NCBI GenBank assembly: GCA_937922235.1
Contig: CAKZVC010000048.1
Span: 1-64,000 of the forward strand
Length of the DNA: 64,000 bases
Direction of reading: 5' to 3'
From: an uncultured Acidimicrobiales bacterium
GTDB taxonomy: Bacteria; Actinomycetota; Acidimicrobiia; Acidimicrobiales; SHLQ01
Shown here: positions 1 to 64,000 of the stretch, piece by piece
Position numbering within the stretch: position 1 is the first letter of the stretch
Layout: each line of letters opens with the position of its first letter
The notes under the pieces: generated by a model
The model's input: the letters and a program-made list of their open reading frames with translations, nothing else
What the model was told of the DNA's origin: nothing
Databases searched by the model: none
Translations under genes and position numbers: made by a program

Positions 1-3855
<3,855 letters not shown>

Positions 3856-3879
3856 GGTATTGGCTCAGGTATTGGCTCA
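3856..3879 (+). repeat. Two tandem copies of a 12-bp unit after rpoC
   Basis: GGTATTGGCTCA occurs twice back to back immediately after the rpoC stop codon (3856-3867 and 3868-3879). A further inverted repeat CAAGTTTC / GAAACTTG lies at about 3903-3932, before the terminator. Function unknown; it may be a slippage product. Confidence 0.7.
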
Positions 3880-3943
3880 GCCCTGACGGGCTTCGCCAAA
3901 CTCAAGTTTCTCGCCTAGGGGCTCGAAACTTGCTGCAGTACTA

Positions 3944-3980
3944 AGAAGCCCGGTCTAACGACCGGGCTTCTGCCGTTTTT
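3944..3980 (+). terminator. Intrinsic terminator of rpoC
   Basis: A perfect 12-bp stem (3944-3955 paired with 3960-3971, loop TAAC) is followed by GCCGTTTTT ending at 3980. It sits 89 bp after the rpoC stop and ends the operon on the plus strand before the next gene. Confidence 0.92.
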
Positions 3981-4014
3981 GTGAACATCCGCGACCCCAC
4001 GCCGATAGGAACGC

Positions 4015-5775
4015 TTGAGTCTGAACGCATGGATAACCCTCGGCGTGTTGTGCGCCATGGTTGCCGGCCTTGTCCGAGGCAAGGTCTCGCCACCGGCGGG
4101 TGTCATCGGCGCGTCCGCGCTGCTCTACGTTCTTGGCGTCACGACTGCACAACAGGCGTTCTCTGGGTTCTCGAACACCGCGCCAATTACTGTTGCTGGC
4201 TTGTACGTGGTGGCGGGAGCGATCGATCGCACCGGAGCACTACAACCAATCGTGTCGAGGCTGCTCGCCGAGCCAAGAACGCTCCGAGGCGACCTCGCGC
4301 GGTTGGTGCTTCCCGCTGCTGGTGGGAGTGCTTTCCTGGCAAACACTCCAATCGTGGCCATGCTGACGCCCGCGGTCACCCGATGGGCTGACGCGACCAA
4401 CCGATCAGCTTCGACCTTTCTGATCCCACTCTCGTACGCCACGATCCTGGGTGGCTCGATCACGGCTATCGGCACGTCGACCAACCTCGTTGCCAGCGGT
4501 CTGCTCGTCGAGCATGGCGACGAGGCCCTTGGCTTGTTTGAACTCGCACCGGTCGCAGCACCCCTTGTTGTTCTTGGGCTGTTGATGATCGTGCTGCTCG
4601 CACCATCGGTCCTTCCCTCACGCCGCAGGCCACGAGTTGCTGAAGCTGGCCGGTCGTACACCGTATCGATGATGGTCGAAGCTGGAGGGCCGGTCGACGG
4701 GGTGTCAGCCGCCGCCGCGGGCCTTCGAGACCTGTCAGGTCTCTATCTCGCCGAGGTGCTCCGTGGCGACCGGGCCATTGCGCCGGTCCCGCCCGAACAG
4801 ACACTTCGTGGTGGCGACCAGCTTGTCTTCGCCGGCGTCGTGAACGAGATCGTCGACCTCCAGGGGATCGACGGGCTCGTCAGTACGGCCGACGGCGCAA
4901 GCGAGGCACTGATCGATCGAGACGGCACCGGGTTCTTCGAAGTTGTCCTTGGGCCAAGCTCACCGTTGGTTGGCCGAACCGCGGCAGAACTGAACTTTCG
5001 CCAGCGCTATGGCGGGGCCATTCTTGCGATCCACCGGAGTGGTCGCGCCGTGGAGACGACTCTTGGAAGCGAACGGTTTCGGGCCGGCGACACCTTGCTC
5101 GTAGTCGCCGAGCGCGGGTTTCGGGTTCGGTGGAAGGACACCGGCGAGTTTCTACTCGTGTCTCGCCTCGATGCCGCCATGCCCGCCCCAACCCGTCACT
5201 CACCGATAGCGCTCGCAGCATTGTCGTTGATCGTCGTGCTTCCGGTCGTGGGGTTGCTCACCGTGAGTCGAGCAACGATTCTTGCCGCCCTGGTCGTTGT
5301 TGCCACCGGAGTTCTTCGCCCTCGGGAGGCCCGAGATGCCGTGGACGTGAACGTTGTGCTCATGATCGGCGGAGCATTCGGACTTGGGGCTGCCGTCGCT
5401 GAATCAGGACTTGCCGAGATTGTTGCGAACGGCATGCTGTCGGGCTTTGGCTGGGCCGGGACCGTCGGTGCCGTGGTCGGGGTCATCATCGCCACGATGG
5501 TCCTCACCGAGCTCGTTACCAATGCCGCGGCTGTGGTGCTCATCTTCCCGATCGCCATCGATATTGCGGAGCGATCAAACCTTGATCCGAGAACGCTGGT
5601 GATCGGTGCGGCAGTTGCCGGTTCGGCCTCGTTCCTTACGCCGGTCGGGTATCAAACCAACATGATGGTCTACGGGCCAGGCGGCTATCGCTTCAGCGAT
5701 TACCTCCGACTCGGGGTACCGCTGTCGTTACTGACGGTCGGTGTGATCACCACAATGGTGACAATCCTTAGCTAG
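4015..5775 (+). CDS. SLC13/DASS-type permease with two TrkA-C (RCK_C) domains
   Basis: Predicted inner-membrane anion transporter of the SLC13/CitM-like family (carboxylates, sulfate or phosphate; substrate not readable from sequence). 586 aa. Hydrophobic helices occupy residues 1-210, followed by two tandem soluble TrkA-C-like domains (about 220-300 and 305-385), then a second helix bundle to the C terminus. Conserved features: SNTAPITVAGLYV in the first half, a GTSTNLVASGL loop (ligand/Na+ clamshell type) and TNAAAVVLIFPIA in the second half. The start is TTG at 4015 with AGGA about 5 bases upstream; an ATG 14 bases downstream is out of frame. It ends convergently with the following minus gene, overlapping by 4 bp. 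Confidence 0.85.
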   Translation: MSLNAWITLGVLCAMVAGLVRGKVSPPAGVIGASALLYVLGVTTAQQAFSGFSNTAPITVAGLYVVAGAIDRTGALQPIVSRLLAEPRTLRGDLARLVLPAAGGSAFLANTPIVAMLTPAVTRWADATNRSASTFLIPLSYATILGGSITAIGTSTNLVASGLLVEHGDEALGLFELAPVAAPLVVLGLLMIVLLAPSVLPSRRRPRVAEAGRSYTVSMMVEAGGPVDGVSAAAAGLRDLSGLYLAEVLRGDRAIAPVPPEQTLRGGDQLVFAGVVNEIVDLQGIDGLVSTADGASEALIDRDGTGFFEVVLGPSSPLVGRTAAELNFRQRYGGAILAIHRSGRAVETTLGSERFRAGDTLLVVAERGFRVRWKDTGEFLLVSRLDAAMPAPTRHSPIALAALSLIVVLPVVGLLTVSRATILAALVVVATGVLRPREARDAVDVNVVLMIGGAFGLGAAVAESGLAEIVANGMLSGFGWAGTVGAVVGVIIATMVLTELVTNAAAVVLIFPIAIDIAERSNLDPRTLVIGAAVAGSASFLTPVGYQTNMMVYGPGGYRFSDYLRLGVPLSLLTVGVITTMVTILS

Positions 5776-7358
5776 CAGTTGATGATGTTGTTGCCCTGAT
5801 TGCCGTTGCACCGGTCGGCTCCTGGTCCACCGGTGATGGTGTCGGCGCCAACGCCGCCGGAAATCATGTCGCTACCCGGGCCGCCATAGATGGTGTCCCA
5901 GCCGCCTTGGCCGAGGATCGTGTCGCCGTCGAGCCCACCGCGGATCGTGTCTTGATGAGGGCCGCCCCGCATCGTGTCGCGGCCAGCTGACCCATACATA
6001 TCGTCGTTGCCGTGCTGGCCGTTCATTCGGTCGTTGCCTGGGCCTCCAACGAGATAATCGGGTCCGTATCCGCCAAGGATCAGGTCTCGTCCGGCATCGC
6101 CGAACAAGCGGTCCTCGCCGCCGAGCCCTCGAATCTGGTCGTCACCATTGCCGCCACAGATGGTGTCGTTGCCTCCGCCGCCGCTAAGCACGTCGTTTCC
6201 GCCAAGCCCGACGATCACGTCGTTTCCTGGTCCGCCGCTGAGCGTGTCATTGCCATTGGTGCCGACGATTGTGGCGCGCTTGCCATCGCAGGTCGGGTTT
6301 GTGGGCGGTGCAGGCGTGGACGGAGCTTGAAGCGTCGCGTTGTAGTACGGGTCGCCAAACCAACCAGAGGCGGCGGTAAGAGCTGACGGGGCCGAGTCGA
6401 GCCACCAATCGCAGTCGGGAACGCCCTCTTCTCGTCCGTCGTCATGGAAGTACAGCAGCGCCGCGAACGCATCGCGGTAGCGCGGCTGCTTAAAGAGCTC
6501 GCGTGCGGCGTTCAACCATTCAGCCTTTTGGCCAGCGGCCCCGTCGTCACTGCCAAACTCACCAAGTACGAGCTGTTTGTCCGGATGCTTCTGCCGGAAC
6601 CGGAACAGGGCTTCGACGTCGTCTTCGAGCGTTCGCCACGGGTCGGTGGTATTTCCTCGACAGTTGTTCCAGTTGTAGGTGTCGGACGCGATGACATCGA
6701 CGACATCGTCACCGGGGTACCAATTGTCCGCAACACGTCGATCGTTCGGTCGGATCGTCTCGACCTCGAACGCCCACTCGGTCATGATCCAAGCCCAATG
6801 AACATTGGTGACCCCTTCGGACTCGAAGACCGAGTGGATCTTGCGAAACGCAGCCTGGAATTCGCCGGCGGTGCCGTACCGCTGGTTGCTGTTCTGTTCC
6901 GGCTCGTGATGGAAGCCGAAGATCATCGGATCGCCATAGGCGCGCACGCCGCGAGCCAACGTTTGCATCTCGCCATAGACCCGGCTGCCTGGCTGTGCGT
7001 TTGCGACCTGGTTCCAGGTGATGATCGTGCCGTCGTTGCGTTGCGGCTTAACCGAAAGCATCAGCTCGCGGCCGCCGTCCTTGGTCCACTGATGCAGCGG
7101 CTTGGTTGGTCCAACGGCATCGTCCCAATCGGAATAGGCCCGGACCATTCCAAGCCGGGCGCCGAGTTGCTGTTCGAGCAGCGCCAATGCCTCGCGATTG
7201 TTTCGCCCGTCGATGGGCTGGGCGTAGGCGCCCAGGATTGGTCGGCCCGTGGTAATTCCCGTGGTTTGGGCAGTGGCTTGGGTGGGGGAGGACGCAACCG
7301 CAGCAAGCGCTCCGATCAACGATGCGACGATCAGCGTCGCCATCCGAATACGGCTCAT
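5772..7358 (-). CDS. Secreted GH26-like glycoside hydrolase with C-terminal RTX repeats
   Basis: 528 aa. A hydrophobic N-terminal segment (residues 6-28) looks like a signal peptide. Residues about 38-340 resemble GH26 (beta-mannanase/endoglucanase clan): FGFHHEPEQ carries the probable acid/base Glu, and LVLGEFGSD the probable nucleophile. From about residue 365 to the end are some 17 nonapeptide GGxGxDxxx repeats (e.g. GNDTLSGGP), the calcium-binding beta-roll of RTX proteins, often linked to type I or leaderless export; here it coexists with an N-terminal signal. The start overlaps the stop of the next upstream minus gene (ATGA). Divergent neighbours make an exopolysaccharide, so trimming or turnover of that polymer is a plausible role (inference). 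Confidence 0.85.
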   Translation of the reverse strand: MSRIRMATLIVASLIGALAAVASSPTQATAQTTGITTGRPILGAYAQPIDGRNNREALALLEQQLGARLGMVRAYSDWDDAVGPTKPLHQWTKDGGRELMLSVKPQRNDGTIITWNQVANAQPGSRVYGEMQTLARGVRAYGDPMIFGFHHEPEQNSNQRYGTAGEFQAAFRKIHSVFESEGVTNVHWAWIMTEWAFEVETIRPNDRRVADNWYPGDDVVDVIASDTYNWNNCRGNTTDPWRTLEDDVEALFRFRQKHPDKQLVLGEFGSDDGAAGQKAEWLNAARELFKQPRYRDAFAALLYFHDDGREEGVPDCDWWLDSAPSALTAASGWFGDPYYNATLQAPSTPAPPTNPTCDGKRATIVGTNGNDTLSGGPGNDVIVGLGGNDVLSGGGGNDTICGGNGDDQIRGLGGEDRLFGDAGRDLILGGYGPDYLVGGPGNDRMNGQHGNDDMYGSAGRDTMRGGPHQDTIRGGLDGDTILGQGGWDTIYGGPGSDMISGGVGADTITGGPGADRCNGNQGNNIINC

Positions 7359-8485
7359 GAGCCGGACGTCAGTTGGTTGAAGTACGGGTCGTTGCTCATG
7401 TCAATCCAGCCCTGGTAGGAGTCTTCGTTGGTGTCGACGCGCCAATCGGGGAAACCGAAGCCCGTAAAGTCCTTGTCGAAGTACACGACGGCATCGACCT
7501 CGGGGAGGTTCTGTTCGAGAAGGCGGGGAACCGACCGTAGCCATTCGGCTTTCGCCCCTGCTTCGCCTTCGTTTGAGCCGGTTTCGCCAAGGATGATCGG
7601 CTTGTTGCGAGGTGCGGCCCACGCAACAAAGTCTTCGAAGATCTTGTCGATGGTGATCCACTCAGCATCCGTTGACGACGTGGCCCAGTTGTAGCCATCC
7701 GCGCACAGCCAGTCGACATGTTCGTCGCCGGGATACCAGGGGGTTGGGTCGCCACCGTCCCAGAATAAGAACTCGTTCGGGCACCACACGAACTGTGCGT
7801 TGTCGGCCCCAACCTCATCGAAGATGCCGCGAACGTGTTTCCACGCCGCCACATAGTCAGGTCCGGAGTAGACCTGTTCGATCTTGCGGCGACCGTCCAT
7901 CTCCCAGAGCCAACGCAAGAGCAACGGTTCTTCGAGATCCCTGACTGCTTGGGCCTGCGTGCGGATCCAGTCGTCATGAACGCCAGCGGCGATTTCCCGA
8001 GTGTCGGTGCCGTTCCACGAGATCATCAGGATGCGGCCATCCTCGAGGTGCATCAGGTCGTCGACGGTCGGGATTGGTTTGTCCCACGCATGAAAGACAT
8101 GGCCAATGTCGTACTGGCGGCCGGCATCGGCTTCGAGCTGGCGGAACCGGGGTGCCCGGTCTTTGGTGTTGAGCTCGGTGGTAACTCCAAGTAGCGCACC
8201 GGCGAAATCAGCGTCGATCGAGTCGAGCGGGTGGTCGGAGGCACTGGTTTCAGAGGTACTGGGTTCGGTTGCCTCCACCTGCGTCGTGGCCGTCGTGGAG
8301 TCAGCCTCGGTTGGTGCCAGAGTCTCGCTGGTCGTGACCGCAGGGGCGTCCGTGGTGGGTGTGGTTTGCAGTGGCGGCGTGCCGCCTCCGGTGCACGCTG
8401 CGAGAACGAGCCCAAGGAGTGCGACACACGTGACACCAAATTGCCGACGACGATGGTCAGAGTTTGAGTAGTGTTGTTTGGTCAT
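7355..8485 (-). CDS. GH26-like glycoside hydrolase, lipoprotein
   Basis: 376 aa. The N terminus has a basic stretch, a hydrophobic core and the lipobox LAAC (Cys31), so it should be a lipid-anchored exported protein. A Thr/Ser/Pro-rich linker follows (about 35-90), then a GH26-like barrel: RWLWEMDG holds the likely acid/base Glu and IILGETGSNEG the likely nucleophile. It is a paralogue of the following gene, with shared WYPGD.., Y-N-W and GE(T/F)GS blocks but no RTX tail. First gene of a two-gene minus-strand operon (4-bp overlap), divergent from the exopolysaccharide operon. Assignment to GH26 is by motif only; substrate unknown. Confidence 0.82.
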   Translation of the reverse strand: MTKQHYSNSDHRRRQFGVTCVALLGLVLAACTGGGTPPLQTTPTTDAPAVTTSETLAPTEADSTTATTQVEATEPSTSETSASDHPLDSIDADFAGALLGVTTELNTKDRAPRFRQLEADAGRQYDIGHVFHAWDKPIPTVDDLMHLEDGRILMISWNGTDTREIAAGVHDDWIRTQAQAVRDLEEPLLLRWLWEMDGRRKIEQVYSGPDYVAAWKHVRGIFDEVGADNAQFVWCPNEFLFWDGGDPTPWYPGDEHVDWLCADGYNWATSSTDAEWITIDKIFEDFVAWAAPRNKPIILGETGSNEGEAGAKAEWLRSVPRLLEQNLPEVDAVVYFDKDFTGFGFPDWRVDTNEDSYQGWIDMSNDPYFNQLTSGS

Positions 8486-8786
8486 CGACGCGCAGCTTTC
8501 CTGGTGGAACTTCGTTGAGCGTAGGTGTCCAACACGGATCGGTGGGCGCGGGCGGCAACCATTTGCTCGTTCGATCTATCGACCAGCACAGGAACTTGCC
8601 TGAGCCTATTTGGATCATTCGAAAGGCGATAAAAACACACGCCAAACCCTCGGTCTGGGAAATACGCGACTTTTTGGCTGTTTCGGACGTCAATACTGAT
8701 GTCCGAAAGCGGCTGCGACGTTCAAGTCTTGCGTGTTCTCTGCCGATTGGTAACCGCTTGGTTTGCCGCGTGGACGGGACACAACT
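8486..8786. promoter_or_regulatory. Divergent intergenic region of the polysaccharide locus with an inverted repeat
   Basis: No gene is supported here. It must hold promoters for the hydrolase pair (minus) and the exopolysaccharide operon (plus). The clearest element is TTTCGGAC at 8681-8688 and GTCCGAAA at 8701-8708. Between them lie G-TCA and TGA-T, giving an almost continuous 12-bp stem with an ATAC loop. It lies 79 bp before the first operon ATG and could be an operator or an RNA hairpin in the leader. A looser GCCAAA / TTTGGC pair precedes it (8641-8679). Confidence 0.55.
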
Positions 8787-10523
8787 ATGAACGATGACGA
8801 ACTTGAACTTGGACACTACGGGCGGATATTCCGCCGTAGCTGGTGGATCATTGCGCTGTCTGTGCTTGGCATGGTGGCAATTTCGCTGTTCCTGCTCCCA
8901 GGACAACGAAACTTTTATGAATCCCAGGCCACGGTCCGCCTCGTGCCGAGCCTCGGCGATGTGGGTCGTATCAACGATCCAATAAACGAAGACACCGAGG
9001 CCATCGTTGCGAAGTCGCTCGGCGACAAAGTGGTGAACGGCAGCGAGTTCCCGATCACCCTTGAGAAGTGGGAAGACAACCTGCTGGTCACTGCGTGTCT
9101 CAACACGAGCGCCCTCATCGTCACCAACGACTGCAACACCCAGATCCTCGAGTTCAAGTACCGGTCGAGTAGCGCAGAGAAGACGAGCTACATCCTCAAC
9201 CGCTCGATCGAGGCGTACCTTGCTGAACGCCTCGAACGCTCAAGCGGCATCCGCGACAACACGCTGAACCAGCTGACCCTCCAGCTCGACGATCTCGACC
9301 TCCGAATCGAGACCGAAGAAGCCATCCTGCAGAACGCTGATCCAGAGTCGGTCGAGTACACCCTTGCCGAGATCCGGCTTCGCCGCATCGAGCCCGAGCG
9401 CCTCGACCTGCGCTCGCAGTTCAACAACCTGCAGAACACCCCACTCGATGTTGGTTTCGTTCTTGGCAGCCAGTCAACGCCAAAGGCTGAAGCCTCCGGT
9501 GTCCCTCGTCTGTTCGCCATCCTCGCAGGCATCATGATGGGTCTGCTCCTCGGCGGACTCGCAGCGATCCTCCTCGACCGTCTCGACCGTCGAGTATCGA
9601 GCCCAGAAGAGACCGAGCGAGACCTCGGTGTCCCGGTGCTTGGCGACATTCCTCGCATCACCGAAGGCGCACCTGCGCTGGTTACCGCAGTCAGTTCCGA
9701 AGCAGAGGGTGCCGAAGCCTTCCGCAGGCTGGCAGCGGCGGCGCTTGCACCGCGCAACGGGTTCGTCGTCGATTCGATCGCCGTCACTGGCGCGACCGAT
9801 GGCGAGGGCCGTACCACGGCTGCAGTCAACCTCGCACTCGCGATTTCTCAAGCAGGTCGCAACGTCATGTTGGTTGCCGCTGACCGTCGAAACGCCTCGG
9901 TCGACCAGATCTTCGGACTCAGCTCCGAACCCGGCCTCAGCGACTTCCTCCGCGGCAAAGGCGACCTCGATGCTGCCCGCTCGGCAATCGAGTCAGCACC
10001 TCAACGACTCGGTATCACCGTCATGCCGACCGGTCTCGGCGCAACCTCGCCGCTGTCGAACAACGGGCTCGCCGCACTGCTTGCTGTTGCTCAAGAGCGC
10101 AGCATGATCGTGATCTTCGACTCACCACCTGCACTCACCCATGCCGACGGCCTCCAGATCGCCGCAGTAGTAGACGCTGTCTACATCGTTGCGGCTGTTG
10201 GTCGAACCCGACGCAGCGAGCTCAACGAGCTCCGCATCCAGCTACTTAACGTCCAGGCAGACGTTGTTGGATCGATCATCAACCGCAACAGCCGACTCAG
10301 CCTTCTCCCCGGCGGATACGGCGATGTTGGATCGGTAACCATCCCTACAGGAATCCCTGGCAACGGTGCCAGCACAACCCCGACGGCCGCCCACACCTTT
10401 GGTGCACGTAGTTCCTCGAACGAGGCACCGCAGGCCAGCCCGGCGATGAGCGCCGACCTCGAAGTTGTTGAAGACGCCGATGTGATCAACGAAGTCTCCG
10501 ATGACCTCGAGGAGAGCGCATGA
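8787..10523 (+). CDS. Wzz-type polysaccharide co-polymerase fused to a degenerate BY-kinase-like domain
   Basis: 578 aa from ATG 8787; an in-frame TTG at 8763 gives eight extra residues and is less likely. Wzz architecture: a TM helix at about residues 18-36, an extracytoplasmic part with coiled-coil character, and a second TM at about 238-260. A cytoplasmic P-loop ATPase domain of the bacterial tyrosine kinase (CpsD/Wzc) type follows. The Walker A region reads GATDGEGRTTAAVNLA, with Arg where the catalytic Lys is expected; Walker A' reads LVAADRRN and Walker B IVIFDSPP. The C-terminal tail is acidic and lacks a Tyr cluster. Likely role: chain-length control in exopolysaccharide export, perhaps without kinase activity. 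First gene of a seven-gene operon. Confidence 0.85.
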   Translation: MNDDELELGHYGRIFRRSWWIIALSVLGMVAISLFLLPGQRNFYESQATVRLVPSLGDVGRINDPINEDTEAIVAKSLGDKVVNGSEFPITLEKWEDNLLVTACLNTSALIVTNDCNTQILEFKYRSSSAEKTSYILNRSIEAYLAERLERSSGIRDNTLNQLTLQLDDLDLRIETEEAILQNADPESVEYTLAEIRLRRIEPERLDLRSQFNNLQNTPLDVGFVLGSQSTPKAEASGVPRLFAILAGIMMGLLLGGLAAILLDRLDRRVSSPEETERDLGVPVLGDIPRITEGAPALVTAVSSEAEGAEAFRRLAAAALAPRNGFVVDSIAVTGATDGEGRTTAAVNLALAISQAGRNVMLVAADRRNASVDQIFGLSSEPGLSDFLRGKGDLDAARSAIESAPQRLGITVMPTGLGATSPLSNNGLAALLAVAQERSMIVIFDSPPALTHADGLQIAAVVDAVYIVAAVGRTRRSELNELRIQLLNVQADVVGSIINRNSRLSLLPGGYGDVGSVTIPTGIPGNGASTTPTAAHTFGARSSSNEAPQASPAMSADLEVVEDADVINEVSDDLEESA

Positions 10524-11026
10524 GCAAGAAGAACGAGACCCTCGGCGATGTGCTCGCCGCGGCCAACAAAGACCAGTTGAACGTCGGTCTTGTTGGATCG
10601 TCGGGCGGACACCTGGCGCACCTGTTGGTGCTGAAGCCGTGGTGGGAAAACCATGACCGCTTCTGGGTCACCTTCGACATGCCCGACAGCCACGACCTGC
10701 TCGAATCCGAGCGGTGTGACTGGGCGCACTACCCAACGACTCGCAACATCCCGAACCTGATTCGTAACTTTGGGCTCGCCTGGAAGGTCCTGCGGCGCGA
10801 GCGCCCGGACGTCATCATCAGCACCGGTGCTGCTGTGGCCTTCCCGTTCTTTCTTCTCGGACGTCTGATGGGCGTCAAGACAGTGTTTATCGAGGTGTAC
10901 GACCGCATCGACCACGCATCACTTACCGCGCGTTTGTGTGCACCGTTGTCGAGCAGTTTCCTCGTGCAATGGGAAGACCAACTGGTCTTCCATCCCAAGG
11001 CGGAACTCATTGGCAGGTTGATGTGA
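10520..11026 (+). CDS. Alg14/PssD-like glycosyltransferase membrane subunit
   Basis: 168 aa, overlapping the previous stop (ATGA). The N-terminal motif VGLVGSSGGHLAHLLVL and the later PDVIISTGAAVAFPFFLLGR and TVFIEVYDRID are hallmarks of Alg14/PssD/CpsF proteins. These anchor the catalytic Alg13/PssE partner to the membrane and help build the acceptor site for UDP-sugar transfer onto a lipid-linked sugar. The catalytic partner is the first half of the next gene, which starts inside this stop codon (ATGTGA), so the two are translationally coupled. Confidence 0.9.
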   Translation: MSKKNETLGDVLAAANKDQLNVGLVGSSGGHLAHLLVLKPWWENHDRFWVTFDMPDSHDLLESERCDWAHYPTTRNIPNLIRNFGLAWKVLRRERPDVIISTGAAVAFPFFLLGRLMGVKTVFIEVYDRIDHASLTARLCAPLSSSFLVQWEDQLVFHPKAELIGRLM

Positions 11027-12549
11027 CCCAAGTATCCGACTCGCCGCTTTCTGAATCCTCCGGGATCGAGCGGCTCTTTGTCACGGTAGGCACCGACTAC
11101 CACCGTTTTGACCGCATGGTCTGGTGGCTAGACGAGTGGTTCGCCACGAAGCCAGAGGTCCAGGGCGCCATCGTCCAACGCGGCACCTCGGCAAAGTCCG
11201 AGCACGTCGAAAGCGTCGACTACCTCCAGCGCACCCAGCTCGTTGAGGAGTTCCAACAGGCAACGGTTGTTGTCTGCCACGGTGGCCCGGCCACGATCCT
11301 CGAGTGCCGCTCGAATGGCATCGTACCGATCGTTGTGCCCCGCGAGGAAAAGTACGACGAGCACGTCAACGATCATCAGGTCGACTTCTGCGAGCGGCTC
11401 GCCGCCCACGGCGAGATTCAGATGGCTCGCACCAAGGATGAGTTCTTCCGACTGCTGAACCTCGCGGTTGAGCGCGGTGCCCCTGAGGTTGCGGTCGACG
11501 ATGGCCATGCCGCCGTTTCGATCAACAAGTTCGAAGACCAGATGGTCGAGCTCCTTGGCCCTCGCGCCGAGACTCGCTCGAACGAACTTGCCGACGTGCT
11601 TCCAATTCGAGCTGAGGTCCAGAAGGTTCCCGTCCTGTTCATTGGCTCTGTGCCTCGATCGGGCAGCACGATCCTGTCGGATCTGCTCAACGAGAACCCG
11701 CACATGGTTAACATCGGCGAGCTCGTGCACCTTTGGGAGCGTGGCGTGATCGAGAACAACCTGTGTGGGTGCGGCCAGACATTTGCCGACTGCGTCTTTT
11801 GGGGCAAGGTCGGAGACATCGCCTTCGGTGGATGGCAGCACATCTCCGGCGAGCGCATGCGCACGCTGCAGCTTCGTGCAGACCGCACTCGCCACATCCC
11901 ACGCCTGCTCATCCCCAACATTTCGCGCTTTATGGCCACCAGCACCGTCCAGTACGGCGCCGTCATGAGCCGAATCCTGCGAGCGATCCTCGAAGTGTCG
12001 GGCAAGCCTGTCATCGTCGATACCTCCAAGCACGTGTCGACCGCATTGCTGCTGCGCCAGCTGCCCGACATCGATCTCCGCGTGCTCCATCTCGTGCGCG
12101 ACCCGCGCGGCGTGGCCAACTCGTGGTCGAAGGTCATCGAACGCCCAGAGGTTCAGGGCGAGAAGCGCGACATGGACACGCTGCACCCGGGCCGCATTGG
12201 CTTGCGTTGGCTCTGGTTCAATTGGGCGTTTGCAAACATGGATCGCCTCGGTGTCCCCACCACGACCATTCGCTACGAAGACTTCGTCGCTGCACCAGCC
12301 GAAACCCTCGACCAGGTCTTCGAATTTGCCGGTGTTGAACCGACGGGCGACGAGCTCTTTGGCGATGAACCGCTCATGCTTGGCGAGGGCCACTCGGTTT
12401 CGGGCAACCCGCGCCGCCTCGATCGCCGCCCCGTCGAGCTACGCGCCGACGAGAAGTGGCGCCAGGATCTCGATCCGAAGATGCGCTCGCTCGTCAGTAA
12501 GGTCACTCGACCAATGCTCGACCGCTACCACTACACCAAGGACGTCTAA
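11023..12549 (+). CDS. Fusion of an Alg13/PssE-like glycosyltransferase and a PAPS-dependent sulfotransferase
   Basis: 508 aa from GTG 11023 (overlaps the Alg14-like stop); the frame is open further upstream into the previous gene. Residues about 15-175 are the GT28 C-terminal/Alg13 type: LFVTVGTDYHRFDRM and VVVCHGGPATILEC, the UDP-sugar binding signature. From about 204 a sulfotransferase domain begins: FIGSVPRSGSTILSDLL is a 5'-phosphosulfate-binding loop, and LHLVRDPRGVANSW (near 355) is the 3'-phosphate-binding motif. The CGCGQTFADCVFW segment is typical of bacterial carbohydrate-sulfotransferase-like proteins. The fusion would couple sugar addition with sulfation of the same glycan (inference). 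Family assignments are firm; substrates are unknown. Confidence 0.88.
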   Translation: MTQVSDSPLSESSGIERLFVTVGTDYHRFDRMVWWLDEWFATKPEVQGAIVQRGTSAKSEHVESVDYLQRTQLVEEFQQATVVVCHGGPATILECRSNGIVPIVVPREEKYDEHVNDHQVDFCERLAAHGEIQMARTKDEFFRLLNLAVERGAPEVAVDDGHAAVSINKFEDQMVELLGPRAETRSNELADVLPIRAEVQKVPVLFIGSVPRSGSTILSDLLNENPHMVNIGELVHLWERGVIENNLCGCGQTFADCVFWGKVGDIAFGGWQHISGERMRTLQLRADRTRHIPRLLIPNISRFMATSTVQYGAVMSRILRAILEVSGKPVIVDTSKHVSTALLLRQLPDIDLRVLHLVRDPRGVANSWSKVIERPEVQGEKRDMDTLHPGRIGLRWLWFNWAFANMDRLGVPTTTIRYEDFVAAPAETLDQVFEFAGVEPTGDELFGDEPLMLGEGHSVSGNPRRLDRRPVELRADEKWRQDLDPKMRSLVSKVTRPMLDRYHYTKDV

Positions 12550-13457
12550 TGGCTCCGACTGTTGCGACCATCGTGGCCACCCGCGACCGTCCTGAACTCC
12601 TTCGTGAAACCCTCGCGGCGATCGAACAGCAGGATTACGAGGGCATGATCACGACGATCGTCGTCTTCGATCAGACCGAGCCCGACATGTCGCTTGCCGT
12701 GCAAGGTGGCAACCGTCCGGTCATCGTCGTGCCGAACTCGCGCGTGCAAGGACTCCAGGGAGCTCGCAACACTGGAATTCTCGGTACGACAAGCGACCTC
12801 ATTGCGTTCTGCGACGACGACGACGTTTGGTCGCCAAACAAGATCCGCCGCCAAGTCGAAGTTCTCGATTCGAACCCCGACGTGCACTTCGTTGGTTCTG
12901 GCGTGACGGTGAGTTACCAAGACGAGAACGTCGAACGCATCCGCGAAGATCCTCGAGTGACGTTCCGTGACCTGCTTCGGTCACGCGTGTTCGAAGCGCA
13001 CCCGTCGACCTTTCTCATGCGCCGCGCCGAGCTCGTCGACAAGATGGGTCTCGTCGACGAGAACGTTCCCGGCGGCTACGGCGAAGACTACGAGTGGCTT
13101 CTTCGGGCGACCCGATACACCGACATGTTGTTGGTTCCCGCGGCTCTGGTCATGGTTCGCTGGCACACGGCCTCGTTCTACGCCGAGCGCTGGCAGATGC
13201 GTATCGACGGCCTTCAGTACATCCTCGACCTGTACCCAGAGTTCGAAACCGAGCCGGTTGGCCTGGCTCGGATAACCGGACAGATGGCGTATGCCAAGGC
13301 ATCGCTCGGCGATCGTAAGGGTGCGCTCGAGCTCGCGAAGAAGACGCTCAAGCTGAATCCAAAGGAAGGGCGCGCTGCCCTTGCTATGGCAGTCGCTGCC
13401 GGAGTTCCTTCGGCGACCGTTGTCTCTCAATTGCAGAAACGCGGCAGTTCGATCTAA
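12549..13457 (+). CDS. Family 2 glycosyltransferase
   Basis: 302 aa; the ATG overlaps the previous stop (TAATG). GT-A fold: the N-terminal ATIVATRDRPELLRETLAAI is the nucleotide-sugar strand-helix start, LQGARNTGI the donor-site loop, and LIAFCDDDDVW the metal-binding DxD. GGYGEDYEWLLRA resembles the acceptor/catalytic ED motif of GT2 enzymes. The C-terminal 60 residues are helical (KGALELAKKTLKLNPKEGRA, TPR-like). Likely adds a sugar to the lipid-linked repeat unit of the exopolysaccharide. Confidence 0.9.
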   Translation: MAPTVATIVATRDRPELLRETLAAIEQQDYEGMITTIVVFDQTEPDMSLAVQGGNRPVIVVPNSRVQGLQGARNTGILGTTSDLIAFCDDDDVWSPNKIRRQVEVLDSNPDVHFVGSGVTVSYQDENVERIREDPRVTFRDLLRSRVFEAHPSTFLMRRAELVDKMGLVDENVPGGYGEDYEWLLRATRYTDMLLVPAALVMVRWHTASFYAERWQMRIDGLQYILDLYPEFETEPVGLARITGQMAYAKASLGDRKGALELAKKTLKLNPKEGRAALAMAVAAGVPSATVVSQLQKRGSSI

Positions 13458-14821
13458 TGACGGTCACCGCACCGCCGGTGTCTCCCAGTGCGGGATCGTC
13501 TGCTTCGACGCGCATCGAGCGGCGACCGAGCCAGCTAAAGGGCTTCCTGCACCCAGGATTGCCCTTCTACGCCGTGCCAATGTTGCCGCTCTTTTGGGCG
13601 CTGGGCATGGGCTACTTCACGTTCGCCATCGCTGGTGCCGCATGTGGCCTTGGCCTTCTGTTGATGAAGCCGATTCGGGTCCCAAAGGGATTTGGGCCGT
13701 GGCTGTTGTACATCGGCTGGATGCTCACCTCCGCGCTGATGCTCGAACCGACGGTCAACCGTTATCTGTCGTTTACGATCCGCGCCATCACGTATATCGG
13801 TGCCACGAATCTGTTCTTGTACATCTACAACATTCCGCCGAAGTACCTGCCGACGAGCCGCATCCTCGGTTCGATCGCGTCGATCTTCGTATTCACGGCA
13901 ATCATCGGCGGCTACCTCGGGTTGTTCCTTGGTGAGGTCCGCTTCAACACGCCGTTGTCGCAGGTCATGCCCCGCTCGTTGCTGCAGAACTCGGTCGTGA
14001 ACAACGTGGTTCGCCCACCATTCGCCCAGCGCCAGGACTTCCTCGGCTTTGGATTGAACCGCCCCGCAATGCCGTTCTCGTTTACGAACGTGTGGGGCTC
14101 GACCTTAGTACCAGCGACCTTTGCGGCGATTGCGTATGCCGGACGTGTCAAGCGGTTCCGTCGGCTGATTCCGTTCGTTGCGTTGCTTGCGTTGATACCC
14201 ATGGTGGTCTCGGCGAACCGCGGCTTGTGGATTGCGCTGATCGGCAGCGTGTTTTACGTCGCCATTCGGCGGGCGTCGAAGGGCCAACTCGTGTTGGCGA
14301 TTCGATTGGTCGTCATCTTGTTCTTCGCTGGAGCCCTGATTTTGGTTTCCCCACTTGGTGAGATTGCAGGTGGTCGAGCCACGTCGAGTCACTCGATCGA
14401 TGCACGCGGCGATATCTACACCGACGTGCTCGTCCGTGTGCCCGACTCGCCGTTGCTTGGCTACGGCGCGCCGCTGTCGAACCCAAACCCGAACCGGCCA
14501 GCCATCGGTACGCACGGCATGTTCTGGACGGCATTGTTCAGCCAGGGGATTCCCGGCCTGATTTTGTACATCAGTTTCTGGGCGGGCATGGCCTTCCGGA
14601 CGGGCCGAAGAATCCAGAACCAAGAGCAACTGCTGTTGCACTTAGCAATCGCGTCAGCGTTGCCCACAATGATGATCTACGACCATCTTCCGGCATCGCT
14701 GCCGATCATGATGATGTGTGCTGCGGTGTTCCTCCGAGACCAACGGGTGAACGACGCCCAGCGGCAGAGTGTGCTGGGCCAGCCGGATTCAGCGACCGTG
14801 ACGGCGGGTGCGGCGGTATGA
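13457..14821 (+). CDS. O-antigen ligase/Wzy-like polysaccharide polymerase
   Basis: 454 aa, start overlapping the previous stop. Strongly hydrophobic with about ten or more predicted TM segments and a long loop in the second half (RATSSHSIDARGDIYTDVLVRV, about 305-350), the pattern of the WaaL/Wzy O-antigen ligase family (Wzy_C). Its position between glycosyltransferases and late genes suggests the polymerase of the operon. A specific Wzy versus ligase function cannot be separated by sequence. Confidence 0.82.
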   Translation: MTVTAPPVSPSAGSSASTRIERRPSQLKGFLHPGLPFYAVPMLPLFWALGMGYFTFAIAGAACGLGLLLMKPIRVPKGFGPWLLYIGWMLTSALMLEPTVNRYLSFTIRAITYIGATNLFLYIYNIPPKYLPTSRILGSIASIFVFTAIIGGYLGLFLGEVRFNTPLSQVMPRSLLQNSVVNNVVRPPFAQRQDFLGFGLNRPAMPFSFTNVWGSTLVPATFAAIAYAGRVKRFRRLIPFVALLALIPMVVSANRGLWIALIGSVFYVAIRRASKGQLVLAIRLVVILFFAGALILVSPLGEIAGGRATSSHSIDARGDIYTDVLVRVPDSPLLGYGAPLSNPNPNRPAIGTHGMFWTALFSQGIPGLILYISFWAGMAFRTGRRIQNQEQLLLHLAIASALPTMMIYDHLPASLPIMMMCAAVFLRDQRVNDAQRQSVLGQPDSATVTAGAAV

Positions 14822-15930
14822 GTATCGAACCATCCGATGCGTGGTGGAAGAAAGTTCTGACGGGACCTAAGGGCAATCTCAACGACTGGTCATCAAACGA
14901 GACGTATCTCGTGCTTCCGAGCACAAAAGAGCCTCGGATCGTCGTCGATAAGAACGAGCCTCGCGCCATCCAGGATGTGACCGACCGTTTGGTCCAGAAC
15001 CGGACCAACTTTGGGCCTGTCAAAGGAATCGCGTCAAAGGTGGTTCCCGCCGTCCTGAACTACCGGCGCAAAGAGACCTGGAGCGTGAGCTCTGGAACAC
15101 TCGATCACACCTTGCGCGAGTACCTCAGCGAGGTACTCGATACCGACCTTCGCATCTCGGTATCGGTTGGGCCCCCACGCCCAAATCGAAAGCCAGTCGT
15201 TCGGTGCTATCGCGAAGACGGCCTGTTCGCGGTTGCCAAACTCGGGCCCGAGAAGCACACCGCAGAGATGGTGCGTAACGAGGCGCGCTGGCTCGACACC
15301 ATGGCTGGCCAGCCCCTCAAGAACACCCTCACTCCGCCGCTGCTCTATTCGGGCGACTACGGGAACAGCGCCATCCTCGTGATGGGTGCGCTCGACCTCG
15401 TGTCTGATCTTGGTGTGGGATTCGACGAAGTCCCGCTGCCAACCGCTCGAGAATTCTCGGCCCGCTTTGCCGAACACACACCGATGATCGATTCCGACTG
15501 GTGGCACCGGCTGCCGGTTCGTATGAACGACGACAAGCTTCTATCTGTCCACGCCCAGATGTCTCAGCTGAGCCAACACAAGATGTTCAACTCCGTGCGA
15601 ACGTCGGCATGGCACGGCGATTGGTCGCCGTGGAACATGGGCTTTGCCAAGATGGGCAAACTCTGCATTTGGGACTGGGAACGCGCCAGTTTGGGCGTGC
15701 CAAACGGCTTCGACATCCTCCACTTGCACTACCAGTACGGCGAAGGACTCGATGCCGCACACGCCGACCTCGAGTCCCTTGGCGTGCCTGCAGAGCATCA
15801 CAACATCGTGAAGCGCATGTACCTCTTCGAGTTGTGCGCCCGCCACTGTGAGGCTGAGGCCTTGCACACCGAGCGGCACACGAAAGTCATCGATACCCTG
15901 GCGGCTCTCAGTAGAAGTGGAACGCCATGA
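14818..15930 (+). CDS. Aminoglycoside-phosphotransferase-fold kinase in the exopolysaccharide operon
   Basis: 370 aa from ATG 14818, overlapping the previous stop (ATGA). The C-terminal half carries the APH/choline-kinase catalytic motif SAWHGDWSPWNMGF and the metal-binding LCIWDWERAS about 20 residues later; RCYREDGLFAVAKLG is a probable nucleotide-binding strand. Such kinases phosphorylate small hydroxylated substrates. Drug resistance is unlikely given six polysaccharide neighbours; sugar or glycan phosphorylation is the better guess (inference). The next gene overlaps its stop by 4 bp. Confidence 0.8.
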   Translation: MSIEPSDAWWKKVLTGPKGNLNDWSSNETYLVLPSTKEPRIVVDKNEPRAIQDVTDRLVQNRTNFGPVKGIASKVVPAVLNYRRKETWSVSSGTLDHTLREYLSEVLDTDLRISVSVGPPRPNRKPVVRCYREDGLFAVAKLGPEKHTAEMVRNEARWLDTMAGQPLKNTLTPPLLYSGDYGNSAILVMGALDLVSDLGVGFDEVPLPTAREFSARFAEHTPMIDSDWWHRLPVRMNDDKLLSVHAQMSQLSQHKMFNSVRTSAWHGDWSPWNMGFAKMGKLCIWDWERASLGVPNGFDILHLHYQYGEGLDAAHADLESLGVPAEHHNIVKRMYLFELCARHCEAEALHTERHTKVIDTLAALSRSGTP

Positions 15931-16814
15931 TTGGTCGCAAGGCACTCGGGAAGGCAACTGCGCTTCCTCAACCAGTTCGAGACGTCTACGTGTGGCTCAA
16001 CCGCAACGTTGGCCGGTTCGACCCGTCCGAGCGAGCGCTCCCAAACTTCTACGTTGTCGGAACACAACGCGGCGGCACCACGTCGCTGTTTATCTACTTG
16101 CTCGCTCACGAGCTCGTCCATGGGCCACGGCGAGCCAAAGGTGTCCACTACTACGACACCAACTTCGACAAGTCGGTCAGCTGGTATCGAGGCAACTTTC
16201 CTCGAGTAGCCACACTCAACGAACAGGCCAAGGCCCATGGCGCCGAGCCTGCGGTTGGCGAAGGTGCGCCGTACTACTTGTTTAGCCCAACCATCCCTGG
16301 ACGAATCCACGCCGTAACCCCTGGAGCGCGCATCATCGCCGTGCTCCGAGAGCCGCTCGACCGTGCGATCTCCCACCACAACCATGAGGTGAAGCGCGGC
16401 TTCGAAACGCTCGAGCTTGAAGCTGCGTTCGCTGCTGAAGAGGGCCGCCTCGCCGGTGAAGTCGAGAAGCTGCTCGCCGACCCGACCTACATCTCCAAGC
16501 CGCACATCCACCACGCGTATCTGTCACGTGGTCAGTACGCCGAGCAGCTCGAACGCTACTTTGCGCTTTTCGGCCAAGAGAACGTGCTTGTCCTCGACTC
16601 GGCGGCGCTTTCGGAACGTCCGGAGGAGACCGTCCGAGTCGCAACCGACTTCCTCGGGCTTCCGCCGATGTCGGGCGTTGACTACCCGTTGTACAACAAA
16701 CGGGAGTACGACCCGGTCGATCCGGCGATCCGGGCCACGTTCGGTCCGGTCTTCGAGGAGAGCAACGCCCGCCTTCGAGAACTCCTCCCCGAAGGAACCA
16801 TCAGCTGGCTCTAG
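15927..16814 (+). CDS. PAPS-dependent carbohydrate sulfotransferase
   Basis: 295 aa, last gene of the operon. FYVVGTQRGGTTSLFIYL (about 35-52) is the 5'-phosphosulfate loop of heparan-sulfate-type sulfotransferases; ARIIAVLREPLDRAISHHNH (about 133-152) is the 3'-phosphate-binding block, with Arg and Ser in the expected places. KGVHYYDTNF and YKRGQYAEQLERYF-like segments match the family core. The length is typical for a single-domain enzyme. With the fused enzyme upstream it gives the operon two sulfotransferases. A large inverted-repeat terminator follows. Confidence 0.9.
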   Translation: MIGRKALGKATALPQPVRDVYVWLNRNVGRFDPSERALPNFYVVGTQRGGTTSLFIYLLAHELVHGPRRAKGVHYYDTNFDKSVSWYRGNFPRVATLNEQAKAHGAEPAVGEGAPYYLFSPTIPGRIHAVTPGARIIAVLREPLDRAISHHNHEVKRGFETLELEAAFAAEEGRLAGEVEKLLADPTYISKPHIHHAYLSRGQYAEQLERYFALFGQENVLVLDSAALSERPEETVRVATDFLGLPPMSGVDYPLYNKREYDPVDPAIRATFGPVFEESNARLRELLPEGTISWL

Positions 16815-16821
16815 CGAGCTC

Positions 16822-16872
16822 ACAATTTTGAACCGCTAGGTACTCCAGGCGTACCTAGCGGTTCAAAATTGT
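16822..16872. terminator. Bidirectional terminator between exopolysaccharide operon and ino1
   Basis: A perfect 22-bp inverted repeat (16822-16843 and 16851-16872) with a 7-nt loop lies between the two convergent stops. The outer part of each arm is ACAATTTT / AAAATTGT, so each strand has a short U-rich tail. Exceptionally long for a terminator stem. Confidence 0.88.
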
Positions 16873-16881
16873 TGATTTCGA

Positions 16882-18186
16882 CTAGCCGGCTTCGGAGTGG
16901 GTTACTGGGACTTCGCCCATCCATTCGCGCAGGGTGTTCTTCAGCTTGGTTTGCTGAATGAAGATGTCGTGCTCTGGGTCGTTGACCGTGGCCGACTGTG
17001 GAGCCTTGAAGTAGAAGCTCAGCCATTCCTGAACGCCGGACTCGCCAGCGCGGGCTGCGAGATCCATGAACAGGGCTAGGTCGAGAACGATTGGCGCCGC
17101 AAGGATCGAGTCACGAGCCAGAAGGTTGATTTTGATCTGCATCGGGTAGCCGAGCCAGCCGAAGATGTCGATGTTGTCCCAGCCCTCCTTCTCATCGCCA
17201 CGAGGTGGGTAGTAATCGATTCGAACTTTGTGATCGATCTCGCCGTAGAGCGATGGGTAGACCTCGGGCTGCAGGATCGTATCGAGCACGCCGAGCTTGG
17301 AGTTTTCCTTGGTCTGGAAGTTCTCCGGAGCGTCGAGGACCTCACCGTCACGGTTGCCGAGGATGTTGGTTGAGTACCAACCACGAATACCGAGCATGCG
17401 GCTCTTGAGACCAGGTGCGATCAGGGTCTTGATGAGTGTCTGGCCAGTTTTGAAGTCCTTGCCCGCAATCGGCACCCCTTCACGCTTTGACAATTCGACG
17501 ATGCAGTCGAGATCGGTCGTGAGGTTGGGGGCGCCGTTGGCGAACGGCACGCCCGACTGGAGTGCGGCGTAGGCGTAGATCTGGCTTGGGGAAATGTTGT
17601 CGTCGCTGTTGCGGAGGCCTTCTTCAAAGGCCTCAATCGAAGCATGTACGGCTGATGGTTCCTGAAATGCCTCGGTCGATCCACACCACACCATGACCAA
17701 GCGGTCGCAGTTGTTCTCGGTGCGGAAGCGCTCGATATCGGCAATGAGCGCCTCGGCCTGTTCCATCTTGTTGGTCTCGGTCTTGACCCGGACACCCTCG
17801 ATGCGGCTGACCCATTTTTGGTCGAATACTGCGTCCATGGCGACGACGCCTTCGAGCTCTCCCGAGATCGCTGCGAGGTCGGCGTCCTTCATCACGCCAG
17901 CGTGGCGAGCTGCTTCGAGTGCGTTCGGCGAGAGTGGATCCCAGCCACCAAAGACGAGATCGTCGAGCTCGGCCATCGGCACGAACTCACGAATGAGCGG
18001 GTTGCGGTTCTCCTCGCGCTTGCCGAGGCGGATGTGCGCCATTTGCGAGACGGATCCGAGTGGGGCTTCGCCCGTCTGGCGTGAGTGGAGAACGCCAGCG
18101 ATAAGCGTTGAGGCCACGGCGCCAAGGCCGGGCATGAGCAGTCCGAGTTTGCCGGACGCAGGTGCAATTGTGCGTGGTTCAGTCAT
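16882..18186 (-). CDS. ino1: Inositol-3-phosphate synthase
   Basis: 434 aa. NAD-dependent isomerisation of glucose-6-phosphate to 1L-myo-inositol-3-phosphate, the entry to phosphatidylinositol and, in many Actinomycetota, mycothiol. Seen: Rossmann start LGLLMPGLGAVASTLIAG, the family signatures DKKWVSRIEG-like near 115, IAGKDFKTGQTLIKTLIAPG and GIRGWYSTNILGNRDGEVLD, and KVRIDYYPPRGDEKEGWDNI. The length is between short archaeal/mycobacterial and long eukaryotic forms. Monocistronic by context; divergent from a LysR regulator, which may control it (inference). Confidence 0.95.
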   Translation of the reverse strand: MTEPRTIAPASGKLGLLMPGLGAVASTLIAGVLHSRQTGEAPLGSVSQMAHIRLGKREENRNPLIREFVPMAELDDLVFGGWDPLSPNALEAARHAGVMKDADLAAISGELEGVVAMDAVFDQKWVSRIEGVRVKTETNKMEQAEALIADIERFRTENNCDRLVMVWCGSTEAFQEPSAVHASIEAFEEGLRNSDDNISPSQIYAYAALQSGVPFANGAPNLTTDLDCIVELSKREGVPIAGKDFKTGQTLIKTLIAPGLKSRMLGIRGWYSTNILGNRDGEVLDAPENFQTKENSKLGVLDTILQPEVYPSLYGEIDHKVRIDYYPPRGDEKEGWDNIDIFGWLGYPMQIKINLLARDSILAAPIVLDLALFMDLAARAGESGVQEWLSFYFKAPQSATVNDPEHDIFIQQTKLKNTLREWMGEVPVTHSEAG

Positions 18187-18258
18187 GCCCGGAACACTAC
18201 GGAGATCCTTCGATTACAACCAGGAAACTTTAGATATGCTTAAGCTATTGTGGACACC

Positions 18259-18296
18259 GTGAAAGGGACACCGCAGTGAACGCGACACAGCAGTGA
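18259..18296 (+). repeat. Tandem 17-bp units forming overlapping mini-ORFs before lysR
   Basis: Three GTGAA-beginning units follow one another at 17-bp spacing: 18259-18275, 18276-18292 and the lysR start at 18293. Units 1 and 2 match at 14 of 17 positions. Unit 1 reads as a six-codon ORF (MKGTPQ) ending in TGA at 18277-18279, overlapping the GTG at 18276. Unit 2 reads MNATQQ, ending at 18294-18296 and overlapping the lysR GTG at 18293. Either slippage debris or a translational-coupling leader. Confidence 0.6.
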
Positions 18297-19171
18297 AAAA
18301 GACAGAGTCGCCGAGTGCGACGCAGCTGCACTACCTCGTATCTGCCCTCGATCACGGCAGCTGGACAGACGCGGCGACCGCGCTCGACATCAGCACCTCA
18401 GCGTTCACCCAAGGAATCGCCGAGCTTCAACGACGTCTCGGGGTCGAGCTCTTTGCAAAAGATGGGCGTCGTCGAGTTCCGACAGCCCAAGCCATCATCG
18501 CGGGCGAGCATGCCCGACGAATCCTCAACGAGTACGGAGCGCTCGACCGATGGGCCACACTCAGCAAGTCGGGCGATATCGGAACCGTCAGGGCGGGACT
18601 TATCGATACGGCAGCAGTCCACCACTTTGGTGATGCGCTTGTTCGCTTTCGTTCGCTCCACCCCGACCTCGCCGTTCATTTGACGGTTCGCCCATCCGCC
18701 GAGCTCTTTACCATGCTGCGGCGCGGCGATCTCGATGTGATCATTGCCGTGCCGCCCGACGAGGCTGACGACCTCACGATGCGACCTGTCGTGACCGAAC
18801 CCTTGAACATCTACGCACCTCCCGGCGTCCGTTCCGGCAAGCCTGACAACTGGGGGCCGTGGGTCGCCTTTCCCGAAGCTTCCCGAACCCGTGCCGTCAT
18901 CAGCCGCGCGCTTCGAAACCGGGGGGCCGACTACGACGTCGTTGCCGAGAGCTCACAACCGACGGTCTTGCGCGAGATGGTCCGCCTCGGAATGGGTTGG
19001 ACAGTTCTCGTCCCGGCTGATGCCGAGCGTGAACCCCACGCGCTCAAGCCCGCGTTCGCAAACCCCATCGCCGAGCGAGTGCTTGTGCTTGCCCAACGGT
19101 CGGATCGGCCGCCAACGGCTGCGCTCGAACGGTTTGTTGCCATGCTGATGAGCGAAGCAACCATGGTCTAG
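18293..19171 (+). CDS. LysR-family transcriptional regulator
   Basis: 292 aa. N-terminal winged HTH: QLHYLVSALDHGSWTDAATALDIS, SAFTQGIAELQRRLGVELFAKDGRR (residues 8-58), then the linker helix and an effector-binding domain (about 90-285) with the usual alternating alpha/beta pattern (GTVRAGLIDTAAVHHFGDAL, VHLTVRPSAELFTMLRRGDLDVIIAV). Start GTG 18293 is chosen because the HTH begins about ten residues later. Divergent from ino1 and 72 bp upstream of a TauE-family exporter; either could be its target. Effector unknown. Confidence 0.9.
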   Translation: MKKTESPSATQLHYLVSALDHGSWTDAATALDISTSAFTQGIAELQRRLGVELFAKDGRRRVPTAQAIIAGEHARRILNEYGALDRWATLSKSGDIGTVRAGLIDTAAVHHFGDALVRFRSLHPDLAVHLTVRPSAELFTMLRRGDLDVIIAVPPDEADDLTMRPVVTEPLNIYAPPGVRSGKPDNWGPWVAFPEASRTRAVISRALRNRGADYDVVAESSQPTVLREMVRLGMGWTVLVPADAEREPHALKPAFANPIAERVLVLAQRSDRPPTAALERFVAMLMSEATMV

Positions 19172-19242
19172 GGCGGTACCCTCCGAAACGACTCTCCGGA
19201 TCGTGACTCTGCCCGTGACTTTTCAAGCATGACCCCCCTCGC

Positions 19243-19980
19243 ATGACCACTACGCAAATACTTGTCGTGCTTGTCGCTGGAGCAATTGCGTCGCTGACAA
19301 AAAGCACCACAGGCATGGGATACCCAATGGTGGTGCTGCCGGTGCTTGCCTTGTTCATCGACGTTGCTGAGGCCATCGTGATCGTCGCCGCGCCAAACCT
19401 GTTTCTGAACGCGAAACTCGTGCGAAGCCTGCGTGAACACCGATCGTCATCGCCCACGCTCAAACCGTTCATCATCGGAGCAACCATCGGCGCAATCCTC
19501 GGGGCGCTCGCTCTTCCGTTCCTGTCCGAGGTCTTGCTGCGAGTGGTGCTGATCGTCGCAATCGTCGTCTTCCTCATCAACCGGCTTCGACCTCAGTCAG
19601 TCGAGATCGGGGACGCTCGTGCGATGCAGCTCGCCGGACCAGTTGGAGGGGTCGCCGGCGTGTTCCAAGGAGCCGCGGGCATCTCCGGCCCAATCGTCAC
19701 GCCGTGGTTCCTGAGCGTTGTCTCCCAGCGCGATGTCTACATTTTCTCGATCGCAACCACGTTCGCTGTTACCGGCCTCGCCCAGCTCATCGTGTTCCTT
19801 CTCCAAGGTGCCTTCACGTGGGCGAGCTTTGGCGTGGCCGCAGCGCTAATCCCAATCGCGATCGTCATCTTCCCAGCCGGAGCAATCGTTCGTGAACGGA
19901 TCTCCTTGGTTGCCTTTGAACGGATCGTCTTGGTCTTACTCGCATGCTCGGCGATCTCCCTCCTGGTCAAATTGGTCTAG
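19243..19980 (+). CDS. TauE/SafE-family (sulfite exporter-like) membrane protein
   Basis: 245 aa with seven to eight hydrophobic segments. It starts TTTQILVVLVAGAIASLTKSTTGMGYPMVVLPVLAL; the conserved G-x-G-x-P pattern in TM1/2 and the repeat GPVGGVAGVFQGAAGISGPIVTPWFL in the second half define TauE/SafE (DUF81). Members export sulfite, sulfoacetate or other organic anions. Substrate unknown; the two sulfotransferases 3-8 kb away make a sulfur link attractive but unproven. Confidence 0.88.
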   Translation: MTTTQILVVLVAGAIASLTKSTTGMGYPMVVLPVLALFIDVAEAIVIVAAPNLFLNAKLVRSLREHRSSSPTLKPFIIGATIGAILGALALPFLSEVLLRVVLIVAIVVFLINRLRPQSVEIGDARAMQLAGPVGGVAGVFQGAAGISGPIVTPWFLSVVSQRDVYIFSIATTFAVTGLAQLIVFLLQGAFTWASFGVAAALIPIAIVIFPAGAIVRERISLVAFERIVLVLLACSAISLLVKLV

Positions 19981-20001
19981 CGAGGCGACTACGGTTTGGA
20001 C

Positions 20002-20748
20002 ATGCGACCTGTCATGTTGATCACCGGAGGCTCCCGTGGAATCGGTGCGTCCTGCGCCGAACATGCAGCCAAGGCTGGCTACGACGTGTGCTTCTCGTAC
20101 GCCTCAAACCCAGGGGCCGCCGACCTCGTCAAGGCCGCGTGTGAGCAGCACGGAGCGCGCGCCGCAAGCACTCGAGCGGACGTGTCCTCCGAAGACGACG
20201 TCATTGCCCTCTTCGACTTCTGCGAGTCTGAGCTTGGGGCACCGGACGTGTTCGTGAACAATGCAGGCGTACTCGGTCAACAAGGCGAACTGCGAGACTT
20301 CACGGCCGAACGAATTGCGTGGACCGTCAACGTCAACGTGACTGGCGCATTGCTGTGTATGCGTGAAGCCGCGCGTCGGATGAGCACCGACCGAGGCGGT
20401 GCTGGCGGATCGATCATCAACGTGTCGTCGAAGGCCTCCACCCTCGGATCGCCGTTCGAATATGTCGACTACGCCGCCTCGAAGGGGGCGATCGATTCGG
20501 CGACGATCGGTCTTTCCAAAGAGCTCGGCGCGGTCGGTGTCCGAGTGAACTGCGTTCGGCCAGGGCCGATTCATACCGACATTCATGCGTCAGGCGGCGA
20601 GCCCGACCGCATCGCTCGAGTGTCGGCTGGCATCCCGATGGGCCGTGGGGGAGAACCAGCAGAGGTCGCAAGCTTGATCTTGTGGCTTGCAGGAGATGAA
20701 GCAAGTTATGTAAGCGGCGCGCTTATCGATGTGGCGGGCGGAAGGTAA
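20002..20748 (+). CDS. Short-chain dehydrogenase/reductase (SDR)
   Basis: 248 aa from ATG 20002 (an in-frame TTG at 19996 is possible). Classical SDR: the cofactor motif TGGSRGIG (about residues 8-15), NNAGVLG, the catalytic Ser in INVSSKAST and the Y-x-x-x-K motif YAASKGAID, ending with SGALIDVAGGR, typical of the FabG-like group. NAD(P)H-dependent oxidoreductase of unknown substrate. 21 bp after the exporter, so probably the same transcript. Confidence 0.92.
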   Translation: MRPVMLITGGSRGIGASCAEHAAKAGYDVCFSYASNPGAADLVKAACEQHGARAASTRADVSSEDDVIALFDFCESELGAPDVFVNNAGVLGQQGELRDFTAERIAWTVNVNVTGALLCMREAARRMSTDRGGAGGSIINVSSKASTLGSPFEYVDYAASKGAIDSATIGLSKELGAVGVRVNCVRPGPIHTDIHASGGEPDRIARVSAGIPMGRGGEPAEVASLILWLAGDEASYVSGALIDVAGGR

Positions 20749-20943
20749 GTCCGTTCGTGAGCGTCGTGAGGGTGGTTCGGGGCGCCAGAAAAACATGATG
20801 GTCCAAATTGGGGTGTTCTGCCGACACGCTTGAGTAGACCCCGCAAAGCGCCGTTACTAAATAGGTAATCGAAGACACAGAGCTACTTCCACAGCGATGA
20901 TGCGGGAGCCGCTCTGCAACGAAGTAAGTCCGGAGTAGAAACT

Positions 20944-22359
20944 ATGAGCACGATCATTCCCGCCATCCTGTGCGGCGGCGTTGGTTCACGGCTGTGGCCG
21001 ATGTCGCGGGCGCAGTACCCAAAGCAGTTGCTCTCGTTGCACTCCGACCAGACGATGTTGCAAGAGACCGTTTCGCGGGTGTCCGATTCCTCCCGATTCG
21101 CATCGCCGATCATGCTCTGCAACGAGGAGCACCGATTCCTCATCGCAGCGCAGCTACAAGAGGCAGGTACCGCCCACGGGGGGATCATCCTTGAACCAGC
21201 CGGCCGCAATACCGCGCCTGCTGTGGCGTTGGCTGCGCTTCATGCAGAGACGCCTGATGCGTTGCTGCTCGTACTCTCGGCCGATCACCTGATCTCTAAG
21301 TTGGACGCTTTTGATCGTGCGATCGAACAGGCTGCTGTCGCGGCTAGCGACGGACACCTCGTTACCTTCGGCATCGAGCCCAGCAGCCCGAGTACTGGTT
21401 ACGGCTACATCCAGGTTGGCTCCCACCAGGTTGCACCCGGCGTCAACTCGGTCGAACAATTCGTCGAGAAGCCCGACCTGGACACTGCTGTCGGATTTCT
21501 CGAAGACGGCAACTATCGCTGGAATGCCGGCATGTTCCTGTTTCGAGCCGACCGCTACCTCGAAGAACTTGAGCGTCACGCCCCAGACATCCTTGCGGCA
21601 TGCCGCGAGGCAATGGACGGCGCTGCTGTCGACCTCGACTTCATCCGCCCCGATGCAGAGTCGTTCCTCGCCTGCCGATCCCAGTCGATCGACTACGCCG
21701 TCATGGAGAACAGCGACCGTCGAGCTGTTGCGCCTTGTGACCTGGGCTGGTCCGACATTGGATCCTGGACGCAACTCTGGGAGGTCGGAGAAAAGGACGG
21801 AGACGACAACGTCGTTGTTGGCGATGTGATGACCGACGACGCGCATGGTTGCTACATACGCTCTGAAGACAAGTTGGTCGCCGCAGTTGGCGTCGATGAT
21901 CTGGTCATCGTTTCCACGCCCGATGCCGTCTTGGTCACGCGCAAGGATCGCTCTGAGGATGTCAAGAAAGTGGTTGAGCGTCTGTCGGCCGAAGACCGAG
22001 AGGAACACAACACGGGGAAGCGCTGCTATCGGCCATGGGGCTTCTACGAAGGTATCCACGTCGGCGACCGCCATCAGGTGAAGCACATCTCCGTGAACCC
22101 GGGTGCGTCGCTCTCATTGCAGATGCATCACCACCGAGCTGAGCACTGGATCGTCGTCCAAGGTACTGCTCGAGTAACCCGCAACGACGAAGTGCTCATG
22201 CTGACCGAGAACGAAGGAACGTACATTCCGCTCGGCGCCACCCACCGTCTCGAGAATCCTGGGAAGGTTCCTCTGTCGATGGTTGAGGTTCAGTCAGGAA
22301 GCTATCTCGGTGAGGACGACATCGTCCGGTTTGAAGACGTCTATAACCGGGCGGACTAA
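20944..22359 (+). CDS. manC: Mannose-1-phosphate guanylyltransferase / mannose-6-phosphate isomerase
   Basis: 471 aa bifunctional type II PMI-GMP. N-terminal pyrophosphorylase signature CGGVGSRLWPMSR followed by YPKQLL (residues 8-27), a FVEKP block, and a C-terminal cupin isomerase domain (about 355-470) with RPWGFYEGI, QMHHHRAEHWIVV and the final GEDDIVRFEDVYNR motif. Makes GDP-mannose for polysaccharide and lipoglycan synthesis, so it likely supplies the nearby glycan operons. GGAG lies nine bases before the ATG. Confidence 0.95.
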   Translation: MSTIIPAILCGGVGSRLWPMSRAQYPKQLLSLHSDQTMLQETVSRVSDSSRFASPIMLCNEEHRFLIAAQLQEAGTAHGGIILEPAGRNTAPAVALAALHAETPDALLLVLSADHLISKLDAFDRAIEQAAVAASDGHLVTFGIEPSSPSTGYGYIQVGSHQVAPGVNSVEQFVEKPDLDTAVGFLEDGNYRWNAGMFLFRADRYLEELERHAPDILAACREAMDGAAVDLDFIRPDAESFLACRSQSIDYAVMENSDRRAVAPCDLGWSDIGSWTQLWEVGEKDGDDNVVVGDVMTDDAHGCYIRSEDKLVAAVGVDDLVIVSTPDAVLVTRKDRSEDVKKVVERLSAEDREEHNTGKRCYRPWGFYEGIHVGDRHQVKHISVNPGASLSLQMHHHRAEHWIVVQGTARVTRNDEVLMLTENEGTYIPLGATHRLENPGKVPLSMVEVQSGSYLGEDDIVRFEDVYNRAD

Positions 22360-23327
22360 GGGATCAGCAGGAGCTTGCCCGTCGTCTTCCGGCCCTCAAG
22401 ATCGATGTGTGCCTGGGCGGCATCCTCGAGCGCATAGGTCGCGCCGATCGTCACTTCGAGTGATCCATCGCCAATCCGGCCGAACACGTCTGAGGCTCGG
22501 GCAACGAGCTCCTCGCGAGTCGAGATGTAGTCAAACAAGGTTGGGCGAGTGAGGAACAGCGATCCTGCCCGAGACAGTGCGAGGGGAGCGATTGGCTCGA
22601 CAGCACCGGACGCGTTTCCAAACGTTGCCATCAAACCGCGCTTGCGGAGCAGGCCCAAGCTGTCGTCGAATACTGCCGCGCCAACCCCGTCATAGACCAC
22701 GTCGAGTGGTGCGTCCTCGCCAGCGATCCGGCGGACTTCGTCGGCGAACCGCGTTTTGCTGTAGTTGATGACGTGATCGGCGCCAGCCGACGCTGCGAGC
22801 TCACCCTTGGCATCGGTGCCTACGGTGGTGAAAACCTCGGCACCTGCGGTCTTCGCAAGCTGAATGAGGAGCCGCCCGGTGCCACCGGCACCTGCGTGAA
22901 TCAAGCATGTGTCGCCCGCCCGAAGGGGGTAGGTGTCGGTCGCGAGATAGTGCGCGGTCATGCCTTGCAAAAGCGCCGCAGCAGCGAGCTCGAAGGTGAC
23001 CCCGTCGGGGATCGACACACACTGGGCGGCAGGAGCCGTCCGAGCCTGTGCATAGCTGCCACTTGCTGCGGCGACCGCCACCCGATCGCCTGTGCTGAAT
23101 TCGGTCACGCCTTCGCCAATAGCGGCGACAGTGCCTGCGCATTCTGGGCCAGGGATAAGAGGCAGCTCCATTGGGTAGAGCCCGCCCCGTTGGTAGGTGT
23201 CGATGAAGTTGACGCCCACCGCTGCGACGTCGATGACGACTTCACCAACCCCGGGTTCGGGACGGTCGATCTCGACCATGTGAAGGACTTCCGGGCCACC
23301 AACTTCGTTTACCTGAATTGCACGCAT
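22356..23327 (-). CDS. NADPH:quinone reductase-like zinc-independent alcohol dehydrogenase (MDR)
   Basis: 323 aa from ATG 23327; five extra codons upstream are possible. Medium-chain dehydrogenase fold of the QOR group: MRAIQVNEVGGPEVL, GVNFIDTYQRGGLY, PGPECAGTVAAIGEGV, and the Rossmann motif HAGAGGTGRLLIQLAKTAGAEV. No catalytic-zinc Cys/His set is visible. One-electron or two-electron reduction of quinones or enones with NADPH. Convergent with manC; the stop codons overlap. Confidence 0.9.
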   Translation of the reverse strand: MRAIQVNEVGGPEVLHMVEIDRPEPGVGEVVIDVAAVGVNFIDTYQRGGLYPMELPLIPGPECAGTVAAIGEGVTEFSTGDRVAVAAASGSYAQARTAPAAQCVSIPDGVTFELAAAALLQGMTAHYLATDTYPLRAGDTCLIHAGAGGTGRLLIQLAKTAGAEVFTTVGTDAKGELAASAGADHVINYSKTRFADEVRRIAGEDAPLDVVYDGVGAAVFDDSLGLLRKRGLMATFGNASGAVEPIAPLALSRAGSLFLTRPTLFDYISTREELVARASDVFGRIGDGSLEVTIGATYALEDAAQAHIDLEGRKTTGKLLLIP

Positions 23328-23397
23328 GGCCCAGTCTTGCACTCACCACTCGACAACGCCGTGCCGACTACTGTCAGAGAGGATTAAGGGGAACCAC

Positions 23398-26300
23398 ATG
23401 ATTTCGAAGGTGCTCGTAGCCAACCGAGGCGAAATAGCGATCCGGGCGTTCCGCGCCGCCACGCAACTCGGCATCTCCACCGTCGCGATTCACCCGTGGG
23501 AGGACCGCGCTGGCCTTCATCGCATCAAGGCTGACGAGGCCTACGAGATCGGCGAACGAGGACACCCGGTTCGGGCGTACCTCGATCATGAGCTCATCGT
23601 GCAGACGGCGCTCAGCGCTGGCGCCGACGCCATCTACCCTGGCTACGGATTTCTCTCGGAGAGCCCGGACTTGGCTGAGGCGTGTGAGGCTGCCGGCATC
23701 ATCTTCGTCGGTCCCTCGTCGGGCGTGCTCGAGCTCACCGGAAACAAGATGCGCGCCCGTCAGGCGGCCGAAGCAGCGAACCTTCCCGTCCTGCAGCAGT
23801 CCGCCCCAATCGAAGACGCGGCCGATGCGCTGAGTTTGGCGAAAGACATCGGCTTCCCGATCTTCGTGAAGGCCGCCGCTGGTGGCGGTGGTCGAGGGCT
23901 GCGCCGAATTGAAGACCCGGCAGACCTGACGGCTGCCGTCGATGCTGCCCGCAGAGAAGCCGAAAGCGCGTTCGGTGACTCGACGGTGTTCCTCGAAGAG
24001 GCAATGACCGATGTGCGTCACATCGAGGCGCAAGTTCTCGCTGATTCACAAGGCAACGTGGTGCATTTGTTCGAGCGCGACTGCTCGGTTCAGCGGCGCT
24101 TCCAGAAGGTGGTCGAGCTGGCGCCCGCGCCGAACCTCGACCCCGACGTGCGCGCTGAGCTCCTCGACGATGCCGTTCGATTCGCCCAATCGATCGACTA
24201 CGCCAACGCCGGAACCGTCGAGTTTCTTGTCGATGCGAACGGCCGTCACGTCTTTATCGAGATGAACCCTCGTATCCAGGTCGAGCACACCGTCACCGAA
24301 GAGGTCACCGACGTCGACCTTGTTGAGTCGCAAATGCGCATTGCTTCAGGGCACTCGCTCGACGACCTCGGGTTGTCGCAGGACAACATCGAAGTGCGTG
24401 GGTACGCAATGCAGTGCCGTGTTACTGCCGAAGATCCGGCCAACGACTTCCGTCCGGACACCGGACGAATCCTTGCGTATCGTCCGGCAACCGGCCCGGG
24501 CGTTCGACTCGATGGCTGTGTCTATCAGGGCGTCGAGATCACCCCGTTCTTCGATTCGATGATCGAGAAGATCACGTGTCGCGGTCGAGACTTCGAAACG
24601 GTTGTTCGTCGTCTGCAGCGCACGCTTGCCGAATATCGAGTGCGTGGCGTTGCAACGAACCAGCCATTCCTCCGGGCGATCCTCTCTGACGAGCAGTTCA
24701 TCCGGGGCGATGTCACCACGACGTTCATCGATGAGCGCCCAGAGCTCACCGCAGCGTCCGTCGGGGCGAACCGGGCCACTCGACTGCTGCGGTACCTGGC
24801 TGACGTCACGGTAAACGAGCCTCACGGTCCAGCCCCCACCCGAATTGACCCGTCGACGAAGCTGGCTCCGCGACCCACCACCGAACCTGCTGCTGGCTCG
24901 CGTCAACGGCTTCTGGAGCTTGGCCCCGAGAAGTTTGCAGCCGAACTTCGGGCGCAGAGTGCCATCGCGATCACTGACACGACCTTGCGTGATGCGCATC
25001 AGTCGATTCTGGCCACCCGTGTGCGCACGATCGACCTGGTTGCCGGTGCTCGACAGATCGCCCACACCATGCCCGGGCTGTTCAGCCTCGAGTGCTGGGG
25101 AGGTGCGACGTTCGATGTTGCGCTTCGGTTCTTGCACGAGGATCCATGGGAACGCCTCGAGCGACTCCGCGAGGCCGCGCCAAACATCTGCACCCAGATG
25201 CTCCTTCGAGGTCGCAACACGGTTGGCTACTCGCCATATCCCGACACCGTTGCGAGCAGCTTTGTGGCTGAGGCGGCGGCGAGCGGCATGGACATCTTCC
25301 GAGTCTTCGACGCGTTCAACGACATCAACCAAATGTCGCCAGCGATCGATGCGGTCATTGAGAGCGGCGCTGTGGCTGAAGGGACGATCTGCTATTCGGG
25401 GGACCTCTCGAACCCGGGCGAATCGCTCTACACGCTCGATTACTACCTTGGCGTGGCGGAGAACTTGGTCAATGCGGGCGTCCACATCTTGTGTATTAAG
25501 GACATGGCTGGGCTGTTGCGTGCCAACGCGGCCACGACATTGGTGACGGCGTTGCGAGAGCGTTTCGATCAACCAGTGCATCTGCACAGTCATGACACGT
25601 CGGGCGGCCAGGTTGCTACCTACGTTGCCGCCATCGAGGCGGGCGTTGACGCGGTCGACGCTGCAGCGCCGCCGTTGTCGGGCATGACCTCACAGCCATC
25701 GATGGGTGCAGTTGTATCGATGACCGAGAACACCGAACGCCAGAGTGATGTGTCCCTCGATGCCATTGGCGACCTCGAACCCTATTGGGAAGCGGTCCGT
25801 CAGGTCTATGCCCCATTCGAAGCTGGACTACAGGCCCCGACCGGCACCGTGTATCGCCACGAAATTCCCGGTGGGCAGCTCTCGAATTTGCGGTCGCAGG
25901 CTCGTGCCTTGGGGCTTGGCCATCGCTTCGAGGAGGTCGAGAACCTCTACGCCGCCTGCAACGAATTGCTCGGGCGCCCAATCAAGGTCACGCCGTCGTC
26001 GAAGGTTGTGGGCGACCTTGCGCTTCACCTCGTTGCATCGGGCGTGACTCCCGATCAGCTATTGAATGAGCCCGGAACCGTCGATCTGCCTGACTCGGTC
26101 GTTGGCTTTTTGCACGGTGAGCTCGGCACACCTCCTGGGGGGTTCCCCGAGCCCTTCCGCTCGAACGCGATTGAGGGACGCACGTGGAGTCCGCATCACG
26201 AGGAGCTCTCCGAGGCCGACGAGGCGGGGCTCGCTGGCCCAGATCGCCGAACAACACTCAACCGCCTGTTGTTTCCTGGCCCATCGGCGGCACAAGCCGA

Positions 26301-26814
26301 GAAACGGGCTCGCTTTGGTGACTTGTCTGTCTTGCCATCGCCGCTGTTCTGGTACGGACTTGACTCTCAGGACGACGAGGCCTCCGTCGGGCTCGGTCGT
26401 GGCGTTCGCCTGTTGTTGGGGTTGCGCTCGGTGGGCGATGCCAATGAGGACGGCATCCGTCGGGTGAGCTTCACCGTGAATGGTCAAACCCGCGATATCG
26501 ACACCCGTGACCGCTCGGTGGCCACCGATCGAGCCGAGACTGAACGAGCTGATGAGTCACGCCCAGGCCATGTCGGCGCCCCATTCCGTGGCGTCGTGAA
26601 CGTTTCGGTCAGCGTTGGTGACGAGGTGTCCGCTGGCGACTCAGTCGCTGCGATCGAGGCGATGAAAATGGAGTCGTCGATCTCGGCGCCGATCGATGGG
26701 ACGATCGAACGAATCGCCGCTGCAGTGGGATCATCGCTTGAAGGCGGCGACCTCATCTTGGTGATCAGGCCATCAGGACTCTCCGCCAGCCCCGAAACCG
26801 ACATCGGCGCCTAG
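23398..26814 (+). CDS. pyc: Pyruvate carboxylase
   Basis: 1138 aa from ATG 23398, with GGGGAA just upstream; longer in-frame starts precede the biotin-carboxylase N terminus and are rejected. Order: biotin carboxylase (1-450; KVLVANRGEIAIRAFRA, ATP-grasp GGGGRGLR, EMNPRIQVEHTVTEE), carboxyltransferase (about 523-800; ITDTTLRDAHQSILATRVRT, HSHDTSGGQ), allosteric/tetramerisation segment (SMGAVVS..), and a biotinyl domain with Lys1090 in AIEAMKMESS. Carboxylates pyruvate to oxaloacetate (anaplerosis). The two citrate synthases downstream would use that product. Confidence 0.97.
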   Translation: MISKVLVANRGEIAIRAFRAATQLGISTVAIHPWEDRAGLHRIKADEAYEIGERGHPVRAYLDHELIVQTALSAGADAIYPGYGFLSESPDLAEACEAAGIIFVGPSSGVLELTGNKMRARQAAEAANLPVLQQSAPIEDAADALSLAKDIGFPIFVKAAAGGGGRGLRRIEDPADLTAAVDAARREAESAFGDSTVFLEEAMTDVRHIEAQVLADSQGNVVHLFERDCSVQRRFQKVVELAPAPNLDPDVRAELLDDAVRFAQSIDYANAGTVEFLVDANGRHVFIEMNPRIQVEHTVTEEVTDVDLVESQMRIASGHSLDDLGLSQDNIEVRGYAMQCRVTAEDPANDFRPDTGRILAYRPATGPGVRLDGCVYQGVEITPFFDSMIEKITCRGRDFETVVRRLQRTLAEYRVRGVATNQPFLRAILSDEQFIRGDVTTTFIDERPELTAASVGANRATRLLRYLADVTVNEPHGPAPTRIDPSTKLAPRPTTEPAAGSRQRLLELGPEKFAAELRAQSAIAITDTTLRDAHQSILATRVRTIDLVAGARQIAHTMPGLFSLECWGGATFDVALRFLHEDPWERLERLREAAPNICTQMLLRGRNTVGYSPYPDTVASSFVAEAAASGMDIFRVFDAFNDINQMSPAIDAVIESGAVAEGTICYSGDLSNPGESLYTLDYYLGVAENLVNAGVHILCIKDMAGLLRANAATTLVTALRERFDQPVHLHSHDTSGGQVATYVAAIEAGVDAVDAAAPPLSGMTSQPSMGAVVSMTENTERQSDVSLDAIGDLEPYWEAVRQVYAPFEAGLQAPTGTVYRHEIPGGQLSNLRSQARALGLGHRFEEVENLYAACNELLGRPIKVTPSSKVVGDLALHLVASGVTPDQLLNEPGTVDLPDSVVGFLHGELGTPPGGFPEPFRSNAIEGRTWSPHHEELSEADEAGLAGPDRRTTLNRLLFPGPSAAQAEKRARFGDLSVLPSPLFWYGLDSQDDEASVGLGRGVRLLLGLRSVGDANEDGIRRVSFTVNGQTRDIDTRDRSVATDRAETERADESRPGHVGAPFRGVVNVSVSVGDEVSAGDSVAAIEAMKMESSISAPIDGTIERIAAAVGSSLEGGDLILVIRPSGLSASPETDIGA

Positions 26815-26820
26815 CCCCAT

Positions 26821-27369
26821 CTACCCCGACCGTTGTCGCGCTCGATGTTCGGCTGTATGAGTCTTGCTGGCACAACGCGGGTCAGCACAGAAGCGCTTCG
26901 AGCGATTACGGGTGCCGTCATAGAAGATCTCTTGGCAGTCGCTTGCTGCGCAACGCCCAAACCGGATGGTTCCGTTCTCGCATAGCTCTTGGGCGAGCGC
27001 CATCAAAAGATCGGCGAGTACCTGATTGTCGAACGTATCGGTCGATGGAGTCCAATGGATGTGAGGACCGACTCCATCGTGACTCACAATGGACGGGGCG
27101 ATTTCCAGTTCGGTGAGCTCTTCGTTCACCCACGCAATGGCGGCTGGTTCATCGAGGTCGGGGAGAGAGCTAAATAGCTCGGTTAGCTGCTCGAGCTTGG
27201 TCGTGAGACGGACGATCGAAGCATGTGAGGCTGCGTCGGCTCGAGCGAAGCCGCGGTCTGCCAGCGTGCCTCGAACATCGGCCCGGTCATGAGTGATGCC
27301 GTTGGCAAGCTCGACGATTGCATCGAGGGTGAGTCGAATTTCGGTTTCCGTTGTCGAGGCGAGGCGCAT
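26821..27369 (-). CDS. CGNR zinc-finger (ABATE domain) protein
   Basis: 182 aa from ATG 27369; a GTG at 27441 would add 24 poorly conserved-looking residues. The C-terminal zinc finger reads RCAASDCQEIFYDGTRNRSK followed by RFCADPRCASKTHTAEHRAR: four Cys arranged as in CGNR proteins, with CASK at the namesake position. The N-terminal two thirds are the stress-linked ABATE domain. Family members are presumed transcription regulators in Actinomycetota. Divergent from a PQ-loop transporter with a palindrome between them, which suggests it controls both (inference). Six bp from the pyc stop, convergent. Confidence 0.85.
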   Translation of the reverse strand: MRLASTTETEIRLTLDAIVELANGITHDRADVRGTLADRGFARADAASHASIVRLTTKLEQLTELFSSLPDLDEPAAIAWVNEELTELEIAPSIVSHDGVGPHIHWTPSTDTFDNQVLADLLMALAQELCENGTIRFGRCAASDCQEIFYDGTRNRSKRFCADPRCASKTHTAEHRARQRSG

Positions 27370-27419
27370 ATCGCCATGATAGTCGACCTTCCCAGAATGT
27401 GCATTGCTATTTTCCCGAC

Positions 27420-27476
27420 AGTCCTTACAATGGTCGAACACTGATGTGCGGACTTACTTGTAGGTAAGTCCTTACA
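27420..27476. promoter_or_regulatory. Palindrome and direct repeats between CGNR and PQ-loop genes
   Basis: GGACTTAC at 27450-27457 and GTAAGTCC at 27464-27471 form a perfect 8-bp inverted repeat around TTGTAG. AGTCCTTACA occurs at 27420-27429 and again at 27467-27476, so the same half-site is reused. The spacing and symmetry suit a dimeric regulator acting on both divergent promoters; the CGNR protein is the obvious candidate. Confidence 0.65.
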
Positions 27477-27498
27477 TCTCAACGTAAAGGTGGATGCC

Positions 27499-28119
27499 AT
27501 GGAACAGATCCTTTTGACAAGCCTTGTGGTCGTAGCGACCCTGTTCGGTGCCGGAATGGTGGTTCCCCAGATCCTCAGGCTCCATCGGACAGAAAACACC
27601 GATGGAGTGTCGGTCGCCTGGATTGGCGTTGGGGTAGCCATGAATAGTTGGTGGACGGCATACGCGCTTGGGGTGGAGTTGTGGAGTTTGCTACCTGTCT
27701 CGGTGAGCGGAGTTCTTCTCTACGTCACGCTGGCAATGCAGATGTTCAGGCTTCGAGGCGCGGGTCAGATCCGGGGCTTTCTATTGGGGGTGATCACCGT
27801 CGGCGTCATACCCCTTCCGGCCCTGTTGCTCGGTGGCTTGGAGGCCGCTGGAATCGTGATTGGGTTGTCCTATGCGGTGCAGTTCAGTCCTGCAGTACGT
27901 GAGTCGCTCCGATCGAAGGATCTGCTGGGCCTCTCGCCGTCAACTTGGTTGATGGCCTTTGGGGAAGCAGTCATCTGGTTCGTCTATGGGGCGGCCGTGG
28001 TAGATGTTGCGCTCATCATCGGCGGCGCTGGTGGAGCGGTTGCTTCGGCGGTCATCCTCACCCGCTTGTACCGAGTGCTTCGGCCGAGGATTGTGTTGAC
28101 CGGGCTCACCAGCTCCTAG
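27499..28119 (+). CDS. PQ-loop repeat (SemiSWEET-like) membrane protein
   Basis: 206 aa from ATG 27499, with AAAGG about six bases upstream; GTG 27490 is the alternative. Seven hydrophobic segments with two PQ-loop type repeats: MVVPQILRLHRTENTDGVSV in the first half and VQFSPAVRESLRSKDLLGLS in the second, each followed by a Trp/Asn-containing helix. PQ-loop/SWEET proteins carry sugars, cystine or lysine; the substrate here is unknown. Convergent with the next minus gene, overlapping by 4 bp. Confidence 0.82.
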   Translation: MEQILLTSLVVVATLFGAGMVVPQILRLHRTENTDGVSVAWIGVGVAMNSWWTAYALGVELWSLLPVSVSGVLLYVTLAMQMFRLRGAGQIRGFLLGVITVGVIPLPALLLGGLEAAGIVIGLSYAVQFSPAVRESLRSKDLLGLSPSTWLMAFGEAVIWFVYGAAVVDVALIIGGAGGAVASAVILTRLYRVLRPRIVLTGLTSS

Positions 28120-29363
28120 GAAACCGGGGGTGCGGGACGTGGACGGGATTCGTCGTATCTACCGATTGGGCGGAACCGAAGCGGCGCTTCCTCGTGCTCT
28201 TCGAGCGCATGCGCGATCCAGCCGAGAATCCGGGCGATGGCGAAGATGAGCTCGCCTGAATCGGCTGGCATGCCCGCTGCGTAGGTGAAGCTCCCGAGTG
28301 AGAAGTCGATGTTGTGCGGAGCGGTGATTCGCTCGCGGGTTCGTTCGAGCACTTCCCGGACTACGTCAACCCTCGTGGCGGAGAGGGTTGAGCCCTCGAT
28401 CGACGCCATCATGATTTCGAACCGCGGGTCGGACGTTCGATGAATGAAGTGGCCAATGCCAGGAACCTTGCCGTGGCTGCGGAGAACCTCAGCGATCGCT
28501 GTTTCGACGCCATGTTCTTCGGCGTTAACGAGCAACTCGTGGACCGATTGCCCGGCAGCACCATGAAGTGGGCCGTTCAACGCGCCGAGCCCAGCGATAA
28601 TCGACGCGTGTGGTCCGCCCCTGGTGCTGGCGGCGATGCGTGCGGCCAGCGTGGAGGAGGCCATCCCGTGGTCAGCGAGCAGCATGAGTGTCTGATCGAG
28701 GATGTAGGAGTTGGTGCGAGCTGCGGTGGTGAGGCGTGGCCACAAGCGTTCCGCGATCGACGCGTTGCCCCTGATGGTGACGTCTTTGGTTAGCGGGAGC
28801 GCGTCAACAGTGGCGGCAACGAGGTGGCGGACCGATGTCGTTGCACTCGCAGGGTCGCGGTCGTGGCGGAATGGGTCGTGCGTGCTTGCCGTGATCGTGC
28901 TGGCGAGCAGTCGGTCGATCAGGTTTGCCGACGGGCCCAAGAGGTTGGAGACGGAGCTGATGGCGTCGACCAGCTCTGGTGGCGCAACCCACTGTGTTGG
29001 GCCCGGTACGTTCCAGAGAAGTTCAGCAACTGCTTCGTATCCAACACGTCGGGCGGCGAGCTCTTCGATTTGTGAACCCCGGTAGGAAACGTATCCATCG
29101 CGGACATCGGTGACGCTGGTGGTCACGCGGGCTTCGAGTCGTCCCGGATGTCCGCCGGCTCGCTGTCGGCGCAGTCGGTCAACTTCATCGGCATCGAAGG
29201 TCGACGCTCGGCCATCGACCGCCTTCTGGCGCGACAACACCCCACGAGAAACGTACGCATAGACCGTCTCCTTCTTCACCCCAAGCCGTGCCGCGGCCTC
29301 CTCGGTGCTCAGCCGATTCGAAGGCCGAGGCAACAACGCTCGAGTATCAACAAATTCAGTCAT
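28116..29363 (-). CDS. Citrate synthase-family protein with N-terminal helix-turn-helix
   Basis: 415 aa from ATG 29363. Residues about 17-65 form a MerR/excisionase-like HTH (LSTEEAAARLGVKKETVYAY, SRGVLSRQK). The remainder is a citrate synthase fold retaining the catalytic positions: NGPLHGAAG (His), GIGHFIHRTSDPR (His) and HNIDFSLGSF (Asp). A catalytically competent enzyme with its own DNA-binding domain could be a metabolite-sensing, autoregulatory protein; this is inference. Divergent from a second citrate synthase, with palindromes between them. The frame is open upstream past 29900 but overlaps the other gene, so that extension is rejected. Confidence 0.88.
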   Translation of the reverse strand: MTEFVDTRALLPRPSNRLSTEEAAARLGVKKETVYAYVSRGVLSRQKAVDGRASTFDADEVDRLRRQRAGGHPGRLEARVTTSVTDVRDGYVSYRGSQIEELAARRVGYEAVAELLWNVPGPTQWVAPPELVDAISSVSNLLGPSANLIDRLLASTITASTHDPFRHDRDPASATTSVRHLVAATVDALPLTKDVTIRGNASIAERLWPRLTTAARTNSYILDQTLMLLADHGMASSTLAARIAASTRGGPHASIIAGLGALNGPLHGAAGQSVHELLVNAEEHGVETAIAEVLRSHGKVPGIGHFIHRTSDPRFEIMMASIEGSTLSATRVDVVREVLERTRERITAPHNIDFSLGSFTYAAGMPADSGELIFAIARILGWIAHALEEHEEAPLRFRPIGRYDESRPRPAPPVS

Positions 29364-29400
29364 CCGACCCGTCCTTCCAGCAGCAGTCCCGAGCAAAGCG

Positions 29401-29481
29401 TGCAAAGGGGCCTGGCCCCTATCTGCAAAAAGGGGCCTGGCACCATATGTTGACGAGATCAATGTTGATCGAATCAACGTT
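29401..29481. promoter_or_regulatory. Repeats in the divergent citrate synthase promoter region
   Basis: GTTGAT-CGA-ATCAAC (29464-29478) is a perfect palindrome extendable to 9-bp arms with one G-T pair, flanked by related half-sites ATGTTGA (29447) and TTGTCAA (29480). Next to it, AAAGGGGCCTGGC occurs at 29404-29416 and again at 29429-29441; the first copy also folds as AGGGGC-CTG-GCCCCT. Likely operator(s) for the HTH-citrate synthase. Confidence 0.6.
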
Positions 29482-29534
29482 GTCAATGTATCGGATGTGG
29501 TCGAAGGTGAGAGGAGACCACTAGAGGAGCATTG

Positions 29535-30635
29535 ATGCAGGTACCAGCGGGTTTGAAGGGTGTCGCCGTAGCCGACACGACGATCGGAGCAGTTCGGGGC
29601 GCCGAAGGCTTCTATCACTACCGGCAGTACAACGCCGCGAACCTGGCTCGCACACGCTCCGTCGACGACGTCGTCACGTTGATGATCGACGGAAGTCTCC
29701 CGCCTGAAGCACCGGCGATCGACCTCGGCCCGATGCGTGGGCTCCCGGACGACGTCGCACGGCTTGTAGACCTGATGTCGGAGTTCACGCCCGACGCCCT
29801 CTCGGTCATTCGGGCTGCACTCCTTGCGCTCGCTGATGTCGAAGGTCATCAGCCAGTGCTCGACATCGACCACGATCAGCGCCGAGCTGACGCCATCCGT
29901 CTCATCGGCGCCGTCCCAACGATCGTTGCCCGCCACTACCGCCGCCGAAACGGGCTCGAACCCATCGCTCCTGATGCGTCACTCACTCATGCCGCCGACT
30001 ACCTCCGAATGGCCACGGGCACGGTTCCCGAAGACGTGAGAGCCACCGCCGTCGAGAAGTACCTCGTGTCCACGATCGATCATGGCTTCAACGCATCAAC
30101 CTTCACCTCTCGGGTTGTCGCAAGCACCGGTGCCTCGGTAGCGAGCGCAATCGTTGCCGGGCTCGGGGCGCTCAGCGGGCCTCTCCACGGTGGAGCCCCA
30201 GGTCGTGCGCTTTCGATGATCGAGGAGATCGGCGATGCCGAGAACGCCCGCGCATGGGTGGAAGCCAAGCTCGACGCCGGCGAGAAGATCATGGGCTTCG
30301 GCCACGCCGTCTACCGCGCCGAAGATCCGCGCGGAGTTGTGCTGCGAGAGGCGGCCGAAGATATCGGCGGCGAGCTCGCCAAGAAGGCTGTTGGCATCGA
30401 GCAGGAGATCCTCGCCAAGTTGGCCGAGTGGAAGCCGAACCAGACCATCGTCACGAACGTTGAATACTGGGCGGCCGTATCGCTCGGCATTGCCGGGTTG
30501 CCCTCAGAGCTCTTCACGCCATGCTTCGCCGTGAGCCGTGTCATTGGCTGGTCGGCTCACATCCTGGAGCAGGCCAACGAAGGCAAGATCATCCGCCCAA
30601 GCGCCAACTACACGGGCCCCGAACCTGTCTCGTGA
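29535..30635 (+). CDS. Citrate synthase / 2-methylcitrate synthase family enzyme
   Basis: 366 aa from ATG 29535 (AGAGGAG upstream). Condenses an acyl-CoA, normally acetyl-CoA, with oxaloacetate. The N terminus (GLKGVAVADTTIGAVRGAEG, FYHYRQYN) matches the short single-domain citrate synthases of Actinomycetota. Catalytic His motifs SGPLHGGAPG and GFGHAVYRAEDPR are intact, but the catalytic Asp position reads Glu in TNVEYWAAVSLG. The C terminus has RVIGWSAHILEQ. It may be a methylcitrate or regulatory paralogue; the pairing with the HTH fusion suggests common control. Confidence 0.92.
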   Translation: MQVPAGLKGVAVADTTIGAVRGAEGFYHYRQYNAANLARTRSVDDVVTLMIDGSLPPEAPAIDLGPMRGLPDDVARLVDLMSEFTPDALSVIRAALLALADVEGHQPVLDIDHDQRRADAIRLIGAVPTIVARHYRRRNGLEPIAPDASLTHAADYLRMATGTVPEDVRATAVEKYLVSTIDHGFNASTFTSRVVASTGASVASAIVAGLGALSGPLHGGAPGRALSMIEEIGDAENARAWVEAKLDAGEKIMGFGHAVYRAEDPRGVVLREAAEDIGGELAKKAVGIEQEILAKLAEWKPNQTIVTNVEYWAAVSLGIAGLPSELFTPCFAVSRVIGWSAHILEQANEGKIIRPSANYTGPEPVS

Positions 30636-30659
30636 GCACGGGACGATCTGTGATTTTTG

Positions 30660-30678
30660 GTGGGCGCTAGCGGCCCAC
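30660..30678. terminator. Possible bidirectional hairpin between convergent genes
   Basis: GTGGGC (30660-30665) and GCCCAC (30673-30678) can pair, flanked by TTTTT on the left and CAAAATT on the right. It sits in the 49-bp gap between the citrate synthase and aminotransferase stops. A modest terminator for both strands. Confidence 0.5.
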
Positions 30679-30684
30679 TATCGA

Positions 30685-32070
30685 TCAAAATTCGACAGTC
30701 GATGCGACTTCTTGGAGGGCGTCTTCGAGGATGTCGAACATTTCGTCGATCTGTTCGATGGTGATGATCAGCGGCGGCGAGATCACGCACATGTTGATCG
30801 TCGGGCGCACGATCAGGCCCCGCTTCTCACACGCAGCGTCGACGAGCGAGCCGAACTGGTAATCGATCGCCAGCCGTTCTTCTTCGGAAACATCGGTCGG
30901 TGCAATGTCGCCCTCGATGCAGCCAACGAGGCCGACGCCGCGAGCCTCGCCGACAACGTCGAACCGACTCAGCTGGTTCAGGCGGTCCTGGAAGTGAGGG
31001 GTCACGTCGAGCACGTGCTGCAGGATGCCCTCTCGCTCCATCACCTCGATGTTTGCCAACGCAGCCGCACACGCCACCGGGTGCGACGAGTTGGTGAAGC
31101 CGTTGGAGAACGCGATGTCGCCGTGATCCTCTGAGCGCAGTTCGTCGATCAGTCGATCGGACACGAGCATGGCTCCCAAGGGTGCATAGCCCGACGTGAT
31201 GCCCTTGGCGCAGGTAATGATGTCGGGCACGATGCCGAAGACCGGTTCGGAGGCGAACCAGTGGCCAAGGCGACCAAACCCGGTGACGACTTCGTCGGAG
31301 ATGTAGAGGATGTCGTGCTCGCGGCAAATGGCGTGCGTGCGCTCGTGATAGCCGGGCGGCGGAATGACCACACCGCCACTCGCCAGAATCGGTTCGGCGA
31401 TGAACGACCCGATCCGATCGGCTCCAACCTCGGCGATGAGCGACTCAAGGTCGGTGACTTTCTCGTCGCACCACTCCTCAAGGCTCATGCCGTCGGGGCG
31501 CGACCTGGGGCTCACATCGGGCAAGAACCGAACGAGCTCGGTTGCCGTGTCCATGAACGTACGGTCACGTTCCTTGCCCGACACGGTTGCGGCGAGATAC
31601 GTCGACCCGTGATACGCCTTCTCTCGCGAGATGGTGATCTTCTTGTCCGGCCGCCCCAGCATGTTGTTGTAGAAGTGCGAGAACCTGAGCGCGCTGTCAA
31701 CAGCCGACGACCCGCCGGTGGTGAAGAACACCCAGTTCAGATCGCCAGGCGACATCTCGGTCATTCGCTTGGCCAGCACCGACGCCGGGTCAGATGCGAA
31801 GTACCACGGGCTATTGAACGGCAGCGCCATTGCCTGGTCGGCCATGGCTTGGGCCACCTCGGCATTGCCGTAACCGATCTGCACGTTCCACATGCCACCA
31901 GGGCCGTCGATGTAGCGCTTGCCGTCCGGGTCGTAGAGATAGATGCCCTCACCGCGGGCCGCGATCAACCGATCAGGCGGCTTGGTGCCCATGGTTTCCC
32001 ATGGATGCATGTTGAAGGTGTTGTCCCAATTCCGAACGTCGGCTGGCGAGGAAGAGCGCACATCGGTCAT
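30685..32070 (-). CDS. Class III (omega) aminotransferase, PLP-dependent
   Basis: 461 aa from ATG 32070, chosen because CAGGA lies seven bases upstream. Fold type I, class III: FFTTGGSSAVDSALRFSHFY (cofactor phosphate), KAYHGSTYLAATVSG, the Asp of ISDEVVTGFGR, and the Schiff-base Lys in CAKGITSGYAPLG. RPTINMCVISPPLIITIEQ is near the C terminus. Members use beta-alanine, putrescine, taurine or amines with pyruvate or 2-oxoglutarate; the substrate is not decidable here. Convergent with citrate synthase. Confidence 0.9.
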   Translation of the reverse strand: MTDVRSSSPADVRNWDNTFNMHPWETMGTKPPDRLIAARGEGIYLYDPDGKRYIDGPGGMWNVQIGYGNAEVAQAMADQAMALPFNSPWYFASDPASVLAKRMTEMSPGDLNWVFFTTGGSSAVDSALRFSHFYNNMLGRPDKKITISREKAYHGSTYLAATVSGKERDRTFMDTATELVRFLPDVSPRSRPDGMSLEEWCDEKVTDLESLIAEVGADRIGSFIAEPILASGGVVIPPPGYHERTHAICREHDILYISDEVVTGFGRLGHWFASEPVFGIVPDIITCAKGITSGYAPLGAMLVSDRLIDELRSEDHGDIAFSNGFTNSSHPVACAAALANIEVMEREGILQHVLDVTPHFQDRLNQLSRFDVVGEARGVGLVGCIEGDIAPTDVSEEERLAIDYQFGSLVDAACEKRGLIVRPTINMCVISPPLIITIEQIDEMFDILEDALQEVASTVEF

Positions 32071-32136
32071 GGGCAATCCTGCCACACGGGTTAGTCCGGT
32101 GGGATCTCCGGAAACGGTGGCCTCGTCGGATGTCGG

Positions 32137-32703
32137 CTAACCCTTCCGGCGGTCAGCCACCCGCTTCTCAGTGCCGAACTCCTTCGCCCGATCGATCGCT
32201 TCCTGGATGAGCTGCTGGGCCTCGAGGGCATTTCCCCAATGATCGATCTTTACCCACTTGTCTTTCTCGAGGTCTTTGTAGTGCTCGAAGAAGTGCTGGA
32301 TCTGATCGATCGTGATCGGCGGAAGGTCGGTGAAGTTCTCGACTGATTCGTAGCGCCGCGACACGTTGCTCGACGGAACGGCGAGGACTTTCTCGTCCTG
32401 GCCAGCATCGTCTTCCATGACCAACACGCCGATCGGGCGGCAGTTGATGGCCGCACCCGGAACGATCAGTCGGGTGTTGCACACCAGAACATCGATCGGG
32501 TCGCCGTCTTCACTCAGCGTGTGCGGCACAAAGCCGTAGTTCCCGGGGTAGCGCATTGGGGTGTAGAGGAATCGATCGACGAACAGGGTGCCGGAGTCTT
32601 TGTCGAGCTCGTACTTGATGGGTTCACCGCCGACCGGAACCTCGATCAGGACGTTGATGTCCTCGGGGGGGTTTTCTCCGATGGGGATTGCATCGATGCG
32701 CAT
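32137..32703 (-). CDS. ppa: Inorganic pyrophosphatase
   Basis: 188 aa family I soluble pyrophosphatase, hydrolysing PPi to pull forward biosynthetic reactions. Seen: [33 protein letters not shown], the metal-binding signature DGDPIDVLV, and the C-terminal [20 protein letters not shown]. The length is typical of the bacterial type. Sits alone between the aminotransferase and a terminator. Confidence 0.97.
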
Positions 32704-32743
32704 GGGGTTCTTTCGGCAGGTTTGATCAGCGGCAAAAGCGAAA

Positions 32744-32767
32744 TGGCCGGTCCCGAAGGACCGGCCA
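32744..32767 (-). terminator. Terminator of the Bax-inhibitor-1 gene
   Basis: TGGCCGGTCC (32744-32753) pairs with GGACCGGCCA (32758-32767). Read on the minus strand the loop is TTCG, followed by TTTCGCTTTTG. It lies between the BI-1 stop and the ppa start and would separate the two transcripts. Confidence 0.8.
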
Positions 32768-32791
32768 CTATTCGACGTTTCAGCGAACGGA

Positions 32792-33547
32792 TTAGTCGCG
32801 CTGCATTAGTGCACGGAGTACGTACCAGAACATGGTCATGAGCGAGTTGAACAGGCCAACTGCCGCAGCCACATGGCTACCGATTGGGTAGCGCTTCACG
32901 ACGCCCTGAGTCTGGAAGAGGATTGCAGCGCCGGACAGGCCGATCATCGCAATCGAGAACCAGAGGCCCAGACCGAAGCCGAAGATGAATCCAGCGATGA
33001 TCGCAACGAGGGCGAGACCGAAGCCCCACATCACGATTGGGCGAAGGAACGAAAGGTCCTTGCGGGTGAACAGGCCAATGCCGGTGAGTACGGCGAAGCC
33101 GATGAGCGTGATGACCGCTGCTTCAGCAACGGTGGCGCCGCCGCCGCTTTGGCCAAACACGTAGCTCAGGAATGGAGCGAAGATCAGCGACTGAGCGAAC
33201 GCAGATCCGAACAGGCCGATGTATTGGCGAGACGGGTTCAGTAGGTCGGCGGCTGCGTTGCCAGCGAACCACTGGACAACCATGACGCCGCCCATAAGCA
33301 GCATCCAACGTCCGCCGCCTCCGCGGAAGAAGAAGTCTTCCATCGCTCCGGCGACGCCGGTGACGAAGAGAACGGTCTCGAACGCAATGAACGCGGCTAC
33401 GGCTGCAGCGATGTGCTTGTAGACGAGGCCAACGAAGGTCGCTCGGTCAGTTTCTGGTGCGTGGATAGCTGGACGGTTGCCGTACTTGAGCGAGGTCGCT
33501 CCGGCGTCGCCGTCTTGTGGAGATCGAATTGGATCGTAGGAACTCAT
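32792..33547 (-). CDS. Bax inhibitor-1/YccA-family membrane protein
   Basis: 251 aa. The N-terminal 40 residues are soluble ([17 protein letters not shown]), then seven hydrophobic segments; [44 protein letters not shown] and the C-terminal [21 protein letters not shown] match the BI-1/YccA (UPF0005) family. Bacterial members modulate membrane proteases or ion leak; the precise role is unknown. AAAGGA eight bases before the ATG supports the start. Confidence 0.88.
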
Positions 33548-33682
33548 GGGGGTCCTTTCAGTGAAAAGACGGTTTTCTACGTTCCGCAGAAAGCCGCCTG
33601 TTCCCCAGGGTACTGCACCCGAAATCGGGTTGTTCGACCTGTATGAACGTCGAAGTGGTCACTTTTCATCCAGACTTGGGGT

Positions 33683-34657
33683 GTGACGTCGAAATCCATG
33701 GAAAAATCAACGCCTTTTCGGGTGCAGGTGAGTCGAGATTCTGCTGAGAGCGAACATCTTGTCGATGTGTGCGTCAGCAGTGTTTCGGAAGCGGTATCGA
33801 GCTGGGGCGAGTCTGATCGGGCTGTTATTCCGCGTTCGTCGATCAAACCCATTCAGGTTCTTCCACTTGTGCGCACCGGGGCTGCCGACGCATTCGATGT
33901 CTCCACGACCGAGCTGACGCTTGGTGCTGCGAGCCACAGCGGTGAGGTTGCCCACGTCGAGGCCGTCGACGCGTGGCTTGCCCGCATCGAGCTCGATCGA
34001 TCTGCGCTCGAGTGTGGTGCTGACCGCCCGATCTCGGTTGAACAAGCCGACCGACTCTTGCGTGCCGGAGACAGCTTTGAAGCTATTCACAATTGTTGCT
34101 CGGGAAAGCACGCCGGGTTCCTGACGATTGCTCGGCACCTCGGGGTCGACCCAGCGGGGTACATCGACCGAGAGCATCCCGTGCAGCAGCTCGTCACCGA
34201 TGCCATTGCGGAATTCACCGGGGTCGACGTGCACTCTCTTTCGAGTGGAGTTGATGGTTGCGGCATTCCGACCTTCGCCATTCCTCTCGATGCGCTGGCG
34301 TTGTCGATGGCTCGTCTGGTGTCCTTCGACGACCCAGCGACCCAACGGGTCACGTCGGCGTTGAGCGCGAACCCGTTCTGGATATCGGGTACCGACCGGT
34401 GCGAAGTTCGACTCGTCGACCAGGCGACCGAGCCGTTGGTGATCAAGGCCGGAGCTGAGGGTGTGTACATGGCCGGACTTCCTGATCGTGGTCTTGGCAT
34501 TGCGCTCAAGGCCCGCGACGGGGCAAGCCGCGCCGCCGAAGCGGCAGTTGCAGCTGTTCTGGCCGAGCTCGGCGTCGTGCCAGAGTCGGCGAGTGCCTCC
34601 ACTATCACCAACAAGGCGGGTACGGTCGTGGGCGCAATGAAGGTGCAACGAGCGTGA
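33683..34657 (+). CDS. Asparaginase (AnsA-like, PF06089 type)
   Basis: 324 aa from GTG 33683; MEKSTPF at 33698 is an alternative. Belongs to the asparaginase II family common in Actinomycetota and rhizobia, unrelated to the E. coli enzyme: IPRSSIKPIQVLPLVRTGAA, LGAASHSGE, HNCCSGKHAGFLTIARHLG, SSGVDGCGIPTFAIPL and NPFWISGTDRC. Hydrolyses Asn to Asp and ammonia. Its stop overlaps the start of an ABC permease gene (GTGA), so it may be co-transcribed with a polysaccharide exporter although unrelated in function. Confidence 0.9.
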   Translation: MTSKSMEKSTPFRVQVSRDSAESEHLVDVCVSSVSEAVSSWGESDRAVIPRSSIKPIQVLPLVRTGAADAFDVSTTELTLGAASHSGEVAHVEAVDAWLARIELDRSALECGADRPISVEQADRLLRAGDSFEAIHNCCSGKHAGFLTIARHLGVDPAGYIDREHPVQQLVTDAIAEFTGVDVHSLSSGVDGCGIPTFAIPLDALALSMARLVSFDDPATQRVTSALSANPFWISGTDRCEVRLVDQATEPLVIKAGAEGVYMAGLPDRGLGIALKARDGASRAAEAAVAAVLAELGVVPESASASTITNKAGTVVGAMKVQRA

Positions 34658-35550
34658 CCGCGATCGAACGCCCCGATGGGGCCATGGGGCGTTCTGACGA
34701 CCTCACGATCTTCTCGTCCGATTCGGCGAGCACGACGATGGTGGCGTCGGCAAAGGAAGCGTGGAAGTTCCGCGGGTTCATCTCGTACATGACGAAGCGC
34801 GAGCTGCGCACCACCTACACGCGCAGCTATCTGGGGTGGATCTGGTCGTTGCTGAACCCCATTGCCGAGGTGGCGATTTACACCCTCGTGTTTTCGGTGT
34901 TGCTCGACATCAGCCGCCCGACCTCGCCGAATGGCTTTGACTCATTCCCACACTTTCTGATGAGCGGCATCGCGATCTGGGGCTTTTACCGGATGGTGTC
35001 ATCGAAGGTGCTTAGCAACTTCATGGGCACGGTTCGGTTGCGTCGCAAGCTGTACTTCCCGCCGGTTGCCGCTGCGCTCTCGACGGCACTCAGCACGCTG
35101 GTTGAGGCATCGTTGCTGCTCGTTGTTGTCTCCATCTTCTTTGCGGCGTGGGGGCAGCTGTCGATCCACGCAATCATCGTGATACCCGCTGCGATCTTTG
35201 CTGCCACGTCGGGGCTTGGCGTAGGGCTGGCATTGTCGGTCGCAAACAGTAAGTACCGCGACATCAGCTACCTCTACACAATCTGCTTGCGGCTTGGCTT
35301 CTATCTGTTGCCGCTGATCTGGCCGATCGAGTCGGCCACCGGCCGGTTCGGGTCGTTCCCGTGGCTTGAGCCCATCATCACCTCGAACCCGTTCGCCAAG
35401 ATGATCGAGTTCGGTCGCAGCGGAATGATGTACCAGCAATGGCCATCGCTCGGAGACTGGCTCTACCTCTCGATCTTCTCGGCCGCCACCATCGTTATTG
35501 GCTGGACGATCTTCGCCCGCTCATCGGCTGACGTCGCAGAGGGCTTGTAA
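34654..35550 (+). CDS. Polysaccharide ABC transporter permease (Wzm type)
   Basis: 298 aa ABC-2 type integral membrane protein. The N-terminal 50 residues are cytoplasmic, then six TM segments; TKRELRTTYTRSYLGWIWSLLNPIAEVAIY is the interface/first-helix block of Wzm/TagG exporters, and LYTICLRLGFYLLPLIWPIE is the last characteristic loop. Exports a completed lipid-linked polysaccharide or teichoic-type polymer across the membrane with the next gene. The start overlaps the asparaginase stop. Confidence 0.92.
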   Translation: MTAIERPDGAMGRSDDLTIFSSDSASTTMVASAKEAWKFRGFISYMTKRELRTTYTRSYLGWIWSLLNPIAEVAIYTLVFSVLLDISRPTSPNGFDSFPHFLMSGIAIWGFYRMVSSKVLSNFMGTVRLRRKLYFPPVAAALSTALSTLVEASLLLVVVSIFFAAWGQLSIHAIIVIPAAIFAATSGLGVGLALSVANSKYRDISYLYTICLRLGFYLLPLIWPIESATGRFGSFPWLEPIITSNPFAKMIEFGRSGMMYQQWPSLGDWLYLSIFSAATIVIGWTIFARSSADVAEGL

Positions 35551-36809
35551 TGGCCAACATCGAACTCGCTTCCGACCTCGCTATCGAGGCCACCGGCATC
35601 TCAAAGAAGTTCCTGCTCGGTCGACGCAGCACGAGCCTCAAAGACCGACTCACCGGCTTCAGCGATAAGAACCGAGAAGAGTTCTGGGCCTTTAAAGACG
35701 TCTCGGTGCAGGTGCCTAAGGGGTCGATGCTCGGTGTCATCGGCCGCAACGGATCAGGCAAGTCGACGTTCTTGCGCACCCTCTGCGGCGTCTACCGGCC
35801 AACAACCGGTTCGGTTGTGGTGCGCGGTCGAATCACGGCGCTGCTCGAGCTCGGCGCGGGCTTTCACCCCGAGCTCACCGGACGCGAGAACGTCTATATG
35901 AACGGTTCCGTTGTGGGCCTCGACCGCGACTACATGGACAGCGTCATGGACGAGATCATCGACATGGCCGACATTGGTTCGTTCATCGATGCACCGATCG
36001 AGACCTATTCGAGCGGCATGCGAGCCCGACTCGGCTTTGCGGTGTCCGTACAAATGCAACCCGAGATTCTGCTCGCCGACGAGATCACTGCGGTCGGCGA
36101 TATCGCGTTCAAGCAGCATGGCATCCGCCGGATGAACGAGCTGCGTGACAAGGGCACAACGATCGTCCAGGTGAGCCACAACCTGCAGATGATGCAAAAG
36201 AGCTGTGACCAAGTGCTCTGGTTACATCACGGCGAGATCCGTCGCCTCGGCGACCCGAAAGAGGTTGTCGAGGAGTACAAGTCCCTCGCAGGTGTCGACC
36301 GCTCGGGCCGCATGATCGGCGGCGATGCGGGCAACCCGAAGGCTGCCGCCCGGCGGCGCAAGCAAGCTGCGGTTACTGAAACGCTCGCCGCGGAGGACAC
36401 AAACTCGGCGTGGATCCCGACGTTTACGTTCGCCGGACCCGATGGGGGCGAACTTGTGGCGGGCGCGCCGGCCACGCTCACGATCGGCCTGAACGCAGAA
36501 CAGCCGCTTGTCGACGCATCGCTTCAGGTGCGGGTCCTCGCTGCAGGCGGAACGCCAACGGGCTTTGGCTACGCCACCGGGCCGCTCGACGAGGATGCTG
36601 TCGATGAGAATGGCGTGGGCTCGCTGCAGGCGGTCATCAACCTGCTGACGCTGGCTGCGGGCCGCTACAACCTGAAGGTTGATGTGCTCTCCGCCGGCGA
36701 CATCGTTGCTTCACGGACCAAGAGCATTGCCGTCTCGCCAACACTGACTGAAGGCGATGACTACATTCCGCTCGCTGCGTCCTGGCACGTCACTGCACCG
36801 AATCGGTAG
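35550..36809 (+). CDS. Polysaccharide ABC transporter ATPase with C-terminal substrate-binding domain (Wzt type)
   Basis: 419 aa; start overlaps the permease stop (TAATG). ABC domain at residues 1-245: Walker A GRNGSGKSTF, signature SSGMRARLGFAVS, Walker B ILLADEITAVGD, H-loop VSHN. A charged linker (about 255-285, Arg/Lys/Ala-rich) leads to a beta-sandwich C-terminal domain (about 290-419) like Wzt-C, which in O-antigen systems recognises the chain terminus. A modified-end polymer is therefore likely. No glycosyltransferases adjoin it here; it may serve another locus. Confidence 0.93.
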   Translation: MANIELASDLAIEATGISKKFLLGRRSTSLKDRLTGFSDKNREEFWAFKDVSVQVPKGSMLGVIGRNGSGKSTFLRTLCGVYRPTTGSVVVRGRITALLELGAGFHPELTGRENVYMNGSVVGLDRDYMDSVMDEIIDMADIGSFIDAPIETYSSGMRARLGFAVSVQMQPEILLADEITAVGDIAFKQHGIRRMNELRDKGTTIVQVSHNLQMMQKSCDQVLWLHHGEIRRLGDPKEVVEEYKSLAGVDRSGRMIGGDAGNPKAAARRRKQAAVTETLAAEDTNSAWIPTFTFAGPDGGELVAGAPATLTIGLNAEQPLVDASLQVRVLAAGGTPTGFGYATGPLDEDAVDENGVGSLQAVINLLTLAAGRYNLKVDVLSAGDIVASRTKSIAVSPTLTEGDDYIPLAASWHVTAPNR

Positions 36810-36817
36810 CGGACGTT

Positions 36818-37048
36818 TCACTCGGCGATTGTCTGGATGATCGATGCAACTGCATCGTCGGTACCGAGGAGTCGTCCGCCCGCGGCCGTGCATATCGCCG
36901 CGGTGAAGCGCCGCACCGGGCGCGGGAAGTCGGTCCAGCCCGAGCACATCCAGCGAAGATCGTCGCCAAAATTGTGGAGCACTCGAGCCCAACCTGGGCG
37001 CGATCGTTCATCGGCTTGGGGCCTGGGGAAGTGATGTTGCTCGTTCAT
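36818..37048 (-). CDS. Small hypothetical protein
   Basis: 76 aa. Not recognised. Supported mainly by a strong Shine-Dalgarno sequence (AAAGGAGG, ten bases before the ATG at 37048) in an otherwise empty region. Trp-containing and basic in the middle (DDLRWMCSGWTDFPRPVRRF), ending hydrophobic to acidic (VASIIQTIAE). No signal peptide or TM segment. Convergent with the Wzt gene, ending eight bp from its stop. Confidence 0.55.
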   Translation of the reverse strand: MNEQHHFPRPQADERSRPGWARVLHNFGDDLRWMCSGWTDFPRPVRRFTAAICTAAGGRLLGTDDAVASIIQTIAE

Positions 37049-37406
37049 TGCTGTGGTTCCTCCTTTCTAGATCGTTGAGTAGACCTCGAACCGGGAATCG
37101 GCACGGGGTCGGTGGAGCGCACAGGCGCGTGAACGTACAGAGCTGCACGCCGGTAGCAAGGGCTGTGGCGTGAGCGTGGTGTAGAGAAGTGCAGCGCAAC
37201 GCAGAGGCTGCGCGCAGAGGACCGACGGCGCTAGCTGTTGCTAGCGAAGCCACCTCCAAAGAGTTCAGGTTGTGTGCGCATATGCGTCCGTTTCAGGCAG
37301 TCCATCGGTTGGAAGGGTGCAGGCTGCACCAAGCGTTTGACGATACGTGTCGAGCTACCGGGGTTCAAGGCTCGTTGGTCACACGGTGGCTCTCTAGACT
37401 GTGCCG
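37049..37406. other. Intergenic region, no gene seen, several hairpins
   Basis: No supported coding frame. Contains CGCTAGC-TGTT-GCTAGCG (37229-37246), the palindrome CGCATATGCG (37277-37286) and GGTGCA-GGC-TGCACC (37316-37330). These could be regulatory sites for the downstream oxidoreductase or part of a small RNA; nothing diagnostic was recognised. Confidence 0.4.
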
Positions 37407-38639
37407 ATGTCTCATTTCGTCGTAGTCGGTGCCGGTCTCGCAGGGTTGGCGGCTGCCAGCACGCTGAAGAACCGGGGCCATGACGTCACGGTGCTCGAAG
37501 CCGGTGACGGTGTTGGTGGCCGAGTGCGCACCGATGCGGTCGATGGCTATCTCCTCGACCGTGGATTTCAGATTCTTCTCACCGCCTATCCGGTCGCCGA
37601 ACGAGTCTTCGACTACGAAGACCTCGACCTGCGGCGCTTTCATGCCGGGTCGTTCGTACAGCTCGACTCCGGTCGGGTGTTGGTCGGCGACCCGCTGCGT
37701 CGCCCGGTCGACCTGCTCGACACCGTCCGAGCTCCAGTTGGTTCGATCGTCGACAAGACCCGCCTGCTCGCCTGGCGCAAAGACGTCATGTCGGGCACGG
37801 TTGATGATGTGTGGTCGAAGGCGGAGTGCACGACCCACACTCGCTTCAGTGACCTGAAGTTCTCTGACGACTTCACCGAACAGTTCTTGGCTCCCCTCTT
37901 CCGCGGCATCACGCTTGACCCGAAGCTCGAAGTCACCAGCCGGTTCACCGAGTTCGTCTTTCGGATGCTCGGAACTGGCTATGGCGCCGTGCCAGCGAAC
38001 GGCATGGGAGCGCTAGGCGATCAGCTCGCTGCTCGCCTGCCGGAAGGGTCGATCAAGTTGTCGACGCCAGTCGCTGCCGTGAGCTCGACGTCGGTAATGA
38101 CCGCCGGGGGAGAGGCGATCGAAGCCGACGCGGTCATCGTGGCAACAGACATGACTGCGTCGTCGCAACTCATCGACACTCCAGACTTTGGATGGAACAG
38201 CGTCACGACCCGTTGGTACAGCTCTGATGCGCCGCCCTACGACGAGCCGCTGCTCTTCTTGAACGGCACCCGAGAAGGTCCAATCAACAACGTCGCTGTC
38301 ATGTCGAACGTCGCCAAGCGCTACGCCCCGGCAGGCAAGCACCTGACCGCAGTGTCATTCCCCGGAACCGATTCTGGCGAGTCGGTTGATCGGGCGGTAG
38401 GACAGCAGCTGCGGGGCTGGTTTGGCGGCGCTGTAGCCGATTGGGAACTGTTACGGACCGATGTCATCGAGCACGCACAGCCCCGTCATCTGCCTGGGGA
38501 AAACGTGCCGGCAGCAGCCCGTTTAGCGTCCGATATTTTCGTCGCTGGCGATCATCGGCAGAATCCGTCGATCAATGGAGCGCTCCAATCTGGTCGGGCG
38601 GCAGCACGCTCTGCGTTGGACTACGTGACATCGCGCTGA
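37407..38639 (+). CDS. FAD-dependent amine oxidase/PPOX-like oxidoreductase
   Basis: 410 aa from ATG 37407. N-terminal dinucleotide-binding fold FVVVGAGLAGLAAAST, then VLEAGDGVGGRVRTDAVDG (the GG-x-R FAD motif), DRGFQILLTAYP, and the C-terminal FAD block IFVAGDHRQNPSINGALQSG, RAAARSAL. Groups with flavin amine oxidase/protoporphyrinogen oxidase-like proteins common in Actinomycetota and plants (phytoene desaturase superfamily). Substrate unknown; no carotenoid or haem genes are adjacent. Confidence 0.85.
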   Translation: MSHFVVVGAGLAGLAAASTLKNRGHDVTVLEAGDGVGGRVRTDAVDGYLLDRGFQILLTAYPVAERVFDYEDLDLRRFHAGSFVQLDSGRVLVGDPLRRPVDLLDTVRAPVGSIVDKTRLLAWRKDVMSGTVDDVWSKAECTTHTRFSDLKFSDDFTEQFLAPLFRGITLDPKLEVTSRFTEFVFRMLGTGYGAVPANGMGALGDQLAARLPEGSIKLSTPVAAVSSTSVMTAGGEAIEADAVIVATDMTASSQLIDTPDFGWNSVTTRWYSSDAPPYDEPLLFLNGTREGPINNVAVMSNVAKRYAPAGKHLTAVSFPGTDSGESVDRAVGQQLRGWFGGAVADWELLRTDVIEHAQPRHLPGENVPAAARLASDIFVAGDHRQNPSINGALQSGRAAARSALDYVTSR

Positions 38640-39014
38640 TTCCGTGGGATTTTTCGGAATCTCACAATTCTTGGGCCAGATGTTGCTCGTGTTGTTGAAG
38701 TTGACAGTGGGGAATGAGTCGACCGCTGAGTGTCAATGTTCTCAGTGAAGTGGGTCACAGAGCCGGTCGTCATCAAATCGTAACAATCACGCTGCGTGGT
38801 CACGGTGGTAAGAAGTTGGTGAATTACCCAACGGTTACCTAGACCGATTGGTCTAGGCGTCCAGCACGTTCTGTGGTGTCCCAATTTGGAAGCATCGCAG
38901 GGCTTGATCGATGTAATTACAACCTTGTAACCTCATCCAGCCACCCCCCTTTGTCGGGGAGGCTCATTTCTCGGAGACGGCTGTTCATCAGCCGCAGGTT
39001 GGCTAGGTACAAAA
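38640..39014 (+). promoter_or_regulatory. 375-bp leader/promoter region of nrdAB
   Basis: No gene supported. From left to right: the palindrome CCTAGACC-GATT-GGTCTAGG (38838-38857), shaped like a TetR-family operator; nested palindromes TGTAATTACA (38912-38921) and TTACAA-CC-TTGTAA (38917-38930); then a foldable leader (38937-39007). In that leader CCAGCCA with following Cs pairs with GG-T-TGGCT-A-GG just before the ATG, enclosing CCCC/GGGG (38946-38959) and CGGCTG/CAGCCG (38978-38994) hairpins. No match to the NrdR box or the cobalamin riboswitch was found by eye. Confidence 0.5.
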
Positions 39015-41468
39015 ATGACAATGATGGATGATCGCGGTTCAGCGACCCTCAGTGCGGCGGACGTACATGGGGATTCGGAAACCGAGATGCCGACAGGTAT
39101 GCGAGTCAAGAAGCGCAACGGTTCACTTGAACCTGTCGACCTCAACAAAATCGTGAATGCGGTAGCGCGATGTGCTGAGGGCCTCCTCAACGTCGATGCC
39201 ATGCGAGTGGCACAGCGGACGATCTCCGCTCTCGCCGACGGCGCCACCACTCGAGAGCTCGATGAGCTCTCGATCCGCACAGCTGCGGGGTTCACGGTGG
39301 AAGAGCCGAACTACTCCAAGCTCGCGGCACGGTTGCTCGCAACCTACGTAGACAAGGAAGTTCGCAACCAGAACATCCCATGGTTCTCCGAGTCGATCCG
39401 CATGGGCCACTCCGTTGGCCTCATCGGTGACGACGTTGCTGCATTCGTCGAAGCAAACGCCCCGGCACTCAACGCCGCCATCAACACCGACCGCGACCGC
39501 AAGTTCGAGTTCTTTGGCCTTCGCACCGTCTACGACCGGTACTTGCTCCGTCATCCCGAGACCCGGTTCGTCACCGAGACCCCGCAGTACTTCTTCCTGC
39601 GTGTCGCCTGTGGCCTCTCCCAGAACGCCGACGAAGCAATCCGCTTCTACGACCTCATGAGCAGCCTCGCGTACCTGCCGTCGAGCCCGACCCTGTTCAA
39701 CTCCGGCACCCGCCACGCACAGATGAGCTCGTGCTACCTCCTCGACTCCCCAGAGGACAGCCTCGAAGGCATCTACAAGCGCTACACCGACATCGCTCGC
39801 CTCTCGAAGTTCGCTGGCGGCATTGGCGTTGCGTGGCACCGCATCCGCTCGAAGGGCTCCCTCATCCAGGGAACCAACGGACTCTCTAATGGCATCGTAC
39901 CGTGGCTCAAGACGCTCGACTCGTCAGTCGCTGCAGTGAACCAGGGTGGCCGTCGTAAGGGTGCAGCGTGCATCTACCTCGAGACCTGGCACGCCGACAT
40001 CGAAGAGTTCCTCGACCTGCGTGAGAACACCGGCGATCACATGCGCCGTGCGCACCAGCTGAACCTCGCCAACTGGGTGCCAGACCTCTTCATGGAGCGC
40101 GTCGACAAGGACTGGCAGTGGAGCCTGTTCGACCCATCCAAGGTTCCGCACCTCACCGACCTCTTCGGTGAAGAGTTCCGCACCGCTTACGAAGAAGCCG
40201 AAGCTGCAGGCCTGTACGAGCGTCAGGTCAAGGCCCGCGATCTCTACAGCCGTATGATGCGCAGCCTCGCTCAGACCGGCAACGGCTGGATGACGTTCAA
40301 GGATGCCTCCAACGAGAAGTGCAACCAGACCGGTATGGCCTCCGACGATGGCACCGCCAACGTTGTGCATCTGTCGAACCTTTGCACCGAGATCATCGAG
40401 GTCACCAACCAAAAAGAGACCGCAGTCTGCAACCTCGGCTCGCTCAACCTTGGCGAGTTCGTGGATGCCGACGGCGAGTTCAACTTTGAGCGCCTTGCCG
40501 AGACCGTCCTTCACGTGATGCCGTACCTCGATCGAGTCATCGACATCAACTTCTACCCAACCGACGAAGCCGGTCACTCGAACAACAAGTGGCGCCCAGT
40601 CGGCCTTGGCCTCATGGGTCTCCAGGACGTCTTCTTCAAGAAGGGTCTGGCGTTCGACTCCGACGAGGCCCGTGCCCTGTCGGCTCGCATCTCCGAAGAG
40701 ATCTACCTCAACGCCCTTACCGCATCGACGATGCTTGCAGAAGAGTTCGGACCGCACGAGACCTACGACCGCACTCGTGCCGCCAAGGGTGACCTCCAGT
40801 TCGACCTCTGGAACGTCGAGCCAACCCAGACCGAACGTTGGGCCGAAGTTCGCGAGCGCATTGCTAAGCACGGCCTTCGCAACTCACTCATGATCGCTAT
40901 TGCTCCAACCGCAACGATCGCATCGATCTCCGGTTGCTATGAGTGCATTGAGCCGCAGGTATCGAACCTGTTCAAGCGCGAGACCCTGTCGGGCGAGTTC
41001 CTGCAGATCAACCGCTACCTCGTCAAGGAGCTGCAGAGCCGAGGCCTCTGGGACGCCGAGATGATCAACGATCTCAAGCAGTCCGAGGGTTCGGTCCAGC
41101 ACATTGCACGTATCCCAGAAGATCTCCGTGAGGTGTACCGCACTGCGTGGGAGCTTCCAATGCGTTCGCTCATCGATATGGCAGCCGATCGCGGTGCCTA
41201 CATCGATCAGAGCCAGTCGCTGAACTTGTTCATGGAGTCGCCGAACATCGGCAAGCTCTCCTCGATGTACATGTACGCCTGGAAATCTGGTCTCAAGACC
41301 ACGTATTACCTGCGTTCACGCCCAGCGACGCGAATTAACAAGACCACCACTACTCCAGGTGGAAGCGGTCCGGCACCTACCAACGGTGGTGAACCGAAGG
41401 TCTTTACCGACGAAGAGGCGCTGGCTTGTTCGCTCGAAAATCCGGAGCATTGCGAAGCTTGCGACTGA
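39015..41468 (+). CDS. nrdA: Ribonucleoside-diphosphate reductase class I, alpha subunit
   Basis: 817 aa. Reduces ribonucleotides to deoxyribonucleotides. N-terminal ATP-cone (about 28-115; RVKKRNGSLEPVDLNKIVNA) for allosteric activity control, then the ten-stranded barrel with active-site Cys in MSSCYLLD, the radical Cys/Glu in NLCTEIIE, the partner Cys in AVCNLGSLNL, and MIAIAPTATIASISG. The C-terminal tail HCEACD holds the redox-relay Cys pair. Start: ATG 39015, with further ATGs at 39021 and 39024. Partner gene 76 bp downstream. Confidence 0.97.
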   Translation: MTMMDDRGSATLSAADVHGDSETEMPTGMRVKKRNGSLEPVDLNKIVNAVARCAEGLLNVDAMRVAQRTISALADGATTRELDELSIRTAAGFTVEEPNYSKLAARLLATYVDKEVRNQNIPWFSESIRMGHSVGLIGDDVAAFVEANAPALNAAINTDRDRKFEFFGLRTVYDRYLLRHPETRFVTETPQYFFLRVACGLSQNADEAIRFYDLMSSLAYLPSSPTLFNSGTRHAQMSSCYLLDSPEDSLEGIYKRYTDIARLSKFAGGIGVAWHRIRSKGSLIQGTNGLSNGIVPWLKTLDSSVAAVNQGGRRKGAACIYLETWHADIEEFLDLRENTGDHMRRAHQLNLANWVPDLFMERVDKDWQWSLFDPSKVPHLTDLFGEEFRTAYEEAEAAGLYERQVKARDLYSRMMRSLAQTGNGWMTFKDASNEKCNQTGMASDDGTANVVHLSNLCTEIIEVTNQKETAVCNLGSLNLGEFVDADGEFNFERLAETVLHVMPYLDRVIDINFYPTDEAGHSNNKWRPVGLGLMGLQDVFFKKGLAFDSDEARALSARISEEIYLNALTASTMLAEEFGPHETYDRTRAAKGDLQFDLWNVEPTQTERWAEVRERIAKHGLRNSLMIAIAPTATIASISGCYECIEPQVSNLFKRETLSGEFLQINRYLVKELQSRGLWDAEMINDLKQSEGSVQHIARIPEDLREVYRTAWELPMRSLIDMAADRGAYIDQSQSLNLFMESPNIGKLSSMYMYAWKSGLKTTYYLRSRPATRINKTTTTPGGSGPAPTNGGEPKVFTDEEALACSLENPEHCEACD

Positions 41469-41544
41469 CCTTGCCGTCATCGCCTGAAGTGCGTTAAACC
41501 GTTCTGCCCGCCCACACACGACACCCAAGAAAGACCCCTCCACG

Positions 41545-42630
41545 ATGGCCCTTATTGACGACGCCTTGAACCCCGATTTCGACGGAGTTCCCGCAACCAG
41601 CGGCGCCGCAGCAACCAATACTCGCCCAAAGAACATCCTCGATCCGGGGTTTGATCTGACGTTGCGCCCTATGCGGTATCCAACGTTCTACGGGATGTAT
41701 CAGGACGCGATTAAGAACACGTGGACCGTCGACGAGATCGACTTCTCCGACGATTTGGTCGACTTGGAGCGCAAGCTGATGCCGGCTGAGCGTCACCTGG
41801 TGCGTCGCCTTGTGGCCTTCTTCGCAACGGGCGATTCGATCGTGGCGAACAACCTGGTGCTCAACCTGTACCAGCACATCAACGCTCCTGAAGCACGCAT
41901 GTACCTGTCGCGTCAGCTGTACGAAGAGGCGCTGCACGTGCAGTTCTACCTCACGCTGCTCGACAACTACATCCCTGATCACGACGAGCGCGCCGAAGCG
42001 TTTGCTGCGGTCGAGAACATTCCGTCGATTCGCCAGAAGGCCGAGTTCTGCTTCAAGTGGATGAACTCGATCGAGGGGCTCGACCGCATCGAGACCAAGG
42101 AAGAGCGCAAGTCGTTCCTCCTCAACCTCATTTGCTTTGCTGCATGCATCGAGGGCCTGTTCTTCTTCGCAGCGTTCGCCTACGTCTACTTCCTTCGTAG
42201 CAAGGGCCTCCTCAACGGCCTTGCAGCTGGAACCAACTGGGTGTTCCGCGACGAGTCCTGCCACATGAACTTCGCTCTCGAGGTCATCAACACCGTTCGC
42301 GCTGAAGAGCCTGACCTGTTCGATGCTGATCTCGAAGAGCAGATCAAGCAGATGCTCGACGAAGCTATCGAGTGCGAATACCAGTTCGCCGCCGACGTAC
42401 TTGCCGAGGGTGTCCAGGGCATGAGCCTCGCCGACACCAAGGTCTACCTGCAGTTCGTTGCCGACCAGCGCCTGGCGCTTCTCGGTATCTCCCCGCAGTA
42501 CAACGTCAAGAACCCGTTCGACTTCATGGAGCTTCAGGACGTCCAGGAGCTCACGAACTTCTTCGAGCGCACCGTCTCGGCCTACCAGGTAGGCGTTGAA
42601 GGCGAAGTCGGCTTCGACGACGATTTCTAA
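41545..42630 (+). CDS. nrdB: Ribonucleoside-diphosphate reductase class I, beta subunit
   Basis: 361 aa di-metal radical subunit. Metal ligands visible: Asp in ATGDSIVANN, Glu/His in YEEALHVQFY with the radical Tyr four residues after His, Glu in IEGLFFF, and Glu/His in RDESCHMNF. The last 33 residues (E329-F361) are the flexible tail that docks onto the alpha subunit; its DNA is repeated almost exactly at 45492-45593. A terminator follows 35 bp after the stop. Confidence 0.97.
   Translation: MALIDDALNPDFDGVPATSGAAATNTRPKNILDPGFDLTLRPMRYPTFYGMYQDAIKNTWTVDEIDFSDDLVDLERKLMPAERHLVRRLVAFFATGDSIVANNLVLNLYQHINAPEARMYLSRQLYEEALHVQFYLTLLDNYIPDHDERAEAFAAVENIPSIRQKAEFCFKWMNSIEGLDRIETKEERKSFLLNLICFAACIEGLFFFAAFAYVYFLRSKGLLNGLAAGTNWVFRDESCHMNFALEVINTVRAEEPDLFDADLEEQIKQMLDEAIECEYQFAADVLAEGVQGMSLADTKVYLQFVADQRLALLGISPQYNVKNPFDFMELQDVQELTNFFERTVSAYQVGVEGEVGFDDDF
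42529..42630 (+). repeat. 102-bp direct repeat, copy 1 (3' end of nrdB)
   Basis: Identical to 45492-45593 except T42624 versus C45587 (101/102). It begins at the first base of a GAG codon and ends with the last base of the TAA stop; identity breaks immediately on both sides. Copies are 2963 bp apart, same orientation. Confidence 0.98.
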
Positions 42631-42662
42631 CGGGCTTCGCCCGATCGGGCGAGGGTCTGAAG

Positions 42663-42695
42663 AGAGCGGCGCTTGGCGCCGCTTTCTTGCTTTTT
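42663..42695 (+). terminator. Intrinsic terminator of nrdAB
   Basis: AGCGGCGC (42665-42672) pairs with GCGCCGCT (42676-42683), extended by two further pairs, and is followed by TTCTTGCTTTTT ending at 42695. Confidence 0.9.
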
Positions 42696-42759
42696 GCCCA
42701 GGGGTGTTTGGGGGATTTCCCTCTGACGGTGCTTGTGTTCATTCGTCGAGCATTGAGGA

Positions 42760-43758
42760 ATGAAGTCGAACACCAAAATCAACGTCACTTACGAGGACAT
42801 CGTCGCAGCGCTCGATAGCCACACTGACCCTGACCGCGTTTGGTGCGAGCTCACCGCTCGAGCGACCAACCCGTTCGATGGTCGTCGAATGATCATGTGG
42901 TTCGGCGGTGTGCTGGCACTTCTGGCCTCCACCATCTTCCTCGGCACCGCAGGCATCTCCTTCGGTGTGCTTGGCTTCGGGGCATCGCTCGCAGCGGTCA
43001 TGCTGATGCTGATCAGTGGCGGTTGGTTTCTCACGAGCAAGGGCCATCACTTCGCTGGCGGCCTGCTCGCCACGCTCTTCTCGGGGCTCGTGCCATTGCT
43101 CGTGTTCTCGATCAGTGATCTTCTCGGAGTGCACGCACAGTACTCCGACTACAGCAGCTTCTACTCCTACATCAGTTCTCAATGGGTCTGGATGGAAGTG
43201 GCGACCATCCTCGTCGGCATGATTGTCGTCTGGAGGTTCGACTTCGGATTTGCGACCCTTCCCCCAGCGCTCGCCGCCTACTTCTTTGTGATGGACGCAG
43301 GCGTTGGACTGTTCGACTTTGGATTCGCCACCTTGTCGATGGTCTTGGGTCTGGTGCTGGGCACAGCAATGGTGCTCGTTGGCGTGTGGTTCGAGAAGAT
43401 CGATAAGCCAGGACATGCAACCTGGCTGCTGATCTACGGCCTTTCGTCGATCCTCTTCGGTGCGAACGAACTGAGTAGTAGCGACACTGCTCAGGCACTG
43501 ATCTACCTCGGGCTTGGCCTGAGTTTCTTGCTGCTTGGCTGGTCGATTGAACGTGGCATCCCCGTCACGATTGGAGCGTTGGCGGTCACGAGCGCCCTGG
43601 CGTACCTGACGTACGACGTCTTTGACGGCTCCATCGTGTTCTCACTGTGTGTCTTCGCAGTGGGAGTTGCCATCGTTGTTGCCGCGACGTTGATTAAGCC
43701 TCGAACAGAAGCTAACGATGCTGATCGATCAGAATTGGGTTTCCGTCCGGGTCGATGA
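42760..43758 (+). CDS. Multi-pass membrane protein of unknown function
   Basis: 332 aa. After about 45 soluble residues come roughly ten hydrophobic segments to the C terminus, with a periplasmic-looking Tyr/Ser-rich loop (YSDYSSFYSYISSQ, about 128-141). Reminiscent of DUF2157-like membrane proteins, but I do not recognise a family firmly. The 3' end overlaps the convergent VOC gene by 47 bp, so the last 15 codons are shared with the other strand. Confidence 0.7.
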   Translation: MKSNTKINVTYEDIVAALDSHTDPDRVWCELTARATNPFDGRRMIMWFGGVLALLASTIFLGTAGISFGVLGFGASLAAVMLMLISGGWFLTSKGHHFAGGLLATLFSGLVPLLVFSISDLLGVHAQYSDYSSFYSYISSQWVWMEVATILVGMIVVWRFDFGFATLPPALAAYFFVMDAGVGLFDFGFATLSMVLGLVLGTAMVLVGVWFEKIDKPGHATWLLIYGLSSILFGANELSSSDTAQALIYLGLGLSFLLLGWSIERGIPVTIGALAVTSALAYLTYDVFDGSIVFSLCVFAVGVAIVVAATLIKPRTEANDADRSELGFRPGR

Positions 43759-44116
43759 CCATGAACGAGGCGGGGCCAGAATCGGAATCGCTAGTCGTGT
43801 CGCTATCAACTGGGACTCCGGCGCTGGTCAGTGCGTCACGCACCTGGCGGATGTCGTCGAAGTCATCGAGCTCGGCGGCGCTTTGGGTCCAGCCAGGGTT
43901 GAACGTAAGCATGGGTTTGTCGAACATGCCTTGGAAGAGCCCGATGGTCGCAAGCCCGTTCTTCAGCATGCACCACGAACCCTCGTCTCCGCCCATAGCG
44001 GTGAAGCCCAGCTTCTCGTAGAACGCAATCGAGGCCGCCAGGTCGCCAACGGGCAGGCTGATGGAGAAGGCGCCTAGCGAAGACACCTCGTCGGACAGTT
44101 CATTGTTGTCGGTCAT
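43712..44116 (-). CDS. VOC superfamily (glyoxalase/bleomycin resistance-like) protein
   Basis: 134 aa from ATG 44116; upstream in-frame codons run into the next gene's promoter and are rejected. FSISLPVGDLAASIAFYEKLGF is the classic first beta-alpha-beta unit, and ASFMVIDPDGNPILIDQH the closing strand with the PDGN turn. DDIRQVRDALTSAGVPVD lies between. VOC proteins bind a divalent metal between paired modules and act as isomerases, dioxygenases or antibiotic-binding proteins; the role here is unknown. Confidence 0.88.
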   Translation of the reverse strand: MTDNNELSDEVSSLGAFSISLPVGDLAASIAFYEKLGFTAMGGDEGSWCMLKNGLATIGLFQGMFDKPMLTFNPGWTQSAAELDDFDDIRQVRDALTSAGVPVDSDTTSDSDSGPASFMVIDPDGNPILIDQHR

Positions 44117-44229
44117 GGACTTATGCCTAGCAAACCAGTCGCCAGTCGTTCCACGGTGTGGTCGTGCGATCGCGCTGGTGGTCCGAAATCCGCCAGCAAC
44201 TGACTGCGGCCGTCCGTACGGTGGTTCCC

Positions 44230-44709
44230 ATGACGACAACAGCTTTCAACGGTCTTGATCTCGACGAACTGCAGCGGGTCCTCGACGAAGGCATCGACCA
44301 TGGCGGTAATCCGGTCGAGCCGTATACCGATGAGAACGGCGGCTGGCCGCTCCGCTGCTGCCTCGGCTTCTCGAACGTTGGTGACGAGATTGCCCTGATC
44401 GCGTGGTCACCATTCGAGTGGACAGGCGTGTATGCCGAGACCGGGCCGGTCTTTGTGCACACTTCGCCGTGCTCGGGACCGGCGACCACCGACGAGCTGC
44501 CGGCTGAGCTCGACGGCCGTCCAATGGTGCTTCGCCCGTATACCCACGATCGTCGCATTGCGTACCACCGAGTCGCGCACGTGCCCGAAGGTGAGTCGCT
44601 AGGCCAACGTGTGACCGAGCTCCTCGCCCACGAAGACGTCGACTTCGTCCATGGACGAAACGTGACAGGCGGCTGCTTCAGCTTTGAGGCTCGTCGCCTC
44701 GAGTCCTAA
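44230..44709 (+). CDS. DUF1203-family protein
   Basis: 159 aa from ATG 44230. Features of the DUF1203 family: WPLRCCLGFSNVGDEIALIAW (paired Cys), ETGPVFVHTSPC, RPYTHDRRIAYHRV and the terminal HGRNVTGGCFSFEARR. Cytosolic, function unknown. It is preceded by the divergent VOC gene (113 bp) and followed 63 bp later by the esterase remnant. Confidence 0.8.
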   Translation: MTTTAFNGLDLDELQRVLDEGIDHGGNPVEPYTDENGGWPLRCCLGFSNVGDEIALIAWSPFEWTGVYAETGPVFVHTSPCSGPATTDELPAELDGRPMVLRPYTHDRRIAYHRVAHVPEGESLGQRVTELLAHEDVDFVHGRNVTGGCFSFEARRLES

Positions 44710-44772
44710 GGGTTCGAGTTGTGCCAGGGCAGGTTCCTGGCTGTCGTGGCACGTTGGCCGTACGGTGAGTTC

Positions 44773-45593
44773 ATGAGAAGCCCTAAGGTCTTCAGCGGTG
44801 TGCGCCGCAGCGTTGGTCTGCCCCGACGGCTTCTTCTTGTGTTGTTGGTGGTCGCACTGATGGCCGCAGGCTGTGCGCAATCGGTCGACGAGCCTGGGTT
44901 GCTCACGGACTTTGAGGTCGATGTCGACGAGGAGGTTCGGTTGTACGACGTCTACATTCCGAACGGTCTTGCGGACGGTGAACCTCCAAGGGCATTAGTT
45001 GTTTTGCTGCATGCCCAACGCTCGTCTCGGGAAGATCTTGAAGGACGTTTGCGCGCCCGGTCGCCATATTCTCGATGGCTGGACGTGGCCGAAGAACACG
45101 GGATTGCGCTCCTCATCCCCCAAGGGGTCGAGGGAACCAACGGTCATGCCGGTTGGAATGACTGCCGGGCCGACGTTGAGGGCAACCCAACAACCGATGA
45201 TGTGGCATTCATCAGCGCAGCGGTGCAGGCCACCGTCGACGCCTGGGCCATGGAAAGCCCCCCGTCTTTGCCGTGGGAACGTCCAATGGTGGTCACATGG
45301 CTCAGAGGTTGGCTGACGAGGCGCCGGACCTTCTGGCTGGTATCGGCGTGGTCGCTGCGGGCGTTGCGGTGAACAGCACGTGTGCCCAGTCCGCCAGACC
45401 AATGCCGGCGCTCTTCATGTGGGGGACCGACGACCCGATCGCTCCGTTCGACGGTGGGCCAATGGCGGGCAACCGGGGCGTCATCTCCTCCGAGCTTCAG
45501 GACGTCCAGGAGCTCACGAACTTCTTCGAGCGCACCGTCTCGGCCTACCAGGTAGGCGTTGAAGGCGAAGTCGGCTTCGACGACGACTTCTAA
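44773..45593 (+). pseudogene. Broken lipoprotein esterase (LpqC/PHB depolymerase-like) ending in a copied NrdB tail
   Basis: Starts as a lipoprotein (hydrophobic core then AAGC), followed by an alpha/beta-hydrolase resembling LpqC/polyhydroxybutyrate depolymerases (LVVLLHAQ, WNDCRAD, DDVAFISAAVQATVDAW). At the C6 run 45258-45263 the frame shifts; adding one C restores SPPVFAVGTSNGGHMAQRLA with the G-x-S-x-G nucleophile elbow. The second frame continues through WGTDDPIAPFDGG (acid residue) to codon 45489. It is then replaced in frame by the 33-residue NrdB C-terminal tail plus stop. The catalytic His region is gone. Two independent lesions argue for a pseudogene; the frame change could also be a sequencing error. 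Confidence 0.85.
45492..45593 (+). repeat. 102-bp direct repeat, copy 2 (NrdB tail fused to esterase remnant)
   Basis: Near-identical copy of 42529-42630. It starts on a codon boundary of the esterase frame (after VISS) and supplies the stop codon. 31 bp separate it from the convergent M64 peptidase stop. Confidence 0.98.
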
Positions 45594-45624
45594 ACAGCGG
45601 TACGTCCCGATCACGGCAGGGCCA

Positions 45625-46755
45625 TCAGCCTTCCCAGAGGGCAAGGATCCGCTCGGCCGAACGGCGATTGGTAAGCCCAAAGGCCGGGGCGTTAAAGACC
45701 ATGAGAGTGTCTTCGGCGGAGCGGTAGGAGCCGGGGACGCCAAAACAGCCTTCCTCGACATACCGCGTGGTGTTCTGCTCCCGGAGAAACTCGCGATCGA
45801 GCTCCTCCCCGAAGCCAGCTGTGATCATCTCGTCGATATAGATATCGACCATCGGGTCGTACTGGCCGATGAGATCATCCCACCACGCTTCGGCCGTTTC
45901 ACGGTCTGCGGGACACGACGGCCAGAAGCTGTCTCGAGGGGTGAGGCTGCTGGGGCCTAGGCGTCCGACATACTCATCGGCGAACCCGAACAAGGCATGC
46001 CCGAGTTCGTGGGGGAGATCACGCATGGTCTCGGCCGGGAAGCTGGACTGTACGCGGACCATGGCGTTTGCTACAGAGTCGTCACCGGTTCGGGGCTGCT
46101 CCGGGTCAAAGGCAAAGGACACGTCTTGCCCAGCCGCCGAGGAGATGCCGGGAAACACGCGCTCGGGGTCGAGCGCCATCGTGACCACGGAGAGATCGGG
46201 GAGTTCGAACGGAGGGATCTCCGTGTTGTTCAAGAACTGCGACGGGCCAGAGGGACCGATATCGCTGATCCAGAGATTAAATCGGTCGTGATTGGATCGG
46301 AACGGCTCGAATCCGAAGAGACCTAGGTCGGCGCCAGCAACATCCTGCGGGTCATCTGTGGGTCGACCGTCGAAGTCGAATACGTTCGCGGTGCCATCCC
46401 ACCCCAGGAAGAACTCGGTGGTCACCCGAAAGTCGTCGAGGTCGTCCCAACCCCAGGGCACGAACACGAGGTTGATGCGATCGGCGTCGATGTCGTTGTG
46501 ACCAGCGATGAGGTGTTCGAGTCCGTCCGGCGCTGGCTCATCGGGGCGGATAGTCGTGGTCGTCGTGGTCGTCGTGTCGGTCGTTGGGGCTGCGGTCGTG
46601 GTAAGCGATTGTGCAGACGTTGGTGTGGCAGTGGTGTCTGGTGTGGCAGTGGTGTTTGGCGCCGCCGTCGCTGTGGGTCCGCTCGCTGTTGGACCCGACG
46701 CGCAGCCCGTAGCCACTAGAAGGAGGGCGAAGAACGCAAGACTCATGCGCTGCAT
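45625..46755 (-). CDS. Secreted lipoprotein metallopeptidase, M64 (IgA peptidase) family
   Basis: 376 aa from ATG 46755 (ATG 46746 also possible). The lipobox LVATGC lies within the first 20 residues, then a Thr/Pro/Ala-rich linker (about 25-70). NLVFVPWGWDDLDDF begins the peptidase domain; PHELGHALFGFADEY contains the zinc-binding HExxH with the downstream Asp of the M64/zincin type. Expected to act outside the membrane. Target unknown. Confidence 0.85.
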   Translation of the reverse strand: MQRMSLAFFALLLVATGCASGPTASGPTATAAPNTTATPDTTATPTSAQSLTTTAAPTTDTTTTTTTTIRPDEPAPDGLEHLIAGHNDIDADRINLVFVPWGWDDLDDFRVTTEFFLGWDGTANVFDFDGRPTDDPQDVAGADLGLFGFEPFRSNHDRFNLWISDIGPSGPSQFLNNTEIPPFELPDLSVVTMALDPERVFPGISSAAGQDVSFAFDPEQPRTGDDSVANAMVRVQSSFPAETMRDLPHELGHALFGFADEYVGRLGPSSLTPRDSFWPSCPADRETAEAWWDDLIGQYDPMVDIYIDEMITAGFGEELDREFLREQNTTRYVEEGCFGVPGSYRSAEDTLMVFNAPAFGLTNRRSAERILALWEG

Positions 46756-46820
46756 GAGCAAGACCGTACTTCGCCCTGATCGTCTTTCGACTGCAGGGAG
46801 TGTTCGGGTCGGCGGCTTCG

Positions 46821-48956
46821 CTAGTTGCCGAATCGGACGGTTCCCGCTCCGGCGTCGAGCTCAATGCTGTCGCCGGTGCTGATCGCTTGCGTGCCATGGC
46901 GCGTATTGGTTATCGAAGGCAACCCGATCTCTCGGAGAACGATCGACCCATGCGAGAGATCGCCGCCGATATCGACGACAACCGCGCCCACCTGTGCAAA
47001 CAACGGAACCCAGCCGGCGTCTATCGAGCGGGCGATGAGGACGATGTTGTCTGGCGCAAGATCCTGAAGCTCGGGCGGAAGGTCGTCTGCCGGTTCCGAA
47101 AGCACCCACGCGGTTCCGTGTACGGTCCCGCTGGTAAGCGGCAATCCGTGGAGGATGCCGTCTTCATAGGTTCCTGCTTCAACCTCACCAAAGCGCCGCC
47201 GCAAGTCAGGAGCGTCGTATGCCGCAGCTTGGGCGAAGTCAGCCCGTCGCTCGTCCATGAACTCGGCGTCGACAGTCTCCCCTGCATCGAGCGATCGAAG
47301 CTCGTCCACCGTGAGCATCCAGACGTCGTCGACTGCTGGTAACGCGCCGCGAGCAACCGCAGCGCCAGCACACCGAAGCATGTCGTTGCGATGCTGGGCA
47401 AACGCCCGCATTGCATCGGCCCGGATTTCTTCACGGGCTGCCATCGGCCCGCGTGCAAGCAACCATATTGGGGTGGAGATGGCCGACTTCGCTGACGACG
47501 TCGTGAGCTCGACAGCGGGCTTCGCGTTTGCCAGACGTCCAACCGTGACGAGAACCGACGACGGGTCCTCGCTATAGCGGGGGCGAGAGAAGTCGCTTTC
47601 GAACACGCCGCGCTGACCGTGCTGCTCAAGCCAAGCCGTCCATGCGGAAACGAACGACGGATCGTCGGGCACTTCGCCAGCGGACAGCGCCAGCTGCGTC
47701 GAATCGTTGCCCCTCGCAATGTTGGCCAACTCTCGTAGGCCATCGAGCATTTGGGTCGCAGCGGTGCGCTGTTGGCGAAGGTGGTAGTCGAGCGTTCCGA
47801 GCTTGCCAACGATCGACACGGGGACGGCCATTGCGGTTGCGAGCGATGCCATTTGGTCGACCAGCGAGACATAGCTCGTAGCTGCTTGATCGATGATGGG
47901 CGAAAAGTCGTCACCGGCGGTGGGTTGCATTGCTCGGAACGTTTGCGCAACCTTGCGAGCGGTTCGGGCCGCGGTGAACTGACGAATGCCGAGCTTGCCG
48001 AGCGTTGGAGCCTGGCGGGCGAGCAGCAGCGGATCGATCGGCACGCTGTGGCCATCAGAACCACCGAGGGAATCAGCCACAAGGGATGTGGGAAGTCCGA
48101 GCTTGCGGAGAAAGTCAGTCAGCAGCGACAGGTTGAGGTATGGGCGCCGGTCGAAGACTTCGATGAAGCGTCGGCCTTCGGCGGCTGTGGACAGAATGCC
48201 CAGCGGACCACTCAGCTCGGGTGAGGCCAGCTCGATCAGGCTTGTCATGAAGACCGATGGCGGGTCGGGCAGGATCTCACGGTGATTCGCGAGGGTGAAC
48301 CACTCGTTGCGAACCGGGGGAGTGGTGATTGGACGAATCTGCAATAGCCAACATGTGGAGCCATCGTCGGCGAACTCGATATCCCAGGCGCTATCGCCGA
48401 AGACGTCTCGGGTCTGTTCGAGTAGGGCGGCAAGGCGACCTTGCCACGGGGCATCGTCGTCTTTACGTCGCCGCCGGTCGAGCAGCAGCGACTCGCCCGC
48501 CTCATTGCCTGACAACAAGGCATCGCCGAGGCCGTCGGTGTAGTTGACAAGATCGTCGATCCAGCCGGGCTCGGTGAAGGCCACCCCGGCTTGTCGGGCG
48601 TCGACCATGTCCATGACCAACACGTCGCGTCGATAGTCGGCCGTTCCTGATGCTCGCACCCGATCGATCGCGTCGCGGACCGCTTCGACCGTGAGCTCGA
48701 TGTTGAGGAACGAGTCGAAGTGGCCGGCCAGGCTCTGGTCGTCCCGATCCTCGGCGGCGAAGGCCGAACGCACCGCGACCGCTCGCCTATGGCGAGCAAC
48801 GACTGCGGTGGCGGCAGTAGCCGAATCAACACCGTCAACAACGACCGAGGAGATCGGGACCGGAAGTTCGCCAACTAGTGCATCGTCGAGGCGTGATGCT
48901 TTGCTGGCAATGCCTGCAGCGACCAAGCCTCCCGAGCCAATGTGACGAAGGCTCAT
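46821..48956 (-). CDS. PEP synthase/rifampicin phosphotransferase-like protein
   Basis: 711 aa from ATG 48956, overlapping the upstream hydrolase stop (ATGA); longer in-frame extensions lie inside that gene. N-terminal PPDK ATP-grasp part: AVRSAFAAEDRDDQSLAGHF, SFLNIE, VMDMVDARQAGVAFTE, LLQIRPI. The middle (about 250-600) is helical and not recognised. The C-terminal swivelling domain has the phospho-His in DIGGDLSHGSIVLREIGLPS. No PEP-binding TIM barrel follows, so this is not a true PEP synthase; the layout is that of RPH-type enzymes that phosphorylate another substrate. Confidence 0.82.
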   Translation of the reverse strand: MSLRHIGSGGLVAAGIASKASRLDDALVGELPVPISSVVVDGVDSATAATAVVARHRRAVAVRSAFAAEDRDDQSLAGHFDSFLNIELTVEAVRDAIDRVRASGTADYRRDVLVMDMVDARQAGVAFTEPGWIDDLVNYTDGLGDALLSGNEAGESLLLDRRRRKDDDAPWQGRLAALLEQTRDVFGDSAWDIEFADDGSTCWLLQIRPITTPPVRNEWFTLANHREILPDPPSVFMTSLIELASPELSGPLGILSTAAEGRRFIEVFDRRPYLNLSLLTDFLRKLGLPTSLVADSLGGSDGHSVPIDPLLLARQAPTLGKLGIRQFTAARTARKVAQTFRAMQPTAGDDFSPIIDQAATSYVSLVDQMASLATAMAVPVSIVGKLGTLDYHLRQQRTAATQMLDGLRELANIARGNDSTQLALSAGEVPDDPSFVSAWTAWLEQHGQRGVFESDFSRPRYSEDPSSVLVTVGRLANAKPAVELTTSSAKSAISTPIWLLARGPMAAREEIRADAMRAFAQHRNDMLRCAGAAVARGALPAVDDVWMLTVDELRSLDAGETVDAEFMDERRADFAQAAAYDAPDLRRRFGEVEAGTYEDGILHGLPLTSGTVHGTAWVLSEPADDLPPELQDLAPDNIVLIARSIDAGWVPLFAQVGAVVVDIGGDLSHGSIVLREIGLPSITNTRHGTQAISTGDSIELDAGAGTVRFGN

Positions 48957-49690
48957 GCAACGAGCTTTCGTGCGAGGGTTGCGATCGTCTCCGCGAAGTG
49001 GTCTGGTTTCTCCAGCATTGGATAGTGGCCCCACGAGTCTTCGATGATCACTTCGGCACCGGGGAGCACGCCAGAAAAGCCTTCGGCCAGTCCTGAACCA
49101 AGCACGGCATCCTCGGCGCCCCACATCAGTACGGATGGCTCGGAGATTGGTTGAAGGGTCTCGAACCATTCGGCTGTCAGAATGTCCCACATCACCTCGA
49201 ACGCATCGCAATCGAGATAGCCCTGAGCGAACCGTTCGATGTCTGCCGCTGGGATCGAGTCGCCCCAGCGACGCTTGAGCAGCAGCCGGCCTGGTGCTCC
49301 GCCAATGGCGTGCTTGACCATCTTGCGCAACGGAGCGGGCTTCATCAGTTTCGGCAAGAGGCGCGTGTCGAGGTTCGGTCCGACTGGCGAGTGGAAGATG
49401 TAGGCATCGGCTACTCCAGCGCGCTGGGCAGCTTGAAGCCCGATCGACCCGCCGATGCCAGTTCCGAAAAAGACCTTCGGGCCGTCGAATGTTGCGACCT
49501 CAGCAGTCAGCCAATGAGCGAAGTCATGCACTGTCGGAGTGCTGACTGGCATGGGGATGCCGTCGAAGCCCGGGAGATCGATTGAGTGGAGGGTCACGGG
49601 GTGTTCGTCGTCATGATCGAGCGGGGTGGGAAGTCTGCTCCATCGAGCTGCATTTCCGCCATTGCCAGCGAGGGCGAGTATGTGAATCAC
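48953..49690 (-). CDS. Alpha/beta-hydrolase
   Basis: 245 aa. HILALAGNGGNAARWSRLP is the oxyanion region. The nucleophile elbow G-T-G-I-G (VFFGTGIGGSIGLQAA) has Gly-Ile where Ser is usual. LMWGAEDAVLGSGLAEGF carries the acid and DSWGHYPMLEKPDHFAETI the catalytic His. The apparent absence of a Ser nucleophile at the elbow is notable. Directly upstream of and overlapping the PEP-synthase-like gene, suggesting joint function. Confidence 0.8.
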   Translation of the reverse strand: MIHILALAGNGGNAARWSRLPTPLDHDDEHPVTLHSIDLPGFDGIPMPVSTPTVHDFAHWLTAEVATFDGPKVFFGTGIGGSIGLQAAQRAGVADAYIFHSPVGPNLDTRLLPKLMKPAPLRKMVKHAIGGAPGRLLLKRRWGDSIPAADIERFAQGYLDCDAFEVMWDILTAEWFETLQPISEPSVLMWGAEDAVLGSGLAEGFSGVLPGAEVIIEDSWGHYPMLEKPDHFAETIATLARKLVA

Positions 49691-49765
49691 AAGGCCAAAC
49701 TACCCGAGTGAGTATGGGCCGGATGATCGGTCAAGAGCGCTTGTGACGCGGCCGATAACTTGCGG

Positions 49766-50506
49766 GTGAACCTCGAGGCTCCCACGCATCAACGCCACTT
49801 GTGGGCGGACGGTGCGCTTCCCCCAGCTGTGTCTCTACGGAGCCGAAGTTTCTGGTTCTATCTCTATCTGCTTGAGGTGGCGCAGGAACGATCTGATGCT
49901 CCCGCTGGCTTCGGATCTCACCCCGACACCCGCTCGACCGAAGACCTGATTGCGATCAACAGCTCGGTTGAGCTCCGCCTGGCGCTTCCCAACAATGCGG
50001 CGCTCGTCTTTTCGATCGGCCCTGCTGGCGCCGGGCTTCATATCCGAGACTCGATGACCTCGGGCTTGCTTGGCTGGCTTGATGCCGATCACCCAATGCC
50101 CCACATCTTCCGCTGGTCAGAAGTGAACGCGATCGCGAATGCCCTCGAGGCGAATGGCCTGCCGAACAAGCCGAGCCTCGCCCGGCTGCTGCTCGCCCCG
50201 TTCTCTCTCGTCACCCCAGACGAAGACCAGACAGCCATCGGTCAAGAGCTGGTCGACGACCTCATCGGGCTCGATCTGTTGACGCTCGCTGAAATTGACG
50301 CGGCGCGAGACCTGATCATGATGCATCCGAACGCAGAGGGTCGGTATGCCACGTGGACGAAGGCCCCAACGGTTGGTTGGGCGCTGTACGGCACGATGCA
50401 GGGCGACCCGCTGTTTCACTCGCTTCGTCAGCCCGACAACCCAGACTTTCCGGCAGCCTTGTTCACGGCGACGCTTCGAGCCTGCGGCGTTGAGGACGTC
50501 GACTGA
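49766..50506 (+). CDS. Hypothetical protein
   Basis: 246 aa from GTG 49766 (TTG 49760 alternative; neither has a clear ribosome site). Not recognised. Predominantly soluble alpha/beta with two longer hydrophobic strands (ELRLALPNNAALVFSIGPAG; PSLARLLLAPFSLV). Codon usage matches the neighbours and the frame is clean. Divergent from the hydrolase gene, 40 bp before a YbaK-like gene. Confidence 0.6.
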   Translation: MNLEAPTHQRHLWADGALPPAVSLRSRSFWFYLYLLEVAQERSDAPAGFGSHPDTRSTEDLIAINSSVELRLALPNNAALVFSIGPAGAGLHIRDSMTSGLLGWLDADHPMPHIFRWSEVNAIANALEANGLPNKPSLARLLLAPFSLVTPDEDQTAIGQELVDDLIGLDLLTLAEIDAARDLIMMHPNAEGRYATWTKAPTVGWALYGTMQGDPLFHSLRQPDNPDFPAALFTATLRACGVEDVD

Positions 50507-50546
50507 CAGCTCCAGTCCTCGGCGGCTCCAGCGCTAGATTGCGGAG

Positions 50547-51032
50547 ATGTCTGATGCGGTGCTTGAACAACTCAACAATCTTGGTTTGGCGTACGAACTG
50601 GTCGACTGTGATCCCGACTTTGCCGACACTGCGGCCTTTTGCGAGGCCTATGGCTTCGCAGCCGAAGACTCAGCGAACGCAATTGTGGTCGTGGGCAAGG
50701 CCGACCCGCCAGTGTTTGCGATGTGCCTGGTTCTCGCCGACAGTCGTCTCGATGTGAACAAGGTGGTTCGCAAGAAGCTCGGCGCCCGGAAGGCGAGCTT
50801 CGCGTCAGCCGATCAGACGATCGAGCTCACCGGCATGCAGATCGGGGGAGTGACACCGTTCGGTACATCGACGGATCTGCCGTTGTGGATCGATGCTCGG
50901 GTCATGGACCGAGAGCAGCTCATCATCGGCGGTGGAAGCCGGGATCGAAAGCTCCTCGTGCCGCCGTCTACATTGGCGGGCCGTCCAGGAGCTGAAATAG
51001 TCATGGATCTTGCAAAGCCTCTGGAAGTCTGA
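50547..51032 (+). CDS. YbaK/EbsC-type aminoacyl-tRNA editing domain protein
   Basis: 161 aa free-standing trans-editing domain. AIVVVGKADPPVFAMCLVLAD with LDVNKVVRKKLGARKASFAS holds the conserved Lys of the active-site pocket, and GMQIGGVTPFG is the family GG-x-x-P-x-G loop. Removes mis-attached amino acids (e.g. Cys, Ala, Pro group) from tRNA. Exact specificity not decidable. Confidence 0.9.
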   Translation: MSDAVLEQLNNLGLAYELVDCDPDFADTAAFCEAYGFAAEDSANAIVVVGKADPPVFAMCLVLADSRLDVNKVVRKKLGARKASFASADQTIELTGMQIGGVTPFGTSTDLPLWIDARVMDREQLIIGGGSRDRKLLVPPSTLAGRPGAEIVMDLAKPLEV

Positions 51033-51041
51033 AGAGATCGA

Positions 51042-51344
51042 ATGGTGGAACTTGTGGTGCAAGCCGAAGTCGGGGCGTTTCCGTTGTGGACGCTCGAGGG
51101 TGAGAACATCGTCCCCGATTCGTTGCCGCTGTCGAGAAGGGTGCTGGTCGCTCTCGAGGATTGGGCCAATTTCTATGACGATGTGGGCGGTGCCATGAGC
51201 GACCCAGAGATCGTCGAAGAGTTCGTCGGCCAGGGCTACAAGATCGCCCACGCAATACGTCGCGAGCTCAAGGGCTCGACCGTGTGGCTGGCTCACCCTG
51301 TTACCGAAGAACGAGTACAGATCGAGCGGCACACCCCACGATGA
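51042..51344 (+). CDS. Hypothetical protein
   Basis: 100 aa, nine bases after the YbaK-like gene and likely co-transcribed. Not recognised. Acidic: ALEDWANFYDDVGGAMSDPE then EFVGQGYKIAHAIRRELKGS. No signal or TM segment. The frame, start spacing and codon use support a real gene. Confidence 0.7.
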   Translation: MVELVVQAEVGAFPLWTLEGENIVPDSLPLSRRVLVALEDWANFYDDVGGAMSDPEIVEEFVGQGYKIAHAIRRELKGSTVWLAHPVTEERVQIERHTPR

Positions 51345-51385
51345 ATAGGTATTGGGGCGAAAGTAAGCCTTTCGAACTACCTATT
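51344..51385. other. Nested inverted repeat after the hypothetical gene
   Basis: AATAGGTA (51344-51351) pairs with TACCTATT (51378-51385), and inside it CGAAAG (51358-51363) pairs with CTTTCG (51369-51374). No clear U-run, so it may be an operator for the following small gene or a processed terminator. Confidence 0.5.
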
Positions 51386-51432
51386 TAGGCAATTCGGCTC
51401 ACAGGGCACCGATCTTCGTCGACCGGGCACAC

Positions 51433-51690
51433 ATGTTCACTCCTTCCCTCGCAGGCGCTGCAGACGTGGCGCTTTCCACGCTCCGGGCCATTCGTGCTCG
51501 TTCCGTCAACGCGAATACATCAACGTTGGAAGTCTCGCCAGAGCCGGCGATTACCGACGATGCGAACTGGCTCGACCTCGATCGTGAAGAGCAGATTGCG
51601 TTTGATGAGAAACTCTCGGCGTTCCTCGACCTTGATGTCGAAAACAAGGAACGAGAGTGGCTGCTGCCGAACGGCCACCACCAGAGTTAG
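51433..51690 (+). CDS. Small hypothetical protein
   Basis: 85 aa. Not recognised. Acidic in the second half (ANWLDLDREEQIAFDEKLSAF, LDLDVENKEREW), ending in WLLPNGHHQS. Soluble. The stop overlaps the convergent DUF4956 stop by 4 bp. Coding potential moderate; no obvious ribosome site. Confidence 0.5.
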   Translation: MFTPSLAGAADVALSTLRAIRARSVNANTSTLEVSPEPAITDDANWLDLDREEQIAFDEKLSAFLDLDVENKEREWLLPNGHHQS

Positions 51691-52340
51691 TTGTCGTAGA
51701 CCTCGGTCGTGGCGTGCACCAGTAACGCTGACGAGGCAGCCGGTACGACCTGTACCGAGATCTTGGCCGTGTCGTTCAAGAAGTTGAGATCGTGGACGGT
51801 GATTCCCCGAATCTCGAGGCCTGTCCGCGTCTCGAGGTCAGCGATCAGCTCGGCACGCCTGCTGGGGTGCAGCAATTCGATGCGCTCATAGACGATCGAA
51901 TGCACGTTGTTCTGACGAGATAGCCAGACGCCGCCGAGCATTTCGAGGACGCCGATGATGACTGCGTTGGCGATGACCGCCTCGACAATGGTCAGCGTGG
52001 TGAACGCCAGCGCGTTGAACGAAGCCAGAGCGATTCCTGCAAACAGGTACGTCATGTCGAGGACTGGCAGTGTTCCGGTGCGGAAACGCAGAATACCGAA
52101 GAGCGCAAACAGTCCGAAGCCCACGTTCGTGCTCACGGCGGCAGATGACATGAGGTACGTAACAAAGAACACGACCATATTCACGACCACCATCGCGAAC
52201 ACCGACATGGCCCTCGAGGGTGAACGACGGTACGTCAGCAGGGCAAGCGACGAAATGGCAATGACATTGAACGTGAGCCCGAGCAGGAACTCGGGAAGTC
52301 TGGCGCCGTCGACGAGGTCGATTGCAAGGAGAGGGCTCAT
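51687..52340 (-). CDS. DUF4956 membrane protein
   Basis: 217 aa. Three to four TM segments in the first 140 residues, with STNVGFGLFALFGILRFRTG and LDMTYLFAGIALASFNAL matching DUF4956, then a cytosolic alpha/beta tail (ERIELLHPSRRAELIADLET). DUF4956 proteins are regularly paired with VTC-domain proteins, as here: the start overlaps the VTC gene stop (4 bp). Probably the membrane partner of a polyphosphate polymerase-like protein. Confidence 0.85.
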   Translation of the reverse strand: MSPLLAIDLVDGARLPEFLLGLTFNVIAISSLALLTYRRSPSRAMSVFAMVVVNMVVFFVTYLMSSAAVSTNVGFGLFALFGILRFRTGTLPVLDMTYLFAGIALASFNALAFTTLTIVEAVIANAVIIGVLEMLGGVWLSRQNNVHSIVYERIELLHPSRRAELIADLETRTGLEIRGITVHDLNFLNDTAKISVQVVPAASSALLVHATTEVYDN

Positions 52341-53101
52341 GCTGCCACCAGTCCCCGTGAGGTTGGCATGGCGTCGAGCGACTCGAGGTTTCGGAACACT
52401 TTCTTAAACCGATTTCGACGAAGGCTTGGGTCGCACGAAGCCAAACCCATGCAATACTTCGAGAAGTTCTGGGGCCGCCGGTTCATCGCGACCATCGCTG
52501 GCGAGCTCCGGTCGAACTGTGGCTGCTTGAACTCGCAGATCGCCAGCTCGGGAATCTGCACCTCACCACGAGCGCTGGAGAACGACAGATCAACGTCGAT
52601 GGTCACCCGCTCGGAGAAGTCTTGCTTGACCAAGAGGATTCTCTCGTAGTCGACCCGAAGGGATGGGATGAGGTGCGATGGGGCAAGCCCGGTCTGCTTA
52701 AAGAAGAAGACAGCGTCTCTCGGTAGCAGCCGTTGCTCAGGGAGCTGCGAGCGCCGACGTACCTTCACCGTGCGGCCATGAACGTTCTGCTTTACCTCGA
52801 AGTACGTGATGTTTGAGTTCACATAGGTTCGGTAACGAAGCTTGTGTCGCTGGCCCTTTTGGTTGTGGTGCTGGTGGTAGTTCGTGAGGTCAACGCTGTC
52901 GAAGTAGTCGTTTCGGTAACGCTGCATTCGCTTGCCCTCGTGCTCGAGAATGAAGTAGTCGGTGGACAGGTTTCGCAGTGCGCTCACGACGTCGTTTCGG
53001 TGGAGAATGACTTTGCTTTCCTCGCGGTCGTGGAGTTGGGCGGCGTCTAGCTCGGGCAGTGTCACCGATTGCATGGCGCCGAGGTGGTCGTGAGAGTTCA
53101 T
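52337..53101 (-). CDS. VTC-domain (polyphosphate polymerase-like) protein
   Basis: 254 aa from ATG 53101. Triphosphate-tunnel fold: DREESKVILHRNDVV (Glu/Lys pair), YRNDYFDSVDLTNYHQHHN, RHKLRYRTYVNSNITYFEVK, QNVHGRTVKVRRRS, VDYERILL, RVTIDVDLSF and ICEFKQPQF. These alternating Lys/Arg/Glu strands match VTC4, which makes polyphosphate from ATP. Lacks TM segments; the DUF4956 partner provides the membrane part. Confidence 0.88.
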   Translation of the reverse strand: MNSHDHLGAMQSVTLPELDAAQLHDREESKVILHRNDVVSALRNLSTDYFILEHEGKRMQRYRNDYFDSVDLTNYHQHHNQKGQRHKLRYRTYVNSNITYFEVKQNVHGRTVKVRRRSQLPEQRLLPRDAVFFFKQTGLAPSHLIPSLRVDYERILLVKQDFSERVTIDVDLSFSSARGEVQIPELAICEFKQPQFDRSSPAMVAMNRRPQNFSKYCMGLASCDPSLRRNRFKKVFRNLESLDAMPTSRGLVAA

Positions 53102-53175
53102 GACTAGATCGTGGCGACCGTTGGAGCGGGCGGTGGTAGGAGCACCCCAAAACAACCCTAAATGGTTCGGCCCTG

Positions 53176-54459
53176 TTACGTGTTAGAGCGACGCAGCAAT
53201 GGCAGTGAGAGCTCAACTCTTGCGCCACCAAGCTTGCTTTCGCCGAGGGTGAGTAGCCCGCCGGCCTCCTCGATGGTTCGGCGTGCGATGCCTATACCTA
53301 GTCCGGTCGAACCTGCAGTCGATGAACCGTCGACCAGGTTGCTGAGGTCGATTCCCTCGCCACCGTCGCTGACCCAGGCGCAGGCGAGGCCATCCTTCAG
53401 CTCGTATCCAACATCGACCGGACAGCGTTCGGGTGTGTGGGAGAACACGTTCTCGAATAACACATCGATCGCTGCTTCAAAGGCGTTTGGTGAGATCGCA
53501 ATCGGAAGCTTGCCCTCCCCACGCTTGAACCGCCACGGGCGTTCCTGATCTTCTGCCAGCGCGCTCCAGAACTCGGCTCGGTTGGCAAAGACCTCGGCTA
53601 AGTCGCAACTGCCTGTGCCTGCAATAGCCCCGCGAGCTTCCTGAATGAGTTCATTGACAACTGCGGTGACGCTGGCAATGTCGCCGCGAAGGCTGTCGGC
53701 GAGTTCGGGTTCGGTCACCTGATCGGCACGCATTCTCAACGCCGTGAGCGGAGTGCGAAGCCGGTGGGAAAGCTCCGCGACCAGTTCACGCTCGTGCGCC
53801 AACATGGCCGACACTCGATCGCCGAGATCATTGAACGCACCACCTAGTTCGACCAGCTCGTCGGGCCCCGATGGCTCGACCTTCACGTCGAGCTCACCGT
53901 CACCCAGCGAGCGCGCAGCCCTGGCAAGTGCTTCGGTTGGGCGAACCACCGTCAGCGCAAGACGATCAGCTACCAACACCGATATCGCCACGAGCGCCAC
54001 ACCCACGCCGGCGAGGGCTCCCCATGCCCGCCATTGACCTTCCCGGAGCTCCTTGTTTGGCACAAAGACTCGAATTGCTGACATCTTCTCCGGACCTGAC
54101 GCAACCGCGGCCACGACCTCGACCCCACCGTCAACAGGACCGATATCCGACACGCCCGCGTCGAGAGCCTCGTTGACGCGTTTGGAAGGTTCGATCACAG
54201 TGCCAACGGTCCAGCCTTGGCTCGAAATGACCGTGATGCGGTCGGCGCGGCCAGACGCGGTCGACCCGATCGCCGCCTCAACCTGTCCGCGGCTCCCGTA
54301 CGTCACAAGCGCAGGCACAATGGCAGCGGCGTCGGCCCGGGCGGCGTCGATCGACCGGTCTTCGGCGGTCCGGCGAACCAAGAACCCGAGCGGCACAACA
54401 AACGCAGTTGCGACCAAGGTCGACATCGCGAGGAAGACCAGAACGAGTCGGCGTCTCAT
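53176..54459 (-). CDS. Sensor histidine kinase
   Basis: 427 aa. TM1 at about 7-28, an extracytoplasmic domain of about 115 residues, TM2 near 148-168, HAMP (ARAARSLGDGELDVKVEPSG), dimerisation helix with the phospho-acceptor in ELSHRLRTPLTALRMRADQV, and an ATP-binding domain with SDGGEGID and GLGIGIARRTIEEAGGLL. The N-box is partly divergent (FENVFSHTP). The start overlaps the response-regulator stop (ATGA). Confidence 0.92.
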   Translation of the reverse strand: MRRRLVLVFLAMSTLVATAFVVPLGFLVRRTAEDRSIDAARADAAAIVPALVTYGSRGQVEAAIGSTASGRADRITVISSQGWTVGTVIEPSKRVNEALDAGVSDIGPVDGGVEVVAAVASGPEKMSAIRVFVPNKELREGQWRAWGALAGVGVALVAISVLVADRLALTVVRPTEALARAARSLGDGELDVKVEPSGPDELVELGGAFNDLGDRVSAMLAHERELVAELSHRLRTPLTALRMRADQVTEPELADSLRGDIASVTAVVNELIQEARGAIAGTGSCDLAEVFANRAEFWSALAEDQERPWRFKRGEGKLPIAISPNAFEAAIDVLFENVFSHTPERCPVDVGYELKDGLACAWVSDGGEGIDLSNLVDGSSTAGSTGLGIGIARRTIEEAGGLLTLGESKLGGARVELSLPLLRRSNT

Positions 54460-55139
54460 GCGGTTGGGTCGATCAGTTGGATTCCAACGCCTCGTACGGT
54501 GTGGATGTACCGAGGGGTGGCAGCGGTTTCACCAAGCTTGCGACGCAGCCACGAAATGTGAACGTCGATCGTCTTGTCGGCGCCGCCATAGGGCTCGCGC
54601 CATACCTGGGCGAACAATTCTTCCCTCGGAACGACGCTTCCGGCGTTCGCTGCGAGGTACGCCAGAACGTCGAACTCTTTGCGATTGCACGTGATGTCTG
54701 CGCCGTCCAGGGAAACGCGGCGCGAGCGTAGGTCGATGACCAGGCCGCCAACAACCAGGCTTCGAGTTTGCCCAGCCGATTGAGAACGGCGGAGGAGCGC
54801 TCGAACGCGAGCTTCAAGTTCCGGTCCGGAATAGGGCTTTACGACGTATTCGTCCGCACCGGAGTCGAGTAGCCGAACGATCTCGGCTTCTTCGTCTCGG
54901 GCTGTTGCGATGATGACGGGCACGTCGGAGACCGCCCGGATCATTCGCAAGAGATCGCTTCCGTCCAGATCGGGTAGGCCGAGGTCCAGCACTACGACAT
55001 CGGGCGACGAGTCGATGATCGCCTGGAGCGCTGGCATTGCAGCACCTTCCGAGCGGACGACGTGACCCGCGTCAGCTAGGGCTCGCACTGCGAGCTCGCG
55101 AATGTGGTGATCGTCCTCGACCAAGAACACCGAAGCCAT
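54456..55139 (-). CDS. OmpR-family response regulator
   Basis: 227 aa from ATG 55139. Receiver domain FLVEDDHHIRELAVRALADA with phospho-Asp in VVLDLGLPDLDG and the conserved Lys in VVKPYSGPELEARV. Winged-helix output domain: NRKEFDVLAYLAANAGSVVP, TIDVHISWLRRKLGE. Cognate of the overlapping histidine kinase. Likely targets are the adjacent VTC/DUF4956 genes and the divergent Thr-rich protein (inference). Confidence 0.95.
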   Translation of the reverse strand: MASVFLVEDDHHIRELAVRALADAGHVVRSEGAAMPALQAIIDSSPDVVVLDLGLPDLDGSDLLRMIRAVSDVPVIIATARDEEAEIVRLLDSGADEYVVKPYSGPELEARVRALLRRSQSAGQTRSLVVGGLVIDLRSRRVSLDGADITCNRKEFDVLAYLAANAGSVVPREELFAQVWREPYGGADKTIDVHISWLRRKLGETAATPRYIHTVRGVGIQLIDPTA

Positions 55140-55244
55140 GAAGGATGACGGTAGATGACCAACCCTGTTCTGCGAAGCGTTTAGGACTCTTTTAGGGCTG
55201 GCTTGAGTATTGGCAGCTCCCACAAGGCGCACACTGTTGAGGTG

Positions 55245-55967
55245 ATGAGACCGCTGGCATATGTGGCGTTGTGGCTCCTTGGCTGCGGTGTTGCGGTAGC
55301 CGTTGCCTGGGCCGGAGTTGCCGTTGTTGACAGCGAGCTCGTGAACCCAGCGCCCGCAAACACCCTCGCCCTGCGCGAGAATGCTGATGACTGGGCCTCT
55401 TCGACAACCGTGGCTGATGGGCCAAGCACGTCAGGGCCGACGACGACACCGGTCGGAGGAGCGGCGATTTCCACCGCTAGCTCGGCGCCGACACGTGCAG
55501 AAACCACTAGCGCAGCTCCAACCTCCACCACGAACGCTGAGTCCACCACGAGCGCAGAGCCGACTGTCGCTCCGACTACGAGCACCGCCACGACCTCAAC
55601 AGCGGCAGCCACGACATCGACCGCGCAAGCCACGACATCGACCGCGCAAGCCACGACGACGGTGGCACCGACCACGACGGCTTCAACAACAACAACAACA
55701 ACAACGGCGACAACAACGACGACCACGACCACGACTGCGGCGCCCAGCCAGACGCTGACGTTCCACCTCGTTGGAGGAAGCACCTCTGTGTCGTTCTCGC
55801 CATTAGGGGCATCGGTGTTGTGGGCGTCCCCAAATCCTGGCTTCGACGTCGACATTGATGACGGCCCAGAGTCACGCGTGGAATTCGAATCGGAGGACCA
55901 CAAAACCCGCATCGATCTGTGGTGGTTGGACGGCCCCCAGCACGAGATTCGGGAGGACGCCGACTAG
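55245..55967 (+). CDS. Thr-rich exported or membrane-anchored protein
   Basis: 240 aa from ATG 55245. One hydrophobic N-terminal helix (LAYVALWLLGCGVAVAVAWAG), then about 110 residues dominated by Thr/Ala/Ser with exact internal repeats (TTSTAQA twice) encoded by ACA/ACG runs (55686-55740). A short compact C-terminal domain of about 65 residues follows (LTFHLVGGSTSVSFSP, SRVEFESEDHKTRID). Probably an envelope protein with an O-glycosylatable stalk. Divergent from the response regulator. Confidence 0.72.
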   Translation: MRPLAYVALWLLGCGVAVAVAWAGVAVVDSELVNPAPANTLALRENADDWASSTTVADGPSTSGPTTTPVGGAAISTASSAPTRAETTSAAPTSTTNAESTTSAEPTVAPTTSTATTSTAAATTSTAQATTSTAQATTTVAPTTTASTTTTTTTATTTTTTTTTAAPSQTLTFHLVGGSTSVSFSPLGASVLWASPNPGFDVDIDDGPESRVEFESEDHKTRIDLWWLDGPQHEIREDAD

Positions 55968-55970
55968 CAG

Positions 55971-56723
55971 CTAGCTCTGTCGAGAAATCTCGTAGCTCAC
56001 CAACGACGCTGCTACTGCAGCGTTCAGCGATTCGACCTCGTTGTGCAGCGGGATCGACAGCAAGCCATCGCACGCTGATCGAGCGTTCGCCGACAGCCCA
56101 GCTGATTCATTGCCGATGATGTAGGCCGCCCGTTCGGGCAGCTGTGCATCGAAGAGCGGCTCGCCTGCGCCATCGAGGCCGAACAGGGTAAATCGGTGCT
56201 GCTCAAGGATCGCAATCGCCTCAGTGATGTCTTCGGCGCGCAGGATTGTCGACCGGAACGCAACCCCAGCCGACGCCTTGACCGCAACCGAACCGATCTC
56301 GGCGGTGCCCTTGTGCGGAACGACAACTCCGTCGATGCCCGCCGCAGTGGCCGAACGGAGGATCATCCCAACGTTCGACGGATTGTGCACCTGATCGAGC
56401 ACGAGCAACGAACAGGCATAGTCCTTGCCGCGGCGACGCTTCTCACAGAAGTCGTTGAGGTGCTCCATTGCGGGAACCACGACATCGGCGACGACTCCCT
56501 GGTGGTGTCGGTTTGTCCGGGCAACTGCCGTCACCTTCATCTCCGACACCATCTCGACTGTCACCCGGCGGCTCGCAGCCATACCCGTGATCGTGTCGAT
56601 CTCGGGGCCGTGAGCAGACTCGCTCAGCAATATTTTGTCGAATGTCAGCGTGTCGTCATGCAGCGCTTCGATGATGGGCTTGCGGCCCATCACCGTGAGG
56701 AACGAGTCGCGAGGCGAACTCAC
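55971..56723 (-). CDS. TrmH/SpoU-family RNA 2'-O-methyltransferase
   Basis: 250 aa. N-terminal substrate-binding part (GRKPIIEALHDDTLTFDKIL) and the SPOUT knot: LVLDQVHNPSNVGMILRSAT, AAYIIGNESAGLS and IPLHNEVESLNAAVAASLVSYE hold the three SpoU motifs with the SAM-binding trefoil. Methylates a ribose in rRNA or tRNA; the specific site is not readable. Co-oriented with ileS, overlapping by 4 bp. Confidence 0.93.
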   Translation of the reverse strand: MSSPRDSFLTVMGRKPIIEALHDDTLTFDKILLSESAHGPEIDTITGMAASRRVTVEMVSEMKVTAVARTNRHHQGVVADVVVPAMEHLNDFCEKRRRGKDYACSLLVLDQVHNPSNVGMILRSATAAGIDGVVVPHKGTAEIGSVAVKASAGVAFRSTILRAEDITEAIAILEQHRFTLFGLDGAGEPLFDAQLPERAAYIIGNESAGLSANARSACDGLLSIPLHNEVESLNAAVAASLVSYEISRQS

Positions 56724-59700
56724 TCGGCAACGACGAACGAGAGCGACCCCACGCCAGCAGCGTCGTGGCCGCCTTCGACCGCTCCGTAAGCGATCGACGT
56801 GGCGAGCGTCTGATCGCCGACATAGCTTTCCATTGCTTGCACGGCAGCAGCGCCCTCAGCCGATAGGTCAAGAGTGAGCGAGATCCGGTCAGTGACGACG
56901 AGGTCCTCGGTTTTGCGAGCTTCTTGGATGGCTCGCACAATGTCGCGTGCTAAGCCTTCAGCCTCGAGTTCGGGGGTGAGCTCGGTGTCGAGCACGACGA
57001 CTGCATCGTTCGATGGCAGCGCAGCTGCGGTAACGCCATCGGCCGGCTTGACGTTCAGCGTGTACTCGTCAGTGCTGAGCGTGTAGCCCGCAATGTCGAT
57101 CGACCCGTCATCGTTCTGCGACCACTGGCCTTGCTTGGCTGCGCCGAAGACCTTCTGCACGTCACCACCTAAGCGAGGTCCGAGGACCTTGCCGTTCGGT
57201 TGGAGGACGAACTCGGCGAAGGTGTCGATGTCGTCGGAGAACTCGACCGATTTCACGTTGACCTCGTCGGCAATGAGGTGTGACAGCGTCGAAACCGAGG
57301 CCGTCGATCCTCCGGCGAGCGTGAGCGATTGCAGCGGCAGTCGAACGCGCAGGCCCTGGTCTTCACGCAGGCGAAGCGCGGCCGAGACCACCGAACGAAC
57401 TTGGTCCATACTCGCTACGAGCTCAGGGTCGGCAGGGAAATCGTTGGCATCTGGCCACGCCGCGAGGTGCACGCTTTCTTCACCGGTCAGCGAGGTGTAG
57501 ATCTCTTCGGTGATCATGGGAAGGAACGGTGCTGACAGCCTTAGGAACGTGGTGAGCACGGTGTAGAGCGTGTCGTAGGCGGCTCTCTTGTTGTCGAGAC
57601 TTCCGCTCGACGACCCCACATTGCCGTCTTGTTCGCTACTCTTCGCACCGCTCTCGGAAAGATCTCCCTCGGACCAGAAGCGGTCGCGGCTGCGGCGGAT
57701 GTACCAGTTGTTGAGCGCATCAAGGAACGAGCTGATCTGCTCGGTCGCACCGGCGAGGTCGTACGCCTCCATCCGCTCGGTGGTCGCGTCGATGACCGCA
57801 CGGAGCTTGGCCAGGATGTACCGGTCGAGCTCGTCGGTTGAGTCGGTGCGGAACTCAGCCTTGTGCCCGTCGATGTTCGCATAAAGCGTGAAGAACGAAT
57901 AGGCGTTCCACACCGGCAGCATGACCTGGCGGGTGACGTCGTCGATGCCCTTGTCGGAGATGCGCGCATCTCCGCCACGCACGATGTTCGAGTTCATGAA
58001 GTACCAGCGCAGCGCGTCCGAGCCTTGCTTGTCGAAGATCTCGGTCGGCTCGGTGTAGTTGCGGAGCTTCTTCGACAGCTTCTGGCCATCTTCGGCCAAC
58101 AAGATGCCGTGGCAGATCACGTTCTGGAACGACGGCTTGTCGAACAATGCCCCTGCCAGCACGTGAAGTGTGTAGAACCAGCCGCGAGTCTGGTTGATGT
58201 ACTCGACGATGAAGTCGGCCGGGTAGTGCTCTTCGAACCACTCCTTGTTCTCGAAGGGGTAGTGGACCTGGGCGAACGGCATCGAACCACTCTCGAACCA
58301 GCAGTCGAAGACCTCAGGCACGCGACGCATCATCGACTGACCGGTTGGGTCGTCGGGGTTCGGGCGCACGAGCTCGTCGATGTACGGGCGGTGCAGGTTT
58401 GTTGGGCGAACTCCAAAGTCGGCTTCGAGTTCGTCGAGGCTTCCGTACACATCGATGCGCGGGTACTCGGGGTTGTCGCTGCGCCACACCGGGATCGGGG
58501 AGCCCCAAAAACGGTTGCGGCTGATCGACCAATCGCGGGCACCTTCGAGCCACTTGCCGAAGCGGCCGTTCTGCACGTTGTCGGGGATCCAGTTGATGTC
58601 CTGGTTGAGCTCGACCAGGCGATCGCGGAAGTCGGTGACCTTCACGTACCAGCTCGGAAGTGCCCGGTAGATGATCGGCGTGTCGGTGCGCCAACAGTGT
58701 GGGTAGTTGTGCTCGTAGGTCTCGTGCCGGAACAGCCGGCCGAGCTCCTTGACGTGGCGGATGATGTCGCTGTTGGCCTCGAGCACGTTGCGGCCAGCGA
58801 AGTCGCTGACCTCCTCGGTAAAGCGGCCCTGGTCGTTGACGGGAACGACCATGCCCATGTTGTTCTCTTCGGCGATGCGCTGATCGTCCTCGCCAAAGCC
58901 CGGAGCGGTGTGGACCACGCCGGTGCCTTCGTCGGTCTCGACGAAATCGCCCGACATGACGCGGAAGGCGTTGAGGTCGTCGCGGTCGGCAAAATAGGGG
59001 AGCAGGGGCTCGTACGAACGGCCGATGAGGTCGGTGCCCTTGATGACGCTGTGTTCGGTGGCGCCCTCAAGTTCTTTCTCGTACTTGGCCACGGTGGCCG
59101 AACCCAAGACGATGAACTCGCCGTCGAGTTCCATGACCGAGTAGTCGAGGTCGGGGCCAACGATGAGCCCGAGGTTTGATGGAAGTGTCCACGGGGTCGT
59201 CGTCCAGGCCAGCATCTTCATCGGGCCTGGGTCGCCATCGGCCGGGGTAAGGCTGAACGCGATGGTCACGGCCGGGTCTTGGCGAGGGCGGGTGGCGTCG
59301 TCGAGGCGGATCTCGAAGTTGGACAGCGGCGTCTCGGCGCCCCAGCTGTAGGGCATGACGCGGTTGGCTTCGTAGATGAGGCCCTTGTCCCAGAGTTGCT
59401 TGAACGCCCAGATGACCGACTCCATGTAGTCGAGGTCCATCGTCTTGTAGTCATTCTCGAAGTCGACCCAGCGAGCCTGGCGGGTGACGGTCTTTTCCCA
59501 CTCGCTCGTGTACTTCATGACCGACGTGCGGCATGCATCGTTGAAGTTCGCGATGCCGTATTCGGTGATAGCGACTCGACCAGAGACGTCGAGCTGCTTC
59601 TCGGTTTCCATCTCTGCTGGAAGACCGTGGCAGTCCCAGCCGAAACGGCGTTCAACCTTCTTGCCGCGCATGGTGTGAAAGCGTGGCACGACGTCTTTCA

Positions 59701-59908
59701 CGTAGCCGGTCAGAAGGTGGCCGTGATGCGGAAGTCCGTTCGCGAACGGGGGGCCGTCATAGAAGACGTACTCGTTGTCATCGGGACGTTCGTCGATGGA
59801 CCGTTGGAACGTGTCTGCGGCCTCCCAGCGCTCCAAAATGCGCGCTTCGATAGCCGGAAAATCTGGCTTGTCGACGGCGGGATATGGCTGATCGGCAGCT
59901 GAACTCAT
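56720..59908 (-). CDS. ileS: Isoleucyl-tRNA synthetase
   Basis: 1062 aa from ATG 59908. Class I synthetase: FANGLPHHGHLLTGYVKDVV (HIGH-type), the CP1 editing domain with WTTTPWTLPSNL, and DGQKLSKKLRNYTEP (KMSKS-type, KLSKK). WKYHRRS-like WYIRRSRDRFW lies in the anticodon-binding region, followed by an unusual Ser/Gly-rich insert of about 25 residues (SESGAKSSEQDGNVGSSSGS) before the DTLYTVL helix. The long C-terminal domain is typical of the eukaryote-like IleS group. Charges tRNA-Ile and edits Val. A hairpin covers the start codon (59907-59923). Confidence 0.96.
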   Translation of the reverse strand: MSSAADQPYPAVDKPDFPAIEARILERWEAADTFQRSIDERPDDNEYVFYDGPPFANGLPHHGHLLTGYVKDVVPRFHTMRGKKVERRFGWDCHGLPAEMETEKQLDVSGRVAITEYGIANFNDACRTSVMKYTSEWEKTVTRQARWVDFENDYKTMDLDYMESVIWAFKQLWDKGLIYEANRVMPYSWGAETPLSNFEIRLDDATRPRQDPAVTIAFSLTPADGDPGPMKMLAWTTTPWTLPSNLGLIVGPDLDYSVMELDGEFIVLGSATVAKYEKELEGATEHSVIKGTDLIGRSYEPLLPYFADRDDLNAFRVMSGDFVETDEGTGVVHTAPGFGEDDQRIAEENNMGMVVPVNDQGRFTEEVSDFAGRNVLEANSDIIRHVKELGRLFRHETYEHNYPHCWRTDTPIIYRALPSWYVKVTDFRDRLVELNQDINWIPDNVQNGRFGKWLEGARDWSISRNRFWGSPIPVWRSDNPEYPRIDVYGSLDELEADFGVRPTNLHRPYIDELVRPNPDDPTGQSMMRRVPEVFDCWFESGSMPFAQVHYPFENKEWFEEHYPADFIVEYINQTRGWFYTLHVLAGALFDKPSFQNVICHGILLAEDGQKLSKKLRNYTEPTEIFDKQGSDALRWYFMNSNIVRGGDARISDKGIDDVTRQVMLPVWNAYSFFTLYANIDGHKAEFRTDSTDELDRYILAKLRAVIDATTERMEAYDLAGATEQISSFLDALNNWYIRRSRDRFWSEGDLSESGAKSSEQDGNVGSSSGSLDNKRAAYDTLYTVLTTFLRLSAPFLPMITEEIYTSLTGEESVHLAAWPDANDFPADPELVASMDQVRSVVSAALRLREDQGLRVRLPLQSLTLAGGSTASVSTLSHLIADEVNVKSVEFSDDIDTFAEFVLQPNGKVLGPRLGGDVQKVFGAAKQGQWSQNDDGSIDIAGYTLSTDEYTLNVKPADGVTAAALPSNDAVVVLDTELTPELEAEGLARDIVRAIQEARKTEDLVVTDRISLTLDLSAEGAAAVQAMESYVGDQTLATSIAYGAVEGGHDAAGVGSLSFVVAE

Positions 59909-59960
59909 AGCCCTGAAGGCTATCGGGCCCACACCGGTCAAACAGCGCCATCAGAGTTCA

Positions 59961-60002
59961 GCGCAAAAACACAGATGGACGACTCCGCCCGAGCCGTCCA
60001 TC
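59961..60002 (-). terminator. Attenuator-like terminator hairpin in the ileS leader
   Basis: GATGGACG (59974-59981) pairs with CGTCCATC (59995-60002); after one mismatch, CTC pairs with GAG. Read on the minus strand the stem is followed by TGTGTTTTTGCGC (about 59961-59973). No minus-strand gene lies upstream, so the hairpin sits between the ileS promoter and its start, as a transcription attenuator would. No T-box sequence (GGTGG-ACCGCG) was found. Confidence 0.55.
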
Positions 60003-60174
60003 CACACATGTTCGTGTTGTGAGACTTCATCTTATGAAAATGGTCACGTCGAGTCATGAGACTTTTGGACCTAATGCCCAAACGGTCGTTCCATAGGCCT
60101 CCGGCCTCACGAATTTCTGCCGATGGAATGTCACTCTCTACCTGGCGGCAAGGCAACTCAAAGGACCTCCACAA

Positions 60175-62643
60175 ATGCGCACGATTCGACAACGGCTCTG
60201 GATACTCCCGGTGCTTGTGCTCACGGCAATCCTGTTCGGTGGTGCCCTCATCGTGACAAGCGGTGAGAAGGTTGCTGAAGCGGCGGGTTTGGCGCAGGGC
60301 GAAGTGGTGCCCGAACAGCCACGACGCGACGTGCCAGTCATTCTTGACGGCCGAGCATTAGCCCACGCCAAGGTTGGCGATCGCGTCTTTGTTGGCGGCG
60401 ACTTTACGCAGGTCCGCCAGACCAACGGCACCATCATCGACCAGCCGTTTCTCTTCGCCTATGACATCAACACTGGCTTGGTCGATCCGAACTTCCGCCC
60501 GGTGCTCAACAAGCTCGTTCGCACGCTTGAGCCAACCGCAGCCGGTGATGGCTTGTACGTCGGCGGACTCTTCTCTCGCTGGGACGATTCGTTCCCACTT
60601 CGTATTGCCAAGCTCGACGCCCAGGGCAACCTAATCACCACATTCGGTCCTCGTGCATCAGCGCGAGTGCAGTCGGTGGTTGAAGTTGGCGATTCGGTTT
60701 ACATCGGCGGCGACTTCACCATGGTGTCGGGCACGCCGGCAACCGGTCTTGTCAAGGTCGATCGCATCACCGGTGCAGTCGACACCTCGTGGGTGCCCGC
60801 ATTCGACAACTCGATCAATGGCTCGCAGCTCGTGCGCCGGGTGCGTGCCACGCCGGATGGCAACAACTTGTTCGTCCTTCATTTCGCGAGTCAGGTGGAG
60901 GGTCAGACCCGCCAGGCTGTCGCAAAGTTTGATCTCGGTGGAGCAGCCCCAACCCTCTCCGGTTGGAACATTCCATGGGTGCAGCAAAACCCGGCCAGCA
61001 ACTGCTGGGGGGCACTTCGCGACATGGAGCTGTCGCCCGACGGCTCGTTTCTCGTCGTTGGCGGCCAAGGCGCCGACAACCCGCCTAACTGTGATTCGGT
61101 CCTCAAGTACTTCACCGCAGGTGATGCTCAGGTGAACTTCGAATGGTCGGCTCGTATGTACTCGAGCGTCTTCAGCCTCGCAGTAAGCGATGTTGCGATC
61201 TACGTAGGCGGTCACTTCTGCGCAGCGCCTCGAAACCCAATTCCGGCTGGTGGCGTAAGCTCGACATGGCCCGGTACGGCCAACCGCTGCGAAGTCAACG
61301 ACCCTCTTGACGCATCCAACCCGTCGGTCCTGGACCCCGCCAACGCGGTGTTCCGCAGCCAGATGGCAGCGCTTAACCCGTCGAACGGTCAGGCGCTCCC
61401 ATGGGATCCAGGCAGCAACAACTTCGTTGCCGTCTACGACCTCACGCTTATCGATCGTGGCTTGCTCGCTGGCCACGACGCCAACCGCTTCAACTCGTTC
61501 GAGGTTGGACGTTCAGGCTTGTTTGATTTGAACCAAGAAGGCGACACCGAAGCGCCAACGATCACCGTTACTGAACCTGGAGCTGGCACGATCATCGGCA
61601 ACCCGACGATCCTGTCAGGAACGGCAACCGACAACTTCGAGGTGACTGAGGTCTTCATCCGCCTGAAGAACGTTACGACAGGTGATTGGCTGCAGCTTGA
61701 CGGCACGCTTGGTGCAAACCAGGTCGATCTTCCCGTCACGGTCAGCACGATTGGTCTTGGTGAGAAGGCATGGAGCACGCCGGTCGCCAACCTTCCCGAA
61801 GGTAGCTACGAGATTCGCGGCTTCTCGAAGGACGGGGCTGGCAACACGTCACCATCGTTGGCCTCGCCGTTCACGATCCCGGGTGAAGCACAGTGCACAG
61901 TCGCGCTCAACGCTGATGACCAGCCGGTCATCTCCTACTCGGGCTTTGACGCCAATGGCGTCGACACGGTTGTTGTTCGCCGTGACGGTTCGTACTTGGC
62001 AAACTCCGCTCCGGGCACTGCCTCGTTCACCGACGCAGCAGCTGCACCTGGCGACTACTCGTACTTGCTTCGCTGGCGCCCGGCCGGTGCTGTCACCGAT
62101 GTCCCGTGTACTCCAGCCTCCATCACCGTTCCGGTTCCTCAGGTAACAACGACGTGCAGCGTTGGTCTTGATGCTGCTTCGAAGCCAGTGCTTACGTGGT
62201 CGATCCCTGGCGTGAGTCGGGTGTCGGTCCGTGAAGCAGCCCAGGGATTCATCGCCGTTGTTGATGGTCCAACCACGTACACCGTCGCCGACGCGACGCC
62301 AGGTGACTACACCTACCTCGTCCGCTTCCGCCTCGGCGGTGTTCAAACCGACCTCACCTGTACGCCAGCGCCAATCACGGTTCCTGACGTCAATGGTGCA
62401 GATCCAACGTGTACCGCTTCGCTCAATGCGGCGGGCGAGGTTGAATTGAACTGGTCGGAAATTGCTGGCGAAGATCGCTACATCGTTCGCGACAACGACG
62501 GGTTCGTCGCCACAGTCGACAACGCCCTGAGCTACACCGATACGGCACCGACCGCCGGTGAGCGCTCGTACGTCATTCGTTCCCGCCAGGGTGCAACGAC
62601 GACGAACGTCAGCTGTCAGCCAGATCCGATCACGGTCAACTAA
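60175..62643 (+). CDS. Large secreted beta-propeller (delta-60-like) protein with three C-terminal beta-sandwich repeats
   Basis: 822 aa. Signal peptide or anchor at residues 9-31. Residues about 55-480 carry repeated blades of the pattern V-x-V-G-G-x-F (RVFVGGDFTQV, LYVGGLFSRW, VYIGGDFTMV, AIYVGGHFC), as in bacterial delta-60/WD-like secreted proteins. An Ig-like segment follows (about 460-570; APTITVTEPGAGTIIGNPTI). Then come three homologous units each starting with Cys: CTVALNADDQPVISY, CSVGLDAASKPVLTW and CTASLNAAGEVELNW, each closing with C-x-P-x-x-ITV. Likely a surface or matrix protein; function unknown. AAAGGA lies upstream of the ATG. Confidence 0.78.
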   Translation: MRTIRQRLWILPVLVLTAILFGGALIVTSGEKVAEAAGLAQGEVVPEQPRRDVPVILDGRALAHAKVGDRVFVGGDFTQVRQTNGTIIDQPFLFAYDINTGLVDPNFRPVLNKLVRTLEPTAAGDGLYVGGLFSRWDDSFPLRIAKLDAQGNLITTFGPRASARVQSVVEVGDSVYIGGDFTMVSGTPATGLVKVDRITGAVDTSWVPAFDNSINGSQLVRRVRATPDGNNLFVLHFASQVEGQTRQAVAKFDLGGAAPTLSGWNIPWVQQNPASNCWGALRDMELSPDGSFLVVGGQGADNPPNCDSVLKYFTAGDAQVNFEWSARMYSSVFSLAVSDVAIYVGGHFCAAPRNPIPAGGVSSTWPGTANRCEVNDPLDASNPSVLDPANAVFRSQMAALNPSNGQALPWDPGSNNFVAVYDLTLIDRGLLAGHDANRFNSFEVGRSGLFDLNQEGDTEAPTITVTEPGAGTIIGNPTILSGTATDNFEVTEVFIRLKNVTTGDWLQLDGTLGANQVDLPVTVSTIGLGEKAWSTPVANLPEGSYEIRGFSKDGAGNTSPSLASPFTIPGEAQCTVALNADDQPVISYSGFDANGVDTVVVRRDGSYLANSAPGTASFTDAAAAPGDYSYLLRWRPAGAVTDVPCTPASITVPVPQVTTTCSVGLDAASKPVLTWSIPGVSRVSVREAAQGFIAVVDGPTTYTVADATPGDYTYLVRFRLGGVQTDLTCTPAPITVPDVNGADPTCTASLNAAGEVELNWSEIAGEDRYIVRDNDGFVATVDNALSYTDTAPTAGERSYVIRSRQGATTTNVSCQPDPITVN

Positions 62644-62664
62644 CGACGTAGCTAACGAACGTAG

Positions 62665-62700
62665 GCCCCGCTCGTTCCCGGCGAGCGGGGCTGATGTCGT
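62665..62700 (+). terminator. Terminator after the beta-propeller gene
   Basis: GCCCCGCTCG (62665-62674) pairs perfectly with CGAGCGGGGC (62682-62691), followed by TGATGTCGTTTTG. It sits 22 bp past the stop codon. Confidence 0.85.
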
Positions 62701-62736
62701 TTTGTGCCGGCGCCAGCTCTCGCTGCGCCGCCGATA

Positions 62737-64000
62737 TCAACCTCGCGAGTCGAGTTCTGGGCGATGCGTCGGCTCGATGACTGCTCGGCTGCCACGATCG
62801 TAGGTGAGGTAGTTCCAGGCCCAGTTGACGAAGACGCTGGCTCGATTACGGAACCCCATGAGCATGATGAGGTGTAGTCCTAGCCAGACCACCCAGCCGG
62901 GGAACCCGCTGATGGTCCACCCGTTGGGGAGTTCAACGACTGCGGCGTTGCGTCCGATCGTGGCCATCGAGCCTTTGTCGAAGTACGCGAATGGCGGAGC
63001 TGCAGTGTCTATTCCCGACATTGATTCGATAATTCGCTCGGCAACGTGCTCGCCACCCTGGATTGCAACGGGTGCGACCTGTGGGGCGAGCCCATCCTCG
63101 TAGGGGATAGCAGCGAGGTCGCCGATGGCGTACACGTTCGGCTTGCCGGGCAGGCGAAGCTGGTCGTCGATGGCGACCCGTCCGGCCCGATCGACATCGA
63201 GCCCGAGTTGCTCGGCTAGTGGATGCGCTCGAATGCCAGCTGCCCAGACGACGGTGGCGGTATCGACGCTCGAGCCGTCGGCGAAGGTCACGCTCGATGC
63301 GCCAACCTCGGCGACCTGGGTGTTGAGCATGACCTCGACGCCCATCTTCTCGAGCGTCCGGACAGCGTTTGCCTGGAGTTTTGGGGCAAAGCCTGCGAGG
63401 AGGGCATCTCGGCCCTCGACGAGGATGACTCGCACGATGGCAGGGTCCAGCTCGGGGTAGTCGGGCAGGAGGACTCGGCTGGTGAGCTCGGCGTAGCCAC
63501 CCGCCATCTCGACTCCGGTTGGTCCGCCGCCAACGACCACGATCGTCGTTGGAGCGTGGTCGGCCTCCGCGCCGCGGCCCCGTCGGTTGGCTTCAGTTTC
63601 GAACTGAGAGATCACGTGGCTTCGGAGCGCATCAGCTTCGGCTGCGCTCTTCAGGCCGAAGGCGTGGTCGGTTACGCCCGGCACGCCGAAGTCGGCCGTA
63701 ACGCCGCCCATGGCCAAGATCAGCGAGTCGTAGTCGACGGTCGAGTTGTCGGCCAGCGAGATCGTCTGGGCATCGAAGTCTATGCCGGTCACTTCACCCT
63801 GCAGCGAGGTCAGGGCATCGTTGCCACGGGCGAATCGACGAGTGGGGTAGCAGACGTCGCCAGCATCAAGCCCCGCAGTGGCCACCTGATACAGCAGCGG
63901 CTGGAACGTGTGATGGTTCCGCTTGTCAATCAGCGTTACGCGAATCTGGGAGGTGTCCTTGGTCAGCGCTCGTGCCGCCGCCAGCCCGCCAAACCCCGCT
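62737..64000 (-). CDS. ndh: Type II NADH dehydrogenase (N-terminal end cut off)
   Basis: The frame runs off the right edge: 420 codons are present and the ATG at 63885 is internal, because GFGGLAAARALTKDTSQIRV and LIDKRNHHTFQPLLYQ precede it. FAD domain block LIDKRNHHTFQPLLYQVATAGL, second nucleotide fold TTIVVVGGGPTGVEMAGGYAEL (NADH), and FAD motif NVYAIGDLAAIPY. The C-terminal amphipathic/membrane stretch GWVVWLGLHLIMLMGFRNRAS gives membrane attachment. Transfers electrons from NADH to quinone without proton pumping. Confidence 0.95.
   Translation of the reverse strand, partial: AGFGGLAAARALTKDTSQIRVTLIDKRNHHTFQPLLYQVATAGLDAGDVCYPTRRFARGNDALTSLQGEVTGIDFDAQTISLADNSTVDYDSLILAMGGVTADFGVPGVTDHAFGLKSAAEADALRSHVISQFETEANRRGRGAEADHAPTTIVVVGGGPTGVEMAGGYAELTSRVLLPDYPELDPAIVRVILVEGRDALLAGFAPKLQANAVRTLEKMGVEVMLNTQVAEVGASSVTFADGSSVDTATVVWAAGIRAHPLAEQLGLDVDRAGRVAIDDQLRLPGKPNVYAIGDLAAIPYEDGLAPQVAPVAIQGGEHVAERIIESMSGIDTAAPPFAYFDKGSMATIGRNAAVVELPNGWTISGFPGWVVWLGLHLIMLMGFRNRASVFVNWAWNYLTYDRGSRAVIEPTHRPELDSRG

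What the first reader, a model, noticed from the sequence alone, without database searches (positions are those of the whole stretch)
45492..45593. The nrdB 3' end is duplicated and fused, in frame and through its stop codon, to a truncated esterase
Seen directly: 102 bp at 45492-45593 match 42529-42630 at 101 positions. The block begins on a codon boundary in both genes, ends exactly with TAA, and identity stops at once on both sides. The esterase loses its catalytic-His region and gains the 33-residue NrdB tail, which in class I reductases docks on NrdA. Possibilities: (a) recent non-homologous duplication; (b) scar of a 3'-end-targeting insertion whose repeat regenerates nrdB; (c) a product carrying an NrdA-binding peptide. 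The near-perfect identity, including synonymous sites, implies recency or gene conversion.
Basis: seen in the sequence. Interest (0 to 1): 0.8.

Follow-up and report, generated by a model that had tools for sequence, protein, structure and literature searches.

The report
Insertion scar: displaced end of nrdB
A 102-base stretch that ends a DNA-building enzyme gene appears a second time 3 kb further on, most likely because foreign DNA was spliced in behind the gene and left a spare gene end stranded; it is an ordinary kind of event, but similar scars turn up behind the same gene in unrelated bacteria.

Summary
The repeat is real: 42529-42630 (end of nrdB) and 45492-45593 match at 101 of 102 bases, and they are the only two copies found in this 118-contig draft genome. 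Behind nrdB lies a region that varies in length and content in this genus. The best reading is a scar of DNA import anchored by homology in the nrdB 3' end, most simply one crossover with a circular molecule: nrdB stays whole and a spare gene end is left at the far side, cutting the esterase. In support, an acidobacterium found by nrdB similarity (L151/G399) has the same layout, and two more with repeated nrdB tails turned up in its class, one with three tails in series among toxin-type genes. Their likeness stops at or within a base or two of the stop codon. One-sided integration and gene-end displacement are known processes. Internal duplication and an integrase event are not excluded; a functional fusion is unlikely.

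The parts
39015..41468 (+). nrdA, class I ribonucleotide reductase large subunit
   Evidence: ORF; homologs upstream of nrdB in relatives
41545..42630 (+). nrdB, intact, 361 aa
   Evidence: Pfam PF00268, E 2.7e-79; 93.6% identical to G009
42529..42630 (+). repeat copy 1: the 3' end of nrdB, 33 codons plus stop
42660..42688 (+). terminator-like hairpin behind nrdB (such hairpins show no excess over shuffles in this region)
   Evidence: 3 found, shuffles mean 2.8
42760..43758 (+). unknown protein, hydrophobic by eye; no Pfam hit; one weak match outside this genome
   Evidence: G015 only, of 297 other genomes
43712..44116 (-). glyoxalase-superfamily protein
   Evidence: PF00903 E 4.3e-9
44230..44709 (+). 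DUF1203 protein
   Evidence: PF06718 E 5.6e-30
44773..45372 (+). N-terminal half of a broken esterase (frame 1; the queries used began one codon in, at 44776)
   Evidence: homologs in G015, G037 and weakly G011
45250..45273 (+). zone where the esterase changes frame (C-run 45258-45263)
45273..45491 (+). C-terminal esterase fragment with GTSNGG motif, cut before the region where an intact homolog continues
   Evidence: 43% over 90 aa to L033, E 2e-14; alignment degrades at the junction
45492..45593 (+). repeat copy 2: stranded nrdB 3' end, in frame with the esterase fragment, ends at TAA
45625..46761 (-). convergent ORF, lipoprotein-like by eye, 31 bp behind copy 2; a second family member lies on contig C27 of this genome
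42631..55970 (.). variable region between nrdB and the conserved SpoU methylase/ileS block
   Evidence: flank genes identified
55971..59941 (-). conserved right boundary: SpoU methylase 55971-56723 and class I tRNA synthetase (ileS by my reading) 56720-59941

Best explanation
The second copy is a scar of DNA import behind nrdB. Incoming DNA, probably from a close relative, carried an nrdB 3' end plus other genes (42760 protein, glyoxalase, DUF1203, esterase). It recombined with the resident nrdB by homology; the other join, between the middle of the esterase and the nrdB end, has no homology. The simplest route is a single crossover between nrdB and a circular molecule in which that join already existed; a linear molecule with one homologous and one illegitimate end is the alternative. 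Either way nrdB stays whole, the import lies behind it and the last 102 bp of an nrdB copy are left at the far end. Shown: the repeat, its ends, the broken esterase, the variable region, the same layout in other genomes. Inferred: direction of events, donor, route.
For: (1) The repeat ends at the stop codon (default scoring), where homology between donor and recipient would end; sequences behind the nrdB stop differ among same-genus relatives. (2) Between nrdB and the SpoU/ileS block the distance changes: 353 bp in G003, 2027 in G002, 3008 in G001, 8320 in G009, 13341 here. None of the window proteins tested between 42760 and 50506 matched in the 16 relatives' loci that hold 4.6 to 18 kb behind nrdB. 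(3) The interval's genes are sporadic: the 42760 protein has one weak match in 297 other genomes, the esterase N-half matches 3 of 58 relatives. (4) The esterase is cut at the junction. (5) Same layout in L151/G399 (nrdB, 2.3 kb, nrdB tail, 87 of 102 identical, on a 1-Mb contig), G471 (3 kb, degenerate tail), a series of three tails in G496 whose likeness falls with distance (97, 90, 64%), and a deoxyhypusine-synthase-like gene in L151. Within-genome alignments of these pairs end at or within two bases of the stop. (6) In print: single crossovers in E. coli left sequenced gene-end duplications of 109-950 bp (PMC3240628, passages); displacement of gene ends with serial remnants is modelled for T6SS loci (PMC5361080, passages).
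Against: No donor locus and no empty site was found. In the window a lax gapped alignment ran about 25 nt past the stop. The right flank of copy 2 does not significantly resemble nrdB-downstream sequence of 8 same-genus relatives (local p 0.41 for the best, 0.27 for the sum; anchored p 0.074; copy 1: 0.20, 0.28, 0.98). Only copy 1 has a terminator-like hairpin. Remnants are 65 to about 210 nt long, shorter than random cuts in a 1-kb gene would give; the import model does not predict that. For linear one-sided integration the paper predicts a deletion, not a duplication, which is why I prefer the circle. In the order of the window genome no second clear case was seen (397 genomes, own included).
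Confidence: 0.55

Rival explanations
1. Internal, non-homologous duplication: the nrdB tail was copied into the esterase by template switching, or an insertion made a long target duplication as proposed for restriction-modification genes.
For: Near identity of the copies; a repeat of about 100 bp, and remnants of similar length elsewhere. That restriction-modification genes sometimes insert with long target duplication is stated in PMC3154945 (passage); the original paper was seen only as a citation.
Against: The block stops at the stop codon here under default scoring, and in the within-genome pairs of G399, G471 and G496 at or within two bases of it; a target duplication has no reason to stop there. 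The foreign pairs are diverged, so decay of non-coding flanks could mimic this.
Confidence: 0.23
2. Remnant of an integrative element that targets the 3' end of nrdB with a recombinase and restores it with its own copy, like prophage e14 in icd of E. coli.
For: The layout equals icd/e14/icdC (PMC4759930, passages); repeated nrdB ends occur in two phyla.
Against: No recombinase among the ORFs tested from the interval and its neighbourhood by Pfam or PHROGs, nor among the ORFs tested in the inserts of G399, G471 and G496; no tRNA in the window; 5' ends of the remnants vary widely.
Confidence: 0.11
3. Assembly artefact or strain mixture in a metagenome assembly.
For: In 7 of 17 family genomes with nrdB the contig ends within 530 bp behind nrdB or inside its tail (0.61 expected from rounded genome sizes and contig counts, P 3.7e-6). 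G353 has two tails, 93% alike, at contig ends.
Against: The two copies differ by one base and have four different flanks, so an artefact would need a chimeric join inside the esterase. A dispersed intergenic repeat (27 matches in this genome, 29 in G009) lies behind nrdB in G009, G004, G005 and G001 and can explain such breaks. G399 holds diverged copies on a 1-Mb contig.
Confidence: 0.06
4. A functional esterase-NrdB-tail fusion that docks on NrdA.
For: The fused tail is identical in protein sequence to the last 33 residues of NrdB.
Against: The esterase is frame-broken and lacks its C-terminal part; the ORF carrying the tail is 106 aa from a GTG inside the domain.
Confidence: 0.02

Closest known systems
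Single-crossover integration and homology-facilitated illegitimate recombination
   Same: Foreign DNA enters through homology to one gene end; single crossovers gave 109-950 bp duplications of the lacZ end in sequenced clones (PMC3240628, abstract and passages)
   Different: Seen there in laboratory conjugation with plasmids; here inferred from sequence, no donor known. Linear one-sided integration is expected there to delete, not duplicate
Serial displacement of T6SS effector and Rhs gene ends
   Same: A new module arrives behind a conserved part and old 3' ends are shifted downstream, forming arrays (PMC5361080, passages)
   Different: There the conserved upstream part of the effector module is the anchor and the cargo is an effector-immunity pair; here a housekeeping gene end is the anchor and the cargo is mixed
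Prophage e14 in icd (icdA/icdC)
   Same: Gene end supplied by the insert, original end left at the far side (PMC4759930, passages)
   Different: e14 is a prophage with site-specific recombination in an 11-bp repeat; no recombinase was found here
Insertion with long target duplication (restriction-modification genes)
   Same: Insert flanked by long direct repeats of target sequence (mentioned in PMC3154945, passage)
   Different: Original paper not read; here the repeat ends at a stop codon and the interval shows no restriction-modification gene among the families found

Membership tests
One-sided homologous import (single crossover or HFIR) | Foreign DNA joined at one side within homologous sequence, at the other without | tested here: inconclusive
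   The esterase/tail join at 45491/45492 shows no homology and the nrdB side is seamless, but no donor or empty site was available
One-sided homologous import (single crossover or HFIR) | Duplication ends where donor and recipient homology ends (here the stop codon) | tested here: met
   Window, G399 nrdB and G399 DHS-like pair end at or one base before the stop under default scoring; G471 and G496 pairs at or within two bases. Caveat: lax scoring ran about 25 nt past it in the window
e14-like site-specific element | Recombinase gene in the insert | tested here: not met
   None among the ORFs tested by Pfam or PHROGs
e14-like site-specific element | Intact gene end at one side of the insert, spare end at the other | tested here: met
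Insertion with long target duplication | Long direct repeats of the empty site on both sides of the insert | tested here: inconclusive
   Repeats present; no empty site in a close relative was found
Functional NrdA-binding fusion | Intact ORF carrying partner domain and NrdB tail | tested here: not met
   Frame change in the esterase and loss of its C-terminal part

The most novel reading that the evidence does not exclude
The 3' end of nrdB is a recurrent, integrase-free docking site in at least two phyla: small cargos, among them toxin-type genes, stack up behind it, each insertion renewing the gene end and stranding the previous one, with remnants of roughly 100 bp that point to an undescribed route of capture.
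Probability: 0.13. Interest if true: 0.62.

Novelty: new member of a known kind. Interest (0 to 1): 0.36.

Why it matters
Stranded gene ends are footprints of gene acquisition: they mark where foreign DNA entered, in which order, and which gene served as the anchor. The series in G496 would allow the order of arrivals behind one housekeeping gene to be read. If nrdB proves to be hit more often than other genes, the reason becomes a testable question about how bacteria capture genes without a known integrase.

Tried and rejected
Flank comparison to decide which copy is original: not significant. Contig breaks behind nrdB as evidence of strain-level insertion: the excess is large, but a dispersed intergenic repeat behind nrdB in G009, G004, G005 and G001 is a simpler cause for the genus, so it is not used as support. 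Set aside as assembly or strain effects: G353 (two tails 93% alike at contig ends), G400 (two contigs overlap identically by 141 bp in nrdB), and for the gyrB control G479 (94.5% alike over 199 bp at a contig end). G382 (tail fragment right behind a homolog of the window gene that precedes nrdA) and G275 (frame-broken remnant of residues 209-361) look like loss of nrdAB rather than insertion.

Is nrdB special? In the class of G399, more than one tail in 3 of 49 genomes with an nrdB tail (162 searched) against 0 clear of 149 with a gyrB tail (162 searched), Fisher p 0.014; without the discovery genome 2 of 48 against 0 of 148, p 0.059; counting the orphan tail of G484 but not G399, 3 of 48 against 0 of 148, p 0.014. 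For gyrB three genomes with two matches were not counted: G462 (both full-length frames), G479 and G526 (contig edges; the second G526 match was not listed). Within-locus control: 982 ORFs of at least 150 aa (mechanical, some spurious) in 83 of 98 loci (15 dropped as overlapping) plus the window. The script printed 22 rows. Tails repeated up to a stop without upstream homology: nrdB in the window and in L151, the DHS-like gene in L151, and one gene each in L149 and L153, which lie in local repeats. L155 and L160 (3 rows) had upstream homology as well; the other rows ended without a stop, among them L164 (82% over 28 aa). So nrdB specificity is suggestive only.

The first version of the stop-codon argument compared the G496 and G484 tails with the nrdB of another genome, which says little about what follows the stop; it was redone within G496, while G484 has one tail only and is not used for that point.

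Full report
Observation. Two blocks of 102 bp, 42529-42630 and 45492-45593, agree at 101 positions; the mismatch is at position 96. Ungapped identity is at chance level on both sides; default BLAST ends the match at TAA, a lax gapped scoring runs about 25 nt past it. The draft genome (118 contigs, 87.5% complete) holds these two copies only. The first block is the end of nrdB. The second is in frame with a C-terminal fragment of an esterase. The esterase is broken twice: the N-terminal half (44773-45372) and the fragment with GTSNGG (from 45273) lie in different frames, with a run of six C at 45258-45263 between. An intact homolog in G015 aligns up to the junction and then runs on for about 94 residues. 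No Pfam family was assigned to either esterase piece or to the G015 homolog; the homolog in G037 hits Abhydrolase_2 and Esterase_PHB.

Setting. By nrdB similarity the nearest named records listed are uncultured Acidimicrobiales MAGs (records of the own genome may be left out there). Of 58 relatives searched besides the own genome, 30 match the DNA of the tail, six of them only by 20-40 nt; one of these six (G048) has two such weak matches, and no relative has two good copies. Between nrdB and a conserved SpoU methylase/ileS block the distance changes from 353 bp to 13.3 kb among the same-genus genomes read, with different genes in between. None of the window proteins tested between 42760 and 50506 matched in the 16 loci that hold 4.6 to 18 kb behind nrdB. 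No recombinase was found among the ORFs tested, and ARAGORN found no tRNA gene in the window.

The same layout elsewhere. Of 104 nrdB loci compared (some genomes twice), one, L151 from an acidobacterium, has a second nrdB tail 2.4 kb behind the first: 87 of 102 identical, ending at a stop codon. Between them lies a gene with Ig-like domains. In the same locus a deoxyhypusine-synthase-like gene has its last 93 bp repeated about 0.6 kb on, behind an antitoxin gene (PF09720) and a second small gene that looks like a ParE-type toxin (my reading; no Pfam hit). In the class of that genome an nrdB tail was found in 49 of 162 genomes; three have more than one: G399 (the genome of L151), G471 and G496. 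G471 has a PhoD-like phosphatase gene and a DUF3465 gene between nrdB and a degenerate tail. G496 has three tails in series, with an AAA ATPase gene after the first, a PIN-domain gene after the second and a PIN plus MazE-type pair after the third. The first tail there is itself only the last 69 residues of nrdB; no full nrdB was seen in the 15 kb read of that 21.8-kb contig, and no other tail in the genome. G484 has an orphan tail beside a PIN-domain gene. In the order of the window genome a tail was found in 143 of 397 genomes, own included; two matches only in the own genome and in G353, the latter ambiguous because both lie at contig ends.

What the remnants share. Aligned within each genome without anchoring, the pairs end at or within two bases of the stop codon: G399 nrdB 125 columns, G399 DHS-like 93, G471 177, G496 89, 65 and 81; the window pair ends at the stop under default scoring. 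This is expected if a homologous gene end came in with other DNA, because likeness ends where the gene ends. A target duplication would end anywhere; but in the diverged pairs decay of non-coding flanks could have the same effect, so the recent window pair weighs most. The 5' ends lie 65 to about 210 nt before the stop. This narrow range is not explained by the import model and remains open.

Mechanism. I favour import anchored in nrdB by homology, most simply a single crossover with a circular molecule. In E. coli, single crossovers left gene-end duplications of 109-950 bp in 14 sequenced clones, whereas true linear one-sided integration was rare and expected to delete (PMC3240628, abstract and passages). 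A displacement model with serial remnants is published for T6SS effector loci (PMC5361080, passages). An e14-like event (PMC4759930, passages) fits the layout but not the missing recombinase. Which copy is original could not be shown: flank tests were not significant.

Is nrdB special? Suggestive only: 3 of 49 against 0 clear of 149 for gyrB in one class, p 0.014; 2 of 48 against 0 of 148 without the discovery genome, p 0.059. A within-locus control shows that other genes also have repeated ends. Literature: searches for nrdB + attB + integrase (6 papers listed; one looked at in a passage, which reports an nrdB gene carried on an integrative element) and for nrdB + truncated copy + genomic island (0 papers) showed no report of nrdB ends as such scars; this covers only the open library searched, and five of the six listed papers were not opened.

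Noticed in passing
window 45250-45273: The esterase changes frame near a run of six C, upstream of the fusion; the gene is broken twice, or the assembly has an error here.
   Followed up: partly
L036:8671-8788 (G009) and relatives: A dispersed intergenic repeat of about 100 bp sits behind nrdB in G009, G004, G005 and G001; 27 matches in the window's genome, 29 in G009, 25 in G010, 23 in G007.
   Followed up: partly
L151:19959-20759: Deoxyhypusine-synthase-like gene with its 93-bp end repeated behind an antitoxin gene and a small partner gene, within 10 kb of the repeated nrdB end.
   Followed up: partly
L198:3533-6281 (G496): Three nrdB tails in series separated by an AAA ATPase gene and a PIN-domain gene, followed by a PIN/MazE-type pair.
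   Followed up: partly
L190:4532-5950 (G382): nrdB tail fragment directly behind a homolog (44% identity) of the gene that precedes nrdA in the window: looks like a deletion scar of nrdAB.
   Followed up: partly
L191 (G275), contig positions 111005-111464: Frame-broken remnant of nrdB residues 209-361 without the 5' part.
   Followed up: no
nrdB loci of 17 family genomes: In 7 of 17 the contig ends within 530 bp behind nrdB or inside its tail, against 0.61 expected.
   Followed up: partly
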